Source: Nocardioides sp. L-11A (GTDB taxonomy: Bacteria > Actinomycetota > Actinomycetes > Propionibacteriales > Nocardioidaceae). From it: 64,000 bases of DNA. The notes below the pieces were generated by a model, which was not told the DNA's origin, made no database searches, and saw nothing but the letters and a program-made list of their open reading frames with translations. Each line of letters opens with the position of its first letter. Position 1 is the stretch's first letter. The stretch lies in the NCBI GenBank assembly GCA_029961745.1, contig CP124680.1:1984001-2048000 (forward strand), in the 5' to 3' direction. The position numbers were made by a program, and so were the translations under genes. Positions 1 to 64,000 of this stretch are shown piece after piece.

Positions 1-1
1 C

Positions 2-541
2 GCCGTCCTCGTCGGAAGCCTGCGCGCCGGCTCCGTCAACCGAAGGATCGCCGAGCTGCTGCGCGACGAGGCGCCCGCCGGCATCACCCTCGACATCGTC
101 GACGGCCTCGACCGGATCCCGTTCTACAACGAGGACCTGGACGGCCCTGACGGTGCGGGCGCCCCTGACACCGCCCGGGCGCTGCGCGACCGGGTCGGCT
201 CCGCCGACCGGGTGCTCGCGGTCACCCCGGAGTACAACGGCACCATGCCGGCCGTGCTCAACAACGCGATCGACTGGCTCTCGCGCCCGTACGGCGCCGG
301 CGCCATGGTCGGCAAGCCGTTCGGCGTCATCGGCGCCACCCCGACGCCGTACGGCGGCAAGTGGGCCCACGGCGACACCGCCCGTTCCGCCGGCATCGCC
401 GGAGCCCTCGTGGTCGAGGACGTCACGGTCTCGCAGTCCGCCATCGACGTCGACCCCACCACCGACGCCGAGGTCCGCGCCAAGCTGCTCGACGCCCTCG
501 CCCGCCTCGCCGAGTTCACCCCCGCCGCCACCGCCGCCTGA
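2..541 (+). CDS. NADPH-dependent FMN reductase family protein (5' end missing)
   Basis: The reading frame is open from the first bases of the window to a TGA at 539-541, so the N-terminus lies outside. The visible start of the protein runs through a phosphate-binding type loop (GSLRAGS), and about 60 residues later comes PEYNGT followed by LNNAIDWLSR. This is the flavodoxin-like signature of the NAD(P)H-dependent FMN reductase/azoreductase family. Members are cytosolic homodimers or tetramers that bind FMN and reduce flavin, quinones or azo compounds with NAD(P)H. About 179 residues are present, close to the usual 180-190, so only a few residues are missing. The physiological substrate cannot be read from sequence. 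It is followed 30 bp downstream by an amidase gene in the same direction. Confidence 0.85.
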   Translation, partial: AVLVGSLRAGSVNRRIAELLRDEAPAGITLDIVDGLDRIPFYNEDLDGPDGAGAPDTARALRDRVGSADRVLAVTPEYNGTMPAVLNNAIDWLSRPYGAGAMVGKPFGVIGATPTPYGGKWAHGDTARSAGIAGALVVEDVTVSQSAIDVDPTTDAEVRAKLLDALARLAEFTPAATAA

Positions 542-571
542 GCTCTCGCCGGGGCTGGCTAACCTCGGGGT

Positions 572-1996
572 GTGGCCGAACTCCACGACCTGACCGCCCT
601 GGAGCAGGGGGCGCTGATCCGCAGTGGCGAGATCAGCCCCGTCGAGCTCACCGAGCACTACCTCGAACGCGCCGCGCGTCTCCCTCGGGAGTACGTCGAC
701 GGCGCGTTCGTGCATCGCGACCCCGATGCCGCGCGGCTGCGGGCCCGGGAGGTCGCCGCGGTGGGGCCGGTGGGGGACGGCGCGTCACCGCTGGCCGGCG
801 TACCGACCGCGATCAAGGACCTGAACCTGACCCGCGGCGTGCCCACCGCCTTCGGCTCACCGGTCTTCGCGGACTACGTCCCGGAGGTCTCCGACGGTGT
901 GACCCTCGCGATCGAGGACGCGGGGATGGTCAGCCTCGGCAAGACCAGCACTCCCGAGTTCGGCTCGCCCTGCTACACCGAGCCGGAGGGGCGCCCGCCG
1001 GCCGTCACGCCGTGGGACACCACCCGGATGGCGGGCGGTTCCTCCGGAGGCGCGGCCGCGGCGGTGGCCGCCGCGCTGGTCCCGGTCGCCCAGGGCTCCG
1101 ACGGCGGCGGCTCGATCCGGATCCCCGCCTCGTGCTGCGGCCTGGTGGGGCTCAAGCCGACCCGGGGCCGGATCAGTGGCTTCCCGATGTACGGCGACCC
1201 GGTCGGGCTGGCCGTCGCGGGCCCGATCGCCCGCAGCGTGGCCGACGCCGCCGCGCTGCTCGACGTCCTCGCCGGGCGACGCGCGGGCGATCCCGCCTGG
1301 GCGCCCGACCCGGCCGGCACCTTCCTCGCGGCGGCGGGCCGCGATCCCGGCCGGTTGCGTGTCGCCTGCTTCGACACTCCGGTGATCGCCGACGTCGACC
1401 TGCATCCCGAGGTCCGTCGCGCCTATGACGATGCGACCCGGCTGCTCGCCTCGCTCGGCCACGCGGTCGAGGACGTGCCGGTCCCGCTGCCGCCCGAGGC
1501 GGTGGGCGTCTTCGAGACCTGCTGGGCGGTGCTGACGGCGCTGTCCACGGTGCCGCTGGAGCCCGAGCAGCGGCGGCGCATCCGGCCGCTGACCCGCTGG
1601 CTCGGCGAGCGCGGCGAGGCGGTGTCGGGTCCGGAGTTCGGCCTGGCGATCGGCGCGATGCGCCGCTACGCCGCCGACGCCCTGGTCGCCCTGGCGCCGT
1701 ACGACATCGTGCTCACGCCGACCCTCGCCACCCCGCCGCTCCCGGTCGGGGCGCTACGCGACGACGCGGACCCGGCTGCCGACTTCGAGGCCCAGAAGCG
1801 GTTCACACCGTGGACCTCGGCCTGGAACGTCACCGGCATGCCGGCCGTCTCGCTGCCGCTGCACCAGACCCCCGAGGGACTCCCGGTCGGCATCATGCTC
1901 GCCGCGCGACCGGCCGAGGAGGAGCTGCTGATCTCGCTCGCCGCCCAGGTCGAGGCCGCCGCGCCCTGGACGGACCGCCGCCCGCCCCTGTGGTGA
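572..1996 (+). CDS. Amidase (amidase signature family)
   Basis: This 474-residue protein has the full amidase-signature layout: the catalytic lysine at about K82 (TAIKDLN), GGSSGG at 155-160 with the cis serine, and the nucleophile serine at about S181 (GGGSIRIPAS). Together these form the Ser-cisSer-Lys triad that hydrolyses carboxamides to acid and ammonia. The GTG start at 572 gives the standard N-terminus. Length matches stand-alone amidases rather than GatA, and no gatB or gatC gene is nearby, so a role in tRNA amidation is unlikely. No signal peptide is visible, so it should be cytosolic. The substrate is unknown. It converges on bioD, with 3 bp between the stop codons. Confidence 0.88.
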   Translation: MAELHDLTALEQGALIRSGEISPVELTEHYLERAARLPREYVDGAFVHRDPDAARLRAREVAAVGPVGDGASPLAGVPTAIKDLNLTRGVPTAFGSPVFADYVPEVSDGVTLAIEDAGMVSLGKTSTPEFGSPCYTEPEGRPPAVTPWDTTRMAGGSSGGAAAAVAAALVPVAQGSDGGGSIRIPASCCGLVGLKPTRGRISGFPMYGDPVGLAVAGPIARSVADAAALLDVLAGRRAGDPAWAPDPAGTFLAAAGRDPGRLRVACFDTPVIADVDLHPEVRRAYDDATRLLASLGHAVEDVPVPLPPEAVGVFETCWAVLTALSTVPLEPEQRRRIRPLTRWLGERGEAVSGPEFGLAIGAMRRYAADALVALAPYDIVLTPTLATPPLPVGALRDDADPAADFEAQKRFTPWTSAWNVTGMPAVSLPLHQTPEGLPVGIMLAARPAEEELLISLAAQVEAAAPWTDRRPPLW

Positions 1997-1999
1997 TGC

Positions 2000-2698
2000 T
2001 CAGCCGAACCACGCCGGCGCCGCGGCCCGGAACTCCTCGGGAGCCAGCGCGCCGGCGCCGTCGGGGACGACGGCGAGCACGGGTACGCCGGTGACCCGGG
2101 GGAGATCCGTGCGGTTGCAGGTCTCGGCGAGGCCCGGATCTCGCGGCCAGGAGCCGATGACCAGGCCGGCCGGTTCGACCTGGACCGCGCGGAGCGCGGT
2201 GACGGTCAGCTCGGTGTGGTTCAGGGTGCCGAGCCCGGCCCGGCACACCACGACCACCTCGACGGGGGAGCCGTCGGCCCGTCGCAGCGCGAAGGTCAGG
2301 TCGCGGGCGAGGTCGAGCAGGGTGCCGCCCTCCGCGTCGAGGCGGACCAGCAGTCCGCCGGCGCCCTCGATGATCACCCGGTCGTACGCCGGCAGCAGCT
2401 CCCTGATCCGGGCGACGTGCTCGCGCACGGTCGGGATCGGCACGCCCTGGAGGCGGGCGGCGGTGTCGGGGGCGAGGGGCTCGCGCAGTCGCGCCAGCTC
2501 CTGGACATCGACCGCTGCCAGGTCCGCGACCGTGTCCACGTCGGCAGCCTCGGCCCGATCCGGGTCGATGCCGGTCTGCACCGGCTTCACGACGAGCACC
2601 CGCTCCCCGGCGGCGACGGCCCGCGCGGCGAGCGCGGCGGTGGCGATGGTCTTGCCCACCCCGGTGTCCGTCCCGGTGACGACCACGATGCGTGTCAC
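2000..2698 (-). CDS. bioD: Dethiobiotin synthetase BioD
   Basis: BioD closes the ureido ring of biotin by ATP-dependent carboxylation of 7,8-diaminopelargonic acid to dethiobiotin. The protein of 232 residues begins [17 protein letters not shown], which is the family's modified P-loop (GTDTGVGKT, residues 9-17). It also has the VKPVQTG segment and an EGAGG loop further on. The GTG start at 2698 overlaps the bioF stop (GTGA), so this is the last gene of a translationally coupled bioB-bioA-bioF-bioD operon on the minus strand. An in-frame extension upstream of 2698 lies inside bioF and is not needed. Length is typical (220-240). Regulation is expected from the BioQ-type operator before bioB. 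Confidence 0.93.
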   Translation of the reverse strand: MTRIVVVTGTDTGVGKTIATAALAARAVAAGERVLVVKPVQTGIDPDRAEAADVDTVADLAAVDVQELARLREPLAPDTAARLQGVPIPTVREHVARIRELLPAYDRVIIEGAGGLLVRLDAEGGTLLDLARDLTFALRRADGSPVEVVVVCRAGLGTLNHTELTVTALRAVQVEPAGLVIGSWPRDPGLAETCNRTDLPRVTGVPVLAVVPDGAGALAPEEFRAAAPAWFG

Positions 2699-3822
2699 TG
2701 GTGCTCCTTCACGAGGGCGCCGAGCACGGCCACGGCGCGTGACCAGGCGTCGTCCGGTACGCCGGCGCCGGCGGTGATCCGCAGCCGCGAGATGCCGTCG
2801 GGGACCGACGGCGGGCGGAAGCAGCCCACCCGCAGCCCGGCGTCCGATGCGGCGGCCTGGGCCGCGACCGCGGCCCGGGGCGACGACATCGGGACCGACA
2901 GCACCGCCCCGGCCGGCGGGGCGACACCCAGTCTGTCGGCCAGCTCGGCGACCCGGGCGCGCACCCGCGCGCCCAGCTCGGGCCGGGTGCGCAGGCACCG
3001 CAGCGCGGCGAGTGCGCCGGCGGCGGGCGCCGGCGCCAGGCCGGTGTCGAAGATGAACGGCCGGGCCCGGTTGACCAGGTGCTCGCGCAGCGCGACCGGA
3101 CCCAGGACGGCGCCGCCCTGGGCTCCGAGCGACTTCGACAGCGTCGCCGTCACCACCACGTGGGGGCGGCCCGCGAGGCCCGACCTCGCGACCAGGCCCG
3201 GGCCGTGCACGCCCAGGCCGTGCGCCTCGTCGACGACCAGGAGGGCGTCGTAGTCCTCGCAGAGGGCGGCCAGCTCGACCAGCGGCGCGGCGTCCCCGAG
3301 GACGGAGTAGACCGACTCGACCAGGACCAGCGCTCGCTCGCCGGCGCTCGCGGCGGCGACCAGGCCGGACCGCACCGCCGCGACGTCGCTGTGCGGCACG
3401 ACGCTCAGTCGTGCCCGGGAGAGCCGGACCGCGTCGACCAGCGAGGCGTGGATGTGCGCGTCCGAGAGCACCCGGGTGGTCGGGTCGGCGAGTGCGGTCA
3501 CGACGGCGAGATTGGCCTGGTAGCCGGTGGACAGCACGAGCGCGGCCGGCTGCCCGAGGTACGCCGCCAGCTCGGTCTCGAGCTCCTCGTGGACGGTCAG
3601 GGTGCCGGTGACCAGCCGCGAGGCGCCGGCGCCGGCCCCCCAGACCAGCGCCGCGTCCGCGGCGGCCCGGCGTACCTCGGCGTCGCGTGCGAGCCCGAGG
3701 TAGTCGTTGCCCGCGAGGTCGATCGTCGGGTCCTCGGCGGTCCGCACCCGCAGCCGGCGGGTCAGCCCCGCCGCCTCGCGTGCGGCGGCCTGCTCGTCGA
3801 GCCAGGTCTCCCAGGCGCTCAT
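2695..3822 (-). CDS. bioF: 8-amino-7-oxononanoate synthase BioF
   Basis: BioF is the PLP enzyme that condenses pimeloyl-thioester with alanine to 8-amino-7-oxononanoate, the first committed ring-building step of biotin synthesis. The 375-residue protein shows the alpha-oxoamine synthase pattern: NDYLGLA near residue 39, [12 protein letters not shown] segment (GASRLVTGT, 66-74), the DEAHG loop at 198-202, and the Schiff-base lysine at about K230 in TATLSKSLG. The ATG at 3822 overlaps the bioA stop (ATGA) and the stop overlaps the bioD GTG, so expression is coupled to both neighbours. The pimeloyl supply genes bioC and bioH are not in this window. Confidence 0.93.
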
Positions 3823-5102
3823 CCCGCGCTCACCGCCGCGGCGATCCCCGCGACCAGTCGGTCGACCTCGTCCGGTCCGGTGATGTAAGGCGGCATCGCG
3901 TAGACCAGGTCCCGGAACGGACGCAGCCACACGCCCGCGGCCAGTGCCGCCTCGGTGGCCGCGACGACGTCGACCTCGTGGTCGAGCTGGACCACGCCCA
4001 CCGCGCCGATCGTCCGCACGTCGACCACGCCCGGCGCCGTCCGCAGCGGGGCGAGGCCCGACGCCAGCCGGGTGCCGATGGCGCTCACCCGGGTCGCCCA
4101 GTCCACGGAGAGCAGCAGGTCGATCGAGGCGCTCGCCACCGCGCAGGCGAGCGGGTTGCCCATGAAGGTCGGCCCGTGCATGAGGACGCCGGACTCGCTC
4201 GCGGAGATCCCGCGTGCGACCTCGTCGGTGCTCAGCACGGCCGCGAGCGTGAGGTAGCCGCCGGTCAGCGCCTTGCCCAGGCACAGGACGTCGGGCGTCA
4301 TGAGCTCGCTCACGAACAGGTGCCCCGTGCGCCCGAAGCCGGTCGCGATCTCGTCGAAGACCAGCAGCAGGCCGTGCTCGTCGGCGATCTCGCGGAAGAC
4401 CCGCAGGCACGCGGCGGGATAGGGGTGCATGCCGCCCGCGCCCTGGAGCAGCGGCTCCACGATGATCCCGGCCAGCTCGTGCGCGTGCCGCGCGGCGAGC
4501 TCGCGCAGCGACGACGCCCAGGAGGCGATCGCGTCCGCGTCCGCGTCGTACGCCGGGGGCTGTGGTCCGAAGACCTGGTCGGGGAGCAGGCCCTGCCACA
4601 TCGTGTGCATCCCGCCGACCGGGTCGGTGACGCTCATGCAGTCGAAGGTGTCGCCGTGGTAGCCGCCGAGGACGGTGAGCATTCGGGTGCGCTCGGGACG
4701 ACCGCGCCCGCGCTGGTACTGGAGCACCATCTTGAGCGCGACCTCGACGCTCACCGAGCCCGAGTCGGCCAGGAAGACCCGCGCGAGCGGCTCCGGCGTG
4801 ATGTCGACCAGACGGCGGCCGAGGCCGACGGCCGGCTCATGGGTCAGCCCGCCGAACATGACATGGCTGAACCGGCCGGTCTGCTGGGCGAGCGCGGCGT
4901 CGAGCGCCGGGTGCCGGTAGCCGTGGATCGCCGACCACCACGACGCCATCCCGTCGACCACCCAGGCGCCGTCGACCTCGAGCTCGCAGCCCCGCGCGCC
5001 GGTGACCAGCCGCACCGGGGTCGGCGCGGTCATCGACGTGTAGGGGTGCCAGAGGTGCTCGCGGTCGAAGGCGAGCAGGTCGTGGTCGACGAGCACGGTC
5101 AT
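3819..5102 (-). CDS. bioA: Adenosylmethionine-8-amino-7-oxononanoate aminotransferase BioA
   Basis: BioA transfers the amino group of S-adenosylmethionine to 8-amino-7-oxononanoate to make 7,8-diaminopelargonic acid. In 427 residues it carries the BioA-specific start of the fold (WHPYTSM, 18-24), the WWSAIHGY segment, GGYHGDT (146-152), the [12 protein letters not shown] block (249-260) that binds the PLP ring, and the catalytic lysine at about K277 (CLGKALTGG). The class III aminotransferase family is large, but WHPYTSM and the operon place this one firmly. The ATG at 5102 lies one base after the bioB stop. An upstream in-frame ATG at 5138 would sit inside bioB and is less likely. Confidence 0.94.
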
Positions 5103-5103
5103 G

Positions 5104-6174
5104 TCAGGCGTTCGCCGCGACCTCGGTGCCCGCGCCACGGCGCCGGATGGCCGGGTCGTGGCCGGCCTCCACGACGTCCGCGTGCTCGTCCTCCGCGCCG
5201 AGGACGACGAAGCCGTTGTCGCGGATCATCTCGATGTCGGCCCTGGCCTCCTGCCCCTCCGAGGTGAGGTAGTCGCCGAGGAAGATCGAGTTCGCGACCT
5301 GCAGGGCCAGAGCCTGGAGCGAGCGCAGGTGCATCTCGCGGCCGCCGGCGATCCGCACCTCCTTGTCGGGACACACGAACCGAGCCATCGCCAGGATCTT
5401 GAGGCAGCGCGTGGGGGAGAGCTCCCAGGTGTTCTCGAACGGCGTGCCGTCGAAGGGCATCAGGAAGTTGACCGGGATCGAGTCGGAGTCGAGTGCCTTG
5501 AGGGCGAACAGCGCCTCGACCAGCTGCTCGTCGGTCTCGCCGAGCCCGGCGATCAGACCCGAGCAGGGCGAGAGGCCCGCGGACTTGGCCTTGCCGATGG
5601 TCTCGACCCGGTCGTCGTACGTGTGGGTCTGGACGATCGTGTCGTGGTGCGACTCGGCGGTGTTGATGTTGTGGTTGTAGGCGTCGACGCCGGCCTCCTT
5701 GAGGCGCTCGGCCTGGCCGTCCTCGAGCAGGCCGAGGCAGGCGCAGACCTCGACGTCGGGGTACTCGTCCTTGAGCGCCTCGGTCATCTCGGCGACCTTC
5801 TCGATGTCGCGGTTCGACGGCCCGCGGCCCGAGGACACCATGCACACCCGGGTGGCCCCGCCGCGCAGGCCGGCGCCGGCCTGCTGGAGGGTCTCGTCCG
5901 TGGAGAGCCAGGAGTACTTGAGGATCGGCGCGTCCGAGCCGAGCGCCTGCGAGCAGTAGTTGCAGTTCTCGGGGCACAGGCCGGACTTGAGGTTGACCAG
6001 GTAGTTGACCTTCACCGTGTTGCCGAAGTGCGTGCGGCGCAGCCGCCCGGCCGCGGCGACCACGGCCATCAGGTCCGCGTCCGCGGCGCGCAGGACCGCG
6101 AGCGCGTCGGCCTCGGAGGCCGCACCGCCGTCGAGGATGCGGGTGGCCAGCTCGTCGAAGTCGGTCACGGTCAT
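5104..6174 (-). CDS. bioB: Biotin synthase BioB (radical SAM)
   Basis: BioB inserts sulfur into dethiobiotin using two iron-sulfur clusters and radical SAM chemistry. The 356-residue protein has the radical-SAM triad C67-x3-C71-x2-C74 ([12 protein letters not shown]). It also has [12 protein letters not shown] and MPFDGTP segments typical of BioB, and the GGREMHL stretch with the conserved arginine of the [2Fe-2S] site near the C-terminus. It is the first gene of the bio operon. A GAGGAG ribosome binding site precedes the ATG at 6174, and a BioQ-type palindrome lies about 30 bp upstream of the start. Cytosolic. Confidence 0.96.
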
Positions 6175-6204
6175 GGTGCTCCTCGTCGGATGTCGCCGGG
6201 TGAA

Positions 6205-6219
6205 CTGAACAGTGTTCAG
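6205..6219. promoter_or_regulatory. BioQ-type operator in front of bioB
   Basis: The 15-bp sequence CTGAACAGTGTTCAG is a perfect 7-bp inverted repeat around one base, about 31 bp upstream of the bioB start. It is almost the same as the palindrome before bioY (8237-8251). The core TGAAC-N3-GTTCA matches what is described for the actinobacterial TetR-family biotin repressor BioQ. A TATCCT hexamer just upstream on the bioB strand could be the -10 element, so a bound repressor would cover the transcription start. The binding protein is inferred from the adjacent bioQ gene. Confidence 0.8.
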
Positions 6220-6278
6220 GTCGCTCAGGATAGCCGGGATCCGCGGCCTTGGGGAGGGGGCGCCTCAGCGCGGACGGG

Positions 6279-6893
6279 TCAGTCGTCGCCGAGGCCGCGG
6301 GCGTGCAGGGCGTCGCCGGTGGCCCGGGCGTGCGCGACGACCCGGATCACCAGCGGTGTCAGGTAGGCCCGGGGGCTGCGCTCGAGGCCGCGGGCGCGCG
6401 CGGCGTCCCGGGTCTCGCCGGCGATGGCGAGCGTGAGCGGGATGCCGCGGATCATGAGGGAGAACGCCAGCGCCACCAGCTCCGGGTTGACCCCGAGGCG
6501 GCGGAACGGACCGAGCCAGCGGGTGATGGCGTCCACCATCCGCTCCACCGAGGTGGTCGTGGTGAAGACGGTCGCGAGCAGGACGAGCGCGACCAGGGCG
6601 CCGACGACGACGAAGGCGTGCTCGGCCCCCCGCTGCCAGGTCTGGTACGCCGCCAGCAGGGTCATCGCGACCAGGACGCCGCGCAGGGCCCGGGCCGCGC
6701 GGCCGAGGCGGACGCCGGCGACGAGGCAGCCGAGCACGGCCAGCGCCAGCAGGGCGCCGGTCGTGGTGACGCCGCGGAAGGCCACCGCGACGATGCTGAG
6801 CACCAGCAGCCCCAGGAGCTTGGCGCCGACGGGCAGCCGGTGGAAGACGGTGATGCCGGGCTGGTAGTCCCCGAGCGGGCTCGCGGTCACCAC
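6279..6893 (-). CDS. bioN: Biotin ECF transporter transmembrane protein BioN
   Basis: BioN is the membrane-embedded coupling subunit (T component, CbiQ family) of an energy-coupling-factor biotin importer. It links the ATPase BioM to the substrate-binding protein BioY. The roughly 204-residue sequence has several hydrophobic helices and, in the C-terminal cytoplasmic part, the ARG motif twice (DAARARGLERS and ALHARGLGDD), which contacts the ATPase. The start is a tandem GTG at 6893/6890, 7-10 bp after the bioM stop; which of the two is used is unclear. A longer frame upstream overlaps bioM and is not supported. Third gene of bioY-bioM-bioN. Confidence 0.87.
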   Translation of the reverse strand: MVTASPLGDYQPGITVFHRLPVGAKLLGLLVLSIVAVAFRGVTTTGALLALAVLGCLVAGVRLGRAARALRGVLVAMTLLAAYQTWQRGAEHAFVVVGALVALVLLATVFTTTTSVERMVDAITRWLGPFRRLGVNPELVALAFSLMIRGIPLTLAIAGETRDAARARGLERSPRAYLTPLVIRVVAHARATGDALHARGLGDD

Positions 6894-6900
6894 CGGAGGC

Positions 6901-7602
6901 TCACCGGGCGCTCGCGCGGTAGTGGGCGACCACCTCGGCGGGCGCGCCGTCCGCCGCGACCGCTCCATCGTCGACCAGCAGGGCCCGGTCGCAGCGCAGG
7001 GCCAGGTCGAGGTCGTGGGTGGCGAGCACCAGCTGCTGGGGGAGCCCGAACAGCAGGTCGCCGATCATCCGGGCGTTGCGCAGGTCGAGCAGCGTCGTGG
7101 GCTCGTCGGCCACCAGCACGGCCGGGTCGGTGGCGAGTACCCCCGCCAGCGCCAGCAGCTGCCGCTGCCCGCCGGAGAGCGTGTGCACGCTGCGGTCCGC
7201 CAGCTCGTCCAGCCCGTACGACGCCAGCACGGCGCGGGCCGCGGCGGTGCGCTCCTCGCGCCCACGCACCTGGTGGCGCAGGGAGAGGGCGACGTCCTCG
7301 ACGACCGTGGGCATCACCAGCTGCGCGCTGGGGTCGGTGAACACGAAGCCGACCCGGCGGCGTACCTCGCGACCCTTCTTCGCCACGTCGAGGCCGTCGA
7401 CGACGACCCGGCCCGAGGTGGGCTCGACCAGGCCGTTGACCAGCCGCGCCAGCGTCGACTTGCCGGAGCCGTTGGGGCCGACCAGGGCGATCCGCCGCTC
7501 GGTGAGGTCGAGCGTGGTCTCCCGCAGCACGGTGACCTCGGGGACGGGGCCGCCGGGCGTCGCCGCCCGGACGACGACCCGGTCGAGCTCGATCCGGCTC
7601 AC
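6901..7602 (-). CDS. bioM: Biotin ECF transporter ATPase BioM
   Basis: BioM is the ATP-binding subunit of the BioMNY biotin importer. In 233 residues it shows Walker A GPNGSGKST (42-50), a Q-loop region (DPSAQLV), the ABC signature LSGGQRQ (142-148) and Walker B VLVADEPTT (162-170), followed by the H-loop THDLD. Its size and motif set fit the CbiO-type ECF ATPases. The GTG at 7602 overlaps the bioY stop (GTGA), so translation is coupled. A long in-frame extension upstream is only the antisense-like shadow of bioY. Confidence 0.92.
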   Translation of the reverse strand: MSRIELDRVVVRAATPGGPVPEVTVLRETTLDLTERRIALVGPNGSGKSTLARLVNGLVEPTSGRVVVDGLDVAKKGREVRRRVGFVFTDPSAQLVMPTVVEDVALSLRHQVRGREERTAAARAVLASYGLDELADRSVHTLSGGQRQLLALAGVLATDPAVLVADEPTTLLDLRNARMIGDLLFGLPQQLVLATHDLDLALRCDRALLVDDGAVAADGAPAEVVAHYRASAR

Positions 7603-8198
7603 GCGGTCTGGGGCGCCGGCTCGTCCGTGGGGGTCGCGGCCGGTCGCCGGGCGGCGAGGTCCGGGAAGGCGCGGTGCACGGCCGTGGCGATCAGCGCCAT
7701 CACGACGTTCTTGGCGATGTCGCCGGGGAAGTAGGCGGCGTCGAAGCTGAACGCCTCCTTGAGGCTGAGGTCCGCGCGCCACGCGAGGTTGAGCGGCCCG
7801 AGGGTGTGCACGAACACGAAGCTGCTGAGCAGGCCGCAGGTGAAGACGAGCGTGAACTGCGTCGCGTTCTGGCGGTTGCGGTAGACCAGGTAGCCGCACA
7901 GTGCGGCGGCGAGCGGGAACGCCACCAGGTAGCCCGCGGTGACGCCGCTGTAGTGCGAGATGCCGGAGGCGCCGCCGGAGTAGATCGGCAGGACCAGGCC
8001 GGCGACCAGGTAGAGCACGACGCACAGGAACCCGCGCAGGGGCCCGAGGACCGCGCCGGCGAGCAGGACGCCGAAGGTCTGCAGCGAGTAGGGGACGCCG
8101 ATCCCGGTCTTGATGTCGGGCAGGATGGCGCACACCGCGATGAGCGCGGCGAAGCCGGCGATCAGGGCGACGTCGGTGGTCGGGGTACGGCGGTTCAT
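7599..8198 (-). CDS. bioY: Biotin transporter substrate-binding component BioY
   Basis: BioY is the integral membrane S component that binds biotin with high affinity and delivers it through the BioMN module. The 199-residue protein has about six hydrophobic segments and the family hallmarks GVPYSLQTFGVLLAG near residues 34-48 and a GGASGISHYSG loop around 75-85. The C-terminus is a short hydrophilic tail. It is the first gene of bioY-bioM-bioN, and the palindrome at 8237-8251 lies 39 bp upstream of the ATG, between it and the divergent bioQ gene. Uptake is therefore expected to be shut off together with synthesis when biotin is plentiful. Confidence 0.95.
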   Translation of the reverse strand: MNRRTPTTDVALIAGFAALIAVCAILPDIKTGIGVPYSLQTFGVLLAGAVLGPLRGFLCVVLYLVAGLVLPIYSGGASGISHYSGVTAGYLVAFPLAAALCGYLVYRNRQNATQFTLVFTCGLLSSFVFVHTLGPLNLAWRADLSLKEAFSFDAAYFPGDIAKNVVMALIATAVHRAFPDLAARRPAATPTDEPAPQTA

Positions 8199-8236
8199 CG
8201 GGTCACTCTCGGGTCCGGGGGAGCGCGGCGGGGCAG

Positions 8237-8251
8237 TTGAACGGTGTTCAG
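8237..8251. promoter_or_regulatory. BioQ-type operator between bioY and bioQ
   Basis: TTGAACGGTGTTCAG is an imperfect copy of the bioB operator (12 of 13 core positions shared). It lies in the 123-bp divergent region between bioY and the TetR gene. On the bioY strand a TAACCT hexamer abuts it and on the other strand TAGGCT, so one site could repress both bioY and bioQ. The assignment to BioQ is by motif resemblance and position. Confidence 0.78.
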
Positions 8252-8321
8252 GTTAGGCTGGCCGCGGGACTCCGGTCAACGGGGGTCCACCGACGCGGGC
8301 ACGGGACGAGGGGAGTGCGGA

Positions 8322-8813
8322 GTGCGGTATCGGCGCAGGGACGTGGTCGAGCGTGCGATCGAGGTGCTCGACGAGCACGGTCTCGCCGCCCTGTCGATGC
8401 GCCGCCTCGCCGGCGACCTCGGCGTCCAGCCCGGCGCGCTCTACCACCACTTCGTCAACAAGGACGCGCTGCTCGCCGCCATCGCCGACGAGATCCTCCA
8501 CCGGGGCCGCCGGCCGGCCGAGATCATGGCTTGGGACGCCGAGGCGCACCTGCTCTGCCTCGGCCTGCGCGACGCCATGCGCCGGCACCGCGACGGCGCC
8601 CAGCTGATCGCCGGGGTGCATCGCTCGGACGCCGAGGCGCTCGAGCGCCCGCTCCGCGCCGCCCTCGAGCGTGGCGGAGCCGACGCCGCCCTGGCCCGGG
8701 TCGGCGCGCGCACCCTGGTCCGGTTCGTGCTCTCCCACCAGGACGAATCGGACCCGGACTTCACCCTCGGGCTCGGTCTCATCCTGGACGGTCTCCGCGC
8801 GCGGCTGGTCTGA
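8322..8813 (+). CDS. bioQ: TetR-family biotin repressor BioQ
   Basis: The protein has an N-terminal TetR-type helix-turn-helix (LSMRRLAGDLGVQPGALYHHF, about residues 24-44) and an all-helical ligand and dimer domain. It is divergent from the biotin uptake operon, and the two palindromes in this window lie only before bioB and in the bioY-bioQ gap. This is the arrangement of BioQ, which in Actinobacteria represses biotin genes and is thought to respond to biotin status through the biotin ligase. The GTG at 8322 gives 163 residues, short for TetR proteins; an upstream ATG at 8244 would lie within the operator and is unlikely. The name rests on context. Confidence 0.82.
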   Translation: MRYRRRDVVERAIEVLDEHGLAALSMRRLAGDLGVQPGALYHHFVNKDALLAAIADEILHRGRRPAEIMAWDAEAHLLCLGLRDAMRRHRDGAQLIAGVHRSDAEALERPLRAALERGGADAALARVGARTLVRFVLSHQDESDPDFTLGLGLILDGLRARLV

Positions 8814-8815
8814 GC

Positions 8816-8876
8816 GTCGTACCGGACACAACGGTCGTGCCGCGGCCGTCTTCACGACGGTTCTGTCCGGTACGAC
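8816..8876. repeat. 24-bp inverted repeat between bioQ and zwf
   Basis: Positions 8816-8839 and 8853-8876 are reverse complements over 24 bp with two mismatches, and a 13-nt GC-rich loop separates them. Each arm contains TCGTACCGGACA. It starts two bases after the bioQ stop and ends about 60 bp before zwf. It could act as a bioQ terminator (there is no run of T) or, read as two half sites, as a large operator for zwf. Confidence 0.6.
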
Positions 8877-8935
8877 ACGCAGGACCCACCCGCAGACGCC
8901 TCTCGTTATCGTGGCGGTAACACCGAGGAGGCACT

Positions 8936-10393
8936 GTGGACGACATGGCACCGAAGACCCAGAAGCCGGTGACGGTCGTGCTGTTCGGCGCGACCGGCGA
9001 CCTCGCGCGCCGCAAGCTGCTGCCGGGCATGCTGCACCTGTTCGAGACCGGGCTGCTCCCGCAGCTGCAGATCGTCGGCACCTCGCTCGACGAGCACACG
9101 ACGGAGTCGTTCGTGCACTTCGTGCACGAGGCGGTGCTGGAGTTCTCCGGCGACGACGGCGACATGGCGGCCTGGCCGGAGTTCGCCAAGCTGTTGCACT
9201 GGGCGCCCGGCACGGAGGGCACCTCCGGGCTGCGCGCCGCCGTCGAGAAGGCCGAGTCCGCGTGGGACGGCGACCGGGTCCGGTTGCACTATCTCAGCGT
9301 CCCGCCCAAGGCGGCGCCGACCGTGGTCAAGACGATCGACGACGCGGGGCTCGCCGAGGGCGGCCGGATCATCATGGAGAAGCCGTTCGGCGTCGACCTC
9401 GCCTCGGCCCGCAAGCTCAACGCCGAGCTGCACCGGACCTTCGACGAGTCGCAGATCTACCGGATCGACCACTTCCTCGGGAAGGAGGCCGCGCAGAACA
9501 TCCTCGCGTTCCGGTTCGCCAACGGCCTCTTCGAGCCGATATGGCACCGCAACAACATCGACCACGTCCAGATCGACGTGCCCGAGGAGCTCGGCCTCGA
9601 GCAGCGCGCCGACTTCTACGAGTCGACCGGCGCCTACCGCGACATGGTGGTCACCCACCTGTTCCAGGTGCTCGCGTTCACCGCGATGGAGCCGCCGACC
9701 TCGCTGGCGCCCGACGCGATCAACGACGAGAAGAACAAGGTCTTCCGCTCGATGATGCCGATCGACCCGGCCAACGTCGTCCGTGGCCAGTACGAGGGCT
9801 ATCGCGACATCGCAGGCGTGGCGCCCGAGTCGGAGACCGAGACCTTCATCGCCCTCAAGTGCTTCATCGACAACTGGCGCTGGGCCGGCGTCCCCTTCTA
9901 CCTGCGCACCGGCAAGCGGCTGGCCGAGGGCGCGCGGATCATCTCGATCGCGTTCAAGGAGCCTCCGCGCTCGATGTTCCCCCACAACTCCGGGGTCGGC
10001 GACCACGGTCCCGACCACCTCACCTTCGACCTGGCCGACAAGGCGAAGATGTCGCTCTCCTTCTACGGCAAGCGCCCCGGCCCCGGGATGAAGCTCGACA
10101 AGCTCTCCATGCAGTTCGCGATGACCGACACCACCTGGGCCGGATCGGTGCTGGAGGCCTACGAGCGGCTGATCTACGACGCCGCGCGCGGCGACCAGAC
10201 CCTGTTCACCTCCGCCGAGGGCATCGAGCGGCTGTGGGAGGTCTCCCAGCCGCTGCTCGAGAACCCGCCCGTCGTGCGGCCCTACCGGCAGGGCAGCTGG
10301 GGCCCCAACCAGATCCACCAGCTCGTCGCGCCGTACGCCTGGCGGCTGCCGTTCGAGCGGCAGTGGCGCAAGCCCAACGCGCTGGGCGGCTGA
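8936..10393 (+). CDS. zwf: Glucose-6-phosphate dehydrogenase
   Basis: Zwf oxidises glucose 6-phosphate to 6-phosphogluconolactone with NADP+, the entry step of the oxidative pentose phosphate pathway. The 485-residue protein has the nucleotide loop GATGDLA (18-24), EKPFG (148-152) and the active-site signature RIDHFLGKE (176-184) with the base histidine. A GAGGAG ribosome binding site sits 5 bases before the GTG at 8936; an ATG at 8945 is the alternative start. It is isolated from other pentose phosphate genes here (no tal, tkt, opcA or pgl adjacent), which is unusual for Actinobacteria and suggests it may be one of two paralogues. Confidence 0.95.
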   Translation: MDDMAPKTQKPVTVVLFGATGDLARRKLLPGMLHLFETGLLPQLQIVGTSLDEHTTESFVHFVHEAVLEFSGDDGDMAAWPEFAKLLHWAPGTEGTSGLRAAVEKAESAWDGDRVRLHYLSVPPKAAPTVVKTIDDAGLAEGGRIIMEKPFGVDLASARKLNAELHRTFDESQIYRIDHFLGKEAAQNILAFRFANGLFEPIWHRNNIDHVQIDVPEELGLEQRADFYESTGAYRDMVVTHLFQVLAFTAMEPPTSLAPDAINDEKNKVFRSMMPIDPANVVRGQYEGYRDIAGVAPESETETFIALKCFIDNWRWAGVPFYLRTGKRLAEGARIISIAFKEPPRSMFPHNSGVGDHGPDHLTFDLADKAKMSLSFYGKRPGPGMKLDKLSMQFAMTDTTWAGSVLEAYERLIYDAARGDQTLFTSAEGIERLWEVSQPLLENPPVVRPYRQGSWGPNQIHQLVAPYAWRLPFERQWRKPNALGG

Positions 10394-10401
10394 GCGGCGA
10401 C

Positions 10402-11298
10402 TCAGTCGATGACGCCGGCCTCGCGCGCCAGCCGGACGGCGTGCACCCGGTTGGTCGCGTGCAGCTTGCGCATGGCGTTCTTGAGATAGGACTTCACGGT
10501 GCTCTCGACCAGGCCGAGAGCGGCGGCGACCTCGCGGTTGCTCTGGCCGAGCGCCACCTGGGCGAGGACGTCGACCTCGCGGGCGGCGAGGCCGGTCGGC
10601 ACCCCCGGGGTACGCCGTGCGGCCGGTGCCGTCGCGGGGGTGCGGCCGTGCTCGACCCGGTTGCGCACCTCCACGAGACGGGCCCGCAGCGCCTCGTCCT
10701 CGACGAGCGAGGCGAGGTCGGCGAGCTCGTCGGAGATGTCGCGCAGGTCGGCGCGGGTCAGCTGCACCTCGGCAGGCGCGTGGGGCGTCGGGAGCTGGCC
10801 GAGGCCGCGCAGCGCGCCCACCCGGCGGCGCACCTCGTCGTCGACGGCGATCTCGCGCTCGAGGCGCCGGACGAGGGGCAGGAAGGCGTCGTACCAGACG
10901 TCGCCGAGCACGACCTGGGCGCGATGGCCGACGTAGACGATCATCCGCGGCGAGCGGTCGACGACGATCGGCAGCGCCGTCACGGTCTCGAGCTGCTCGG
11001 CGCGCACCGGGCCGTCGTACTGGTGGGTGATGCCGCGGGCGTCGTAGTAGTTGGTCACCGACACCGGCCGGCCCATCAGCAGTGCCTTGCCGCCGAGGCC
11101 GTAGCCCGAGCGCACCCGCAGGCCCTGCAGGGCGCGGGTCTGGGCGCTGTGCAGGCCGGTGATGGCGAGAGCGGTGCCGTTGTCCACGACCGGGCCGCCG
11201 AAGGCCATGTCGCTGTGCCCGGTCGCGCGGAACGCCGTGAGCGTGCGCAACAGGCGACCGCCGTCGGTCGGCGCCTCCTGGGCGAGGTCGAGGGACAT
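10402..11298 (-). CDS. LuxR-type transcriptional regulator
   Basis: The C-terminal 60 residues form a LuxR/FixJ helix-turn-helix (LAAREVDVLAQVALGQSNREVAAALGL, then STVKSYLKNAMRKLHATNR). The N-terminal 150 residues resemble a GAF-like sensory fold, including GYGLGGKALLMGRPVSV, but carry no receiver-domain aspartates, so it is not a response regulator of the classical kind. About 298 residues from ATG 11298; a GTG at 11307 adds three residues. It is divergent from the MHS transporter gene, and a GGAGGTA-G-TACCTCC dyad lies between them, so control of that transporter, and perhaps of the monooxygenase operon beyond it, is a reasonable guess. Ligand unknown. It converges with zwf at 8 bp. Confidence 0.78.
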   Translation of the reverse strand: MSLDLAQEAPTDGGRLLRTLTAFRATGHSDMAFGGPVVDNGTALAITGLHSAQTRALQGLRVRSGYGLGGKALLMGRPVSVTNYYDARGITHQYDGPVRAEQLETVTALPIVVDRSPRMIVYVGHRAQVVLGDVWYDAFLPLVRRLEREIAVDDEVRRRVGALRGLGQLPTPHAPAEVQLTRADLRDISDELADLASLVEDEALRARLVEVRNRVEHGRTPATAPAARRTPGVPTGLAAREVDVLAQVALGQSNREVAAALGLVESTVKSYLKNAMRKLHATNRVHAVRLAREAGVID

Positions 11299-11352
11299 GC
11301 CCTCCACGGTAGGTGACTGCGGTCACAGGCGGCAACGACGGCACCCTCCTTG

Positions 11353-11367
11353 GGAGGTAGTACCTCC
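11353..11367. promoter_or_regulatory. Operator-like dyad between LuxR regulator and MHS transporter
   Basis: A perfect 7-bp inverted repeat (GGAGGTA/TACCTCC) around a single G, 55 bp from the regulator start and 74 bp from the transporter start. It overlaps a second, smaller CCTCC/GGAGG pairing to its left. Position in a divergent promoter region and symmetry suggest a binding site, probably for the LuxR-type regulator. The sequence gives no direct proof. Confidence 0.5.
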
Positions 11368-11440
11368 TTCGAGGGGTCCGGGACGCCTGTGGCCCGACTC
11401 ACACTCCCGGCGATCGACCGAACCCCGAGGAGTGGATTCC

Positions 11441-12769
11441 ATGTCCGAACGACCGACCCCGATGCGGCGCGTCGCCTTCGCGAGCTGCGCGGGCACGACC
11501 ATCGAGTTCTACGACTTCTTCATCTACGGCACCGCCGCGGCGTTGGTGTTCCCGACGGTGTTCTTCCCGGCACTGGGCGACTCCACCGCGAGCGTGGCCT
11601 CGTTCGCCACCTTCGCGGTGGCGTTCATCGCCCGCCCGCTGGGCGCGATCGGGTTCGGCCATTTCGGTGACCGCCTCGGCCGCAAGAAGACCCTGATCAG
11701 CACCCTGCTGCTGATGGGCGCCGCGACCGTCGCCATCGGCCTGCTGCCCGGCGCCGCGACGATCGGCGTCGCCGCGCCGATCCTGCTGGTCACCCTGCGC
11801 TTCCTCCAGGGCCTGGCCGTCGGCGGGGAGTGGGCGGGCGCGACCCTGCTCGCCGCGGAGTACGCCCCGCCGAACAGGCGCGGTCTCTACGCGGCGTTCC
11901 CGCAGCTGGGCCCCGCGATCGCCTTCGCCCTCTCCAGCGGCACCTTCCTGCTCGTCAACCGCGCGGTCGGCGAGACCAGCCCGGCGTTCATCGAGTGGGG
12001 CTGGCGGGTGCCCTTCGTCGCCAGTGCGCTGCTCGTGATGATCGGTCTCTACGTGCGGCTCAAGGTCGAGGAGACCCCGATGTTCCGCGAGACCACCCGC
12101 ACCCGGGCCAGCACCCAGGGCCCGCTCGCCGCCGCGCTGCGCCACCAGTGGCGGGAGATCCTCCTCGGCGGTGGCTCGCTGGCGATGCTCTTCGCGTTCT
12201 TCTACGTCGGCACCGCGTTCCTGACCTCGTACGGCACCACGGTGGTCGGCCTGTCCCGTGCCACCGTGCTCACCATGGGTGTCGTCGGCGCCGTCGTGTT
12301 CGGGATCGTGATCACCCTGTCCGCCGTGTTCAGCGACCGGATCGGTCGCAAGAAGGTGGTGCTCGCCTCCTGCCTGGTCGCGATCCCGTGGGGCTTCGCG
12401 CTCTTCCCGATCCTCGACCGCGGCACCGCGACGGCATTCGCGATCGGCCTGTTCGGCACGCTCGCCATCTTCGCCGTCTCCTACGGCCCGGCGGGTGCCA
12501 TGCTCCCGGAGATGTTCCGCACCGAGTACCGCTACACCGGCGCCGGCATGGCCTACAACCTGGCTGGTGTGATCGGCGGCGGCACGGCGCCGTACCTCGC
12601 CTCCGACTTCGCAGAGGCCGGCAACACCAGCGCCATCGGCTGGATGCTCGCTGCCTTCGGCGCCCTCAGCGTGGTGTGCGTCCTGCTGATGGCCGAGACC
12701 CGGCACCGGGTGATGACCGACGCACCTCAGGAGGCTGACGCCGACACCCTCGCCGCGGTGAACGTGTAG
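11441..12769 (+). CDS. MFS transporter, metabolite:H+ symporter (MHS) type
   Basis: A 442-residue, 12-helix permease. Near the N-terminus it has GTTIEFYDFFIYG, the MHS hallmark seen in ShiA, ProP and KgtP. The loop 2-3 motif is GHFGDRLGRKKTL, and its repeat after helix 8 is SDRIGRKKVV. GEWAGATLLAAEYAP in helix 5 is also diagnostic. Such carriers import small acids or zwitterions with protons. The substrate is not predictable; the adjacent monooxygenase, SDR and hydrolase genes suggest a growth substrate or product of that pathway. The ATG at 11441 has a CGAGGAG ribosome binding site. Its last 43 bp overlap the convergent monooxygenase gene. Confidence 0.86.
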   Translation: MSERPTPMRRVAFASCAGTTIEFYDFFIYGTAAALVFPTVFFPALGDSTASVASFATFAVAFIARPLGAIGFGHFGDRLGRKKTLISTLLLMGAATVAIGLLPGAATIGVAAPILLVTLRFLQGLAVGGEWAGATLLAAEYAPPNRRGLYAAFPQLGPAIAFALSSGTFLLVNRAVGETSPAFIEWGWRVPFVASALLVMIGLYVRLKVEETPMFRETTRTRASTQGPLAAALRHQWREILLGGGSLAMLFAFFYVGTAFLTSYGTTVVGLSRATVLTMGVVGAVVFGIVITLSAVFSDRIGRKKVVLASCLVAIPWGFALFPILDRGTATAFAIGLFGTLAIFAVSYGPAGAMLPEMFRTEYRYTGAGMAYNLAGVIGGGTAPYLASDFAEAGNTSAIGWMLAAFGALSVVCVLLMAETRHRVMTDAPQEADADTLAAVNV

Positions 12770-14238
12770 TCGTCGAGCGGGAAGCGGGTGGCTTCGCGGG
12801 CGGCGCTCAGCGTCGACGTCGGGCGCAGCAGCACCGCCTCCCCGTGCTGGTTGAAGTAGTAGCTGCGGGCGGTGGCGCAGCTGCCGGCGTTGAAGACGGA
12901 GTTGCCGAGGAGGCCGGTCATCCGGTCCAGGAACCGGTCGTTGGCCTCCTCGGTGACCTCCACGACGTCGGCGCCGCGCTGGCGCATCGCGCCGAGGACC
13001 CGGCCCAGGTGGGCCATCTGGGTCTCGATCGTCGTGAAGTAGGACAGGCCCGAGTAGGAGTAGGGGCTGTTGAGCGAGAAGAAGTTGGGGAACTTCGGGA
13101 CCGTGATCCCCTCGTAGGCACAGAACCGGTTGTCGCGCCACCACCTGCCGAGGTCGCGGCCCTCGCGCCCGACCACCTGCACGGCCGGGAAGTTCACGTC
13201 CCACAGGTTGAAGCCCGTCGCGAGCACCAGGACGTCGAGATCGGAGCGGTTGCCATCGGTGGTGACGATGCCCTGCGCGTCGACGTGGTCGATCGAGGTG
13301 GTCTCGAGGTCGACGTGCGGCTTCGTGAACGTCGGGTAGTAGGTGTTGGAGAACGTCGGCCGCTTGCACCCGAAGTCGTAGTCGGGGGTGAGCTTGGCGC
13401 GCAGCACCGGGTCCTTGACCTGGCGCTCGAGGTGCGCGGCGCAGACCCGCTTGCCGGCCGCGTTGGCCCACGGCAGGTCGCGGAAGTGCAGCACGCCGGC
13501 CACCATCATCACCTCGAGGATCGAGGTCCCGACCAGGCGCGTGGCCTTCTGGGTCAGCGGCACCTTCGCGAAGGCGCCCCGCACCACGCCCGGGACCGGA
13601 CCGTCCAGCTTGGGGCTCACATAGATCGGCGTGCGCTGGTAGACGGTGAGGTGGTCGGCGACCTTGGCCAGCTCGGGGATGAGCTGGACGGCGGTGGCTC
13701 CGGTGCCGATGATGCCGACCCGCTTGCCCGCGAGCTCGATGTCGTCGTCCCAGCGGGTGGTGTGCACGACGGTGCCGGCGAACTCCTCGATGCCCGCGAT
13801 GTCGGGCAGTCGGGGCTGGGACAGGAAGCCGGTCGCGGTGAGCAGGAAGCGGCCGCGGACCACCTCGCCGCCGGCGACCGTCACCTCCCAGGCCGCCGTG
13901 TCCTCGTCCCAGCGGGCCCCCTCGACCACGGCTCCGAAGCGCATGTGCCGGCGCAGGCCGTACTTGTCGGCGACGTGCGCGGCGTACTTCTTGAGCTCCG
14001 GCCCGGGCGCGAACAGCCGCGACCAGTGGGGGTTCGGCTCGAACGAGTAGGAGTAGGTCGAGCTGGGGATGTCGACGGCGAGACCCGGATAGCGGTTGAC
14101 GTGCCAGGTGCCGCCGAGGTCGTCCTCGCGCTCGAGGATCATCAGATCGTCGTAGCCCTGGCGGTGCAGCTCGATCGCGGCACCCATGCCGCCGAAGCCG
14201 GCGCCGACGATGACGGCGTCGTGGACGTGCTGGCTCAT
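12727..14238 (-). CDS. Flavin-containing monooxygenase, Baeyer-Villiger type
   Basis: This 503-residue flavoprotein has an N-terminal FAD loop GAGFGG (12-17), the Baeyer-Villiger fingerprint F-x-G-x3-H-x3-W-D at 153-164, and the NADP loop GTGATA (178-183). Type I Baeyer-Villiger monooxygenases insert an oxygen atom next to a ketone carbonyl, giving an ester or lactone, with NADPH and O2. It is the third gene of a coupled minus-strand operon (patatin-like hydrolase, SDR, monooxygenase) joined by ATGA overlaps. A coherent route would be alcohol to ketone (SDR), ketone to ester (this enzyme), ester to acid plus alcohol (hydrolase). That pathway is inferred. Its 3' end overlaps the transporter gene by 43 bp. 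Confidence 0.88.
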   Translation of the reverse strand: MSQHVHDAVIVGAGFGGMGAAIELHRQGYDDLMILEREDDLGGTWHVNRYPGLAVDIPSSTYSYSFEPNPHWSRLFAPGPELKKYAAHVADKYGLRRHMRFGAVVEGARWDEDTAAWEVTVAGGEVVRGRFLLTATGFLSQPRLPDIAGIEEFAGTVVHTTRWDDDIELAGKRVGIIGTGATAVQLIPELAKVADHLTVYQRTPIYVSPKLDGPVPGVVRGAFAKVPLTQKATRLVGTSILEVMMVAGVLHFRDLPWANAAGKRVCAAHLERQVKDPVLRAKLTPDYDFGCKRPTFSNTYYPTFTKPHVDLETTSIDHVDAQGIVTTDGNRSDLDVLVLATGFNLWDVNFPAVQVVGREGRDLGRWWRDNRFCAYEGITVPKFPNFFSLNSPYSYSGLSYFTTIETQMAHLGRVLGAMRQRGADVVEVTEEANDRFLDRMTGLLGNSVFNAGSCATARSYYFNQHGEAVLLRPTSTLSAAREATRFPLDDYTFTAARVSASAS

Positions 14239-15083
14239 CGGGTGGTCCTCTCGGTGGCGGCGTCGGCGAGACGCTCGGTGTAGGCCGCTCGCTCGGTGGC
14301 GTCGGCGTGGAGCGCGCGGTCGTCGCGCATCAGGCGGCGGAACCGGTCGAGGACCGGCACGGGCACCAGGTGGGAGCCGGCGGCGAGCGCGCCGACGTAG
14401 CCGGGCACCGCGATCTCGGCGTCGCGGCTGCGGACCGAGCCGACGACGGCGTCGGCGATCCGCTGGGGGGAGACTTTGGGGATCGGCTTCATGTCGAGGC
14501 CCGAGGCGAGGTCGGTGTCGACCGCCGAGGGCAGCACCGCGGTCAGGGTGACGCCGTGGGGCGCCATCTCGAGCCGGGTGGCGGCGGTGAGCCCGACGAC
14601 GGCGTCCTTGCTGGCGTTGTAGACCGCGAGCCCCGGGATCGGGAACTTGCCGGCCAGTGAGGCGACGTTGACGACGTGCCCTCGGCGGCGCTCGACCATC
14701 CCGGGGAGCACCCGCCGCATGCCGTGCAGCACGCCGTGGACGTTGACCTCCATCATCAGCCGGTCGAGCGCGGGGTCCATGTCGAGGAAGGCGCCGTTGG
14801 GCATGATCCCGGCGTTGTTGACCAGCACGTCGACCGGACCGTGCTCGGCCTCGGCGGCCTCGACGAAGGCGTCGTACGACGCCCGGTCGGCGACGTCGAG
14901 GAGGTGTGCGGAGGAGCCGGTCGCGGCTGCGGTGGCTCGCGCCGTGTCGAGGTCGAGGTCGCCGAACGAGACCTTCGCCCCGCGCGCGAGGAACGCCTCG
15001 ACGGTGGCCCGGCCGATGCCGCGAGCACCGCCGGTGAGCGCGACGTGCGCGCCGGCCAGATCGATGGGGGTGGGACGGGTCAT
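14235..15083 (-). CDS. Short-chain dehydrogenase/reductase
   Basis: A classical SDR of 282 residues: cofactor loop TGGARGIG (17-24), NNAG (89-92), catalytic S142, Y155 and K159 (YNASK). FGDLDLD after the second strand, with an acidic residue at the end of beta 2, suggests NAD+ rather than NADP+. It would interconvert an alcohol and a ketone. The C-terminal 60 residues extend past the catalytic core (GYVGALAAGSHLVPVPVL), as in SDRs found next to class B flavin monooxygenases. Start ATG 15083 overlaps the upstream stop, and its own stop overlaps the monooxygenase ATG. Confidence 0.88.
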   Translation of the reverse strand: MTRPTPIDLAGAHVALTGGARGIGRATVEAFLARGAKVSFGDLDLDTARATAAATGSSAHLLDVADRASYDAFVEAAEAEHGPVDVLVNNAGIMPNGAFLDMDPALDRLMMEVNVHGVLHGMRRVLPGMVERRRGHVVNVASLAGKFPIPGLAVYNASKDAVVGLTAATRLEMAPHGVTLTAVLPSAVDTDLASGLDMKPIPKVSPQRIADAVVGSVRSRDAEIAVPGYVGALAAGSHLVPVPVLDRFRRLMRDDRALHADATERAAYTERLADAATERTTR

Positions 15084-16009
15084 CGCCGGGCCTCCAGCAG
15101 GGTGACGAGGGTGGGAGCAGTGCGGGCGGCCACCTCGCGGACGCGCTCGACCCGCGTGCGGTCCATGAAGTTGGCGCCCATGGCGGACAGGTCGGCCGGG
15201 CTCGGCTCGATCCGGTGGACGCGCGCGCCGGCAGTGCGCAGCCGGGCGACCTCGCGGTCGACCCGGCGCGTCATCGGGTGTCGGAGCAGCCGCTCGACCC
15301 GCTCGGTCCCGCGGGCGCGGGCGCCGCCGTGGCTCGACATCGGGGCGACCACCACGACCTCGTCGATCCGGCCGTCGGTGACGTGGGGGACCAAGAGGTC
15401 GGCCGAGGTGGGTGACACGGCGCCGCCGTCGACATAGTGCCGCGCGCCGATCGCGACCGGCGGGAACCAGCCGGGGATCGCCCACGAGGCCGCGATCGCC
15501 TGGCCCAGGGTGGCCTCGGGGGCGCCGGCGCGACCGAGGGGGACCCGCGCTCCGGTGCGGGCGTCCGCGGCGACCAGCCAGGTCTGCGGATGGGTCGTCC
15601 AGCCGGTCATCGGGTCGGTGAGGGCGTCGCCGAGGTCGACGAGCCACTGCGCCTTCCCGGCACCGCGGGGGAGCAGCCCGGCCAGCCCGGACAGGACGTC
15701 GCCCCGGCCGCGCAGGGCGGCCCGGGTGAGCCCGAGGGTGGGCAGCGCGGGTCGGGGCAGGCCCGGCAGTCGGCCCGGCGCGCCGGCAGCGGCCAGATGC
15801 GCGGCGACCCGGGCGTCGCTGCGGTCGGCGATCGCGGCCGCGGGCACGCCGGCGCCGAGGAGGGCGACGAGCTCGGCCCCGGCCGACGTACCGACCAGGA
15901 CGTCGGCGGTGCGGGTGTCCCACCCCTGCCGGTCGAGCTCGGCGAGCACGGCGGCGGTCCAGGCGAAGCCCAGGGTGCCGCCGCAGCCGATGACGAGTGC
16001 GCGCCCCAT
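15080..16009 (-). CDS. Patatin-like phospholipase / esterase
   Basis: A patatin-fold serine hydrolase of 309 residues: glycine-rich oxyanion loop GCGGTLG (8-14), nucleophile S42 in GTSAG, and the catalytic aspartate D194 in the DGG motif. These form a Ser-Asp dyad that cleaves acyl esters. No signal peptide or membrane segment is evident. It is the first gene of the operon with the SDR and the Baeyer-Villiger-type monooxygenase, so hydrolysis of the ester made by the monooxygenase is the simplest role. A general lipid acyl hydrolase remains possible. ATG 16009 follows an AGGAGGG-like site. The promoter region is shared with the divergent TetR gene. Confidence 0.83.
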   Translation of the reverse strand: MGRALVIGCGGTLGFAWTAAVLAELDRQGWDTRTADVLVGTSAGAELVALLGAGVPAAAIADRSDARVAAHLAAAGAPGRLPGLPRPALPTLGLTRAALRGRGDVLSGLAGLLPRGAGKAQWLVDLGDALTDPMTGWTTHPQTWLVAADARTGARVPLGRAGAPEATLGQAIAASWAIPGWFPPVAIGARHYVDGGAVSPTSADLLVPHVTDGRIDEVVVVAPMSSHGGARARGTERVERLLRHPMTRRVDREVARLRTAGARVHRIEPSPADLSAMGANFMDRTRVERVREVAARTAPTLVTLLEARR

Positions 16010-16051
16010 GTGGCCCTCCTGCGGGTGGTGTCGAGCAAAGCGGAATGGCGT

Positions 16052-16081
16052 GTCAGTTACGGAACGTATCGTCAGTTCCGT
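16052..16081. promoter_or_regulatory. TetR-type operator between hydrolase operon and TetR gene
   Basis: ACGGAAC at 16059-16065 and GTTCCGT at 16075-16081 form a perfect 7-bp inverted repeat with 9 bases between. The same stretch also contains a direct repeat, GTCAGTT(A/C)CG at 16052 and 16071. It is 25 bp upstream of the TetR start and 43 bp from the hydrolase start, the expected place for an autoregulatory TetR operator. Confidence 0.62.
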
Positions 16082-16105
16082 CGATCTGCAATAGGCTCCG
16101 GTGTC

Positions 16106-16735
16106 ATGACGGCGGCAACGGAGCGGCTCTCGCGGCTGGCGCGGCGCAAGGCCGAGACCCGGCGCGAGATCATCGACGCCGCGTTCACCTGCTTCGCCGA
16201 GCAGGGTTACCACGCCACGGGGATCGCCGACATCGCCGCGCGACTCGGGATCGGGCACGGCACCTTCTACCGCTACTTCGAGAACAAGCGCGACATCGTC
16301 GAGCACGTCATCGACGACCTGATCGGCCGCATCGTCGACGCGCTCGGCGCCGAGAACGCGCCGGAGGCCGTCACCACGCTGGAGGGTTACCGCGCCCAGA
16401 CCGAGCGGATCGGCGCCGCCCTCGCCCGGATCTTCAGTGACGACCCGCGCGTGGCCCAGCTGCTGCTGTCCGCCGCCGGCATCGACGACGCCATGCGCGA
16501 GCGGATGCTCGACCTGTTCGCGATGACCACGCTGCTCACGGCGGCGTACCTCGAGCACGGGGTGCGACTCGGCTATCTGCGGGCCGACCTCGACGTCGAG
16601 CCCACGGCGCAGGCGATCAACGGGATGATCCTCGGCTCCGTCCTGGCGGGCCTGCGCGATCCCGCTCCCGAGCGGCAGGCGCGGTTGAGTGCGGCGATCC
16701 GCGCCGTGATGTACGACGGCATCGCCGCGCGCTGA
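16106..16735 (+). CDS. TetR-family transcriptional regulator
   Basis: 209 residues with a clear N-terminal TetR helix-turn-helix (GIADIAARLGIGHGTFYRYFENK, about residues 41-63) and an all-helical C-terminal domain for ligand and dimerisation. It is divergent from the patatin-SDR-monooxygenase operon, with an inverted repeat in the gap, so it probably represses that operon and itself until an inducing ligand appears. Ligand unknown. ATG 16106 is chosen because the HTH then starts at the usual position; the open frame extends far upstream only through antisense DNA. Confidence 0.85.
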   Translation: MTAATERLSRLARRKAETRREIIDAAFTCFAEQGYHATGIADIAARLGIGHGTFYRYFENKRDIVEHVIDDLIGRIVDALGAENAPEAVTTLEGYRAQTERIGAALARIFSDDPRVAQLLLSAAGIDDAMRERMLDLFAMTTLLTAAYLEHGVRLGYLRADLDVEPTAQAINGMILGSVLAGLRDPAPERQARLSAAIRAVMYDGIAAR

Positions 16736-16824
16736 TCCACCGGGACCGGGTCTCCTCGGTCCGCACGACCGCCGACCGGCGCGGACCGGCGGGTCGACAG
16801 TGCAAGGTCTTGTATGTAGCCTTG

Positions 16825-16852
16825 ATCGGTAGTGTTTATAACCATTACCGAT
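16825..16852. promoter_or_regulatory. 28-bp dyad upstream of TSUP permease
   Basis: Two 10-bp arms (ATCGGTAGTG and CATTACCGAT, one mismatch) flank an AT-rich 8-bp centre TTTATAAC, ending 13 bp before the permease start. In DNA this GC-rich the AT-rich symmetric block stands out. It probably covers the promoter and binds a repressor. No regulator gene adjoins it other than the TetR gene upstream, whose own site is different. Confidence 0.55.
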
Positions 16853-16865
16853 TCGAGGGTCTGAC

Positions 16866-17759
16866 ATGTGGTTGATCGCGGCATTCGCGCTCGCGGGCGG
16901 GCTCGCCCAGCTCGTCGACGGCACGCTCGGCATGGGCTTCGGCGTGACCTCGGCGACGGTGCTGCTGGCGCTCGGCGTCGCCCCGGCCACGGCGAGCGCC
17001 GCGACCCATGCGGCGAAGCTCCCGACGACCTTCGTCTCCGGCATCGCGCACTGGCGGGCCGGCAACGTCGACCCCAAGGTGCTGGTGCGCGTCGCCCTGC
17101 CCGGTGCGGTCGGCGGCTTCCTCGGCGCCGTCATCCTCACCTCGATCAGCCTGGAGGCGGCGAAGTCGTCGATGGCCGGGCTGCTGATCTTCTTCGGGCT
17201 GGTGATCCTGGTCCGCTTCGGCTTCGGGCTGCGGATCATCCCGGTCCCGAAGTCCGGTCACACCGCGCGCTGGCTCTCGCCCATCGGCCTGCTCGGCGGC
17301 TTCGTCGACGCGACCGGGGGCGGTGGCTGGGGCCCGGTGGTGACCCCCAGCCTGATGACGGTGACCAGTCACGAGCCGCGCCGCGTCGTCGGCACCACCA
17401 ACGCGGCGGAGTTCGTCGTCGCCCTCTCCGTCTCCACCGGCTTCATCACCGGCGCCGCGCACCAGGACATCCCCTGGCTCCCGGTCCTCGGCCTGGTCCT
17501 CGGCGGCGTCCTCGTCGCGCCCATCGCCGCCCGCCTCGCCGGCCGGCTCCCGCACGCACCGATGGGCGCGATGGTCGGCGGCCTGGTCATCCTGGTCAAC
17601 GCCGTCACCGTCGTCGGCGCGGTGACCGACCTGCCCATCGTCCTGGACGTCGTGCTGATCGTCGGGTGGCTGGCGCTCGTCGGCCGGATCGCATGGCGGG
17701 CGTGGGGCCGCGAGCGGGTGGCGGTCGCCGAGCAGGACGCGACCCCGGTCCCCGCCTGA
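16866..17759 (+). CDS. TSUP family (TauE/SafE) membrane permease
   Basis: A 297-residue membrane protein with about eight hydrophobic segments in two repeats. Each repeat carries the glycine-rich TauE/SafE signature: GGLAQLVDGTLGMGFG at 11-26 and LGGFVDATGGGGWGP at about 134-148, with TTNAAEF in the second half. The family moves sulfite, sulfoacetate, taurine-derived anions or other small organic anions across the membrane. No sulfur metabolism gene is adjacent, so the substrate is open. The ATG at 16866 lies just after a 28-bp dyad. The gene ends about 140 bp before the methyltransferase island. Confidence 0.84.
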   Translation: MWLIAAFALAGGLAQLVDGTLGMGFGVTSATVLLALGVAPATASAATHAAKLPTTFVSGIAHWRAGNVDPKVLVRVALPGAVGGFLGAVILTSISLEAAKSSMAGLLIFFGLVILVRFGFGLRIIPVPKSGHTARWLSPIGLLGGFVDATGGGGWGPVVTPSLMTVTSHEPRRVVGTTNAAEFVVALSVSTGFITGAAHQDIPWLPVLGLVLGGVLVAPIAARLAGRLPHAPMGAMVGGLVILVNAVTVVGAVTDLPIVLDVVLIVGWLALVGRIAWRAWGRERVAVAEQDATPVPA

Positions 17760-17766
17760 GAGGCGG

Positions 17767-17820
17767 TCAGGCGAGCAGCCGCTCGCACTCCTCGATCAGC
17801 CGCGCCCCTCGCTTTCCACG
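17767..17820 (-). pseudogene. 3' remnant of the 20.6-21.5 kb gene, left of the island
   Basis: Read on the minus strand, these bases encode RGKRGARLIEECERLLA followed by TGA. This matches the end of the protein encoded at 20612-21517 (RGAPLRARLVEECRRLL) in the same frame. No start or remaining body is present, so this is a detached C-terminal tail. It places the original 3' end of that gene on the far side of the methyltransferase-nuclease-Vsr island. Confidence 0.65.
17785..17807. repeat. Left direct repeat flanking the methyltransferase island
   Basis: 23 bp identical at 22 positions to 20645-20667, in the same orientation and 2,860 bp apart. The repeat is coding sequence for the C-terminal tail (ARL(I/V)EEC) of the gene right of the island. 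It is a candidate left boundary (attL-like). Confidence 0.65.
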
Positions 17821-17898
17821 GGTGCGGCGCGGAGGCTCTGGTTTTGTCGGCCCGTTCGTCTACGGTGCTCTCAAGACCTAGGGGAACGAGGAAGACGC

Positions 17899-19092
17899 GT
17901 GCGGATCGCGGGGCTTTTCGCCGGCATTGGAGGCATTGAGCAAGGCTTCCATCGGGCGCTGGGGGATGCCGTACAGACTGAACTCCTCTGCGAGTGGTGG
18001 CAACCGGCCCAGGAAGTGCTCAAGGCTCGGTTCCCCGAGAGCGAGCTCCACCCTGACGTGCGGGAGTTGCGCGACCTGCCCACCGGCCTCGATCTGCTCT
18101 CGGCTGGGTTTCCGTGCACGGATCTGTCGCAGGCTGGCCGGACGGCGGGCATCACGGGCGATGCTTCGGGGCTGGTGGCCCACGTCTTCGAGGCCCTGCG
18201 ACTGGCCGCTGCGAGTGAGGGCCGGTTGCCGTGGCTGATGATCGAGAACGTGCCGAACATGCTGACGCTCGACAAGGGCAAGGCGATGGCCTATCTCGTC
18301 AAGGAGATCGAGGCGCTTGGCTATCGCTGGGCCTACCGCGTCGTTGACTCTCGGTTCACGGGCGTACCTCAGCGTCGACGCCGAGTGATCCTGCTGGCGT
18401 CGACCACGGACGACCCTCGTCCAGTTCTCTTCGCCGACGACGCGGGGGAGAGGCCCGAGGTCGACCTTGAGGCTGATGCATTCGGGTTCTACTGGACCGA
18501 GGGCCGCGGGGGTCTGGGATGGGCGCAGGACGCCGTCCCGACCCTAAAGGGCGGCTCGACGATCGGTATCCCTTCGCCGCCCGCCATCTGGGTGCCCGGA
18601 GCTCGTGACGACCGGCTCTTCGTCACGCCGCGGATCGAGGACGCGGAGGCCATGCAGGGCTTCGACCGCGGATGGACCGACGTGGAGATCACCGGTCGCA
18701 AACATGGGCATCGCTGGAAGCTCGTGGGCAACGCCGTGACGACCCGCGTGGCTGAGTGGGTCGCTGGCCGCATCGCCTCGCCGGGTGCGGTGGTAGACCT
18801 GACCGGACCCGAGATCACCCATCGCTGGCCGACGGCGGCGTGGGGGGAGCGCGGGAAGGCCCATAAGGTAGAGATCTCGGAGTTCCCACTGCTCGCGCCG
18901 TACGAACACCTGTCGGCGGTGGTTGACCTGAATGAGGCCACGCCACTGAGCGGACGCGCCATTAACGGCTTCCGCAATCGTCTCTCGCAAGGCAACCTCG
19001 GCCGCTACGACGGCTTTCGCGACGACGTCGACCGCTATGCAGAGTTGATGTTCGGTGCGGTTCTCCCGCTCGCTGACCGCAAGGTGAGCTAG
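17899..19092 (+). CDS. DNA (cytosine-5)-methyltransferase
   Basis: A type II-style C5 methyltransferase of 397 residues. SAM motif I is LFAGIGG (6-12). Motif IV has the catalytic cysteine C73 in GFPC, motif VI is ENV (116-118), motif VIII is QRRRR (158-162), and motif X is GNAV (277-280). The target recognition region between VIII and X is short (about 100 residues). About 100 residues follow motif X, longer than usual, and may hold extra specificity or partner contacts. The GTG at 17899 has a GAGGAAG site. A candidate endonuclease and a Vsr nuclease follow within 80 bp, so it is the modification arm of a restriction-modification system. Codon use is less GC-rich than in the flanking genes, which suggests transfer. 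Confidence 0.92.
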   Translation: MRIAGLFAGIGGIEQGFHRALGDAVQTELLCEWWQPAQEVLKARFPESELHPDVRELRDLPTGLDLLSAGFPCTDLSQAGRTAGITGDASGLVAHVFEALRLAAASEGRLPWLMIENVPNMLTLDKGKAMAYLVKEIEALGYRWAYRVVDSRFTGVPQRRRRVILLASTTDDPRPVLFADDAGERPEVDLEADAFGFYWTEGRGGLGWAQDAVPTLKGGSTIGIPSPPAIWVPGARDDRLFVTPRIEDAEAMQGFDRGWTDVEITGRKHGHRWKLVGNAVTTRVAEWVAGRIASPGAVVDLTGPEITHRWPTAAWGERGKAHKVEISEFPLLAPYEHLSAVVDLNEATPLSGRAINGFRNRLSQGNLGRYDGFRDDVDRYAELMFGAVLPLADRKVS

Positions 19093-19102
19093 CGTCTGCC
19101 GT

Positions 19103-19954
19103 GTGCATGGACCGGAGATCTTGGCCAGATACCTGACCACTCTCGGTCCTCCCGACAAGAACGGTGTCCGCTGGCAGTACCACTCCCGATCCGATCGGCA
19201 CTCGAAGGTAGGATCCTGGGGAGTCGCGTTCGATCTCCTCCGTACGTCATCGCTGATGCAGTCCCACGTTACCTCCGGCAAAGTCATCTTGGGCGTCAAC
19301 CACGAGATGCGTGACTACGCCACTGGCCGCAAGAAAGATCTCGACCTCGTGATCGCCCGCCCGAACGGCGGAGTGCCGGCAGGCGGTCCATCACTGAAGT
19401 CGCTGGCAACTCAGTACCGGATCAACCTGACCCCTCAAGAGCAGACACTGCTTGCCGGCCTGCCAGACATTCCGGTCGCCCCAGTTGGCGCGACGCTGGT
19501 CGCCCTTGAGGCAAAAGCCACCATGACCGCGCATGTGAAGTCGCTGCCTCGCCTGTACGACGAGCTGAACTCGTCGCACCTCTGTGTGCACGGCTCATCT
19601 GTGCAGGCGCTCGCCATCGCGTACGTCCAGGTGAATCACTCCGCGACCTTCGTGTCTCCGATTATCAACTCGAAGGACATGGCTCGTGGACTCCCGCCGG
19701 AGATCACGAAACACAAGCAGCCCGCTGACACGCAGCGAGTGCTCGACAAGGTCGCCGAGATCCCGAGGCGCAGCAACAGCAAGGGCACCGGCTTCGATGC
19801 CATCGGTGTCACTGTGCTCGATCTCGTCAACGATGGCTCGCCCGTGAGGCTTGTGAACAGTCCGCCGGCGCCGCAGCAGGGTGACAACTTCCACTACGGG
19901 TCGATGATCGTGCGGATGGCGAACGAGTACGACGCAACCTTCGCTCACATCTGA
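19103..19954 (+). CDS. Candidate type II restriction endonuclease, PD-(D/E)XK fold
   Basis: I do not recognise this 283-residue protein as a named family. It contains a possible PD-(D/E)XK nuclease core: an acidic pair at D79/D81 in KKDLDLVI and, about 54 residues later, a hydrophobic strand ending in E136-A-K138 (LVALEAK). After that comes a helix with charged residues (HVKSLPRLYDEL). It begins 10 bp after the methyltransferase stop and is followed by a Vsr gene, the usual place for the cognate restriction enzyme. No membrane segment or signal peptide. Start GTG 19103. The nuclease assignment rests on context plus this weak motif; a non-nuclease accessory protein is possible. Confidence 0.55.
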   Translation: MHGPEILARYLTTLGPPDKNGVRWQYHSRSDRHSKVGSWGVAFDLLRTSSLMQSHVTSGKVILGVNHEMRDYATGRKKDLDLVIARPNGGVPAGGPSLKSLATQYRINLTPQEQTLLAGLPDIPVAPVGATLVALEAKATMTAHVKSLPRLYDELNSSHLCVHGSSVQALAIAYVQVNHSATFVSPIINSKDMARGLPPEITKHKQPADTQRVLDKVAEIPRRSNSKGTGFDAIGVTVLDLVNDGSPVRLVNSPPAPQQGDNFHYGSMIVRMANEYDATFAHI

Positions 19955-19970
19955 GGCGTACCGTGGCCGC

Positions 19971-20390
19971 ATGGTCGCTGAGTCATGGGCCACGAGCCCC
20001 GGGACCCGAGCGTCGATGCGGGGGAACCGCCGAAGCGGCACCAAGCCGGAGATTGCCATGCGCTCGGCGCTGCACGCCGCCGGCTATCGTTTCCGCAAGG
20101 ACTATCCGCTTGATCTGGGCAGCGTGAGACCACGGCCTGACATCGTGTTCACGAAGCCCAAGGTCGCGGTGTTCGTGGACGGCTGCTACTGGCACTCCTG
20201 CCCCGAGCACGGCACTCAGCCGAAATCGAACGCCGACTACTGGAGGCCGAAGTTGGCGCGGAATGTCGAGCGCGACCGTGAGCACGATGCGGCGCTTCGC
20301 GAAGCGGGATGGACAGTGGTCCGCATCTGGGAGCACGTGCCGGTGGTCGAGGCCGTGGACGTTGTTTCCCGGGCGGTCTCCCGCGAATGA
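19971..20390 (+). CDS. vsr: Very short patch repair (Vsr) endonuclease
   Basis: Vsr nicks DNA next to T:G mismatches that arise when 5-methylcytosine deaminates, so it offsets the mutagenic effect of the neighbouring C5 methyltransferase. The 139-residue protein has the family features: MRGNRR near residue 16, KPEIAMRSALHAAGYRFRKD, RPDIVF with the metal-binding D57, and VDGCYWHSCPEHG (69-81). The position matching catalytic H64 of the E. coli enzyme is D70, while the second histidine (H75) is kept. As far as I recall, many actinobacterial homologues have the same aspartate. Start ATG 19971, 16 bp after the candidate endonuclease. Confidence 0.93.
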   Translation: MVAESWATSPGTRASMRGNRRSGTKPEIAMRSALHAAGYRFRKDYPLDLGSVRPRPDIVFTKPKVAVFVDGCYWHSCPEHGTQPKSNADYWRPKLARNVERDREHDAALREAGWTVVRIWEHVPVVEAVDVVSRAVSRE

Positions 20391-20611
20391 GCGGCCGGTG
20401 TGTCCGATCCCGGTTGCGATGACGATGCGACGTCACATTCTGAGGATTTCCCAGCCTCGCAGCACCGCCTTGCAGGCTCGAAGGTGATTGTGAGGACGAG
20501 CCCGCCGCCGCTGCCAGCCGTCAAGTTCCGATGTCATCGACCTCCTCGCGGGCTGGCGTTTGTGGCAATCGCAAGATCCTCTTGACTCACCTATTCGCGC
20601 CCTAGGCGAAT
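20391..20611. other. Intergenic region at the right end of the island
   Basis: 221 bp with lower GC than the surroundings. It lies between vsr and the 3' end of the next minus-strand gene. I see no integrase, tRNA or convincing small reading frame in it. The short frames present lack a ribosome binding site. Confidence 0.5.
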
Positions 20612-21517
20612 TCAGTCTGACTTGGAAGCGGTAAGAAGTCGCCGGCACTCCTCGACCAGCCGCGCCCGGAGCGGAGCGCCCCGCTCGGCGAACCCGCGCT
20701 GCGCCTCGACGTACGCGGCCTTGCCGTCGGCGGTCTCGATCGGCACAGGCTCGAAGCCGAGGTCCCGCAGGTCGTACGGCGCTGCCCGCATGTCCATGAC
20801 CCGGATGTCCCAGGCGAGCTCGAAGCAGTCGGCGACCAGATCGGAATCGACCATCGGCGCGAGCCGGAAGGCGTGCTTGTAGAGGTCCATCCCGGCGTGC
20901 AGGCAGCCGGGCTGCTCGAAGGCGGGCCGGTCGTCGCGTCCGGGGGAGAGCGTGTTGAGGGGGCGTGCGGGCGGGGTGAAGAAGCGGTAGGCGTCGAAGT
21001 GGGAGCAGGCGATCCGGTGGCCCTCGACGACCTCGTCGGTGCCGGCCGGTCCCAGGCGCAGCGGCCAGTCGGCATGGCGGGTCTCGTCATCGGCGAGGCG
21101 GTAGACCATGGCCCACTCGTGCAGGCCGAAGCAGCCGAAGTGCGGCGCGCGGGCCGCGGTCGCGGTGAGCAGACGGTGGAGGGCCGCGACGAGGGGCTGC
21201 TGGGAGCGCACGTACTCGGGAGTGACGCCGAGTCGGGTGGGTGAGAGTGAGCCGGGGCTCACTCCTGCCCCTACGACTCCGTAGCCCTTGAGGTCCGCAT
21301 ACTCCTCCGCGTCGTCCAGGCCGACGCTGAACCCGGGGTGCCAGCGGCGCAGCTGGGCGGGCCGGTAGGAGTAGTAGGTGAACAGGAAGTCGAAGACCGG
21401 GTGCTTGACGTGCGCCTCGCGTCGGGCGAGATGCGGCGCGACGTACCGGTCGATGCGGGTGGCATGGTCGGCGACCCGCCGACGCCATTCCTCCCCGTCC
21501 AGAACCAGCACTGTCAC
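20612..21517 (-). CDS. Conserved actinobacterial protein, often labelled 3-methyladenine DNA glycosylase
   Basis: A 301-residue protein of a family common in Actinobacteria. Characteristic stretches are HPVFDFLFTYYSYRPAQLRRWHPG (about 39-62), FGCFGLHEWAMVYR, LRLGPAGTDEVVE and EQPGCLHAGMDLYK. Databases often call it 3-methyladenine DNA glycosylase, but I see no helix-hairpin-helix or AlkD-like signature and regard the function as unproven. A conserved Cys/His set is visible. Start GTG 21517 is chosen over a TTG at 21526. The last residues (TASKSD) differ from the homologous tail left at 17767-17820, which suggests the 3' end was replaced when the methyltransferase island entered. Confidence 0.75.
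   Translation of the reverse strand: MTVLVLDGEEWRRRVADHATRIDRYVAPHLARREAHVKHPVFDFLFTYYSYRPAQLRRWHPGFSVGLDDAEEYADLKGYGVVGAGVSPGSLSPTRLGVTPEYVRSQQPLVAALHRLLTATAARAPHFGCFGLHEWAMVYRLADDETRHADWPLRLGPAGTDEVVEGHRIACSHFDAYRFFTPPARPLNTLSPGRDDRPAFEQPGCLHAGMDLYKHAFRLAPMVDSDLVADCFELAWDIRVMDMRAAPYDLRDLGFEPVPIETADGKAAYVEAQRGFAERGAPLRARLVEECRRLLTASKSD
20645..20667. repeat. Right direct repeat flanking the methyltransferase island
   Basis: Partner of 17785-17807 (22 of 23 bases equal). Here it is the functional coding sequence for the C-terminal part of the neighbouring gene, about 30 bp before its stop. It marks the candidate right boundary of the island. Confidence 0.65.
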
Positions 21518-21549
21518 GACGGGCAAGCGTAGGTCGATAGGCTCGCTGC

Positions 21550-22362
21550 GTGCGCATCGTCAGATTCACGACAGGCGAGGAGCCGTCGTACGGCGTCCTG
21601 ACCGGCGACCTCGACGAGTACGGCCAGCCCGCCGACGACGCGGTGATCGTCGGTCTCGCGGGTGACCCCCTCTACGTCGGGATCAAGCTCCTGGAGCGCG
21701 AGTACCGGCTCGAGGACGTGCGCCTGCTCGCGCCGGTCCTGCCGCGCAGCAAGGTGGTCGGGATCGGCCGCAACTACGCGGCCCACGCGGCCGAGCTCGG
21801 CAACGAGGTGCCGGCCGAGCCGATGATCTTCCTCAAGCCCAACACCAGCGTCGTGGGCCCTGGCGACGCGATCCTCTACCCGCGCCAGACCCAGGATCTC
21901 CACTACGAGGGCGAGCTCGCCGTCGTCATCGGCCGCATCTGCCGCGATGTCCCCGCGGAGCAGGCCACCGACGTGATCCACGGGTACACGCTCGCCAACG
22001 ACGTGACCGCCCGGGACCTGCAGCGCGCCGACGGCCAGTTCACGCGGGCCAAGGGGTTCGACTCGTTCTGCCCGCTCGGGCCGTGGATCGAGACCGACCT
22101 CGACCCGAACGACTTCACCGAGGGCCGGCGGATCCAGACCTTCCTCAACGGCGACGTCGTCCAGGACGGGACGACGGCCGACATGGTGTTCGACGTGCCC
22201 GCGCTGATCGCGCACGTCTCCAGCGTGATGACGCTGCTGCCCGGCGACGTCATCCTCACCGGTACCCCCGAGGGTGTCGGCCCCATGCAGGTCGGCGACG
22301 AGGTGGAAGTCTCGATCGACGGTCTCGGAACCCTCACGAACAAGGTGGAAGCACGCCCATGA
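21550..22362 (+). CDS. Fumarylacetoacetate hydrolase family protein
   Basis: A 270-residue FAH-fold enzyme. It has the substrate/metal pattern: [12 protein letters not shown] (about 71-82), [10 protein letters not shown], the acidic metal ligands in [10 protein letters not shown] (HYEGE, about 118-122), and the [10 protein letters not shown] segment. [17 protein letters not shown] closes the domain. Members are Mg- or Mn-dependent hydrolases, decarboxylases or isomerases acting on 2-oxo acids (for example acylpyruvate hydrolysis or oxaloacetate decarboxylation). No aromatic degradation genes are adjacent, so a housekeeping oxaloacetate or acylpyruvate role is plausible. The stop overlaps the gltX start (ATGA). 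Confidence 0.88.
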
Positions 22363-23834
22363 GCAGCACCAACGCGCCGGTACGAGTCCGGATGGCGCCG
22401 TCCCCGACGGGCAGCCCCCACGTCGGGATGATCCGCACCGCCCTCTTCAACTGGGCGTTCGCCCGCCACCACGGCGGCACCTTCGTGTTCCGCATCGAGG
22501 ACACCGACAAGGAGCGCAGCACCACCGAGTCGCTCGACTCGATCCTCGACCTGATGCGCTGGCTCGGCCTCGACTGGGACGAGGGCCCGGAGGTCGGCGG
22601 CCCGCACGCGCCGTACTTCCAGAGCGAGCGCGGCGACCTGTACGCCGACGCGCTGGCCCGGCTGAAGGCCAGCAGCTTCACCTACGACTGCTACTGCACG
22701 AACGACGAGGCCGCCGCGCGCCGCAAGGCCGCCGGCTCCAAGGTCCAGGGGTACGACGGCTTCTGCCGCGAGCTCACCGCCGAGCAGGTCGCGGCCTTCG
22801 TCGCCGACGGTCGCCGGCCCGTCGTCCGGTTCCGGATGCCCGACGGCTCGATCACCTGGCACGACCTGGTCCGCGGCGAGGTCAGCTTCGAGACCGAGTT
22901 CGTCCCCGACTTCGCGCTCTGTCGCGCCAACGGCGACCCGCTCTACACGCTGGTCAACCCGGTCGACGACGCGCTGATGGAGATCACCCACGTCCTGCGC
23001 GGCGAGGACCTCCTGTCGAGCACGCCGCGCCAGATCGCTCTCTACGAGGCGCTGAAGGCGATCGGCATCGCGAAGGCGACGCCGCAGTTCGGCCATCTGC
23101 CCTATGTCATGGGCGAGGGCAACAAGAAGCTGTCCAAGCGTGACCCCGAGGCCCACGCGCTGGCCTACCGCGACCAGGGCTACCTGCCCGAGGGGCTGCT
23201 CAACTACCTCGCCCTGCTGGGCTGGGCGATCGCCGCCGACCGCGACGTCTTCAGCCTCGCCGAGATGGTCGAGGCCTTCGACGTCAGCGACGTCGTGCCC
23301 AACCCGGCCCGCTTCGACCTGAAGAAGTGCGACGCGATCAACGCTGCCCACATGAGGCTGCTGTCGGTCGAGGAGGTCACCCACCGGGTGCTGCCCTTCC
23401 TCAAGCGCGACGGTGTCGTCTCCGACCCGGTCTCCGACCCCGACGCCCAACTGCTCGAGCTCGCGATGCCCCTGGTGGCGGAGCGGATCAACAAGCTCTC
23501 CGAGGCGAGCGCGCTGCTCGGCTTCCTGTTCGTGGACGAGGACGCGTTCGAGGTCGACCCGGACGACGCCGCGAAGCAGATCGGCGAGGCCGGCATCCCG
23601 GTGCTGCAGGCGTCGTACGACGCCCTGGCCGGCCTGCGCACCTGGTCGACCGACGCGATCCAGACCGCCCTGCAGACGGCACTCGTCGACGGGCTGGGCC
23701 TCAAGCCCCGCAACGCCTTCGGTCCGGTCCGGGTCGCCGTGACCGGCAAGCGGATCTCCCCGCCGCTGTTCGAGTCGTTGGAGCTCCTCGGCCGCGAGCG
23801 CAGCCTCGGGCGGCTGCAGCGTGCCCTCGGCTGA
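22359..23834 (+). CDS. gltX: Glutamyl-tRNA synthetase
   Basis: GltX charges tRNA-Glu with glutamate and, where no GlnRS exists, also misacylates tRNA-Gln for later transamidation. The 491-residue protein is a class I synthetase: [11 protein letters not shown] near the N-terminus holds the HIGH-type motif (HVGM, 21-24), and KLSKR at 257-261 is the KMSKS loop. The C-terminal helical domain is complete. The start ATG 22359 is coupled to the FAH gene. Genes for tRNA-Gln and tRNA-Glu follow 1.0-1.2 kb downstream, a fitting neighbourhood. Confidence 0.96.
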
Positions 23835-24825
23835 GCCGGCCGGTGCCGGCCCGGCCGCACCGGCCGGGCTCCGGTACGACGAGCTCCATCGGCGGGGGCC
23901 GGGCGGTGCCTGGCGCCCACTCGTCGGCGTACCGCTGGTCGCGGTCCTCTTCTTCGCCGGGCAGTTCCTGCTCACGGCGTTCTTCGGCATCTTTCTCCTG
24001 CTGACCTCGCGGGACACCTACGAGATCGCCGCCCGGCTCAGTGGCGACCCGGTCACACCGGCCTTCCTGGCCTACGTCAACCTCGGCTGGGCGCTCGCCA
24101 TCCCCGGCGTGCTGGTCGTCGCGCTCCTGCTGCACCGCCAGCGCCCGGGCATGGTCGCCTCCGTCGTGGGGCGACTGCGCTGGCGGTGGTTCGCCGTCTG
24201 TCTCGGCATCGCCGTCGTCGCGCTCGCGCTCACCGTCGCCGTCTCCGGTGTGCTGCCCGACCAGGGAGCCGGCACCCTCGACACCACCGGCGGCGCCAAC
24301 CCCTGGACCTCCACCATGCGCGACTTCGTGCTGGTCGTGCTGCTCCTCACGCCGCTGCAGGCGGCGGGCGAGGAGTACGTGTTCCGTGGGTACCTCGCGC
24401 AGGCGTTCGGCGGCCTCACCGCGCGTCTCGGGGCGCGGGCGAGCGCGGCCGTCGCGGTCGGCGTGCCCGCTGTGCTGTTCGCGCTGGCCCACGGCCTCGG
24501 CCAGGACGTGCCGATCTTCTTCGACCGGCTCGCGTTCGGCGTGGTCGCCGGCCTGCTGGTGATCCTCACCGGCGGCCTCGAAGCAGCCATCGCGATGCAC
24601 GTCCTCAACAATTTCCTGGCCTTCGGCCTGGCCCTCGCGTTCAGCGACATGACCGAGGCCCTCAACCCCACCGGCGGCAGCTGGTGGTCGATCCCGGTCA
24701 CCCTCGTGCAGTCGGTGAGCTACCTCGTGCTCGCCGTCGCCGCCGCCCGCCGGCTGGGCGTCGCGAACCGCACCGGAGAGCCGGATGGCGGGGCCATTTT
24801 GGAGCCGCGCGGCGGGCTTGTGTAG
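23821..24825 (+). CDS. CPBP family intramembrane glutamic metalloprotease
   Basis: A membrane protein of 334 residues with about eight hydrophobic helices. It has the three CPBP/Rce1 (ABI) motifs: E184-E185-x3-R189 (EEYVFR), a histidine at H224 (FALAHG) and H260-x3-N264 (MHVLNN). The family includes Rce1-like proteases and proteins linked to bacteriocin immunity. The bacterial housekeeping role is mostly unknown. The GTG at 23821 overlaps the last 14 bp of gltX, so it is probably co-transcribed. The first 30 residues are Pro/Ala/Gly-rich and cytoplasmic. Confidence 0.87.
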
Positions 24826-24870
24826 TGTTTCCAGTCGGCCCGGTCCTCCGGGAAAGGGCCGATGCAGCAG

Positions 24871-24942
24871 TGGTCTATGGTGTAATTGGCAGCACGACTG
24901 GTTCTGGTCCAGTTAGTCTAGGTTCGAGTCCTAGTAGACCAG
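24871..24942 (+). tRNA. tRNA-Gln (anticodon CTG)
   Basis: 72 bases fold into a full cloverleaf: acceptor TGGTCTA with TAGACCA, D stem GTGT/GCAC, anticodon stem ACTGG/CCAGT with loop TTCTGGT, and T stem CTAGG/CCTAG around TTCGAGT. The anticodon CTG reads CAG codons. The discriminator base is G and no CCA is encoded. Located just downstream of gltX. Confidence 0.95.
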
Positions 24943-25031
24943 CGAGTTCTCGCGAGAAGGCAGGAGCAGACGCCGATTTGGCGCTGGGAGGGCACCTCGA
25001 TAGAGTTCCGCAGGTTGCTCGAGAGAGCGAC

Positions 25032-25104
25032 ATGCCCCCGTTGTGTAGCGGCCTAGCACGCCTGCCTCTCACGTAGGTAGCGCCGGTTCGAATCCGGTCG
25101 GGGG
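25032..25104 (+). tRNA. tRNA-Glu (anticodon CTC)
   Basis: 73 bases with acceptor GCCCCCG paired to CGGGGGT (terminal G:T), D stem GTGT/GCAC, anticodon stem CCTGC/GTAGG with loop CTCTCAC, and T stem CCGG/CCGG with TTCGAAT. The anticodon CTC reads GAG. CCA is not encoded. About 90 bp separate it from tRNA-Gln; both probably come from one transcript. Confidence 0.95.
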
Positions 25105-25164
25105 TACACCTTCGGGCCCGGTCCACCAGGACCGGGCCCGAGCGCGTTTTGCGAGGATGACGCG

Positions 25165-25722
25165 ATGAGCCACGACATCACCCTCGCCGCGAGGGCCGAC
25201 GGTCAGGACTGGGACGACGTCATCGACGCCCTCGAACGGGCCGCGCTCGCCGACGTCGCACTCTCGCCCGAGCGCCGGGCCGTGTTGGTGGGGGTGCTGG
25301 ATCGGATCGAGTCTCGCGTCGCGGGCCTGCTCGGGGGCTGGGAGCGTTTCGCGCCGAGCGGCGACGGCATCGTCGCCGGCACGCTCAGCGCGGCGGAGGG
25401 CGGGGTCCGGCTGAGCCTGCACGACGACAGCGCGTTCGTGTCCTTCCCCGACGCGGAGCAGGAGGACCCCGACGCCTTCCACACCGCGGTCGCCGCAGTG
25501 GTGCGCATCGTCGGTGAGGAGACCGGGTACGACGCGTACGACCCCCGGACCGGCGAAGACTTCGACACCACCTTCGCCGATGCCGGCCGACTGGATCTCA
25601 CCGGGTCGCTCCGTCCCACCGAGGAGTCGGAGTCCGCGCCGCGCGTGGACGTCGCACGTGCCGTCGTGTTCGGGATCGGCGCGGCGATGGTCGGCGTGCT
25701 GGTCCTGCTGCTGCTCCGCTGA
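25165..25722 (+). CDS. Hypothetical protein with C-terminal membrane anchor
   Basis: A 185-residue protein I do not recognise. The first 160 residues are acidic and soluble, with no cysteines. The last 18 (VVFGIGAAMVGVLVLLLLR) form a single hydrophobic helix, so it looks tail-anchored with the main domain in the cytoplasm. A weak GAGGATG-like site precedes the ATG at 25165. It lies between the tRNA genes and a convergent minus-strand hypothetical gene with no spacing (stop 25722, next gene end 25723). Function unknown. Confidence 0.65.
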   Translation: MSHDITLAARADGQDWDDVIDALERAALADVALSPERRAVLVGVLDRIESRVAGLLGGWERFAPSGDGIVAGTLSAAEGGVRLSLHDDSAFVSFPDAEQEDPDAFHTAVAAVVRIVGEETGYDAYDPRTGEDFDTTFADAGRLDLTGSLRPTEESESAPRVDVARAVVFGIGAAMVGVLVLLLLR

Positions 25723-26178
25723 TCAGCCTGCGTCGGTGTCCCGGTGCGCCGCCGCGCTCTTCCTCGCCGCACGTGTCCTCGGCGGCGTCGGCTCGGTGCC
25801 AACGATCGCGAACACCGGGGCGGTGACCTTCTCCAGGGCGGCCACAGCCTCGGCGTGCCGCTCGGCGAGCGTGGCGACGACACCGGCCAGCTCGGCCTGC
25901 GCCTCGGCGAGGGTGTGGACGGTGTCGGCCAGCTCGCGCTGGCGGACGATGAAGTCCTGCAGCGGCTGGGCGGTGGAGCCGGCGAGGCTGGTGACCGCAC
26001 CCGCCATCCCCGCGACGGCGCCGGCGAGCTCGCCGACCTGCTGGGCGAGCTCGTCGGGCCGGGTGACGCCGGTGACCGCGGTGTCGCGGACGCCCCGCAG
26101 GACGTCGGTCGTGACCTTGAGCGCCACCTGCTGGGACTTGATCAGCAGGTCCAGGGGAGTGAGGGGAGCGTCCGCCAT
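25723..26178 (-). CDS. Hypothetical helical (phasin-like) protein
   Basis: 151 residues, almost entirely helical and alanine-rich with heptad-like hydrophobic spacing from about residue 10 to 125. A short basic tail follows (RTRAARKSAAAHR). There are no cysteines and no signal peptide. The pattern resembles phasins or other amphipathic coiled-coil proteins, but that is only a similarity of composition; no polyhydroxyalkanoate genes are nearby. ATG 26178 is preferred over an upstream in-frame ATG at 26238 because the added residues are low-complexity and lack a binding site. Confidence 0.6.
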   Translation of the reverse strand: MADAPLTPLDLLIKSQQVALKVTTDVLRGVRDTAVTGVTRPDELAQQVGELAGAVAGMAGAVTSLAGSTAQPLQDFIVRQRELADTVHTLAEAQAELAGVVATLAERHAEAVAALEKVTAPVFAIVGTEPTPPRTRAARKSAAAHRDTDAG

Positions 26179-26274
26179 GAGGTCAGCGTGACAGAACCCG
26201 GCCCCGGAGGGACAGGTCCGTCCCGGGCCGGGTTCCACCGGCGAGGTTCCGTCGAGGTTCCGTCGAGCCCTCGC

Positions 26275-27558
26275 TCAGCGCTTGATCCTGACCGAGGCGG
26301 AGCGCACGGTGACGGTGACGTGGCCCGGGGCCCCGACCGTGACCTGGACCGAGAGCCGCTTGCGCCGGTCGGCCGGCCGGACCTTGTAGGCCCGCTTCTT
26401 GCCGGCCTTGCCCTTGACGGGCTTGCCGTTGCGCAGCCACCGGTAGGTCACCGTGGCCGGGGTGGGCGACCAGACCCCGGACGTCGCCTTGAGCTTCTTG
26501 CCGACGACCTTCTTGCCCTTGAGCCCGGGCTTGGCCTGCAGCGTGAACGACCGCGGCCCCGGATCGAGCGCGGCGATCGACCAGTGCGGCTCGGAGCCGC
26601 CGGGGGCGATGGCTCGGAAGGTCGGGGCGGCGCAGGCCGGACCGATGTCGGCCATCACGACCAGGCCGTCCGAGTCGCCGAGCACGAGGGAGTTGTCCGG
26701 TCCCCAGCTGGGGGAGTTGATCCGTGCGTCGTCGTTGGTCGCGCACAGGTAGGAGGGGTCGGCCAGCGCGCCGATCGTGGCGCTGCTCGGATTGCCGGTC
26801 ACGGCCGCGATCTGCAGGTGCGTGGTGGCGCCGTAGCTGCGCACGATGGCGAGACGGGTGCCGTCGCGCGAGATCTCGCCGTCGCTCAGGTCCTGATAGC
26901 CAGAGCCGGCGACGTCCTCGTCGTCGTACCAGTGCTGCGGGGCGCCGCCGAGGTCCTGCAGCATCACGTTCGACCCGTAGCCTCCGTGAGTCATCAGCCG
27001 ACCGTTGCCGACCCAGGACGGGTCGGAGTAGTAGTTCAGTCCGATCTGGCTGGGGCTGAGGGCGCCGGCGTCGGTGACGCCGGTGACGGAGCGCGCGCCG
27101 CAGCTGGCGCCGATCGGACAGCTGTAGGAGACCATGCTGTAGGCGATGCGTCGGCCGTCGGGCGAGATGGCGACATCGACCGGGGGGCCGTCGGTGGGAT
27201 GGCTCACCGAGTTCATCAGCGGCGGCGGGTCCATGCGATTCAGGATCTGGCCGTTCTGTCGCATCTGCACGATCGTCAGGCCATGTCCGGCCGCGATGAT
27301 CCCGGCGTCCGACATCGACGGCGACAGGTACGGCGTCGCGAACGTTCCGTCTGTGGTCACCTGATACAGGCCGGTCCCATCGGGCCGGACCAGCCAGACG
27401 TTGTAGTCCTTGACGAAGACGATCGTCCCGGCGGCGGCCGCGCGTGCGGCGCCGTTGGCGGCGGAGACACCGGCACCGGGTGCCAGGGTGATCAGCGCCG
27501 CCACCATCGCCAGCACCACCGTCGAGGACGCGCGCCGCGCCCACATCGTCCACTTCAT
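26275..27558 (-). CDS. Secreted beta-propeller protein with C-terminal Ig-like domain
   Basis: 427 residues with an N-terminal signal peptide (MKWTMWARR, then a hydrophobic stretch ending AGVSAA). The middle section has repeated blades of the TolB/PD40 type (for example IVFVKDYNVWLVRPDG, DVAISPDGRRIAYS, DGEISRDGTRLAIV). The last 80 residues are a Lys/Arg-rich beta-sandwich (GKKVVGKKLKATSGVWSPTP and TYRWLRNGKPVKGK) of a kind often found at the end of secreted actinobacterial proteins. It probably acts outside the cell in binding proteins or polysaccharides. No partner is visible; the flanking genes are unrelated. Confidence 0.75.
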   Translation of the reverse strand: MKWTMWARRASSTVVLAMVAALITLAPGAGVSAANGAARAAAAGTIVFVKDYNVWLVRPDGTGLYQVTTDGTFATPYLSPSMSDAGIIAAGHGLTIVQMRQNGQILNRMDPPPLMNSVSHPTDGPPVDVAISPDGRRIAYSMVSYSCPIGASCGARSVTGVTDAGALSPSQIGLNYYSDPSWVGNGRLMTHGGYGSNVMLQDLGGAPQHWYDDEDVAGSGYQDLSDGEISRDGTRLAIVRSYGATTHLQIAAVTGNPSSATIGALADPSYLCATNDDARINSPSWGPDNSLVLGDSDGLVVMADIGPACAAPTFRAIAPGGSEPHWSIAALDPGPRSFTLQAKPGLKGKKVVGKKLKATSGVWSPTPATVTYRWLRNGKPVKGKAGKKRAYKVRPADRRKRLSVQVTVGAPGHVTVTVRSASVRIKR

Positions 27559-27745
27559 CCTGCGACCACTCCTCGTCTCGATCCTCCGGAAGTCCCCACT
27601 CTTGCCCGAGTCGCCGACTCGCCGCGTCGTCCGTAGGTCGACGACCACGTCCGACCTCCGGACGACACGCATCCGAGGTCCGGGGCGGACCGTGATGTCC
27701 GATTTCCGCGAGAGAGTGTCGGTGGCGACGGGCAGGATGGACGGC

Positions 27746-29242
27746 ATGGAGAGCACGGCGACCACCTCGGACCGACTCGACTTCACGCACTGCTACTCGG
27801 CCGTGCAGTCGCGCGACCGTCGCTTCGACGGCGTCTTCTACACCGCGGTCCGCTCGACCGGCATCTACTGCCGTCCGTCGTGTCCGGCGCGGACACCCGC
27901 ATCCCGCAACGTCTCCTTCCATCGCACCGCCGCGGCCGCCCAGGCCGCCGGTTACCGCGCCTGCAAGCGCTGCCTGCCCGACGCGACGCCCGGCAGCCCG
28001 GAGTGGGATGTCGCCGCCACCGTCGCCGGTCGCGCGATGCGGCTGATCGCCGACGGCGTCGTCGACCGCGAGGGCGTGGAGGGGCTGGCGGCGCGGCTCG
28101 GCTACACCTCGCGCCACCTGGCGCGGCTGCTGACCAGCGAGCTCGGCGCCGGTCCGCTCGCGCTCGCCCGCACCCAGCGCGCGCAGACCGCCCGGGCGCT
28201 CGTCGAGAGCACGACGCTCAGCCTCGCCGACGTGGCGTTCGCGGCCGGGTTCTCCAGCGTGCGCCAGTTCAACGACACCATGCTCGAGGTCTACGACGCC
28301 GCCCCGAGCCGGCTGCGCGGACGCCGGTCGCCCGCGGGCGACCAGGTCCCGGGGGCGATCGACCTGCGGATCGCCGTACGCACGCCGTTCCGGGGCAGCG
28401 CCCTGCTCCGCTTCCTGGCCGACCGGGCGGTGCCCGGCGTCGAGGTCGCGCACGTCGGCGCCGACGGCGGCGGCTGGTACGCCCGCACTCTCGACCTCCC
28501 GCACGGACCGGGCGTCGCGCGGGTCGAGCTCGTCGACGTCGCGGATGCGGGGTCGTCGTACCTGCCCCTGCGGCTGGCGCTCGACGACCTGCGCGACACC
28601 ACGGCGGCCCTGGCCCGCATGCGCGCGCTGCTCGACGCCGATGCCGACCCGATGGCGGTCGACGCCCATCTCGCCGCGGATCCCGCGCTCGCCCCGCTCG
28701 TCGCGACGCGGCCGGGTCTGCGGGTGCCGGGGCATGTCGACGGCGCGGAGGTCGCCGTCCGCGCGGTCCTCGGCCAGCAGGTCACCGTCGTCGCCGCGCG
28801 CACCGCCGCCGCCCGGCTCGTCGCCGCCCACGGCCGGCCGGTGGCGACCGGGATCGACGGGCTCACCCATCTCTTCCCGGACGCCGCGACCGTCGCGGGG
28901 CTGGCGCCCGAGGAGTTCCGGATGCCCCGTGCCCGGGGGCGCGCCCTCGTCGGCCTCTGCGCCGCGATCGCCGCCGGCGAGGTGGTGCTCGACCGCGGCC
29001 CCGACCGCGCGGACGTACGACGCGGGCTGCTCGCGCTGCCCGGCATCGGCCCCTGGACGGCCGACTACATCGCACTGCGCGCGCTCGGTCACCCCGACGT
29101 GTGGCTGCCGACCGACGTCGGTGTGCGCAACGCCCTCACCCGTCTCGGTGAGGAGGCGAGCGACGTGGCGCGGTGGGCGCCCTGGCGCTCCTACGCCCTG
29201 CTCCACCTGTGGACGTCACTGTCCGAATCGCTGGAAGGATGA
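27746..29242 (+). CDS. Ada regulatory domain fused to 3-methyladenine DNA glycosylase II (AdaA-AlkA)
   Basis: A 498-residue fusion. Residues 12-80 are the Ada zinc domain, with cysteines C42, C46, C73 and C76 (YCRPSC and CKRC), which accepts methyl groups from phosphotriesters and switches the protein to an activator. About 85-185 hold an AraC-type helix-turn-helix pair (LAARLGYTSRHLARLL and SLADVAFAAGFSSVRQFND). The rest is AlkA: an N-terminal beta domain and a helix-hairpin-helix glycosylase (LPGIGPWTADYIALRAL) with the catalytic aspartate in LPTDVGV. It senses and removes alkylated bases. The start could also be ATG 27737. The ogt gene follows 7 bp downstream, so the two form an adaptive-response operon. 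Confidence 0.92.
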   Translation: MESTATTSDRLDFTHCYSAVQSRDRRFDGVFYTAVRSTGIYCRPSCPARTPASRNVSFHRTAAAAQAAGYRACKRCLPDATPGSPEWDVAATVAGRAMRLIADGVVDREGVEGLAARLGYTSRHLARLLTSELGAGPLALARTQRAQTARALVESTTLSLADVAFAAGFSSVRQFNDTMLEVYDAAPSRLRGRRSPAGDQVPGAIDLRIAVRTPFRGSALLRFLADRAVPGVEVAHVGADGGGWYARTLDLPHGPGVARVELVDVADAGSSYLPLRLALDDLRDTTAALARMRALLDADADPMAVDAHLAADPALAPLVATRPGLRVPGHVDGAEVAVRAVLGQQVTVVAARTAAARLVAAHGRPVATGIDGLTHLFPDAATVAGLAPEEFRMPRARGRALVGLCAAIAAGEVVLDRGPDRADVRRGLLALPGIGPWTADYIALRALGHPDVWLPTDVGVRNALTRLGEEASDVARWAPWRSYALLHLWTSLSESLEG

Positions 29243-29249
29243 GCTGACC

Positions 29250-29732
29250 ATGTGGACCGTCATCGAATCGCCCATCGGGCCGCTGCGGATCGTCGAGCAG
29301 GGTGGCGCGATCACCGCCATCGAGTTCTCGCCGTTCCGTGACGGCACCGGTCGCCCGCTCGGCGATCGCGTCGACGACGCGGCGGTCCTCGTCGCCGCTG
29401 CGGATCAGCTCGCGGAGTACTTCGCCGGCGACCGGACCGAGTTCGACCTGCCGCTCGCGCCGGTCGGGAGCCAGTGGCAGCGCTCGGTCTGGGCCCAGCT
29501 GCTGGCGATCGAGTACGGCGAGACCGCGTCGTACGGCCAGATCGCGCTCCGGCTCGGCAAGACCAACGCCGCCTCACGCGCGGTGGGGCTCGCCAACGGC
29601 GCCAACCCGATCCCGATCGTCATCCCGTGCCACCGGGTGATCGGCGCCAACGGCACGCTCACCGGCTACGCCGGCGGACTGGACCGCAAGCAGCTGCTGC
29701 TCGACCTCGAGCGCCAGGATGCTCTCTTCTGA
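29250..29732 (+). CDS. ogt: Methylated-DNA-[protein]-cysteine S-methyltransferase
   Basis: A 160-residue O6-alkylguanine-DNA alkyltransferase. The acceptor cysteine is C127 in the invariant IPCHRV motif. The helix-turn-helix region SYGQIALRLGKTNAASRAVG and the C-terminal GYAGGLDRK are present. It repairs O6-methylguanine by suicidal transfer to C127. It lies 7 bp after the Ada-AlkA gene and shares its promoter, which fits joint induction by alkylation damage. A long palindrome follows its stop (29766-29795). Confidence 0.95.
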   Translation: MWTVIESPIGPLRIVEQGGAITAIEFSPFRDGTGRPLGDRVDDAAVLVAAADQLAEYFAGDRTEFDLPLAPVGSQWQRSVWAQLLAIEYGETASYGQIALRLGKTNAASRAVGLANGANPIPIVIPCHRVIGANGTLTGYAGGLDRKQLLLDLERQDALF

Positions 29733-29765
29733 TCGACCCGTCGCATCTGTACAAGAAGAAGGCAC

Positions 29766-29795
29766 CGACCCGTCGCGTTCGAACGCGACGGGTCG
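29766..29795. terminator. 30-bp perfect palindrome between ogt and the IclR gene
   Basis: A perfect 15-bp inverted repeat (CGACCCGTCGCGTTC and its complement) between the convergent ends of ogt and the IclR-type gene, suited to terminate both. The same core recurs at 41402-41437. A half copy (ATCGACCCGTCGC, 29733-29745) just upstream could pair with the right arm instead, giving an alternative hairpin. There is no T run. Confidence 0.7.
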
Positions 29796-29803
29796 ATGGT
29801 TGC

Positions 29804-30526
29804 TCACTCAGCTGCGGCGCGGCGCAGCGACTCCGAGAGCCGCTCGGCGGCGGCGAGGACGGCAGGTGCGTGCATCCGGCCGGGCTGGCGGGAGAGCCGC
29901 TCGAGCGGACCGGACACCGACACCGCGGCGATCACCTTGCCGCCGGGGGAGCGGACCGGCGCCGACACCGACGCGACGCCCTGCTCGCGCTCACCGACCG
30001 ACTGCGCCCAGCCACGGCGGCGGATCGCGGAGAGCTCGGCCGCTGAGAAGGCGGAGTTCTGCAGACCGCGGTGGATCCGCTCGGGGTCGTCCCAGGCGAG
30101 CAGCACCTGCGCGGCCGAGCCGGCGCGCATGGTCAGCTGGGAGCCGATCGGGATCGTGTCGCGCAGGCCCGAGGGGCGTTCGGCGGCGGCGACGCACACC
30201 CGGTGGTCGCCCTGGCGCCGCCACAGCTGCGCGGACTCGCCGGTGATGTCGCGCAGCCGCGCGAGCACCGGGCCGGCGGTCGCGAGCAGGCGGTCCTCGC
30301 CGGCGGCGGCCGAGAGCTCGGCCAGGCGCGGGCCGAGCACGAAGCGGCCCTGCATGTCGCGGGCCACCAGGCGGTGGTGCTCCAAGGCGACCGCGAGGCG
30401 GTGCGCCGTCGGCCGGGCCAGGCCGGTGCCGGCCACGAGACCGGCCAAGGTGGCCGGGCCGGACTCCAGTGCGGTGAGCACCAGGGCTGCCTTGTCGAGT
30501 ACGCCGACGCCGCTCGAGTTGTCCAT
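29804..30526 (-). CDS. IclR-family regulator of leuCD (NdgR/LtbR type)
   Basis: 240 residues: an N-terminal winged helix ([28 protein letters not shown], about 27-54) and a C-terminal IclR effector domain ([22 protein letters not shown]). It is divergent from leuC. This is the standard place of the actinobacterial regulator known as NdgR in Streptomyces or LtbR in Corynebacterium, which controls leuCD and other amino acid genes. The gene name is inferred from that synteny. Start ATG 30526 gives the usual short N-terminus. A GGCA-N4-TGCC dyad adjoins the start. Confidence 0.87.
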
Positions 30527-30528
30527 AT

Positions 30529-30540
30529 GGCAATACTGCC
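30529..30540. promoter_or_regulatory. Dyad in the IclR-leuC divergent promoter
   Basis: GGCAATACTGCC, a 4-bp inverted repeat with 4 bases between, inside a short AT-rich stretch (CATATGGCAATACTGCC) right upstream of the IclR start. It is a plausible binding or -10 region for the divergent leu operon. The symmetry is short, so this is tentative. Confidence 0.4.
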
Positions 30541-30626
30541 GTCTCGGATCCTGGGATGCAAGAGTAGGCTCCATCACGGTCGGCGGCAGAGGTGCCGTCG
30601 AGGACCCGAACGAGGAGGAGCGAGTC

Positions 30627-32039
30627 ATGGGCAAGACCCTGGCGGAGAAGGTGTGGGACGAGCACGTCGTCCGTTCGACCCCGGGGGAGCCGGACCTCCT
30701 CTACATCGACCTCCACCTCATCCACGAGGTCACCAGCCCCCAGGCCTTCGACGGCCTGCGCCTCGCCGGCCGGCAGGTGCGCCGCCCCGACCTGACGCTG
30801 GCGACCGAGGACCACAACGTACCGACCCTCGACTGGGACAAGCCGATCGCCGACCCGGTCAGCAAGACCCAGGTCGACACGCTGCGCAAGAACGCCGAGG
30901 AGTTCGGCGTCCGGCTGCACCCGCTCGGCGACGTCGAGCAGGGCATCGTCCACGTCGTCGGCCCCCAGTTGGGCCTGACCCAGCCGGGCATGACCATCGT
31001 CTGCGGCGACTCGCACACCAGCACCCACGGCGCCTTCGGCTCGATCGCCTTCGGCATCGGTACGTCGGAGGTCGAGCACGTGCTCGCCACGCAGACCCTG
31101 CCCCAGGCCAAGCCGAAGACCATGGCCGTCACCGTCAACGGGTCGCTCCCCGCGGGTGTGACGTCCAAGGACCTGATCCTCTATGTCATCGCGCAGACCG
31201 GCACCGGTGGCGGCCAGGGCTATATCGTCGAGTACCGCGGCCAGGCCATCGAGGAACTCTCGATGGAGGGCCGGATGACGGTCTGCAATATGTCCATCGA
31301 GTGGGGCGCCAAGGCCGGTCTCATCGCGCCGGACCAGACCACCTTCGACTACATCGAGGGCAAGCCGGAGGCGCCCAAGGGCGCCGACTGGGACGCGGCC
31401 GTCGAGCACTGGAAGACCCTGGTCACCGACGCGGACGCCCAGTTCGACAAGGAGATCGTGATCGACGCGGCCGACGTCACGCCGTTCGTCACGTGGGGCA
31501 CCAACCCCGGCCAGGGCGTCCCGCTGGGCGCCAATGTCCCGAGTCCCGAGGACTTCGAGGAGGCCGCCGACAAGATCGCGACCGAGAAGGCGCTGGAGTA
31601 CATGGGCCTGCAGGCCGGTACGCCGATGCGCGAGGTCAAGGTCGACACGGTCTTCGTCGGCTCCTGCACCAACGGCCGCATCGAGGACCTGCGGCTCGCG
31701 GCCGAGATCATCAAGGGACACCACGTCGCCGAGGGCACCCGGCTGCTGGTCGTGCCCGGCTCGGTGCGGGTGCGCAACCAGGCCATCGAGGAGGGCCTCG
31801 ACAAGGTCTTCGTCGAGGCGGGCGCCGAGTGGCGCGGTGCGGGCTGCTCCATGTGCCTGGGCATGAATCCGGACACCCTGGCTCCGCAGGAGCGCAGCGC
31901 GTCGACATCCAACCGCAACTTCGAGGGTCGCCAGGGCAAGGGCGGCCGCACCCACCTGGTGTCCGTGCCCGTCGCCGCAGCGACAGCCGTGCGCGGCACC
32001 CTGTCCTCGCCCGCCGACCTCGTGCCGGCCACGGTCTGA
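30627..32039 (+). CDS. leuC: 3-isopropylmalate dehydratase large subunit
   Basis: LeuC with LeuD isomerises 2-isopropylmalate to 3-isopropylmalate in leucine synthesis. The 470-residue protein has the aconitase-family motifs: [21 protein letters not shown], and the [4Fe-4S] ligands in GSCTNGR and [14 protein letters not shown] 30627 has an excellent GAGGAGGAG site. It is divergent from the IclR-type regulator and followed by leuD after 60 bp that contain a short dispersed repeat. Confidence 0.97.
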
Positions 32040-32085
32040 CGTCTCGATACGCCCTCGCCTTGCGGCGCGGGCTACTCGACGAGCA
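32040..32085. repeat. Short dispersed repeat between leuC and leuD
   Basis: The stretch GTCTCGATACGCCCTCG...GGGCTACTCGACGAGC is imperfectly symmetric (TCGA-TAC-GCCC against GGGC-TAC-TCGA). From memory it resembles an intergenic repeat common in Nocardioides-type genomes. It lies inside the leuCD operon, before the leuD ribosome binding site (AAGGAG). Only one copy is visible in this window. Confidence 0.45.
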
Positions 32086-32099
32086 AGAAGGAGAACGTC

Positions 32100-32699
32100 A
32101 TGGAGAAGTTCACCACCCACACCGGCGTCGGCGTCCCGCTGCGGCGCAGCAACGTCGACACCGACCAGATCATCCCGGCGGTCTACCTCAAGCGCGTGAC
32201 CCGTACGGGCTTCGAGGACGGCCTCTTCGCCGCCTGGCGCAACGATCCGGAGTTCGTCCTCAACAACGCCGCCTACAGCGCGGGATCCGTCCTCGTGGCG
32301 GGTCCCGACTTCGGCACCGGCTCGTCGCGCGAGCACGCCGTGTGGGCGCTGCAGAACTACGGATTCAAGGTGGTCCTGTCGCCCCGCTTCGCCGACATCT
32401 TCCGCGGCAACTCCGGCAAGGCCGGCCTGGTGGCCGGGCAGATCGACGAGAAGGTCGTCGAGCGGCTGTGGGTCTACCTCGAGGAGAACCCCGGCGGCCA
32501 GATCACGGTCGACCTCGAGAACAGGACCGTCACCACGCCGGGCGGTGAGGTCGAGGACTCCTTCGACATCGACGACTACACCCGCTGGCGGCTGCTCGAG
32601 GGACTCGACGACATCGGCATCACGCTCGGCCACGAGGCCGACATCGCGTCGTACGAGAGTGGCCGTCCGAGCTGGAAGCCGGTCACCCAGCACGCCTGA
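32100..32699 (+). CDS. leuD: 3-isopropylmalate dehydratase small subunit
   Basis: LeuD, 199 residues, forms the swivelling domain of isopropylmalate isomerase. It shows [15 protein letters not shown] near the N-terminus, the substrate-binding [17 protein letters not shown] segment (about 68-84), and [14 protein letters not shown]. Length fits LeuD. A GAAGGAGA site precedes the ATG. Last gene of the leuCD operon. Confidence 0.97.
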
Positions 32700-32710
32700 A
32701 AACCGCTCTA

Positions 32711-32749
32711 CGACGGGCCGATTCGCGACATCCGCGGGTCGGCTCGTCG
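32711..32749. terminator. Hairpin downstream of leuD
   Basis: CGACGGGCCGA (32711-32721) pairs with TCGGCTCGTCG (32739-32749) with one mismatch across a 17-nt loop, starting 12 bp after the leuD stop. Probable terminator without a T run. The rest of the gap up to 32976 is AT-richer and should hold the hup promoter. Confidence 0.55.
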
Positions 32750-32976
32750 TCATTGCGGCATTCGCCCGCGATCGCCTGAGGGGGCCGAGGGGTGCGCTCG
32801 AGGCCCCGAATGGGCCGAAATACCGCCGAAATCACGAAAAAAGACGCAACAACTTCGGCGTGGTGATTGTGACTGTGCCTGGTAGTGCCTAGCGTTCCCA
32901 TGAAAGGACGGCTGGGCGAGGGCTCGGCCGCATCAGCCCAAGGGACGCCCAGCGCGGCGTTTCGGAAGGACAGGTA

Positions 32977-33564
32977 GTGAACAAGTCTCAGTTGATCGAC
33001 GCGCTGGCTGACCGGTTCGAGGGCAGCCGCAAGGACGCGGCTCATGCACTCGACGCGGTTCTCGACACGATCACCCGCCAGGTCGCGAAGGGCGAGAAGG
33101 TCGCCATCACCGGTTTCGGCTCGTTCGAGAAGGCCGTCCGCAACGCCCGTTGGGTCCGCAACCCGCAGACCGGCGAGCGTGTGAAGACCAAGAAGAAGGC
33201 CGTTCCGAAGTTCAGCGCCGGCGCTGACCTGAAGAACGTCGTCTCCGGTGCGAAGAAGCTCGCTCCGCTGCCGAAGCCGGCCAAGAAGGCCGCGGCACCG
33301 GCCAAGAAGGCCGCGACCACCGCCGCCAAGAAGGCCGCCGCGCCGGCAAAGAAGGCCGCCGCTGCTGCCAAGAAGGCTGCTCCCGCCAAGAAGGCGCCTG
33401 CCAAGAAGGCTCCGGCGAAGAAGGCGCCCGCCAAGAAGGCTGCTCCGGCGAAGAAGGCTCCGGCGAAGAAGGCGCCTGCCAAGAAGGCTCCGGCCAAGAA
33501 GGCCCCCGCCAAGAAGGCTCCGGCCAAGAAGGCTCCGGCCAAGAAGACCGCGAAGAAGGCCTGA
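32977..33564 (+). CDS. hupB: HU-family DNA-binding protein with histone-like tail
   Basis: The first 92 residues are a complete HU fold ([48 protein letters not shown]). The remaining 100 residues are an Ala/Lys/Pro tail built of KKAPA and KKAA units (about 95-195), like histone H1 and like mycobacterial HupB/Lsr2-era nucleoid proteins. It compacts the chromosome, and the tail adds non-specific DNA binding. The GTG at 32977 follows a GGAAGGA site. The repeat-rich 3' part (33274-33560) is prone to copy-number change. It ends before a strong hairpin. Confidence 0.95.
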
Positions 33565-33586
33565 CGCCTGCTTCTCGGTCACCTCG

Positions 33587-33620
33587 AACGGGCCGTACTC
33601 CGCAAGGAGTACGGCCCGTT
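33587..33620. terminator. Bidirectional terminator between hup and cofC
   Basis: A perfect 15-bp stem (AACGGGCCGTACTCC and complement) with a GCAA tetraloop, placed 22 bp after the hup stop and 2 bp after the convergent cofC stop. Symmetry lets it end transcription from both sides. Confidence 0.8.
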
Positions 33621-33622
33621 CG

Positions 33623-34267
33623 TCATTGCGGGATCCGCCCGATCGCGTGCAGCACGTCGGTCGAGGAATCGCCCGTCCCGAGGGCGATGGCGGCGGCCAG
33701 GCCGGCGACGTCGTCGACGTCGCGCCGCAGGGTGAGCAGGTCCGCGGCCAGCGGCCGGGCCCCCGCCCCGGCATGGGCGGCGGCCGAGCCCGGTCCGAAG
33801 CGCGGGTCGAAGTCGGCGTACTGCGCGCAGTAGAGCGTCGTCCCGGTCCCGTCGGCATCGCCGACGAAGCACGGTCCCGGGTCCGAGGCCGCGTCGGTGA
33901 GCGCCGCAGCCAGGTCGGACGGGACGAGGGCCGGCAGGTCGCCGCAGAGGGCCGCGGGCCGCAGGTCCGGCCGCCGGGCCCGCAGGTACGCCGCCGCGTG
34001 CCGCAGTGCGGCATTCAGGCCGCCTCCCGGGTCCGGGCAGGTCGCGGCCCCCCGGGCGGCCAGCCGCGCCGCGAAGTCGGTGTCGTCGCTGACCACCAGC
34101 ACCCCCGCCACGCCATCGGTCCGCAGGCAGGCGTCGACCACGTCGACGGCGAAGGCGGCGGCCAGCAGGGCCCGGTGTGGGTCGCTCAGGGTCGCGAGCC
34201 GGGACTTGCCGGTGCCGGGGGACTTCACCGGCAGCAGCACCGCGAAGGGACCCGGGCGCGTGAACAC
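33623..34267 (-). CDS. cofC: 2-phospho-L-lactate guanylyltransferase (CofC/FbiD)
   Basis: CofC activates phospholactate (or phosphoenolpyruvate in mycobacteria) with GTP for coenzyme F420 synthesis. The 214-residue protein has the nucleotidyltransferase start [15 protein letters not shown] (10-24), VVSDDTDF and the GDLPAL metal segment. The product is small and soluble. The GTG at 34267 is the first start before the conserved domain; the longer frame upstream is antisense to plsC. The other F420 genes (fbiA, fbiB, fbiC) are not here. It is divergent from plsC. Confidence 0.88.
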
Positions 34268-34337
34268 CCCCGAATCCTCGCAGGGCCCGCGCGGACGTCG
34301 TCGTCGTGCCCCGGGGCGACCGGTAGCCTGCATTCTC

Positions 34338-35090
34338 GTGACCGTTCGGAAGCTGCAGGAGAAGCGGGGCTGGGCCTTCAACATCGCCGTCCCCATCCTC
34401 AAGCCGGCGCTCCTGGCGGCGACCCGACGCGAGTGGATCGGCGGCGAGAACATCCCCGCCGACGGCGGCTTCATCATCGCGCTCAACCACATCTCCCACG
34501 TCGACCCCCTCACGGCGGCGCACCTCGTCTACGACCACGGCTACCTCCCGCGCTACCTCGCCAAGTCCGGGCTCTTCGACAACCCGGCGCTGGGCTACTT
34601 CCTGCGGGGGGCCGGCCAGATCCCGGTCAAGCGGGAGACGAAGGACGCCGTCGGGGCGTACGCCGCGGCGGTCGAGGCCGTCCGCTCCGGTCAGTGCGTC
34701 GTCATCTACCCCGAGGCCACGATCACCCGCGACCCCGACATGTGGCCGATGAAGGGCAAGTCCGGCGCGGCGCGGATCGCGCTCGAGACCGGCTGTCCGG
34801 TGATCCCGGTCGGCCAGTGGGGTGCGCACGAGATCCTCGCGCCGTACACCAAGCGTCCGCACGTCGTCCCGCGCCGCAAGGTCGTGATGCGCGTCGGGCC
34901 GCCGGTCCGGCTCGAGGACCTGCGGGCGCAGGAGCGGACGATCGCCGTCGTCAACGAGGCGACCGACCGGATCATGGCCGCGATCACCCACGAACTCGAG
35001 CTGGTGCGGGGAGCGACCGCGCCCGCCGAGCGCTACGACATGGCCGTGCACGGCGACCGGTTCAAGAAGAACAAGAAGGCGGCGAGCTGA
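34338..35090 (+). CDS. 1-acyl-sn-glycerol-3-phosphate acyltransferase
   Basis: A 250-residue PlsC-type acyltransferase: NHISHVDPL holds the catalytic H-x4-D, GQIPVKRE is block [12 protein letters not shown] block III and VIPVGQWG block IV. It adds the second acyl chain to lysophosphatidic acid at the membrane. The next gene, gpsA, makes glycerol 3-phosphate for the same pathway, with a one-base TGATG overlap. The start GTG 34338 gives the usual N-terminus; the C-terminus ends in a lysine-rich tail. Confidence 0.9.
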
Positions 35091-36094
35091 TGGGCAACAA
35101 GATCGCGGTGCTCGGAGCCGGCTCGTGGGGGACGGCGTTCTCGATCGTCCTGGCCGACGCCGGCAACGACGTGTGCATCTGGGCGCGTCGCGAGGAGGTC
35201 GCGGCGGCCGTCAACGAGCGGCACGAGAACGTCGAGTACCTCGCAGGCATCGAGCTCCCGCGCACGATCACCGCCACCCACGACCCCGAGCGGGCCCTCG
35301 CGGGCGCCGACGTCGTCGTCCTCGCGGTGCCCTCGCAGTCCCTGCGCGAGAACCTCCCCGCTTTCCTGCCGTACGTCGACAAGGACGCCGTGCTGGTCTC
35401 GCTGATGAAGGGCGTCGAGCTCGGCACCCTCAAGCGGATGTCGGAGGTGATCGCCGAGGTCGGCGACATCGGCGCCGACCGGATCGCCGTCGTCAGCGGC
35501 CCCAACCTCGCCCGTGAGATCGCCCGCCGTGAGCCGGCCGCCTCGGTCGTCGCGTGCGCCGACGAGTCCGTCGCCACCATGCTCCAGCAGCGGGTCCACT
35601 CGCCGGCGTTCCGGCCCTACACCAGTGTCGACGTCCTCGGCTGCGAGTACGGCGGCGCCTACAAGAACGTGGTCGCCCTCTGCGTCGGCATGGCTGTCGG
35701 CCAGGGCTTCGGCGACAACACCACCGCCTCGCTGATCACCCGCGGCCTCGCCGAGACCGCCCGGCTCGCCATGAACCTCGGCGCCAACCCGCTGACCCTG
35801 ATGGGCCTCGCCGGTCTCGGTGACCTCGTCGCGACCTGCTCGTCGCCGTTGTCGCGCAACCGCACCTTCGGCGAGAAGCTGGGGCAGGGGATGACCGTCG
35901 AACAGATCTACGCCTCGACCCGCCAGGTCGCCGAGGGAGCGAAGTCCTGCTCCTCGCTGCGGGCGCTCGCCGCCCGGACCGCCATCGAGGCGCCCATCGT
36001 CGATGCCGTCGACGAGGTGGTCCAGGGCCGGCTCACCACCTCCCAGCTGATGGACGCGTTCATCTCGCGCGACACCAAGGCCGAGCTGTCGTAG
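35090..36094 (+). CDS. gpsA: Glycerol-3-phosphate dehydrogenase [NAD(P)+]
   Basis: GpsA reduces dihydroxyacetone phosphate to sn-glycerol 3-phosphate for phospholipid synthesis. In 334 residues: N-terminal Rossmann loop GAGSWGTA (9-16), the [11 protein letters not shown] segment, the catalytic lysine in [10 protein letters not shown], and the C-terminal [17 protein letters not shown] substrate loop. Start coupled to the acyltransferase stop. Two long palindromes follow it. Confidence 0.96.
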
Positions 36095-36104
36095 CGCTGC
36101 TGCA

Positions 36105-36130
36105 GGAATCGCCGGTCGACCGGCGATTCC
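36105..36130. terminator. 26-bp perfect palindrome after gpsA
   Basis: GGAATCGCCGGTC followed at once by its reverse complement, 10 bp after the gpsA stop. Together with the next palindrome it fills the gap between gpsA and the convergent YqeY-like gene; a tandem bidirectional terminator is the simplest reading. Confidence 0.65.
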
Positions 36131-36132
36131 CA

Positions 36133-36164
36133 CGCTTGTCGGGCGTTGCAACGCCCGACAAGCG
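36133..36164. terminator. 32-bp perfect palindrome, second of the pair
   Basis: A perfect 16-bp inverted repeat (CGCTTGTCGGGCGTTG and complement) starting two bases after the previous palindrome. No loop bases, unlike a classical terminator, so either DNA cruciform or dimer binding is also possible. Confidence 0.6.
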
Positions 36165-36212
36165 CAGGAAACACCCGCCCAGTGGTAGCCCTGAGGCTGA
36201 CGGGAAGCCCGG

Positions 36213-36569
36213 CTAGAGGTACGCCGCCAGCGTCTCCGCCGCGGCCCGCAGCTCCGCCGCCCGCTCCGGCGCCCGCTGGTCCAGCTGCGCCGCGGCCGCG
36301 AGCAACTCGTCCCTCTCGCCTGCGACGAGGGCGCGGACGTCGTCGTCGCTGAGCTCGCGCCGGGGCGCCTCCGCGGCGCCCAGACCGGCGGCGGCACCGG
36401 CGATCGGGCCCGCGGCGGCCGGACCGGTCTCGGCCACCGGAACCGCTTCGGCGTTGGCGATCACGCCCGCCATGGTGCGCAGCACCTTGACGGTGTCCAG
36501 GTCGCGCTCGCGCAGCGCCGAGCGCAGGTCGACCTGCAGCCGAGCGGCGAGGCCGGGCGCGGCGCTCAT
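36213..36569 (-). CDS. GatB/YqeY domain protein
   Basis: A 118-residue YqeY-type protein. The N-terminal part LQVDLRSALRERDLDTVKVLRTMAGVIANAE is the family signature, and the C-terminal half is an alanine-rich helical bundle. YqeY resembles the tRNA-binding tail of GatB, but its own role is not settled. It is shorter than the usual 148 residues, lacking part of the C-terminal domain. The ATG 36569 overlaps the stop of the upstream PLP enzyme gene (ATGA). Confidence 0.75.
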   Translation of the reverse strand: MSAAPGLAARLQVDLRSALRERDLDTVKVLRTMAGVIANAEAVPVAETGPAAAGPIAGAAAGLGAAEAPRRELSDDDVRALVAGERDELLAAAAQLDQRAPERAAELRAAAETLAAYL

Positions 36570-37672
36570 GCGTTGATCCGGTCGAGGGCCTGTGTGAGAT
36601 CGGCCCACAGGTCCTCGACGTCCTCGATGCCGACCGACAGCCGGACCAGGCCCTCGGGGATGGTCGCCGGCTCGACCTTCCAGCGACGCCGCCGCTCGAA
36701 GGTCGACTCGACGCCGCCGAGGGAGGTCGCGTGCACCCACAGCGACGTCGCGCGCACCAGGAAGTCCCCGGCGTCGGCGCCCCCCGCCAGGACCGGCGCC
36801 ACGATCGCGCCGAACCCGGGATAGCGGACCTCCGCGACGGCCGGGTGGTCGGCGAGGCGGCGGGCGAGCTCGGCCGCGTTGGCGGCGGCCCGCTCCAGGC
36901 GCACGTGGAGGGTGCGCAGGCCACGCAGTGCCAGCCACGTCTCGAACGGACCCGGTACGGCGCCGGCGAGGTCGCGGCGGCCCTTGAGGGCGGCGTACAC
37001 CTCGTCGTCGTCCACGACGATCGCGCCCATCAGTACGTCGCTGTGGCCGGCGATGTACTTGGTCGCGGAGTGCACGACGATGTCGGCGCCCAGCGACAGC
37101 GGCTGCTGGAGCAGGGGAGTGGCGAAGGTGTTGTCGACCACGACCCGGATGCCGAGCTCGTGTGCCGCCGCGCACAGGGCGGGGATGTCCGCGATCTCCA
37201 GCGCCGGGTTCGTCGGGGACTCGAGCCACAGCAGCGCGCAGTCCTCGTCCTGCTGCAGCGCCGCGATGACGGCCGCGGTGTCGCTCGTATCGACCAGGGT
37301 CGCCCGGAGCCGGCCCCGCGACTCGGCGTCGGCGAGCGCACCGACCGACCCGTTGTAGGCGTGGCGGGGCGCGATCACGCTGCCGCCGGTGCCGACCAGG
37401 TCGAGGATCGTGGTCACGGCCGCCATGCCGGAGGCGAACGCCAGCGCCCGGCCGCCCTCCAGCGCGCCGAGTGTCTCCTCGAAGGCCGACCACGTGGGGT
37501 TGCCGAAGCGGGCGTACTCCAGGTCCCCGGTGGCGCCGTACGTCGAGGTCATGGTGATCGGGACGTTCAGCGGCTGGTCGGGCTCGTGCGGCGGTCGGCC
37601 CGCCGTCACCGCGAGGGTGGCGGGACGCAGCGCCGGGAGGGTCGTGGACGGGTCGTGCGCAGGAGCGGCCAT
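36566..37672 (-). CDS. Cystathionine gamma-synthase/lyase family PLP enzyme
   Basis: A 368-residue Cys/Met-metabolism PLP enzyme. It has YARFGNPTW (PLP phosphate contact), SGMAAVTTIL, LESPTNP, the VVVDNTFATPLLQQP loop, and the Schiff-base lysine in HSATKYIAGHSD. These fit trans-sulfuration enzymes; whether it makes cystathionine (synthase) or cleaves it (lyase), or acts on another sulfur amino acid, cannot be told from motifs alone. Start ATG 37672. Coupled downstream to the YqeY-like gene and divergent from ddl. Confidence 0.85.
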   Translation of the reverse strand: MAAPAHDPSTTLPALRPATLAVTAGRPPHEPDQPLNVPITMTSTYGATGDLEYARFGNPTWSAFEETLGALEGGRALAFASGMAAVTTILDLVGTGGSVIAPRHAYNGSVGALADAESRGRLRATLVDTSDTAAVIAALQQDEDCALLWLESPTNPALEIADIPALCAAAHELGIRVVVDNTFATPLLQQPLSLGADIVVHSATKYIAGHSDVLMGAIVVDDDEVYAALKGRRDLAGAVPGPFETWLALRGLRTLHVRLERAAANAAELARRLADHPAVAEVRYPGFGAIVAPVLAGGADAGDFLVRATSLWVHATSLGGVESTFERRRRWKVEPATIPEGLVRLSVGIEDVEDLWADLTQALDRINA

Positions 37673-37696
37673 GTCCCAAAGGTAGGGTCATCGCCG

Positions 37697-38821
37697 ATGA
37701 GCTCTCCCACCGGCCGCCGTGTCCGTGTCGCTGTCGTCTTCGGCGGCCGCTCCAGTGAGCACGCCATCTCGTGCGTGACCGCCGGAAGCGTGCTCCAGGC
37801 CATCGACCGCGAGAAGTACGACGTCATCCCCATCGGCATCGCGACCGACGGCAGGTGGGTGCTGGAGGCCGACGATCCCCAGCGACACCGGATCACCGGC
37901 GCTGGGCAGCTGCCGTCCGTCGACGGCGACCGGGCCGCGGTCGCCCTGGCCCGGACCACGGCCGGCACGGACCTCGTCGTCAACGAGCCGGCGCAGACGC
38001 CGCGGGCGCTCGGGGAGGTCGACGTCGTCTTCCCGCTGCTGCACGGTCCCTGGGGCGAGGATGGCACCATCCAGGGCCTGTTCGAGATGTCCGACGTGCG
38101 CTACGTCGGCTCCGGCGTCCTCGCCTCCGCGGTCAGCATGGACAAGGCGTTCATGAAGATCGTGCTCCAGGACGCCGGCCTGCCGGTGATGCCGAGCGAG
38201 ACGGTCACCGCCCGCCAGTGGTCCGCCGACCCGCAGGCCGTGCGCGAGCGTGTCGCCGCCCTCGGCTACCCGCTCTTCGTGAAGCCCGCCCGCGGCGGCT
38301 CCAGCATCGGCATCGCCAAGGCGCACGCGCCGGATGAGCTCGACGCTGCCATCGAGGGGGCGCTCGCCCACGACCCGAAGGTGCTCGTCGAGGTCTCCGC
38401 AGAGGACGCCCGCGAGGTCGAGTGCGGCGTCCTCGAGGCGCTCGACGGCGGCGTCGACACCAGCCTGCCCGCGGAGATCCGGATCACCGGCGAGCACGAG
38501 TTCTACGACTTCGAGGCCAAGTACCTCCCCGAGGAGCACACCGAGCTCGACGTGCCCGCCGTGCTGCCCGACGGCGTGCAGGAGCGGATGCGGGCGATGG
38601 CCGCGCAGGCGTTCACCGCCGTCGGCTGCGAGGGGCTGGCGCGCGTCGACTTCTTCCTGATGCCCGACGGCTCGCTGGTCGTCAACGAGCTCAACACGAT
38701 GCCGGGCTTCACGCCGCTGTCGATGTTCCCGCAGATGTGGGCCGCGACGGGCGTGCCGTACGGCGAGCTCGTCGACCGGCTGCTCACGCTGGCCCTACGG
38801 CGCGACACCGGCCTGCGCTAG
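37697..38821 (+). CDS. ddl: D-alanine--D-alanine ligase
   Basis: Ddl joins two D-alanines with ATP for peptidoglycan precursors. The 374-residue protein has FGGRSSEHAISC near the N-terminus, the LLHGPWGEDGTIQG motif, an ATP-grasp core (FVKPARGGSSIGI), and the metal-binding NELNTMPGFTP at the C-terminus. The tyrosine/phenylalanine choice in the EHEFYDFEAKY loop matches D-Ala-D-Ala rather than D-Ala-D-Lac enzymes. Start ATG 37697, 24 bp from the divergent PLP gene. Confidence 0.96.
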   Translation: MSSPTGRRVRVAVVFGGRSSEHAISCVTAGSVLQAIDREKYDVIPIGIATDGRWVLEADDPQRHRITGAGQLPSVDGDRAAVALARTTAGTDLVVNEPAQTPRALGEVDVVFPLLHGPWGEDGTIQGLFEMSDVRYVGSGVLASAVSMDKAFMKIVLQDAGLPVMPSETVTARQWSADPQAVRERVAALGYPLFVKPARGGSSIGIAKAHAPDELDAAIEGALAHDPKVLVEVSAEDAREVECGVLEALDGGVDTSLPAEIRITGEHEFYDFEAKYLPEEHTELDVPAVLPDGVQERMRAMAAQAFTAVGCEGLARVDFFLMPDGSLVVNELNTMPGFTPLSMFPQMWAATGVPYGELVDRLLTLALRRDTGLR

Positions 38822-39507
38822 GCACGGCCACCCGGCGAGACCGTGGCGGCGATCCGTCCGACGGTCTCCGGCAGCAGCGCCATGTCCTCGATGACCGCCG
38901 TGGCGTCGGCGAGCAGGTCACCGGGGGTCTGCGCGGCGTACCTGATCACCGGCATCCCGGCCGCGATCGCGGCGCCCACGCCCGCGGGACTGTCCTCGAC
39001 GACGACGCAGCGGCGCGGAGCGACGCCGAGGATCGACGCCGCGTGGAGGAACAGGTCCGGTGCCGGCTTGCCGTGGACGACATCCTCGGCGCTGAAGATC
39101 CGGCCCCGGAAGTCGTCGAGCAGGCCGGTCAGCCCGAGCACGCTCTCGATCCGACGGTGCGAGCCGGAGGATGCGACACAGGTGCGATAGCCGTCGCGGG
39201 CCAGACGGGCGAGGGCGTCGGCGATGCCGGGGACCGCCGCCAGCTCGGCCGCGAACAACGCCTCGTTCGCGGCGACCCGGCGCTCCCGGAAGTCGGCGGG
39301 GAGCGGTTGCCCGATCCGGCGCTCGATATGGGCCCGGATGTCCGGCCATGGGCGGCCGAGGTGCTGCGCGCGGATCTCCGCGACGGTGATCGGCCAGCCG
39401 AGCTCGGCCAGCATCGTCATCTCCACGCGCTGCACCAGGGGCTCGCTGTCGACGAGCACCCCGTCGCAGTCGAACACCACCAGCGTCGAGCGGGCCTCGG
39501 CACACAC
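38818..39507 (-). CDS. HAD-superfamily hydrolase, beta-phosphoglucomutase-like
   Basis: A 229-residue HAD phosphatase of the CbbY/Gph type: motif I DCDGVLVDSE (13-22), motif II CVASSGS, motif III lysine in HGKPAPD and motif IV VVEDSPAG. The DxDGVLVDSE motif and the helical cap suggest a sugar phosphate phosphatase or mutase; the substrate is unknown. Start GTG 39507. It converges with ddl, overlapping by 4 bp at the 3' ends. Confidence 0.87.
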   Translation of the reverse strand: MCAEARSTLVVFDCDGVLVDSEPLVQRVEMTMLAELGWPITVAEIRAQHLGRPWPDIRAHIERRIGQPLPADFRERRVAANEALFAAELAAVPGIADALARLARDGYRTCVASSGSHRRIESVLGLTGLLDDFRGRIFSAEDVVHGKPAPDLFLHAASILGVAPRRCVVVEDSPAGVGAAIAAGMPVIRYAAQTPGDLLADATAVIEDMALLPETVGRIAATVSPGGRA

Positions 39508-39524
39508 GATGATGTCGTCCGGCC

Positions 39525-40019
39525 TCAGTCGCAGTCGTCGACGAGGGTCAGGTGCTCCTTGATCAGCGGTGCCAGCACCGTCATCGCCGCGGGCCCGGCA
39601 TTGGGCCGGTAGCGCGAGGGGATCGTCACCTCGACCCGCGGGCTGTAGCCGGCCGCGGTCAGGGTGAGATCGAGCCCCTGATCGTCGTACTGCTCGTCGG
39701 GGATGTAGTAGCCGACGCCGTCGGCGGACTCGCAGGACGCGGTCAGGTCGAAGCCCGCCGGCCGGGCGACGCCGCAGCGCACCACGATCGCCGGGTCGCC
39801 GTACGCCGCTGCGGGGGCGTCGTCCGGCTCGATGGCGACCCGCTCCTCGTCGGCCAGCGTCGCGGGCAGGTCGGCCGCGAAGGCGTCACAGGCTGCCCGG
39901 TCCGCCGCGGACTGTCGGGGGACGTCGATCTCGACGGGTCCGCCGCAGGCGGCGAGGGTCAGGGGCAGCGCGAGCAGTGCCGCGCACGGGACGAGCCGTC
40001 CGCGGGAGGACCGGGGCAC
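39525..40019 (-). CDS. DUF3515 lipoprotein
   Basis: A 164-residue secreted lipoprotein: a basic start, a hydrophobic segment and the lipobox LAACGG with the modified cysteine near residue 25. The mature part has a pair of cysteines (C81 region and C95 region) and matches the DUF3515 family, which in Actinobacteria sits between ddl and thiL. Function unknown; the gene neighbourhood hints at envelope biology. Start GTG 40019, three bases after the neighbouring Lrp-like gene's stop. Confidence 0.8.
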   Translation of the reverse strand: MPRSSRGRLVPCAALLALPLTLAACGGPVEIDVPRQSAADRAACDAFAADLPATLADEERVAIEPDDAPAAAYGDPAIVVRCGVARPAGFDLTASCESADGVGYYIPDEQYDDQGLDLTLTAAGYSPRVEVTIPSRYRPNAGPAAMTVLAPLIKEHLTLVDDCD

Positions 40020-40022
40020 CGT

Positions 40023-40259
40023 TCAGATGTGCACGACGGGGCAGGTGAGGGTGCGGGTGATGCCCTCGAGGTTCTGCACCTTGGAGACCACGAGCTTGCC
40101 CAGCTCGTCGACGTTGCGGGCCTCGGCGCGCACGATGACGTCGTAGGGACCGGTGACGTCCTCGGCGAGGGTGACCCCGGCGATCGCGCCGACCTCGCGG
40201 GCGACCTCGGCCGCCTTGCCGACGTCGGTCTGGATGAGGATGTAGGCCTGCACCACCAT
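40023..40259 (-). CDS. Stand-alone Lrp/AsnC ligand-binding (RAM) domain protein
   Basis: 78 residues that form only the RAM effector domain of Lrp/AsnC proteins (AYILIQTDVGKAAEVAREV, GPYDVIVRAEARNVDELGKLV, TRTLTCPVVHI). The helix-turn-helix is absent. Such solo domains bind amino acids and form ring oligomers but do not bind DNA alone. It is conserved in this ddl-thiL neighbourhood of Actinobacteria. Start ATG 40259, divergent from thiL. Confidence 0.9.
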   Translation of the reverse strand: MVVQAYILIQTDVGKAAEVAREVGAIAGVTLAEDVTGPYDVIVRAEARNVDELGKLVVSKVQNLEGITRTLTCPVVHI

Positions 40260-40376
40260 GGGGTCACGCTCCCGTCGGTCGGTTTGGTCGGGGCCTCAAC
40301 CTACCTCGCGGCCCCACCTGAGCAGAACCCGCGAGCCGCGGGACCCGGTCCCCTGTGCGTCTGGTGGGATGGACTC

Positions 40377-41348
40377 ATGGCAGACGCGATCGACCGGGAC
40401 ACGACGCTGGCGGATCTCGGCGAGTTCGGGCTGATCGGTCGGATCGCCGAGGTGGTCGCCGCCACGGCGCCGGGGGAGGACGTGCTGCTCGGCCCGGGCG
40501 ACGACGCGGCGGTACTCCGGGTCCGCAAGGGGCACGTGGTCGTCTCGACCGACCTGATGGTCGAGGGCCGGCACTTCCGTCGCGACTGGGTCGAGGCCGT
40601 CGATGTCGGCCACCGGGCCGCGGCGCAGAACCTCTCCGACATCAACGCCATGGGCGGGCGGGCGCAATGGCTGACCGTCGGGCTCGCCGCCCCTGCGGAC
40701 CTCCCGGCCCAGTGGGCGCTCGACTTCACCCGCGGGTTCGCCGAGGAGTGCGCGGTCGTCGGCGCCGGCCTGGTGGGCGGCGACGTCACCCGGGCCGACG
40801 AGATCGTCGTGTCGGTGACCGTGATCGGCGCGTGCACCGTGTCCCCGGTGCTGCGCTCGGGCGCCATGCCCGGCGACGTCCTCGCTCTCTGCGGCCGCCA
40901 GGGATGGTCGGCCGGCGGCCTCGCCGTGCTGGGCCGGGGCTTCCGCTCGCCCCGGGTGCTCGTCGACGCCTACCGCCGCCCCGCCCCGCCGTACGCCGCC
41001 GGGCCGGTCGCCGCCGAGGCCGGGGCCACCGCGATGATCGACGTGTCCGACGGCCTGCTGGCCGAGGCCCGGCACCTCGCGGAGGGATCAGGGGTCAGCA
41101 TCGACGTCGAGACCACCGCCTTCGAGATCCCCGAGCCGCTGCTCGCCGTCGGCCAGGCGACCGGAGCGGACCCGCTGCAGTTCATCCTGGGCGGCGGGGA
41201 GGACCATCCCCTGCTGGCGACCTTCCCGCCCGACGTCGCGCTGCCCGAGGGGTGGACCCGGATCGGAACGGTGTCGGCTCGCGGGGACCTGCCCGTCACG
41301 GTCGACGGCGGCGCCTACGACGGCCCCACCGGCTGGACGCATTTCTGA
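40377..41348 (+). CDS. thiL: Thiamine-monophosphate kinase
   Basis: ThiL phosphorylates thiamine monophosphate to thiamine diphosphate, the active cofactor. The 323-residue protein shows the PurM-type ATP-binding core: GPGDDAAVL (about 39-47), STDLMVEGRHF, the NLSDINAMGG loop, GGDVTRAD, the IDVSDGLLAEA segment and GGGEDHPLL. Start ATG 40377; a longer frame upstream is antisense. Followed by two hairpin repeats before the convergent rpmB. Confidence 0.94.
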   Translation: MADAIDRDTTLADLGEFGLIGRIAEVVAATAPGEDVLLGPGDDAAVLRVRKGHVVVSTDLMVEGRHFRRDWVEAVDVGHRAAAQNLSDINAMGGRAQWLTVGLAAPADLPAQWALDFTRGFAEECAVVGAGLVGGDVTRADEIVVSVTVIGACTVSPVLRSGAMPGDVLALCGRQGWSAGGLAVLGRGFRSPRVLVDAYRRPAPPYAAGPVAAEAGATAMIDVSDGLLAEARHLAEGSGVSIDVETTAFEIPEPLLAVGQATGADPLQFILGGGEDHPLLATFPPDVALPEGWTRIGTVSARGDLPVTVDGGAYDGPTGWTHF

Positions 41349-41355
41349 GTTGGTG

Positions 41356-41391
41356 GGCCGAGCGTGTCGGATATCGACCACGCTGCCGGCC
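41356..41391. repeat. Minimal copy of the 52.9-kb repeat family
   Basis: GGCCGAGCGTG (41356-41366) and CACGCTGCCGGCC (41379-41391) are the two ends of the 93-bp units at 52891-53367, here separated by only 12 bases (TCGGATATCGAC). The ends pair with each other apart from a two-base bulge, so it forms a compact hairpin just after thiL. Confidence 0.7.
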
Positions 41392-41401
41392 ACGCAAAAC
41401 G

Positions 41402-41437
41402 CACCGACCCGTCGCGTTCAAACGCGACGGGTCGGTG
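41402..41437. terminator. 17-bp-arm palindrome between thiL and rpmB
   Basis: Perfect 17-bp arms around a CA loop. The core GACCCGTCGCGTT...AACGCGACGGGTC is the same as in the palindrome between ogt and the IclR gene (29766-29795). It is located 14 bp from the rpmB stop, in a convergent junction, so it likely terminates both transcripts. Confidence 0.75.
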
Positions 41438-41450
41438 GGAGGAGCTCAGG

Positions 41451-41636
41451 TCAGCGGGTGACCTTGCCGGCCTTGATGCAGCCGGTGCAGACGTTGAGGC
41501 GCTTGGGCGTGCCGTTGACCACGGCGCGCACCCGCTGGATGTTCGGGTCGAAGCGGCGCTTGGTGATCTTGCGCGACCACGGCCGGTTGTTGCCGAAGGT
41601 CGGCTTCTTGTCGCAGATGTCGCACACGGCGGCCAT
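41451..41636 (-). CDS. rpmB: 50S ribosomal protein L28
   Basis: A 61-residue L28 of the zinc-binding (C+) type, with C5-x2-C8 and C50-x2-C53. The core (KPTFGNNRPWSRKITKRRFDPN region) is typical. Start ATG 41636 with GGAG upstream. Encoded opposite to thiL and divergent from the DAK2 gene, as in many Actinobacteria. Because a C+ form is used, a zinc-independent paralogue under zinc control may exist elsewhere (inference). Confidence 0.96.
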   Translation of the reverse strand: MAAVCDICDKKPTFGNNRPWSRKITKRRFDPNIQRVRAVVNGTPKRLNVCTGCIKAGKVTR

Positions 41637-41783
41637 GGTTGTCACTCCTGGAGGATTGCTCGTAACTAAGTCGTGCGTGCCGGGCGCGCAGAGGGCGCTT
41701 CGGGCAACCGGACGAGAATAGCCGACGCGGCCGCGCTGACCGAAATCGGCGGACCCCGCGGCACGTGCCCTAGGGTGACGTCG

Positions 41784-43484
41784 ATGGACGAGGGGACGGC
41801 GCCCGCGGAGGGCCGCAGCGGCATCGCGCTGGCGTCGGTCGTCCGGTTCGTCGACATCGCCGTCGACGCCCTGGCGGGCGCGCGCGAGGAGGTCGACGCC
41901 CTCAACGTCTACCCGGTGCCCGACGGGGACACCGGTACGAACATGTACCTCACCGTCGTGGCCGCGCGCGACGCCATCCGCGCGGCGCTCGGCGAGCATG
42001 CCGACAGCCCGGACCGGGTGAGCGAGGTCGACGTCCCGCTGGCGGCGATGGCCCGGGGGGCGCTGCTCGGCGCCCGGGGCAACTCCGGCGTCATCCTCAG
42101 CGAGATGCTGGGCGCCGCCGCCCGGCGGATCGGCGCCTCCCGCGCCGACGAGCGCAACGCGGTGGTCATCGCCGAGGCGCTGCAGCAGGCGTCCGCCGCG
42201 AGCTACGCGGCCGTGGGCGAGCCCGTCGAGGGCACCATGCTGACCGTGATGCGCGCCGCCGCCGCGGCCGGTACGACGGCCGCGGCTGCCGACGGCGCGC
42301 GCAGCAGCGACGTCCTCACCGCGGCGGCCGCTGCCGCCCGGGAGGCGCTCGGACGCACCCCCGAGCAGCTCGACGTCCTCGCCCAGGCCGGGGTGGTCGA
42401 TGCCGGCGGGCGCGGCCTGTCGGTCGTCCTCGACGCCGCGGAGACGGTCCTGACGGGCCGCCGGCCGATCCCGGTCACCGCGCCGCTGGGTAGCCACGTC
42501 ATTCCGGTGCCGTACGTCGAGCCGGGGACCGACGAGCTGAGCGCGGACGGCCCGGCCTACGAGGTGATGTACCTCCTGGACACCGACGACGCGGTGGCTC
42601 CGGGGCTCCGCGAGCGGCTCGGCACGCTCGGCGACTCGGTCGTGGTGGTGGGCCGTGACGGCCTGTGGAACGTGCACGTGCACACCGACGACGTCGGTGC
42701 CGCGATCGAGGCAGGTCTGTCGGTCGGCCGTCCGCACCGGATCCGGGTCACCCATTTCGCCGAGCAGATCGCCCAGAAGGCGGCCGCGGAGGTGCCCGCG
42801 CCGCCCACCCTCGCCGGACGTCGGGTCGTCGCCGTCGCGGCCGGCCCGGGCCTGGCCGCGCTGTTCGAGGAGGCCGGGGCTGAGGTGGTCCGCGGCGGAC
42901 CCGGGCGTCGGCCCTCGACCGGTGAGCTGCTGGAGGCGATCACCGCGTGCGGCGCCCGCGAGGTCGTCGTCCTGCCCAACGACGAGCCGACCATCCGGGC
43001 CGCCCTGGCGGCGGCCGGCACGGCCGAGGCCGACCACGGCGCAGCGGGCCTGCGGGTCGCCGTGATCCCCACCCACACGCAGGTGCAGGGCCTGGCCGCC
43101 GTCGCGGTCCACGAGCCGGGCCGCGCGTTCGACCAGGACGTGACGGAGATGACCGCGACCGCCCGCCACGTGCGGCACGGCGCGGTGACCATCGCCGCCC
43201 GGCAGGCGATGACCATGGCCGGTCCGTGTGAGCCCGGCGACGCGCTCGGCGTCATCGCGGGCGACTTCGCCGTCGTCGGCGAGGACCTCGGCGCCGTCGC
43301 CCTCGTGGTCCTCGACCGTCTGCTCGCCGCCGGCGGCGAGCTGGTCACGATCGTGAGCGGCGCGGACAGTGCGGGGCTGGCCGACCGCGCGACCGCCTGG
43401 GTGGAGGAGTTCCACCCCCATGTCGACGTCGTGGTGTACGACGGTGGGCAGGAGCGGTACCCGCTCCTCATGTCCGTCGAGTGA
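41784..43484 (+). CDS. DAK2 domain protein (FakA/YloV-like)
   Basis: 566 residues. The N-terminal DAK2 domain has the Mg-ATP motif PVPDGDTGTNM (44-54), ARGNSGVILSE (about 99-109) and PVEGTMLTV. The C-terminal half matches the YloV/FakA tail (NVHVHTDDVG, IPTHTQVQG). FakA is the ATP subunit that phosphorylates fatty acids held by FakB proteins. No fakB gene is adjacent, so the fatty-acid kinase role is inferred from family. Start ATG 41784. Its stop overlaps the recG GTG (GTGA). Confidence 0.87.
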   Translation: MDEGTAPAEGRSGIALASVVRFVDIAVDALAGAREEVDALNVYPVPDGDTGTNMYLTVVAARDAIRAALGEHADSPDRVSEVDVPLAAMARGALLGARGNSGVILSEMLGAAARRIGASRADERNAVVIAEALQQASAASYAAVGEPVEGTMLTVMRAAAAAGTTAAAADGARSSDVLTAAAAAAREALGRTPEQLDVLAQAGVVDAGGRGLSVVLDAAETVLTGRRPIPVTAPLGSHVIPVPYVEPGTDELSADGPAYEVMYLLDTDDAVAPGLRERLGTLGDSVVVVGRDGLWNVHVHTDDVGAAIEAGLSVGRPHRIRVTHFAEQIAQKAAAEVPAPPTLAGRRVVAVAAGPGLAALFEEAGAEVVRGGPGRRPSTGELLEAITACGAREVVVLPNDEPTIRAALAAAGTAEADHGAAGLRVAVIPTHTQVQGLAAVAVHEPGRAFDQDVTEMTATARHVRHGAVTIAARQAMTMAGPCEPGDALGVIAGDFAVVGEDLGAVALVVLDRLLAAGGELVTIVSGADSAGLADRATAWVEEFHPHVDVVVYDGGQERYPLLMSVE

Positions 43485-45754
43485 GGGTTCTGGTGGCCAT
43501 CGACTTCGCATCATCCGTGACCGCGGTCCTGGGGGCGACCACGCCCGCCAAGCGCAAGCGCTTCACGGACGGCCTGGGCATCGAGACCGTCGGGGACCTG
43601 CTGCGGCACTTCCCGCGGCGCTACCTCGAGACCGGCTCGCTGACCCGGATCGACAACCTGCGCATCGGCCAGCTGCTCTGCGTCGTCGGCGAGATCGCCG
43701 CCTGCGACATCAAGACCTACAACGACCGCCGCACCGGCCGCCCGGCCTACCGGGTCGAGGCCATGCTGCGCACCGGCGGGCCACAGCTGAAGATGACCTT
43801 CTTCGCCAAGAACCAGGGCACCGCCGGGTGGCATGCGCGCCGGGTCGCCCAGGGCAACCGGGGGGTCTTCCTCGGCAAGGCCGACCGGTTCCGCGACCAG
43901 TGGCAGCTGGTCAACCCGGCGATGACGATCTTCGGCATGGGCGACGAGGCGGAGGGGGAGGGGAGCGGGGTCGAGGACGTCCTCGACTTCGGGCCGCTCT
44001 TCCCGATCTATCCGCTCACCAAGGGCGTCGAGACCTGGGACATCGCCCGCGCGGTGACCTTCGCGCGCCAGGTGATGGAGCCGGTCGCCGAGCTGCTGCC
44101 CGACCCCCTGCGTGACGAGTACGACGTCCTCGGCATCCAGGACGCCTACGACTGGGTCCACCAGCCCGATGACCGCGACCAGGTCGAGCGAGCCCACCAC
44201 CGGTTCCGGTTCGAGGAGGCGCTGGTGACCCAGCTGGTGCTCGGCCGGCGCCGACGCGCCCGGCGCGCCGTGGGGGCGACCGCCCGCACCGGCGGCGCGG
44301 GCGCCCTGCTCGAGGCCTTCGACGACAGGCTGCCGTTCGAGCTGACGGCCGGGCAGGTCGAGGTCGGCCATCGGATCGAGGCCGACCTGGCGCAGCCGCA
44401 CCCGATGAACCGGCTGCTCCAGGGTGAGGTCGGCTCCGGCAAGACGCTGGTGGCGCTGCGGGCGATGCTGCGCGTGGTCGACTCCGGCGGCCAGGCCGCG
44501 CTGCTCGCCCCGACCGAGGTGCTCGCCCAGCAGCACTACCGCTCGATCGTCACGATGCTCGGCGACCTCGCCGACGGCGGCACCATCTTCGGCTCCGGCG
44601 AGGGCACCCACGTCGAGCTGCTCACCGGCTCGATGAACAAGTCCCAGCGCACCGGCCCGCTGTCCCGGATCGCCAGCGGCGAGGCCGGGATCGTCATCGG
44701 CACCCACGCGCTGCTCCAGGACCAGGTCATGTTCGCCGACCTCGGCCTGGTCGTCGTCGACGAGCAGCACCGCTTCGGCGTCGAGCAGCGGGCGGCGCTC
44801 ACCGACAAGGCCGCCGCGCCGCCGCACCTGCTGGTGATGACGGCGACCCCGATCCCGCGCACCGTCGCGATGACGGTCTTCGGCGACCTCGAGACCTCGA
44901 CGCTGAGTGAGCTGCCGGCCGGTCGCGCGCCGATCCAGACCAATGTCGTGCCGCTGGCCGAGCAGCCGGGCTGGATCGGCCGGGTCTGGGAGCGGGTCCG
45001 CGAGGAGGTCGGCAAGGGCCACCAGGTCTACGTCGTGTGTCCGCGGATCTCCGGCGACGAGGCCGAGGCCGGTCAGGTCGATGCCGTCGACCTGACCGAC
45101 CCCGACGACCCCGACGACCCCGACGAGACCGCCCCCAAGCCGCCCGCCGCGGCCGTGGAGGAGGTCGTCGAACGGCTCGCCGGAGGTGCGCTCGACGGGC
45201 TGCGGATCGGTCGCCTGCACGGCCGGCTGCCTGCCGACGAGAAGGACGCCACGATGCGGGCCTTCGCCGCGGGTGACCTCGACGTGCTCGTGTCGACGAC
45301 GGTCATCGAGGTCGGCGTCGACGTCCACAACGCCACCACGATGGTCATCCTGGACGCCGATCGGTTCGGCATCTCCCAGCTCCACCAGCTGCGCGGTCGG
45401 GTCGGCCGGGGCGGCCTGCCGGGCCTGGCGCTGCTCGTCACGTACACCGAGGCGGGGTCGCCGTCGCGCGAGCGGCTGGAGGCGGTCGCCTCGACGACCG
45501 ACGGCTTCGTGCTGAGCCGGATCGACCTGGAGATGCGACGCGAGGGCGACGTCCTCGGCGCCTCGCAGGCAGGCGGGCGCTCCAGCCTGGAGAACCTGCG
45601 GGTGCTGCGCGACGAGGACACGATCGTCGCCGCCCGACAGGCCGCCGAGGGGCTGCTCGACACCGACGCCGAGCTCGGCCAGGCCCCGGGCCTCGCGGAC
45701 GCCGTGCGCGACCTCGAGCGCTCGCAGCTGGCCGACTTCGTGGACAAGTCGTGA
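43481..45754 (+). CDS. recG: ATP-dependent DNA helicase RecG
   Basis: RecG remodels stalled replication forks and Holliday junctions. The 757-residue protein has an N-terminal wedge (OB) domain (LLRHFPRRYLE onwards), Walker A GEVGSGKT (315-322), DEQH (427-430, the DExH box), TATPIPRT, and motif VI with QLRGRVGRGG in the second helicase lobe. Between the lobes there is an acidic insert rich in DDP repeats (nt 45090-45135), not typical of RecG. The GTG start 43481 is coupled to the DAK2 gene. Confidence 0.95.
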   Translation: MRVLVAIDFASSVTAVLGATTPAKRKRFTDGLGIETVGDLLRHFPRRYLETGSLTRIDNLRIGQLLCVVGEIAACDIKTYNDRRTGRPAYRVEAMLRTGGPQLKMTFFAKNQGTAGWHARRVAQGNRGVFLGKADRFRDQWQLVNPAMTIFGMGDEAEGEGSGVEDVLDFGPLFPIYPLTKGVETWDIARAVTFARQVMEPVAELLPDPLRDEYDVLGIQDAYDWVHQPDDRDQVERAHHRFRFEEALVTQLVLGRRRRARRAVGATARTGGAGALLEAFDDRLPFELTAGQVEVGHRIEADLAQPHPMNRLLQGEVGSGKTLVALRAMLRVVDSGGQAALLAPTEVLAQQHYRSIVTMLGDLADGGTIFGSGEGTHVELLTGSMNKSQRTGPLSRIASGEAGIVIGTHALLQDQVMFADLGLVVVDEQHRFGVEQRAALTDKAAAPPHLLVMTATPIPRTVAMTVFGDLETSTLSELPAGRAPIQTNVVPLAEQPGWIGRVWERVREEVGKGHQVYVVCPRISGDEAEAGQVDAVDLTDPDDPDDPDETAPKPPAAAVEEVVERLAGGALDGLRIGRLHGRLPADEKDATMRAFAAGDLDVLVSTTVIEVGVDVHNATTMVILDADRFGISQLHQLRGRVGRGGLPGLALLVTYTEAGSPSRERLEAVASTTDGFVLSRIDLEMRREGDVLGASQAGGRSSLENLRVLRDEDTIVAARQAAEGLLDTDAELGQAPGLADAVRDLERSQLADFVDKS

Positions 45755-45764
45755 GGACGCCCCG

Positions 45765-46358
45765 ATGACCCGCATCATCGCCGGGGTGGCAGGTGGCCGC
45801 CGCCTGCAGACCCCCCGCGGCGATCAGACCCGGCCCACCAGCGATCGGGTCCGCGAGGCGCTGTTCTCCGCGATCGAGGCCAGGGTCGGCTCGCTGCACG
45901 GCCTGCGCTTCCTGGATCTGTACGCCGGCTCCGGCGCGATCGGTCTCGAGGCCTGGTCGCGCGGGGCGGAGGCGGTCACCCTCGTGGAGTCCGACCGCCG
46001 GACCGCCGACCTGATCCGGGGCAACGCCCGCTCCATCGGCTGCGCCGTCGCCGAGGTGGTGGCCCGCCCCGTCGCCGCCGTCCTCGCCGAGCCGGCGCGG
46101 GCCCCCTTCGACCTGGTCTTCACGGATCCGCCCTATCCGCTCGACGAGGTCACGGTCGAGGGCGACCTCGCGTTCCTCGCCGCCCAGGGCTGGCTCGCCG
46201 AGGGAGCCCTGGTCGTCGTGGAGCGCTCGCGCCGCAGCCCCGAGCCGCGCTGGCCGGCCGGCCTGGAGCCGCTGGCGGGGAAGCGCCGCCAGAAGAAGTA
46301 CGGCGAGACGAACCTGTGGCTGGCCGAGCAGCACGGGCCCGCTAGCCTCCCCTCATGA
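45765..46358 (+). CDS. rsmD: 16S rRNA (guanine966-N2)-methyltransferase
   Basis: RsmD methylates G966 of 16S rRNA. 197 residues with RIIAGVAGGRRL and RPTSDRVREALFS at the N-terminus, SAM motif DLYAGSGAIGLEA (51-63) and the catalytic DPPY (117-120). The C-terminal KKYGETNLWL is typical. Starts 10 bp after recG and overlaps coaD by 4 bp (ATGA). Confidence 0.94.
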   Translation: MTRIIAGVAGGRRLQTPRGDQTRPTSDRVREALFSAIEARVGSLHGLRFLDLYAGSGAIGLEAWSRGAEAVTLVESDRRTADLIRGNARSIGCAVAEVVARPVAAVLAEPARAPFDLVFTDPPYPLDEVTVEGDLAFLAAQGWLAEGALVVVERSRRSPEPRWPAGLEPLAGKRRQKKYGETNLWLAEQHGPASLPS

Positions 46359-46840
46359 CCCGTGCGGTGTGCCCCGGCTCCTTCGACCCGGTCACGAACG
46401 GCCATCTCGACATCTTCCGGCGGGCCGCCGCGCTCTTCGACGAGCTGATCGTGGCGACCGGCACCAACATCTCGAAGTCGCGCCTCTTCGACCCCGACGA
46501 GCGCCTCGAGATGCTCCGCGAGGCCTGCACGGAGCTGCCGAACGTGACGGTGATGGGCTTCACCGGCCTGATCGTCGACTTCTGCAAGGAGATCGACGCC
46601 CACGCCATCGTCAAGGGCCTGCGCGGCGGCAACGACTACGAGTACGAGCTGCCGATGGCGCAGATGAACGCCCATCTCAGCGGCGTCGAGACGGTCTTCA
46701 TCCCGACGACCGCCAGCCTCGGCTATGTCTCGTCCAGCCTGGTCAAGGAGGTCGCCTCCCTCGGTGGGGACGTCGCCGAGCTGGTGCCGCCCGCGGTGCA
46801 CGCGCGACTCAGCCGGAAGCTCGGCTCGCGGGATGCCTGA
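46355..46840 (+). CDS. coaD: Phosphopantetheine adenylyltransferase
   Basis: CoaD adenylylates 4'-phosphopantetheine in coenzyme A synthesis. 161 residues: GSFDPVTNGHLD (8-19) with the nucleotidyl-transfer T/H pair, VKGLRGGNDYEYEL, and the SSSLVKEVA signature near 126-134. Length is standard. Coupled to rsmD, the usual actinobacterial order. Confidence 0.97.
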   Translation: MTRAVCPGSFDPVTNGHLDIFRRAAALFDELIVATGTNISKSRLFDPDERLEMLREACTELPNVTVMGFTGLIVDFCKEIDAHAIVKGLRGGNDYEYELPMAQMNAHLSGVETVFIPTTASLGYVSSSLVKEVASLGGDVAELVPPAVHARLSRKLGSRDA

Positions 46841-46885
46841 TTTGGCCGCCCCGAGGGCGCCCCACTAGGATTGCTCTGATCTGTT

Positions 46886-47479
46886 GTGCCCGGACCTGGA
46901 AGCGAACCCCTGAACACTCTGGACCCGAGAGCGCCGCTCGTGCTCGACACCCGCGAGCTCGGACGCCGCCCGGGGTCCCAGCGTCAGGTGTCGCGGACAG
47001 TGCCGGCTCCAGCAGATCTGGGCATCGAAGTCCTCTCCGTCCCCGAGGGCGCGCCGGTCGAGCTCGACCTGCGCCTGGAGGCGGTCATGGAAGGCGTGCT
47101 CGTCACCGGGACGGCCTCGGCTGCCCTGGAGGGTGAGTGCGTGCGGTGCCTGGAGCCGATCCACGACGACGTCGAGGTGACGTTCCAGGAGCTGTTCGTC
47201 TACGACGACATCCGTGACTCCGAGGGAGCCGAGGAGGACGACGAGGTCAGCATGCTCCAGGACGACCTGGTCGACCTGGAGACCGTGCTGCGGGACGCGG
47301 TGGTGCTCGCACTGCCGTTCCAGCCCTTGTGCCAGGACGACTGTCCCGGGTTGTGCCCCGAATGCGGCGTGCGACTCGCGGACGAGCCGGACCACACGCA
47401 CGAGGCTGCGATCGACCCGCGCTGGGCGGCCCTCACGGAGCTGACCGGCGAAGCCCGACAGCAAGACCCCACGGACTGA
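46886..47479 (+). CDS. DUF177 (YceD-like) protein
   Basis: 197 residues of the DUF177 family, encoded before rpmF in most bacteria and linked to 23S rRNA processing or L32 assembly in some. It carries a CVRC pair near residue 91 and a [13 protein letters not shown] cluster near 151-163, a probable zinc site. The middle has an acidic stretch (EGAEEDDE). GTG start 46886. The 42-bp gap to rpmF suggests one transcript. Confidence 0.9.
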
Positions 47480-47521
47480 AGAGGCGCCCGCCCCGGGCGC
47501 ACCCGAACCAAGGAGAAGACA

Positions 47522-47707
47522 GTGGCTGTTCCGAAGCGGAAGATGTCGCGCAGCAACACGCGGCACCGTCGCTCGCAGTGGAAGGCTGTCGCCCCGGTGC
47601 TGGTCACCTGCGCCAACCCGGCGTGCGGTGCCAAGCACCTCCCGCACCGCGCCTGCGGCACCTGCGGCCAGTACGGCGCGCGCGCCGACCGTCGTCAGGT
47701 CCTCTGA
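47522..47707 (+). CDS. rpmF: 50S ribosomal protein L32
   Basis: A 61-residue L32: [20 protein letters not shown] at the N-terminus and a four-cysteine zinc ribbon (C30, C35, C45, C48). The GTG start 47522 has an AAGGAGAAG site. Its stop codon overlaps a CTG that is the best candidate start for rnc. Confidence 0.97.
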
Positions 47708-48459
47708 CCCACCTCCCGGCGAAGGTCAGCGGCATCACCAACTACGTCGAGCTGCGTCGAGCGCTCGGGGATCCCACGCTGGACCCCGAGCTGCTCGAAC
47801 GCGCGATGACGCATCGCTCCTACGCCTACGAGAACGGCGGGCTGCCGACCAACGAGCGCCTGGAGTTCCTCGGCGACTCGGTGCTCGGCGTGGTGGTGAC
47901 CGAGACCCTCTACCTGGCCCACCCGGACCTGTCCGAGGGTCGGCTCGCCAAACTGCGCGCGGCGGTGGTCAACGCCCGCGCACTGGCCGGCGTCGCGCGC
48001 GAGATCGGGCTCGGTGCCCACATCAAGCTCGGTCGCGGCGAGGAGGCGACCGGCGGTCGCGACAAGGCCTCGATCCTGTCCGACACGGTCGAGGCGGTGA
48101 TCGGCGCGATCCACCTCAGCGGCGGCATCGAGGTCTCCTCGATCGTCGTGCACCGGCTCTTCGACCCCCTGATCGAGGCGGCCTCCGCGCTCGGTGCCGG
48201 CCTGGATTGGAAGACCTCCCTGCAGGAGCTGTCCGCCGACCAGTCGCTCGGCGTCCCGGAGTACGTCATCGAGGACGACGGCCCCGACCACATGAAGACC
48301 TTCACCGCCCAGGTGCGGGTCGGCGACAAGCTCTACGGCAACGGCACCGGCCGCTCCAAGAAGGAGGCCGAGCAGGGCGCCGCCGAGACGGCGTACGGCG
48401 AGATCGCCGCCGCCCTCGGCCTCGATGCCGACGGCCGCCCGGCCGGCGCCGGCAGCTGA
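47704..48459 (+). CDS. rnc: Ribonuclease III (start codon uncertain)
   Basis: Rnc cleaves double-stranded RNA, including rRNA precursors. From 47704 the protein has 251 residues: signature [11 protein letters not shown] (50-60), the second acidic motif [10 protein letters not shown] with the catalytic Asp/Glu, and a C-terminal double-stranded RNA-binding domain ([18 protein letters not shown]). The frame has no ATG, GTG or TTG between its conserved N-terminal helix and the rpmF gene. The CTG at 47704 overlaps the rpmF stop (CTGA), like other couplings here. The first ATG, at 47806, would remove the first helix. CTG initiation is therefore proposed. Confidence 0.9.
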
Positions 48460-48477
48460 GCTCCCGGACCGCTCCCG

Positions 48478-49356
48478 ATGCCCGAGCTCCCCGAGGTCGA
48501 GGTCGTCCGCGCCGGCCTCGAGCGCCATGTCGTCGGCGCCACGATCGCCGCGGTCGACGTCCTGCACGACCGTCCGGTCCGGCGGCACCCGACCGGCGCG
48601 TCCGGCTTCGCCGCCGCGCTGACCGGCCGGCGGATCGTGGGTGCCCGCCGCCGCGGCAAGTACCTCTGGCTCCCGCTCGACGACGGCGACGCGATCCTGG
48701 GGCACCTCGGCATGAGTGGCCAACTGCTCGTCCAGCCGGCCTCGGCCCCCGCGGAGCGGCACCTGCGGGTGCGCTTCGCGCTCACCGGCACCGACCACGG
48801 CCGCGAGCTGCGGTTCGTCGACCAGCGCATGTTCGGCGGCCTGTCCGTCTCGGTCGGCGGTGCCGACCTGCCACCCGAGATCGCCCACATCGCCCGCGAC
48901 CCCCTCGACCCGGAGTTCGACGACGCCGCCTTCGTGGCGCGGCTGCGCAAGCGGACCTCGGGCGTCAAGCGGCTGCTGCTCGACCAGGGGCTGATCTCCG
49001 GGGTCGGCAACATCTACGCCGACGAGGCGCTCTGGCGCGCCCGACTCCACGGCGAGCGCCCCGGCGACCGGCTCACCCGGGCCCAGGCGGTCGAGCTGCT
49101 CGCCCACGCCCGCGCCGTGATGAACGAGGCGCTGGCCCAGGGCGGGACGTCCTTCGACGCGCTCTACGTCAACGTCAACGGCGAGTCGGGCTACTTCGAC
49201 CGCTCGCTGCACGCCTACGGTCGTGAGGCCGAGCCGTGCGACCGCTGCGGTACGCCGATCCGGCGGGTCGCGTTCATGAATCGGTCGTCGTACTTCTGCC
49301 CGCGCTGCCAGTCGGCTCCGCGCCGGGCGAGGACGACGGCGGGGACGACGGCGTAG
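48478..49356 (+). CDS. mutM: Formamidopyrimidine-DNA glycosylase
   Basis: MutM (Fpg) removes 8-oxoguanine and formamidopyrimidines and nicks the abasic site. 292 residues: N-terminal catalytic PELPEVE with P2 and E3, RRRGKYLW (beta-hairpin lysine), the helix-two-turn-helix with [13 protein letters not shown], and a C-terminal zinc finger ([10 protein letters not shown] and CPRCQ). Start ATG 48478. The last 83 bp overlap the 3' end of the convergent membrane protein gene; the residues after the zinc finger ([13 protein letters not shown]) are not conserved. Confidence 0.96.
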
Positions 49357-50557
49357 GCGTCAGCGGCGGCTTGGGCTCCCGCGGCACTCGGACGGTGACC
49401 CACCGCTTGACCGCGGTGTGGGCCGAGGTGCGCAGGACCCGGACCAGGACCCGGACCCGCCCGGTGGAGGACGACAGGTCGACGCTCGCGGCGCCCTGGT
49501 CGTCGAGCTGGTGGATGCCGATCCGGACCAGCCGGCCGTCGCTCGCCCGGCGGCTGACCGTGAACGCGTCTCCTGGCGCGGCACCGAGCGTGTGGACCGA
49601 GACGACCGGGCCGGTCGCGCTGAGGGTGAGCGTCGGCTGCACCCCGATCCGGCGCTTGCGGGACTGCAGCACGCGGTCGGGCTCGTCGTCCCCGTCGGTG
49701 TCGACCTCGACCCGGATCCGGAAGAAGGCGTTCTCGGCGAGGCTGCCCGTGGCGAAAGTAGCGGCGCCGTCGGCACCGGTCACCGCGGAGCCGGCCTGGC
49801 TCCAGCGCCCGGCGGCGGACCGCTGGAACAGATCCACCCGCTCGCCCACCACCGGCTCGCCGTCGTCGAGGACGAGGCCCGTGACACTGGCCCGCCCACC
49901 GGTGGCGACCCGGCGTACCGAAGTCGTGACCGAGACGCTCGTCGGCACGCTCTCCGGAGGGCTGGGAGTCCCGGTCGAGGGGTCGCCGGGCGTGCTGCCG
50001 GTCGCCGTCGGGTCGGTGGGCGTGTCGGGCGACGCGGATCCGCTCCCGGTCGGAGCCGGTGCCGCGGTGTCGACGGCCTCGCCGGTCGGGGTCTCCACGG
50101 ACGACTGGGCGGTGGGGGAGTCGCGGTCAGCGGCGCGCGGCGACCGGGTGGCCTCCGGGCTGCGCCGCGCGCCGGACTGCTCGCTCGCCGATGGGCGGGG
50201 CTCGGGGGCGGGCCGGGCCGAGCGCGCGGCCGGAGGCGGGGTCGCGGCGCGCTCGGGGGGCACCCCGACGCCACCGAAGGCGTCGTGGGCGATCGCCTGC
50301 ACCGAGTGCGGCAGCCGCTGGGTGTAGGCGGCCGCCGCCACGCCGCCGGTGAGGGTCACTGCCGCGAGCAGTGCCGCGCCGCTGATGCCGATCCGGCCGA
50401 TCACCCGGCCGCCGCCGGCGGGGGAGCGGCGGGCGCGTCGATAGGCGGCGACGAAACGCTGCTCGTCGGCCAGCTCGTCGGGGGTGCCGGGCGCGCGCAG
50501 CGCCCGGACCAGCGCGGAGTCCTCGAACTCGTCCAGACCGTCCGGTTCCCCGTTCAT
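49274..50557 (-). CDS. One-pass membrane protein, candidate anti-sigma or sensor partner of the ECF sigma factor
   Basis: 427 residues in three parts. A short acidic cytoplasmic N-terminus (1-50) is followed by one hydrophobic helix (about 53-77, [17 protein letters not shown]). A Pro/Ser/Thr-rich outer linker (about 100-205) then leads to a beta-rich domain (about 205-400) and a Pro/Ser tail. The N-terminus lacks the HxxxCxxC zinc motif of ZAS anti-sigma factors, so if it binds the sigma factor it does so differently. The ATG 50557 overlaps the sigma stop (ATGA), which strongly suggests a functional pair. Its 3' end overlaps mutM by 83 bp. Function is inferred from layout only. Confidence 0.68.
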
Positions 50558-51210
50558 CTCGTGTTCACCCCCTCGCCCCTCCGGGCCCGATGCGTGCGGG
50601 CCAGCTTCTTCAGTGCCCGGTGGACGTTGACCGCCACGGTCCCGGGCTTCTTGTCGACGATCGCCGCGACCTCGGCCACCGAGAGGCCGGCCACCACCCG
50701 CAGCATCACCATCTCCGCCTGGGGCGGGGGCAGGGTGGCCACCAGGCGGACGGCCGCGTCGGTGTCGACCCGTTCCAGGGCCGCGGCCTCGGCGCTCGGC
50801 GCGGTGCCGATGTCGATGATCTCCGCCGTCGGCGTGCTCGGCCGCGCGGCCCGGGCCCGCCCGGCATCGATGGCGCGGTGCCGTCCCAGCGTGAACACCC
50901 AGGCGCGGAACTCCGCGGGGCCGCCCGCGAACCGCGCCAGGTCGCGGACGACGTGCAACCAGGTCTCCGCGGCGATGTCCTCCGCCGTGTCGCGGTCGCG
51001 GACCCGGAGGTAGCGCAGCAGGGGCGGATGGAGCAGGCGCCAGACCTCGCCGAACGCCTCCTCGTCGCCGTCGAGGGCCCGTGCCAGCGGCTCGCCGAGC
51101 GGGTCGACGGTGCGCTGGGGCTCCCGCGGACTCAGGACGCCTCCTCGCTCGGTGGTCAGGGTGCGGACGGCGGGGAAGTCGGGGACGTCGCCCAGTCCAC
51201 CCACCGCCAT
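50554..51210 (-). CDS. ECF-type RNA polymerase sigma factor
   Basis: About 218 residues. Region 2 is visible as LLRYLRVRDRDTAEDIAAETWLHVVRDL and FRAWVFTLGRHRAIDAGR. Region 4 is LPPPQAEMVMLRVVAGLSVAEVAAIVDKKPGTVAVNVHRALKKL, with the DNA-recognition helix at its end. It directs RNA polymerase to a private promoter set. ATG 51210 is preferred over upstream starts because a GTGTAAT-N15-TCCGCT promoter-like sequence begins 22 bp before it. The same sequence faces the RTX gene, suggesting self-activation and control of that gene. Coupled to the downstream membrane protein gene. Confidence 0.87.
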   Translation of the reverse strand: MAVGGLGDVPDFPAVRTLTTERGGVLSPREPQRTVDPLGEPLARALDGDEEAFGEVWRLLHPPLLRYLRVRDRDTAEDIAAETWLHVVRDLARFAGGPAEFRAWVFTLGRHRAIDAGRARAARPSTPTAEIIDIGTAPSAEAAALERVDTDAAVRLVATLPPPQAEMVMLRVVAGLSVAEVAAIVDKKPGTVAVNVHRALKKLARTHRARRGEGVNTR

Positions 51211-51231
51211 CGATCCTGACACACCACGGTG

Positions 51232-51259
51232 AGCGGACCGGGTGGTCGATCCATTACAC
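51232..51259 (-). promoter_or_regulatory. ECF-type promoter-like sequence for the sigma operon
   Basis: On the minus strand GTGTAAT (51259-51253) and TCCGCT (51237-51232) are separated by 15 bp, 22 bp before the sigma start. The opposite-facing copy at 51299-51326 has the same two elements and the same spacing. Probable -35 and -10 elements read by the sigma factor itself. Confidence 0.6.
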
Positions 51260-51298
51260 CCGGCCGCGTGTCCCGGCTCTCTTCCCCGGCTGCGCCGG

Positions 51299-51326
51299 GT
51301 GTAATCCCCGGCCACCGCGATCCGCT
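51299..51326 (+). promoter_or_regulatory. ECF-type promoter-like sequence for the RTX gene
   Basis: GTGTAAT (51299-51305) and TCCGCT (51321-51326) with 15 bp between, 42 bp before the RTX start. With its mirror copy, the GCCGGGTGTAAT segments form a perfect 12-bp inverted repeat (51253-51264 and 51294-51305). The match in both elements and spacing argues for one recognition factor. Confidence 0.6.
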
Positions 51327-51368
51327 GTGCTGGGTGTCATGTTCGACGACAGCCAAGGAGTACGAACC

Positions 51369-52436
51369 ATGCACGCGAATCTTCGGCGTACGGCGGGCGC
51401 GCTCGCCCTCGTGACGGGTGGCGCCCTGTGGGCCACGACCGTCGTCCCCGGGACGGCGTACGCCGCCGACCCGCCCCTGTGCAACGGCAAGGCCGCGACG
51501 ATCGTCGGCACGCCGGGCGACGACGTCCTCAACGGCACCGCCGGCGACGACGTGGTCTTCCTGGACGCCGGCAACGACACCTTCAACGGCCTCGGCGGCA
51601 ACGACACCGTCTGCGGTGGCGACGGCAACGACGTGATCACCACCGGCGCCGGCAACGACTGGGTCGACGCGGGTGCCGGCAACGACACCGTCAGCGTGCT
51701 CGGCGGCAACGACACGGTCCTCGGCGGTGAGGGCAACGACACCATCACCGGCGGCGACGGCAACGACACGATCGACGGCGGCGCCGGCGACGACCGCATC
51801 GACGCGGGCGCGGGCGACGACAAGGTCAGCGTGCTCGACGGCAACGACGTCGTGTTCGGTGGCGACGGCGACGACACCATCACCGTGAAGGTGCCGGTGG
51901 CCGAGATCCACGCCGGTGCCGGCGACGACATCGTCTACGCCACCTACCTCACCAGCATCCTGCGGATGAACGCCGGCGACGACACCGTCGTCTTCGACCG
52001 CACCTCGGGTGAGATCAAGGGCGGCAAGGGCGAGGACGCGTTCATCGTGGCCGCGCCGCAGCCCGCGACGGGCGAGCCCGCCGAGCCCGGCCTCAACACC
52101 GTCGCCACGTCGCTGATCAAGGGCGGCTCGGGCGTCGACTCCTTCAGCCTCGCGCCGCTGACCACGCCGGTCCGCATCGACGTCGCGGCCGGGCTGGCCA
52201 GCTGGGAGGGTGGCAACGCCGTCCGGCTGAAGGGCCTGCAGTCCTACAGCGGCGGTGCCGGCAACGACACGCTGCTGGGCAGCGACAAGGGCGAGACCAT
52301 CAAGGGCAAGGCCGGCGACGACGTGATCCGCGGTCGCGGTGGCAACGACGTCCTCAAGGGCGGCAAGGGCGTCGACGTCGTCTACGGCGGCGCCGGGCGC
52401 GACCGCTGCACCGGCGAGGTCCGCCACAGCTGCTGA
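51369..52436 (+). CDS. Secreted RTX-type calcium-binding repeat protein
   Basis: 355 residues with an N-terminal signal peptide (MHANLRRTAGALALVTGG, cleavage near GTAYAAD). The mature protein is dominated by GGxGxDxux-like nonapeptides (for example GGDGNDVITTGAGND and GGAGDDRIDAGAGDD) from about 60 to 200 and again at 300-350, which form calcium-filled beta-rolls. There is no enzyme domain and no obvious type I secretion signal; the Sec-type peptide suggests export by Sec, as is usual for Gram-positives. Two cysteine pairs occur, at the start (C38) and end of the repeats. An AAGGAG site precedes ATG 51369. Probable target of the divergent ECF sigma factor. Confidence 0.83.
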   Translation: MHANLRRTAGALALVTGGALWATTVVPGTAYAADPPLCNGKAATIVGTPGDDVLNGTAGDDVVFLDAGNDTFNGLGGNDTVCGGDGNDVITTGAGNDWVDAGAGNDTVSVLGGNDTVLGGEGNDTITGGDGNDTIDGGAGDDRIDAGAGDDKVSVLDGNDVVFGGDGDDTITVKVPVAEIHAGAGDDIVYATYLTSILRMNAGDDTVVFDRTSGEIKGGKGEDAFIVAAPQPATGEPAEPGLNTVATSLIKGGSGVDSFSLAPLTTPVRIDVAAGLASWEGGNAVRLKGLQSYSGGAGNDTLLGSDKGETIKGKAGDDVIRGRGGNDVLKGGKGVDVVYGGAGRDRCTGEVRHSC

Positions 52437-52458
52437 GGCGCGTCCCCAGGAACGTGCC

Positions 52459-52486
52459 GGGAAGGCCCGGTTCGCCGGGCCTTCCC
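52459..52486 (+). terminator. Terminator hairpin after the RTX gene
   Basis: A perfect 12-bp GC-rich stem (GGGAAGGCCCGG and complement) closed by a very stable TTCG tetraloop, 22 bp after the RTX stop. The following CGTTG has no long T run. Confidence 0.78.
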
Positions 52487-52687
52487 CGTTGCGGCGACCG
52501 CGGTCTTCCCGGCACTCCCTGCCCACCTGTCCTCCGTCCCTCGCTCCCTCGCTCCGTCCCCCGCTCCCTCCCGTGGCCACGGCCCGGTGGCAGCGGGGTC
52601 CCAGGTTTGACCCGGCTGCCTCGAAGTGGGACTCTTGGAGACGGCCCCCAAGGGCCGACACCCTGTCGAACCGGAAGGCTCAACTTC

Positions 52688-52882
52688 ATGGCCAAGGCGC
52701 TGATCGGTCACCTGAACAGCGACCTCCGCGACCCCCGTCTCGCCGTCGAGAACGCTCGGCTGCGCAACCGGGTCGCTGAGTTGGAGTCCCTCGTCCTCCG
52801 CCTCTCCGAGGAGAACGACAAGCTGATGTCTGCCCGCGCGGCCGAGATCCTGACCGGCGACGCGGAGATGCAGCCGGCCTGA
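52688..52882 (+). CDS. Small conserved coiled-coil protein
   Basis: A 64-residue protein starting MAKALIGHL with a short basic-acidic lead and then a leucine-heptad segment (ENARLRNRVAELESLVLRLSEEND, about 20-43), a clear coiled coil. It ends in a small acidic tail. I recall similar small proteins in related Actinobacteria, but know of no function. A GGAAGG site precedes ATG 52688. The last two codons and stop fall in sequence that is also the junction of the downstream repeat array. Confidence 0.75.
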   Translation: MAKALIGHLNSDLRDPRLAVENARLRNRVAELESLVLRLSEENDKLMSARAAEILTGDAEMQPA

Positions 52883-52890
52883 TTTGTTCT

Positions 52891-53367
52891 GGCCGAGCGT
52901 GTCGCCTATCGAGGGCGGCGCGCAGACCCTCCGGGCCCACGCTTGCCCCCGATGCGCTCCGCGCGGGCGCCACGCTGCCGGCCCGAGTTGCTGTGGCCGA
53001 GCGTGTCGCAGATCGAGCGACACCGCACGGTCCTCGCTGCGCTCGGACCGCGGGCCCACTCGATGCGGCTCCGCCGCCGTGCGCCACGCTGCCGGCCTGA
53101 GTTGCTGTGGCCGAGTGTGTCGCCTATCGAGGGCGGCGCGCAGACCCTCCGGGCCCACGCTTGCCCCCCACGCGCTCCGCGCGTGCGCCACGCTGCCGGC
53201 CTGATTTGTTCTGGCCCAGCGTGTCGCCTATCGAGGGCGGCGCGCAGACCCTCCGGCCCACGCTTGCCCCCCATGCGCTCCGCGCGTGCGCCACGCTGCC
53301 GGCCCGAGTTGCTGTGGCCGAGCGTGTCGCCTATCGAGTGACACCGTCCTCGCTGCGCTCGGACCAC
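52891..53367. repeat. Array of about five 104-bp repeats with inverted ends
   Basis: Units start at 52891, 52995, 53109, 53213 and 53316. Each begins GGCCGAGCGTG (variants GAGTGTG, CAGCGTG) and ends CACGCTGCCGGCC, about 93 bp (103 in the second), followed by an 11-bp linker (TGATTTGTTCT, CGAGTTGCTGT or TGAGTTGCTGT). The ends are inverted repeats of each other with a two-base bulge. Units 1, 3 and 4 share one interior (GGGCGGCGCGCAGACCCTCC...); unit 2 and the truncated unit 5 share another. The array fills the 560-bp gap between the coiled-coil gene and the MFS gene. No gene is seen in it. Confidence 0.82.
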
Positions 53368-53442
53368 GGGGTTGAGGTCACCGGGCGGGCGGAGCGAAAA
53401 TGACTGGCGGCGGGTCTGCCCGCGGCCTAGCGTGCTGATCTC

Positions 53443-54717
53443 GTGGGCCGGGTGATCGAAGCAGTCGTCCCGGCCCGGCTGGGCCCGGGATTCCGCCGGC
53501 TGGTGGCCTCCGCCTGGGTGAGCAACCTCGGCGACGGGATCGCGCTCGCCGCCGGCCCGCTGCTGGTGGCCTCGCAGACCCGGTCCCCGGCCCTCGTATC
53601 GATGGCGATGCTGCTCGTCGGGCTGCCGTGGCTGCTGTTCGGCCTGCTCGCGGGCGCGGTCGCCGACCGCGTCGATCGCAAGCGGATGGTCGTGGTCGCC
53701 AACCTGCTCCGCACGGTCGTGCTCGTCGCGCTCTGCGGCACCATCCTCACCGGTGTGGTGAGCATCGCGCTGGTGCTCACCGCGATGTTCCTGCTCGGCA
53801 CGGCCGAGGTCTTCGCCGACACCGCCTACCGGACGTTCTTGCCGATGCTCGTCGCCAGGTCCGATCTCGGCATCGCCAACGCGCGGCTGCAGGCCGGGTT
53901 CATCACCCTCAACCAGTTCGCCGGCGCGCCGCTCGGGGCCGCCCTGTTCGCGGTCGGGACGGTGGTCCCCTTCGGTGCCCAGATCGGGTGCGGCCTGTTG
54001 GGGGTGGTCCTCGTGTCCCGGATCGCGCTGCCGCCCGGTCCGGTCCGCGGGGAGATCGACACCCACGTGCTGCGCGACATCGCGGACGGCCTGCGTTGGC
54101 TGGCCGCCCATCCGCCGGTGCGGACCCTCGCACTGGTGATCGTCACCTTCAACATCACCTGGGCGGCGGCGTGGGCGATGCTGGTGCTCTACTCCCTCGA
54201 CGTGCTGCACCTCGGCCCGATCGGCTACGGCCTGCTGACCACGGCGTCCGCGGCCGGGGGACTGGTCGGCATCGTCCTCTACGGGTGGCTCGAGCGACAC
54301 ATCCCGCTGGCGACCCTGATGCGGGTCTGCCTGGCGCTGGAGGTGCTCATGCACCTCGGCTTCGCGCTCACCCGGGTGCCGTGGGTCGCCGTGCTCATCA
54401 TGTTCGGCTTCGGGGTCTACGCCTTCGTCTGGGGGACCCTGTCGCAGGCCGTCCGACAGCGGGCGGTGCCGACGGCGTACCAGGGGCGGGTCGGCTCGGT
54501 CTACAGCGTGTCGATCTACGCCGGCACGGTGATCGGCAGCGGACTGGGCGGCGTCATCGCGGAGCACGGCGGCGTGCTGGCGCCGTTCTGGTTCGCGTTC
54601 GTCGGCTCCGCGATCACCCTCGCGCTGGTCTGGCGCCAGCTCGGCCACATCGCCCACGCCGACGACGCCTCCCACGAGCCTCCCGGGGTGCGCGGATCCG
54701 TCGACCCCGCGAGGTAG
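53443..54717 (+). CDS. MFS transporter (MFS_3, exporter type)
   Basis: A 424-residue major facilitator protein with 12 hydrophobic helices. It has an N-terminal WVSNLGDGIALAAGPLL helix, loop motif GAVADRVDRKRM (A-motif variant) and a NITWAAAWAMLVLYSL segment in the second half, as in the exporter group that includes EntS-like and macrolide efflux proteins. The substrate is unknown. A non-conserved hydrophilic C-terminus ends in HEPPGVRGSVD. GTG start 53443. It directly precedes smc and follows the repeat array, so it may be a lineage-specific insert. Confidence 0.82.
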   Translation: MGRVIEAVVPARLGPGFRRLVASAWVSNLGDGIALAAGPLLVASQTRSPALVSMAMLLVGLPWLLFGLLAGAVADRVDRKRMVVVANLLRTVVLVALCGTILTGVVSIALVLTAMFLLGTAEVFADTAYRTFLPMLVARSDLGIANARLQAGFITLNQFAGAPLGAALFAVGTVVPFGAQIGCGLLGVVLVSRIALPPGPVRGEIDTHVLRDIADGLRWLAAHPPVRTLALVIVTFNITWAAAWAMLVLYSLDVLHLGPIGYGLLTTASAAGGLVGIVLYGWLERHIPLATLMRVCLALEVLMHLGFALTRVPWVAVLIMFGFGVYAFVWGTLSQAVRQRAVPTAYQGRVGSVYSVSIYAGTVIGSGLGGVIAEHGGVLAPFWFAFVGSAITLALVWRQLGHIAHADDASHEPPGVRGSVDPAR

Positions 54718-54779
54718 CCTGAGGCCTGCCGAGCTTCCCCCGCGTCGGACCGACTGCCCGACCCCCGAAGGGAGACCGC

Positions 54780-57700
54780 GTGTATCTGAAGAGCCTGACC
54801 CTCAAGGGGTTCAAGTCCTTCGCGTCCGCGACCACTCTCCAGCTCGAGCCCGGCATCACCTGCATCGTCGGGCCCAACGGCTCCGGCAAGTCCAATGTCG
54901 TCGACGCCCTGGCGTGGGTCATGGGCGAGGCCAGCGCCAAGAGCCTGCGCGGCGGCAAGATGGACGACGTCATCTTCGCCGGCACGTCGGGACGTCCGCC
55001 GCTCGGTCGGGCCGAGGTGGTGCTGACCATCGACAACTCCGACGGCGCGCTGCCGATCGAGTACTCCGAGGTCACCATCAGCCGGACCATGTTCCGCACC
55101 GGCGGCTCGGAGTACGCCATCAACGGCACCACCTGCCGGCTGCTCGACGTGCAGGAGCTGCTCAGCGACTCCGGCATCGGTCGCGAGATGCACGTCATCG
55201 TCGGGCAGGGGCAGCTCGACCAGATCCTGCACGCGACGCCCGAGGACCGCCGCGGCTTCATCGAGGAGGCCGCGGGCGTCCTCAAGCACCGCAAGCGCAA
55301 GGAGAAGGCGCTCCGCAAACTCGACTCCACCGAGGGCAATCTCCATCGGCTCAACGACCTGCTCAGCGAGATCCGGCGCCAGCTCAAGCCCCTGGGGCGG
55401 CAGGCCGAGGTCGCCCGGCGGGCGGCAACGGTCCAGGCCGATGTCCGCGACGCCAAGGCGCGCCTGCTGGCCGACGACCTGGTGAGCGCGCGCACGTCCC
55501 TGGAGCAGGAGCTCGCCGACGAGAGTGTGCTGCTCGCCCGGCGCGCGGAGGTCGAGGGCGGCATCACCACCGCCCGTGACCAGGAGGCCACGCTCGAGGC
55601 CGCGCTGCGCGAGGACCTGCCCGCGCTGTCCGCGGCCCAGGAGACCCTCTCCTCGCTGACCGCGCTGCGCGAGCGCTTCCGCGGCACCCAGAGCCTGGCC
55701 GCCGAGCGGGTGCGCAACGCCGCCGGCGCCGAGGCCGACGGTGAGCAGACCGGCGCCGGCCGCGACCCCGACGAGATCGAGGCCGAGGCGGAGCGACTGG
55801 CCGTCCAGGAGGCGCAGATCGCCGGTCAGGTCGCCGATCAGCAGACCGCGCTCGAGCGGGCCGTCGCCGACCGCCGCGCCGCCGAGGAGGCCGCGGCCAA
55901 CGAGGAGCGCCGGGTCGCCGGCCTGCTGCGCGCCGCCGCCGACCGCCGCGAGGGCCTGGCCCGGCTGCACGGTCAGGTCAACACGCTGCGCTCGCGCGCC
56001 CACGCCGCGGAGGAGGAGATCGGCCGCCTGGAGGCGGCCCGCGCCGACGCCACCGCCCGCGCCGAGCGGTCCCAGCGCGACTTCACCGCCCTGGAGACCA
56101 GGGTCGCCGGCCTCGATGCCGGCGAGGAGGGCCTCGACGCCGAGCACGAGGCGGCCGTCGCGGCGCTCGACGACCTCGACGAGCGGCTCACCAAGGTCCG
56201 CGAGGAGGCCCAGCAGGCCGACCGCGACAAGGCCGGCCTCAGCGCCCGCAAGGAGGCCCTCGAGCTCGGCCTGGCCCGCAAGGACGGCGCCGGCGCGCTG
56301 CTCGCGGCCTCCGACACCATCTCGGGCCTGCTCGGCTCGGTCGCCGCGCTGGTCAGCGTGCGGGGCGGCTACGAAGGCGCCGTGGCCGCCGCGCTGGGCG
56401 CCGCCGCCGACGCCGTCGCGGTCACCGACGCCGACACCGCCGTCGCCGTCATCGACCACCTCAAGGCCGACGACCTCGGCCGGGCCGGGCTGCTGCTCGG
56501 TGGGGGAGAGGCCGAGACGACGGGGTCCTGGCCGGCGCTGCCCCCCGGCATGTCGTACGCCGTCGACGTGGTCGAGTGCCCCGCGCAGGTCCGGCCCGCC
56601 CTCAATCGCCTGCTGCGCAAGGTCGCGGTCGTCGACCACCTCGACGCCGCGCGTTCGCTCGTCGCCGACCTGGCCGACGTCGTGGCGGTCACCCGCGACG
56701 GCGACCTGCTCGGCGCCCACTTCGCCTCGGGCGGCTCCCACGCCACCCAGAGCCTGATCGAGATCCAGGCCGCGGTCGACGAGGCCACCGGGTCGCTGGC
56801 CGACGCGGTCGCCGCCGCCGAGCGGCTCGGGTTCGACCTCGCCCGGCTCGAGGCCGAGCGTGCCGAGGCACGTCAACGCGTCGACGTCGCGCTCGCCCGC
56901 CTGCACGAGTCCGACGCCACCCTCGCGGCGGTCGCCGAGGAGCTGGGCCAACACGGCTCCCTGGCCAGGGCCGCCCGCGCCGAGGCGGAGCGGATGACCG
57001 AGGCGATCGCCCAGGCCGAGACGTCCCGCGAGCAGGCCCTGGTCGGCCTCGCCGAGCTCGAGCGGCGCCTGGCGAGCGCCGAGCAGGACACCGAGGAGGA
57101 GCCGGACACCACCGAGCAGGAGCGGCTCGTGGAGGCGACCCGGGCAGCCCGGCAGACCGAGATGGAGTGCCGGCTGGCGTTGCGCACCTCGGAGGAGCGG
57201 GCCCGCGCCCTCCACGGCCGGGTCGACCAGATGCGCAAGGCCGCCGCGGCCGAGCGGCAGGCCCGCGCCCGCGCGGCCGAGCGCCGCGCCCGGCTGATCG
57301 CCGAGGGCCGCGCCGGCCGGGCCGTCGCCGCGGCGGTGGGCTACGTCCTGGACCGCCTCGAGACGTCGATCGAGGAGGCCACTCGGCGCCGGCAGTCGGT
57401 CGAGGACTCCCGCCGCGGTCGCGAGCAGGAGCTGATGGCCGTCCGGCAGACGCTGCGCGACCTCGACCGGGAGCACCAGGAGCTGGTCTCCTCCGTGCAC
57501 CGAGACGAGATGGCCCGTGCCCAGCAGCGGATGCGCATCGAGCAGATCGAGACCAAGGCGCTCGAGGAGCTCGGGCTCGAGCCGGCGGGCCTGGTCGCCG
57601 ACTACGGCCCGGACCAGCCGGTGCCGGTGCTCGAGTCGCCCACCGAGCAGACCGGTGAGCAGACCGGTGAGCAGACCGGTGAGCAGACACGAGACGGCGG

Positions 57701-58418
57701 GGATGGTGGTGTCGCCACCGAGGGCGAGGCCGATCCCGCGCCGCGCACGGTGCCCTACGTCCGCGAGGAGCAGGTCAAGCGACTCCGGAGCGCCGAGAAG
57801 GCCCTGGGCATGCTCGGCCGGGTCAACCCGCTGGCGCTCGAGGAGTTCACCGCGATGGAGGAGCGCCACCAGTTCCTCTCCGAGCAGCTCGAGGACCTGC
57901 GGGCCACCCGCAAGGACCTCCTCGACATCGTCAAGGACGTCGATGTCAAGGTCGAGCAGGTCTTCACCGAGGCCTACGCCGACGTCACCAGGGCTTTCGA
58001 CCAGACCTTCGCGCGACTGTTCCCGGGCGGAGAGGGCCGGCTGGTCCTGACCGACCCCACCGACATGCTCACCACCGGCATCGAGGTCGAGGCCCGCCCG
58101 CCGGGCAAGAAGGTCAAGCGCCTCTCGCTGCTCTCCGGCGGCGAGCGCTCGCTGGTCGCCGTCGCCTTCCTGGTCGCGCTGTTCAAGGCCCGCCCCTCGC
58201 CGTTCTACATCCTCGACGAGGTCGAGGCCGCGCTCGACGACACCAACCTCGGGCGGCTGCTGGAGATCTACGAGGAGCTGCGCGAGAACTCCCAGCTCCT
58301 CGTCATCACCCACCAGAAGCGGACCATGGAGGTCGGCGACGCGCTCTACGGCGTCACGATGCGCGGCGACGGCGTCTCCGCGGTGATCAGCCAGCGGCTG
58401 CGCGACGAGTCGGCATGA
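54780..58418 (+). CDS. smc: Chromosome segregation protein SMC
   Basis: SMC forms the ring that organises and segregates the chromosome with ScpA and ScpB. 1,212 residues: Walker A GPNGSGKSN (31-39), long coiled-coil arms, a hinge at about 515-660 (GSVAALVSVRGGYEGAVAAALG onwards), the ABC signature LSGGERS (1118-1124) and Walker B ILDEVEAALDD with D1146-E1147. The coiled coil before the C-terminal head carries a tandem EQTG linker from a 12-bp DNA repeat. GTG start 54780 with a GAAGGGAG site. Stop overlaps the thioesterase ATG. Confidence 0.97.
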   Translation: MYLKSLTLKGFKSFASATTLQLEPGITCIVGPNGSGKSNVVDALAWVMGEASAKSLRGGKMDDVIFAGTSGRPPLGRAEVVLTIDNSDGALPIEYSEVTISRTMFRTGGSEYAINGTTCRLLDVQELLSDSGIGREMHVIVGQGQLDQILHATPEDRRGFIEEAAGVLKHRKRKEKALRKLDSTEGNLHRLNDLLSEIRRQLKPLGRQAEVARRAATVQADVRDAKARLLADDLVSARTSLEQELADESVLLARRAEVEGGITTARDQEATLEAALREDLPALSAAQETLSSLTALRERFRGTQSLAAERVRNAAGAEADGEQTGAGRDPDEIEAEAERLAVQEAQIAGQVADQQTALERAVADRRAAEEAAANEERRVAGLLRAAADRREGLARLHGQVNTLRSRAHAAEEEIGRLEAARADATARAERSQRDFTALETRVAGLDAGEEGLDAEHEAAVAALDDLDERLTKVREEAQQADRDKAGLSARKEALELGLARKDGAGALLAASDTISGLLGSVAALVSVRGGYEGAVAAALGAAADAVAVTDADTAVAVIDHLKADDLGRAGLLLGGGEAETTGSWPALPPGMSYAVDVVECPAQVRPALNRLLRKVAVVDHLDAARSLVADLADVVAVTRDGDLLGAHFASGGSHATQSLIEIQAAVDEATGSLADAVAAAERLGFDLARLEAERAEARQRVDVALARLHESDATLAAVAEELGQHGSLARAARAEAERMTEAIAQAETSREQALVGLAELERRLASAEQDTEEEPDTTEQERLVEATRAARQTEMECRLALRTSEERARALHGRVDQMRKAAAAERQARARAAERRARLIAEGRAGRAVAAAVGYVLDRLETSIEEATRRRQSVEDSRRGREQELMAVRQTLRDLDREHQELVSSVHRDEMARAQQRMRIEQIETKALEELGLEPAGLVADYGPDQPVPVLESPTEQTGEQTGEQTGEQTRDGGDGGVATEGEADPAPRTVPYVREEQVKRLRSAEKALGMLGRVNPLALEEFTAMEERHQFLSEQLEDLRATRKDLLDIVKDVDVKVEQVFTEAYADVTRAFDQTFARLFPGGEGRLVLTDPTDMLTTGIEVEARPPGKKVKRLSLLSGGERSLVAVAFLVALFKARPSPFYILDEVEAALDDTNLGRLLEIYEELRENSQLLVITHQKRTMEVGDALYGVTMRGDGVSAVISQRLRDESA
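57645..57688 (+). repeat. 12-bp tandem repeat inside smc
   Basis: GAGCAGACCGGT is repeated 3.7 times (57645, 57657, 57669, 57681), encoding EQTG units in the linker before the C-terminal head domain. The repeat is in frame, so copy changes would alter only linker length. Confidence 0.85.
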
Positions 58419-58873
58419 CCGGCCCCGACCGCAGCCGACCCGGCCGGTCGGCGTACCGCGCCTGGCGGACCGCCACGACCCGCTGGTCCGACGACGACGT
58501 CTACGGTCACCTCAACAACGCGCGCTACTTCGACCTCATCGACACCGCGGTCAACGCGCACCTGCACGAGGCGACGGGCACCGACATCCGCCGACTGCCG
58601 GCGATCGGGCTGGTCGCGGAGGTGTCGTGCCGCTACTTCGCCGAGATGGGCTACCCGCGCCCGATCGAGCTCGGACTCGCCGTCGAGCGGCTCGGCACGT
58701 CGTCGGTCGTCTACCGCATCGGTCTCTTCCAGGGCGACCCCGACGGCGAGGGTGCGCTCGCGTCCGCGGAGGGCCGCTTCGTCCACGTCTACGTCGACGA
58801 CACCGATCCGGCGCGCCCCTCGACCCCGATCCCCGACCTGATCCGCGCCGCCGTCGAGCCGCTGGTGGTGTGA
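58415..58873 (+). CDS. Acyl-CoA thioesterase (4HBT hotdog family)
   Basis: 152 residues of the 4-hydroxybenzoyl-CoA thioesterase-like hotdog family: WSDDDVYGHLNNARYFDLIDTAV (about 25-47), where the aspartate of D-x-Y/N-G-H-x-N is the usual active-site residue. It hydrolyses an acyl-CoA of unknown type. ATG 58415 overlaps the smc stop. Similar small thioesterases follow smc in related genomes. Confidence 0.86.
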   Translation: MTGPDRSRPGRSAYRAWRTATTRWSDDDVYGHLNNARYFDLIDTAVNAHLHEATGTDIRRLPAIGLVAEVSCRYFAEMGYPRPIELGLAVERLGTSSVVYRIGLFQGDPDGEGALASAEGRFVHVYVDDTDPARPSTPIPDLIRAAVEPLVV

Positions 58874-58975
58874 CCTCCGCCGCTCCCCGCGGGAGTGGCG
58901 GCCGCGGTGCCGGCGCCGTCTTGGACCGGGGGTGCAGGATGGGATGCAGAGCGATCCCTACTCGGAGGAGTCGAA

Positions 58976-59164
58976 GTGCTGTTCGTCGGCCTCGCGGTCC
59001 TGTTGAGCCTCGCGGTCTCGGCAGGCGTGGCCCTCTACGTGGCCTATCCGCATCGTGGCGAGAAGATGCCCGTGGTCCCCTGGCTGGGTGACGCGATGGG
59101 CCGCGCCATCGACGCGGCGCCCGTCCTCGAGGACGACGAGAGGGACCTGCAGCGCCTGCGGTGA
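58976..59164 (+). CDS. Small membrane protein upstream of ftsY
   Basis: A 62-residue protein: one N-terminal hydrophobic helix (about 2-22, FVGLAVLLSLAVSAGVALYVAYP) and a short hydrophilic tail with the acidic DDERDLQ end. The GTG 58976 is supported by a GGAGGAG site 5 bases upstream. The pattern of one helix with a short cytoplasmic tail just before ftsY recurs in relatives, so it may assist SRP-receptor function. That is speculation from position. Confidence 0.7.
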   Translation: MLFVGLAVLLSLAVSAGVALYVAYPHRGEKMPVVPWLGDAMGRAIDAAPVLEDDERDLQRLR

Positions 59165-59252
59165 GCGTCGCCGTCCACGACGGCCGGTGGCGGCAGACGC
59201 CCGACGACGCACCCGTTTCGGCCCACGCCGGGCGGCGTGATGGGATGAGCGC

Positions 59253-60428
59253 ATGCAGGAGTGGCTCTACCTCGTCATCGGGATCGCCGTCGTCGGCGTC
59301 CTCGCGATCGCCGGCTTCGTCGGGACCCGGACCCGGCGCGGGTCGCGCACGCCCGACCCGACCACCGACGTCGTCGCGCCGCCGGCCCGGACCCAGCCGC
59401 CCACCGTCGACGACGTCGCGGCCGAGGCCCCCGCGGTCGACGCCCCGGCTGCCGAGGCTCCTGACCTCGACGTCGACGTCGCCGGGCCGGCCGCGCCGGC
59501 CCTGGAGGCCCCGGAGAAGCCGGCCTCGCGGCTGGTGCGCCTCCGGCAGCGGCTGGCCGGGTCCAACGCGCTGGGGCGGGGCCTGCTCGGACTGCTCAGT
59601 CGCGAGAAGCTCGACGAGGACACCTGGGAGGCCATCGAGGACCTGCTCCTCGCCGCCGACATCGGCGTCGCGCCGACCCAGGAGCTCGTGGAGCGGCTGC
59701 GCACCAGGCTGCGGGTCGAGGGCGGCCAGGCCGCCGACGTCCGCACCGTGCTCCGCGAGGAGCTGATCAACCTCGTCGACCCGACCATGGACCGTGCGCT
59801 CAAGGTGAGCGGCGAGGGCGACGCACCGGGAGTCGTGCTGGTCGTCGGCGTCAACGGCACCGGCAAGACCACCTCGGTCGGCAAGCTGGCCCGGATCCTG
59901 GTCGCCGACGAGCGCACCGCGCTGCTGGCCGCGGCCGACACCTTCCGCGCCGCCGCCACCGAGCAGCTCGCGACCTGGGGCGAGCGGGTCGGCGTCGAAG
60001 TCGTCCGCGGCCCCGAGGGTGGCGACCCCGCCAGCGTCGCCTTCGACGCGGTCAAGGAGGGCGTCGACCGTGGGGTCGACACCGTCGTGGTCGACACCGC
60101 CGGGCGACTGCAGAACAAGCAGGGCCTGATGGACGAGCTCGGCAAGGTCAAGCGGGTCATCGAGAAGCAGGCACCGGTCACCGAGGTGCTGCTCGTTCTC
60201 GACGCCACCACCGGCCAGAACGGCCTGATCCAAGCCAAGGTCTTCTCCGAGGTCGTCGACGTCACCGGCATCGTGCTGACCAAGCTCGACGGCTCCGCCA
60301 AGGGCGGCATCGTGATCGCGGTGCAGCGCCAGCTCGGCGTACCGGTCAAGCTGGTCGGCCTGGGCGAGGGCCCCGACGACCTGGCGCCGTTCGACGCGGC
60401 CGCGTTCGTCGACGCGCTCCTCGGCTGA
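59253..60428 (+). CDS. ftsY: Signal recognition particle receptor FtsY
   Basis: FtsY docks ribosome-SRP complexes at the membrane. 391 residues: N-terminal membrane helix (WLYLVIGIAVVGVLAIAGFV, 4-23), an acidic Ala/Pro linker (about 30-90), then the NG domain with an N region (LSREKLDEDTWEAIEDLLLAADIG), P-loop GVNGTGKTT (199-207), DTFRAAATEQL, DTAGR and the TKLDGSAKGG loop. A true N-terminal membrane helix is typical of actinobacterial FtsY. Followed by a strong hairpin. Confidence 0.96.
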   Translation: MQEWLYLVIGIAVVGVLAIAGFVGTRTRRGSRTPDPTTDVVAPPARTQPPTVDDVAAEAPAVDAPAAEAPDLDVDVAGPAAPALEAPEKPASRLVRLRQRLAGSNALGRGLLGLLSREKLDEDTWEAIEDLLLAADIGVAPTQELVERLRTRLRVEGGQAADVRTVLREELINLVDPTMDRALKVSGEGDAPGVVLVVGVNGTGKTTSVGKLARILVADERTALLAAADTFRAAATEQLATWGERVGVEVVRGPEGGDPASVAFDAVKEGVDRGVDTVVVDTAGRLQNKQGLMDELGKVKRVIEKQAPVTEVLLVLDATTGQNGLIQAKVFSEVVDVTGIVLTKLDGSAKGGIVIAVQRQLGVPVKLVGLGEGPDDLAPFDAAAFVDALLG

Positions 60429-60437
60429 CCACGTCCC

Positions 60438-60488
60438 ACCCGGCATCCGGGTCGGGCTCCGGGCCGAACGGCGACCCGGATGCCGGGT
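60438..60488 (+). terminator. Hairpin after ftsY
   Basis: Perfect 17-bp arms (ACCCGGCATCCGGGTCG at 60438-60454 and its complement at 60472-60488) around a 17-nt loop, starting 10 bp after the ftsY stop. Probable terminator separating ftsY from the nitrogen operon. Confidence 0.72.
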
Positions 60489-60526
60489 ACGACGCCCGGC
60501 TCGGGCCCGGGAGGCCCGGGACGGCC

Positions 60527-60595
60527 GTCACCGGACCGTAACCGCCGTGCGGCACCCGTTACCGGCCCGAAACATCCGGTCACGTGAGCCGAAAC
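60527..60595 (+). promoter_or_regulatory. GlnR-type boxes upstream of amtB
   Basis: GTTAC-N6-GAAAC (60558-60573) is followed by GTCAC-N7-GAAAC (60579-60595), close to the actinobacterial GlnR pattern GTNAC-N6-GAAAC repeated every 22 bp. Further upstream GTCAC-N6-GTAAC (60527-60542) is a weaker pair. The boxes end 22 bp before amtB, where GlnR would activate transcription under nitrogen limitation. Confidence 0.72.
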
Positions 60596-60617
60596 CTCGG
60601 CAGCCGAATCTTCGGGC

Positions 60618-62293
<1,676 letters not shown>

Positions 62294-62300
62294 GTGTGGG

Positions 62301-62363
62301 CCGCGCACCAACCGAATTCGTTCCCGGATCGGTCAGATGACGACGAATTCGGTAGGTGCGCGG
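62301..62363. repeat. 21-bp inverted repeat between glnK and glnD
   Basis: 62301-62321 and 62343-62363 are reverse complements over 21 bp with one mismatch (core ACCGAATTCGT), with a 21-nt loop. It lies inside the amtB-glnK-glnD operon, 37 bp before the glnD start, where a partial terminator or an RNA processing site could lower glnD expression relative to glnK. Confidence 0.68.
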
Positions 62364-62400
62364 CACGCAGACCCACCCCGCACCCCGGGGCCGGGCGGGC

Positions 62401-64000
62401 ATGACCGCGGCTGACCGCGCCCGGCGGACGGAGGAGGCCGACACCCTCTGCCGCAGCGCGTACGGCGCCGCGGCCGGTCCCGACTCCGGGGTGGCGCTGG
62501 TGGCGGTCGGCGGCTACGGGCGGGGCGAGCTGGCGCCGTACTCCGACCTCGACGTGGTCCTGGTGGCCGACGAGGGCGTCGACGAGGAGTGCTGGACCGC
62601 GCTGGCCGAGCAGGTCTGGTATCCGCTGTGGGACTCGGGCGCCAAGCTCGACCACGCCGTGCGGACCCTGCCGGAGATGCTGACGGCCGCGGAGGGCGAC
62701 GTCCGGGTGGCGTCGGGTCTGCTCGACGTGCGCCACGTCGCCGGCGACCACAGCGTCGCACTGCGGCTGCGGACGACCGCGCTCACCCACTGGCGACGGC
62801 AGGCCCGGCTGCGGCTGCCCGAGCTGCGGGAGCTGGTCCGCGGCCGGCACCGGACGGTCGGGGAGCTGGCCCACCTCTCGCTGCCGGACCTCAAGGAGTC
62901 CGAGGGCGGCCTGCGCGACGCGACCGTGCTCAAGAGCCTCACCGCGACCTGGCTGGTCGACGTGCCCGCGGCCGACCTGGAGCGCTGCCGCCAGCAGCTC
63001 CTCGACGTGCGCGACCTGCTGCACGCGGCCGCCGGACGGGCGAGCGACCGGATCGCGCCGGAGCACTGGGCGCCGCTCGCCGCCGGGCTCGGGCTGCCGG
63101 ACGAGGCGTCGGCGCAGCGGTACGTGCGCGAGCTGGGGCGGCGGGTCACGCACCTGTCGCGGCTGGCGTGGCGCCGGACCGACGACGCACTGCGGCGGAC
63201 CTCCGCGGCGCGGCCCCGACGCCCCGAGCTGCAGCGGGTCGCCCCAGGCGTCGCGCTGTCCCGCGGTGAGGTCGTCCTCGACCGCGGCGCGCGGCCGGCC
63301 CAGGACCCGACCCTCCTGCTCCGCGCCGCCGCCGAGGCCGCGGAGCGGGACGTCGTGCTCGCCCCGCCGACGGCGGCGCGGCTGGTCCGGGAGTGTCCGG
63401 CGCTGCCCGAGCCGTGGCCCGAGGAGGCCCGCCGGCAGCTGGTCCGGCTGCTCGCCGCCGGGCCCGGTCTGCTGCCGGTCTGGGAGACGCTCGACGAGAC
63501 CGGGGCCCTCGACCGGTTCCTGCCCGAGTGGGAGCGGATCCGGCTACTGCCGCATGCCTCGGCGATCCACCGGTTCACCGTCGACCGGCACGTCGTGGAG
63601 ACCTGCGTCGAGGCGTCGGCGCTGATCCGCGACGTGGCGCGCCCCGACGTCCTGGTCGTCGCGGCGCTGTTGCACGACATCGGCAAGGGGGAGCTGACCG
63701 AGCACAGCGTCGCCGGCGAGCCGATCGCCCGCGCCATCGCCACGCGGATGGGGTTCGCGCCCGAGGAGGCGGACCTGGTCGCGCTCCTGGTGCGCCGGCA
63801 CCTGCTCCTCGCCGACATCGCCACCACCCGCGACCCCGACGACCCCGCCACGATCGACGCCCTCCTCGAGCACGTCGACAGCCCGGATGCGCTGGCGCTG
63901 CTGACCGCGCTGGCGGAGGCCGACGCGAAGGCGGCCTCGCCCAAGGCCTGGACGTCGTGGCGTGCCGGGCTGGTGCTCGACCTGGCGCGCCGGGCGCGGA
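62401..64000 (+). CDS. glnD: [Protein-PII] uridylyl/adenylyltransferase GlnD (3' end outside window)
   Basis: The first 533 residues of GlnD are visible. An N-terminal nucleotidyltransferase domain has GGYGRGEL (37-44) and SDLD with the metal ligands D49 and D51. The middle has the SDSE-like LKESEGGLRDATVL region, and an HD domain begins with LLHDIGKG (H425-D426), the hydrolase that removes the modification. The ACT domains at the C-terminus are beyond the window edge. It modifies the T-loop tyrosine of GlnK according to nitrogen status. ATG 62401 is the first good start; frames in the other phases are shadows. Confidence 0.9.
   Translation, partial: MTAADRARRTEEADTLCRSAYGAAAGPDSGVALVAVGGYGRGELAPYSDLDVVLVADEGVDEECWTALAEQVWYPLWDSGAKLDHAVRTLPEMLTAAEGDVRVASGLLDVRHVAGDHSVALRLRTTALTHWRRQARLRLPELRELVRGRHRTVGELAHLSLPDLKESEGGLRDATVLKSLTATWLVDVPAADLERCRQQLLDVRDLLHAAAGRASDRIAPEHWAPLAAGLGLPDEASAQRYVRELGRRVTHLSRLAWRRTDDALRRTSAARPRRPELQRVAPGVALSRGEVVLDRGARPAQDPTLLLRAAAEAAERDVVLAPPTAARLVRECPALPEPWPEEARRQLVRLLAAGPGLLPVWETLDETGALDRFLPEWERIRLLPHASAIHRFTVDRHVVETCVEASALIRDVARPDVLVVAALLHDIGKGELTEHSVAGEPIARAIATRMGFAPEEADLVALLVRRHLLLADIATTRDPDDPATIDALLEHVDSPDALALLTALAEADAKAASPKAWTSWRAGLVLDLARRAR

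Follow-up and report, generated by a model that had tools for sequence, protein, structure and literature searches.

A probable restriction-modification cassette with Vsr at the end of gly, a gene of Nocardioides with recurrent insertions

How does a cassette of three genes, probably a restriction-modification system, come to lie within the 3′ part of a host gene with no recognizable integrase at its side? The question is raised by a 64,000-nucleotide stretch of Nocardioides sp. L-11A (contig CP124680.1, positions 1,984,001 to 2,048,000; here called the window and numbered from its first letter), in which the order is gly gene, cassette, native gly tail. The host gene, gly (20612..21526, minus strand), begins at a TTG or at a nearby internal start codon; its product is named '3-methyladenine DNA glycosylase' by NCBI, a putative function, and has no Pfam match. 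The initial annotation had described the island as bracketed by a 23-bp direct repeat and had explained it by insertion into the 3′ end of gly, with replacement of the last codons and without an integrase.

The island and its insertion site

The 23-bp repeat was upheld at 22/23, but as the core (17785-17807 on the left) of a longer direct repeat of 34 bp (29/34), the left copy of which lies at 17774..17807 and the right copy, within the gly coding sequence, at 20634..20667. On the far side of the island, as had been claimed, a detached in-frame gly tail with its own stop codon occupies 17767..17820, where the minus strand reads RGKRGARLIEECERLLA (ending ...RLIEECERLLA). The empty site predicted for relatives exists in one such genome, that of G014 (genomes are cited by such handles), in which the gly end, stop, spacer and a TauE/SafE family gene (PF01925) are collinear with the window tail; the window copy of that gene (16866..17759, plus strand), the native neighbour beyond the tail, adjoins gly in empty sites. 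Over ~51-53 aligned columns, the window tail shares 80.4% identity with the end of the G014 gene versus 66.0% with its own gly.

Chance similarity, or a local duplication of the gly end of no mobile origin, might be entertained for the window repeat alone, which is short (34 bp). When the two 200-bp stretches were shuffled 40 times, however, no 23-mer match exceeded 17/23, and collinearity of tail and empty site extends through the stop, spacer and TauE gene, so that a chance repeat is rejected. Base composition argues in the same direction. The lower GC content that had been noticed proved to be 64.7% for 17808-20633 versus 72.5% for the window, the lowest value among 277 overlapping segments of the same size outside the island being 67.9%, and codon usage, compared as GC3, was 78-82% in the three island genes versus 89.5-97% in the four neighbouring genes analysed. 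We therefore regard an origin by chance or local duplication as already refuted, with a probability close to nil.

Only about the last ten codons of the window gly (20612..20644, minus strand; RRLLTASKSD*) differ from native ends, and they have the appearance of having been supplied by the island. The empty site in G014 supports an insertion at the 3′ end of gly that substituted the last codons and left the native tail beyond the island. The remainder of the island's right end (20391..20611) is noncoding.

The three cassette genes

The first gene (17899..19092, plus strand) matches C5-cytosine DNA methyltransferases in PF00145 (E 7.7e-37) and in the PADLOC model MTase_II PDLC03324 (E 4.2e-122) and carries ENV and QRRRR motifs. 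The third (19971..20390, plus strand) matches the Vsr mismatch endonuclease models TIGR00632 (E 3.8e-41, above the cut-off of that model) and PF03852. These family matches fit a predicted Type II restriction-modification system with an adjoining Vsr.

The open reading frame between them (19103..19954, plus strand) is predicted to encode a PD-(D/E)XK restriction endonuclease, with D81 and E136-x-K138 as the motif residues. It matched no curated family model in the libraries searched, nor any structure by Foldseek at E 0.001 (structures listed by VIA-align). It has 3083 homologues, and the family is widespread, usually adjoining C5 methyltransferases and often Vsr as well. We found no match to it in 50,697 phage records, a single 25-residue match in viral contigs, and matches in 3 of 72,556 plasmid records. 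The locus points to a widespread nuclease family that has no curated model in those libraries. Judged from sequence, the island is probably a Type II restriction-modification cassette made up of the methyltransferase, the nuclease and Vsr. If their activities are as predicted, the methyltransferase would mark host sites, the nuclease would cut unmarked DNA, and Vsr would repair the T:G mismatches that arise at 5-methylcytosine.

Insertion at the gly end in other Nocardioides genomes

Of 215 Nocardioides genomes (five of which gave no gly match), at least 13 have an additional gly 3′ tail downstream of gly. The 13 comprise the window and 12 other genomes, the latter taken from 15 in which the gly C terminus matched at least twice, after removal of G149 (adjacent pieces of a single gene), G189 (49% identity, >100 kb away) and G017 (one gene on two contigs, 9% contamination); the count is a lower bound, because the window's own tail is too short for the C-terminal search. 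Ten of the 13 extra tails start at codons 204-215, and 11 of the 13 genomes have other islands, lacking the window-type cassette, at the gly end. Relatives that carry both tails but not the island had been named as the observation that would refute the proposed history. Such relatives occur, in these 11 genomes, but with other DNA between the tails, so we read them as repeated insertion rather than as a sign that the history is wrong. What stands of that history is insertion into the 3′ end, the tail and the difference in GC; what does not stand is an isolated, integrase-free event, since the gly end has been a repeated target of insertion in Nocardioides.

A large serine recombinase lies beside the tail in four of these genomes (G140, G188, G058 and G198), and the Pfam Resolvase and Recombinase domains were confirmed in the three recombinases examined. 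The tails in these four genomes start at codons 208-214, and we propose the gly core GACCTCTAC, at codon 212, as the attachment site of serine recombinases. In G140 and G188 the gene sequence past this core is foreign; the cargo of G140 and G198 includes a Terminase_7 small-terminase-like protein. The four elements share with the window island the gene, the side and the order of gene, island and tail, but they differ from it in retaining a recombinase, in where their tails begin, and in cargo. Comparison of gene with tail in 12 of the 13 genomes (G058, with its tail ~46 kb away, was omitted) found the two 92.6-97.0% identical, and each other's closest match, in G063, G139 and G002, so that these gene ends are not foreign; no recombinase match was obtained there. 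In the titles and opening lines of abstracts of the open-licence literature we found gly nowhere reported as a target of serine recombinases, and in that literature no paper on large serine recombinase attachment sites in Nocardioides.

We also asked by regression whether the 3′ part of the window gly, from codon 212 onward, is foreign (2390 pairs of 73 gly rows, with G188 entered twice; pairs with <60% downstream identity and six loci were left out beforehand). It had no foreign look (z 0.43 versus Nocardioides sp. LHD-245), in a regression of little power because the fit was weak (slope 0.09). The pair of LHD-245 and G014 scored high in the same regression (z 1.96), yet inside the upper tail. 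The window gly protein is close to that of Nocardioides sp. BYT-33-1.

Origin of the cassette

The cassette recurs at the same place in Nocardioides sp. LHD-245 (G162), within a 152-bp gly repeat (138/152). The homologous stretch of the window runs from 17815 to 20371 (plus strand; 77.9% nucleotide identity by blastn), and from 20372 to ~20602 there is no blastn homology. Between the two strains dS is 0.90-1.18 in the island versus 0.23 in the TauE gene, 0.23 in a FAA hydrolase gene and 0.40 in gly. Fourfold-site distances are 0.49-0.58 in the island and at most 0.34 in 36 of the 41 non-island open reading frames compared, the other five having been set aside as probably wrong frames (dN >0.4); one of those five has a distance of 0.57, on 14 sites. 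Among the other reading frames dS decreases with GC3 (Spearman -0.37), so the lower GC3 of the island could account for some of the excess. In the nuclease tree the two strains are not sisters, and their placement as sisters was rejected (p-AU 0.0185, a value weakened by the choice of the group after the tree had been seen); a tree of cassette DNA (five rows) did not resolve the branching. On dS, the fourfold distances and the AU test together, we reject common inheritance of the whole island. Because divergence between the two cassettes far exceeds that between their flanks, and because the nuclease tree does not group them as sisters, we conclude that they were acquired or replaced separately.

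The two gene ends have a similar, non-native sequence, agreeing at 28/36 ungapped positions, to 6 nt past the stop codon, and then at 10/34 beyond. This would be expected had an element entered gly in the common ancestor of the two strains, leaving the gene end and tail as relics, with the restriction-modification cassette swapped in later in each lineage by homologous recombination, and the separate histories of the cassettes are in keeping with it. It requires, however, that at least one lineage took in a replacement cassette of the same kind; the two tails are truncated at different codons (~287 in the window and 248 in LHD-245, neither at the codon-212 core), and no intermediate with different cargo and the shared gene end was found. 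We consider this course of events unlikely, if worth keeping in view.

The length of the repeat in LHD-245 bears on another account. The repeat may at first have extended well beyond 23 bp, and restriction-modification genes in Helicobacter have been described as inserting with long target duplication (Nobusato et al. 2000, as outlined in PMC1643837 and PMC3031569), which here would have copied ~150 bp of target with no integrase involved. The resemblance to the pattern in those accounts lies in restriction-modification genes flanked by a direct target repeat, long in LHD-245, with no integrase found. The LHD-245 tail is, moreover, 87.9% identical to its own gene, only the G014 gene (89.1%) being closer among the genes compared; the 3′ part of the window gly looks native, on a weak fit; and gene and tail are near-identical in G063, G139 and G002. 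The direct copies span 152 bp in LHD-245 but only 34 bp in the window. In LHD-245 tail and gene closely resemble one another as well as G014; in the window the nearer match of the tail is G014, not its own gene. Against this account, the site is also used by recombinase-bearing islands, four of the 11 cassette-free islands at this gene end having a serine recombinase.

Copies of the cassette elsewhere also count against insertion by target duplication. In G003 it rides in an element of about 12.7 kb that encodes a tyrosine integrase, lies at a tRNA-Met gene and is flanked by a 39-bp repeat (38/39). The methyltransferase and nuclease there are 83% and 86% identical in amino acids to those of the window, and no match to Vsr was found in the 32 kb examined; the site and the integrase family differ from those at gly, and integrase and both repeats are present. 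Genes of this element are also found in the gly islands of G140 and G198. The copies in G011, G118 and Ornithinimicrobium are not at gly and have no long bracketing repeat within 5 kb, a range that also missed the G003 repeat, the far copy of which lies beyond it. We judge insertion by long target duplication to be improbable.

The reading that we favour, as somewhat better than an even prospect, is that an integrative element attached within gly brought in the cassette and that the integrase and most of the tail were lost later. The cassette would have arrived as cargo of a phage-satellite-like element with its attachment site inside the 3′ part of gly. Integration would have put element DNA after gly, with a substitute 3′ end keeping the gene open and the native 3′ piece left beside TauE; later deletions, taking the integrase, what remained of the element and the 5′ portion of the tail, would then have left the defence cassette fixed in place. 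We found no remnant of an integrase in the window island, so the use of a serine recombinase is inferred, and since tblastn at E 0.01 gave no serine recombinase match in the window or LHD-245 islands, we describe the window island as derived from a serine-recombinase element and not as a member of that group. We found no element that combines the window-type cassette with a serine recombinase of the gly type.

Several observations sit less easily with delivery by an element: the lack of a recombinase match in both islands, tails that start away from the codon-212 core, and the native look of the window gly 3′ part, to which the gene ends of G063, G139 and G002, not foreign either, may be added. 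The non-native gene end common to the window and LHD-245 would fit an old shared insertion followed by cassette replacement equally well.

A broader proposal, which we find plausible but put forward tentatively, is that serine-recombinase phage satellites of Nocardioides use the 3′ part of gly as a dedicated landing site; that this site received the same cassette at least twice independently, the carriers then decaying and leaving the defence genes; and that the middle protein founds an undescribed, widespread family of Type II restriction endonucleases. On the favoured reading, one gene end in one genus presents a series that can be followed from serine-recombinase elements still intact, by way of decayed ones, to a defence cassette on its own, and shows how a restriction-modification system may appear integrase-free and 'self-inserted' though its site is used by integrases.

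The window island probably adds to an already known type of element-derived insertion at gene ends. As described in PMC11148124 and PMC6379469, prophage e14 lies in the protein-coding gene icd of Escherichia coli, supplies it with a new 3′ end and is grounded in place, with the native 165-bp icd tail (12 changes) left on the far side. The window island resembles e14 in lying in a protein gene with a native tail on the far side, and probably also in the new 3′ end and in being grounded, but it retains only the three-gene restriction-modification cassette, with no integrase found, and its tail is ~54 bp long.

The island in the window and its empty site

In the window, which lies in a genome of 5.68 Mb assembled as a single contig, three plus-strand genes sit between a TauE gene (16866-17759), which flanks the island on the tail side, and the minus-strand gene gly (20612-21526; named "3-methyladenine DNA glycosylase" by NCBI). 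We searched Pfam, NCBIfam and PADLOC and found family matches for a C5 methyltransferase (MTase) and a Vsr protein, but no match in any of the three for the middle ORF, a predicted PD-(D/E)XK nuclease. The three genes are enclosed by a 34-bp direct repeat (29/34 identical) with a core of 22/23, compared with a best score of 17/23 in 40 trials with shuffled sequence. At 64.7%, the GC content of the island is below the 72.5% of the window; among 277 overlapping windows of equal size taken outside the island, none is as low (minimum, 67.9%).

The initial annotation had proposed that this island was inserted at the 3' end of gly and predicted that relatives would carry the empty site, which we found in the relative G014. 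There, gly ends ...GAGGAGTGCGAGCGGCTGCTCGCCTGA and runs through its stop codon and a spacer into TauE, the match to which starts about 36 bp beyond, collinear with the gly tail in the window, which matches the G014 gene end, stop, spacer and TauE. When about 51 to 53 columns are compared, the window tail shares 80.4% of positions with the gene end of G014 and 66.0% with its own gly, which now ends in RRLLTASKSD, native ends being of the ECERLLA type. The far-side tail is the native gly end. TauE also follows gly closely in G083 (102 bp) and G035 (10 bp), lying within about 100 bp of gly in 3 of the 38 loci compared. The bracketed island was correctly recognized and belongs to a kind already known; the present analysis adds a hotspot at gly, the recombinases found there, a second, probably separately acquired cassette and a carrier element.

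Insertions and serine recombinases at gly

We searched 215 Nocardioides genomes with the C-terminal 95 residues of gly, inspected the matches and dropped three further multi-match genomes. Extra gly 3' pieces were found downstream of gly in 12 genomes as well as in the window, starting (by tblastn) at codons 204 to 215 in 10 of the 13 and at codon 232 in G033, codon 248 in G162 (Nocardioides sp. LHD-245) and near codon 287 in the window. G015 (L153) carries two pieces in tandem, an arrangement that suggests one insertion after another at the same core. The DNA between gly and tail varies among loci, with IS3-like and IS256-like genes, recognized by eye only, in G139 and G002. In the best blastn piece (12 of the 13 compared), gene-tail identity was 97.0% in G063, 93.4% in G139, 92.6% in G002, 69.9% in G140 and 68.8% in G198. 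Because gene and tail are nearly identical in G063, G139 and G002, a foreign gly end is not a general feature of this site; the near-identity could have arisen by gene conversion between the two copies or by a real duplication.

A large serine recombinase gene immediately adjoins the tail in G140, G188, G058 and G198, and the enzymes of G140, G188 and G198 match Pfam Resolvase and Recombinase above the cut-offs and a zinc ribbon below its cut-off. In G140 and G188, the foreign part of gly begins directly behind the core GACCTCTAC (codon 212): identity to the window gly falls from 81.4% before the core to 72.6% after it in G140, and from 84.2% to 68.1% in G188. The tail of G140 shares 92.8% identity with gly of G081. 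The Escherichia coli prophage e14 occupies icd in this way: it is inserted after codon 362, and a 165-bp segment is present in duplicate, with 12 changes (PMC11148124 and PMC6379469).

In G025 (L147), gly is likewise foreign after codon 212 (about 60% identical to others downstream and 76 to 88% upstream, among the pairs listed), and we found no gly tail within 15 kb; this locus perhaps holds a larger island or has lost its tail. In G058 (L111, L154, L155 and L112), the recombinase gene and tail lie about 46 to 48 kb from gly, and the element there could be an entire prophage or else an integrative element of larger size. Away from gly, two further serine recombinase genes occur in the genome of the window (G000:C1:2118635-2119615 and G000:C1:1383065-1384216), and their products are 36 to 37% identical to the G140 enzyme.

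A second cassette and the origin of the island

The order TauE, gly tail, MTase, nuclease, Vsr, gly recurs identically in G162 (L037), where the tail matches its own gly end at 138 of 152 positions. About 530 bp between TauE and the tail there (L037 2882-3411), possibly with a small ORF, are absent from the window. The flanks of the two loci are 87 to 89% identical and the cassettes 78%. MTase, nuclease and Vsr have dS values of 1.18, 0.90 and 0.98, and the neighbors TauE, FAA hydrolase and gly have values of 0.23, 0.23 and 0.40. At fourfold sites, the distances of the cassette genes are 0.58, 0.53 and 0.49; the 41 other ORFs compared have a median of 0.23, and the 36 of them with dN below 0.4 do not exceed 0.34. 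In the nuclease tree (47 rows), the copy from G162 clusters with those of G003 and P0004 (99/89) and that of the window joins P0001 to P0003 (94/93); constraining the two as one group costs 43.5 log units (p-AU, 0.0185). A DNA tree of five cassettes gave no resolved branching order. Because the island distances exceed those of the flanks and the nuclease tree splits the two copies, these sequence comparisons imply that the cassettes probably did not descend together with their flanks.

We lean slightly toward an integrative-element origin for the window island. No serine recombinase match was found in either cassette-bearing gly island, and their tails stop short of the codon-212 core; the tie to serine recombinases is one that we infer from site, order and orientation rather than from a surviving gene. 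By what is a weak test, the 3' part of the window gly is not visibly foreign. The non-native gly end common to the window and G162 (28/36, then 10/34 beyond) would fit one old insertion that left a frame in which the cassette was later replaced, a history we consider rather unlikely. Insertion with a long target duplication, of the kind treated in PMC1643837 and PMC3031569, seems slightly less likely still.

Carriers of the cassette

The nuclease is present in 5 of the 215 genomes, twice at gly, twice elsewhere and once, with the MTase, in a 12.7-kb element of G003 that encodes a tyrosine integrase (PF00589) and is enclosed by a 39-bp repeat (38/39), one copy of which lies inside a tRNA-Met gene. 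Genes of this element match the islands of G198 (a helicase, 34%, and others) and G140 (45% and 60%). Because Terminase_7 small-terminase-like proteins are encoded in G140 and G198, their gene content suggests phage-satellite-like elements.

In G011 (L040 5085-7026, reverse-complement orientation), two ORFs, of defense or DUF262 type by eye only, precede the cassette. On Rhizobiaceae plasmids (L170 and L171), the nuclease gene is convergent with Vsr and dcm and overlaps the end of Vsr, whereas the genes are codirectional in the window and G162.
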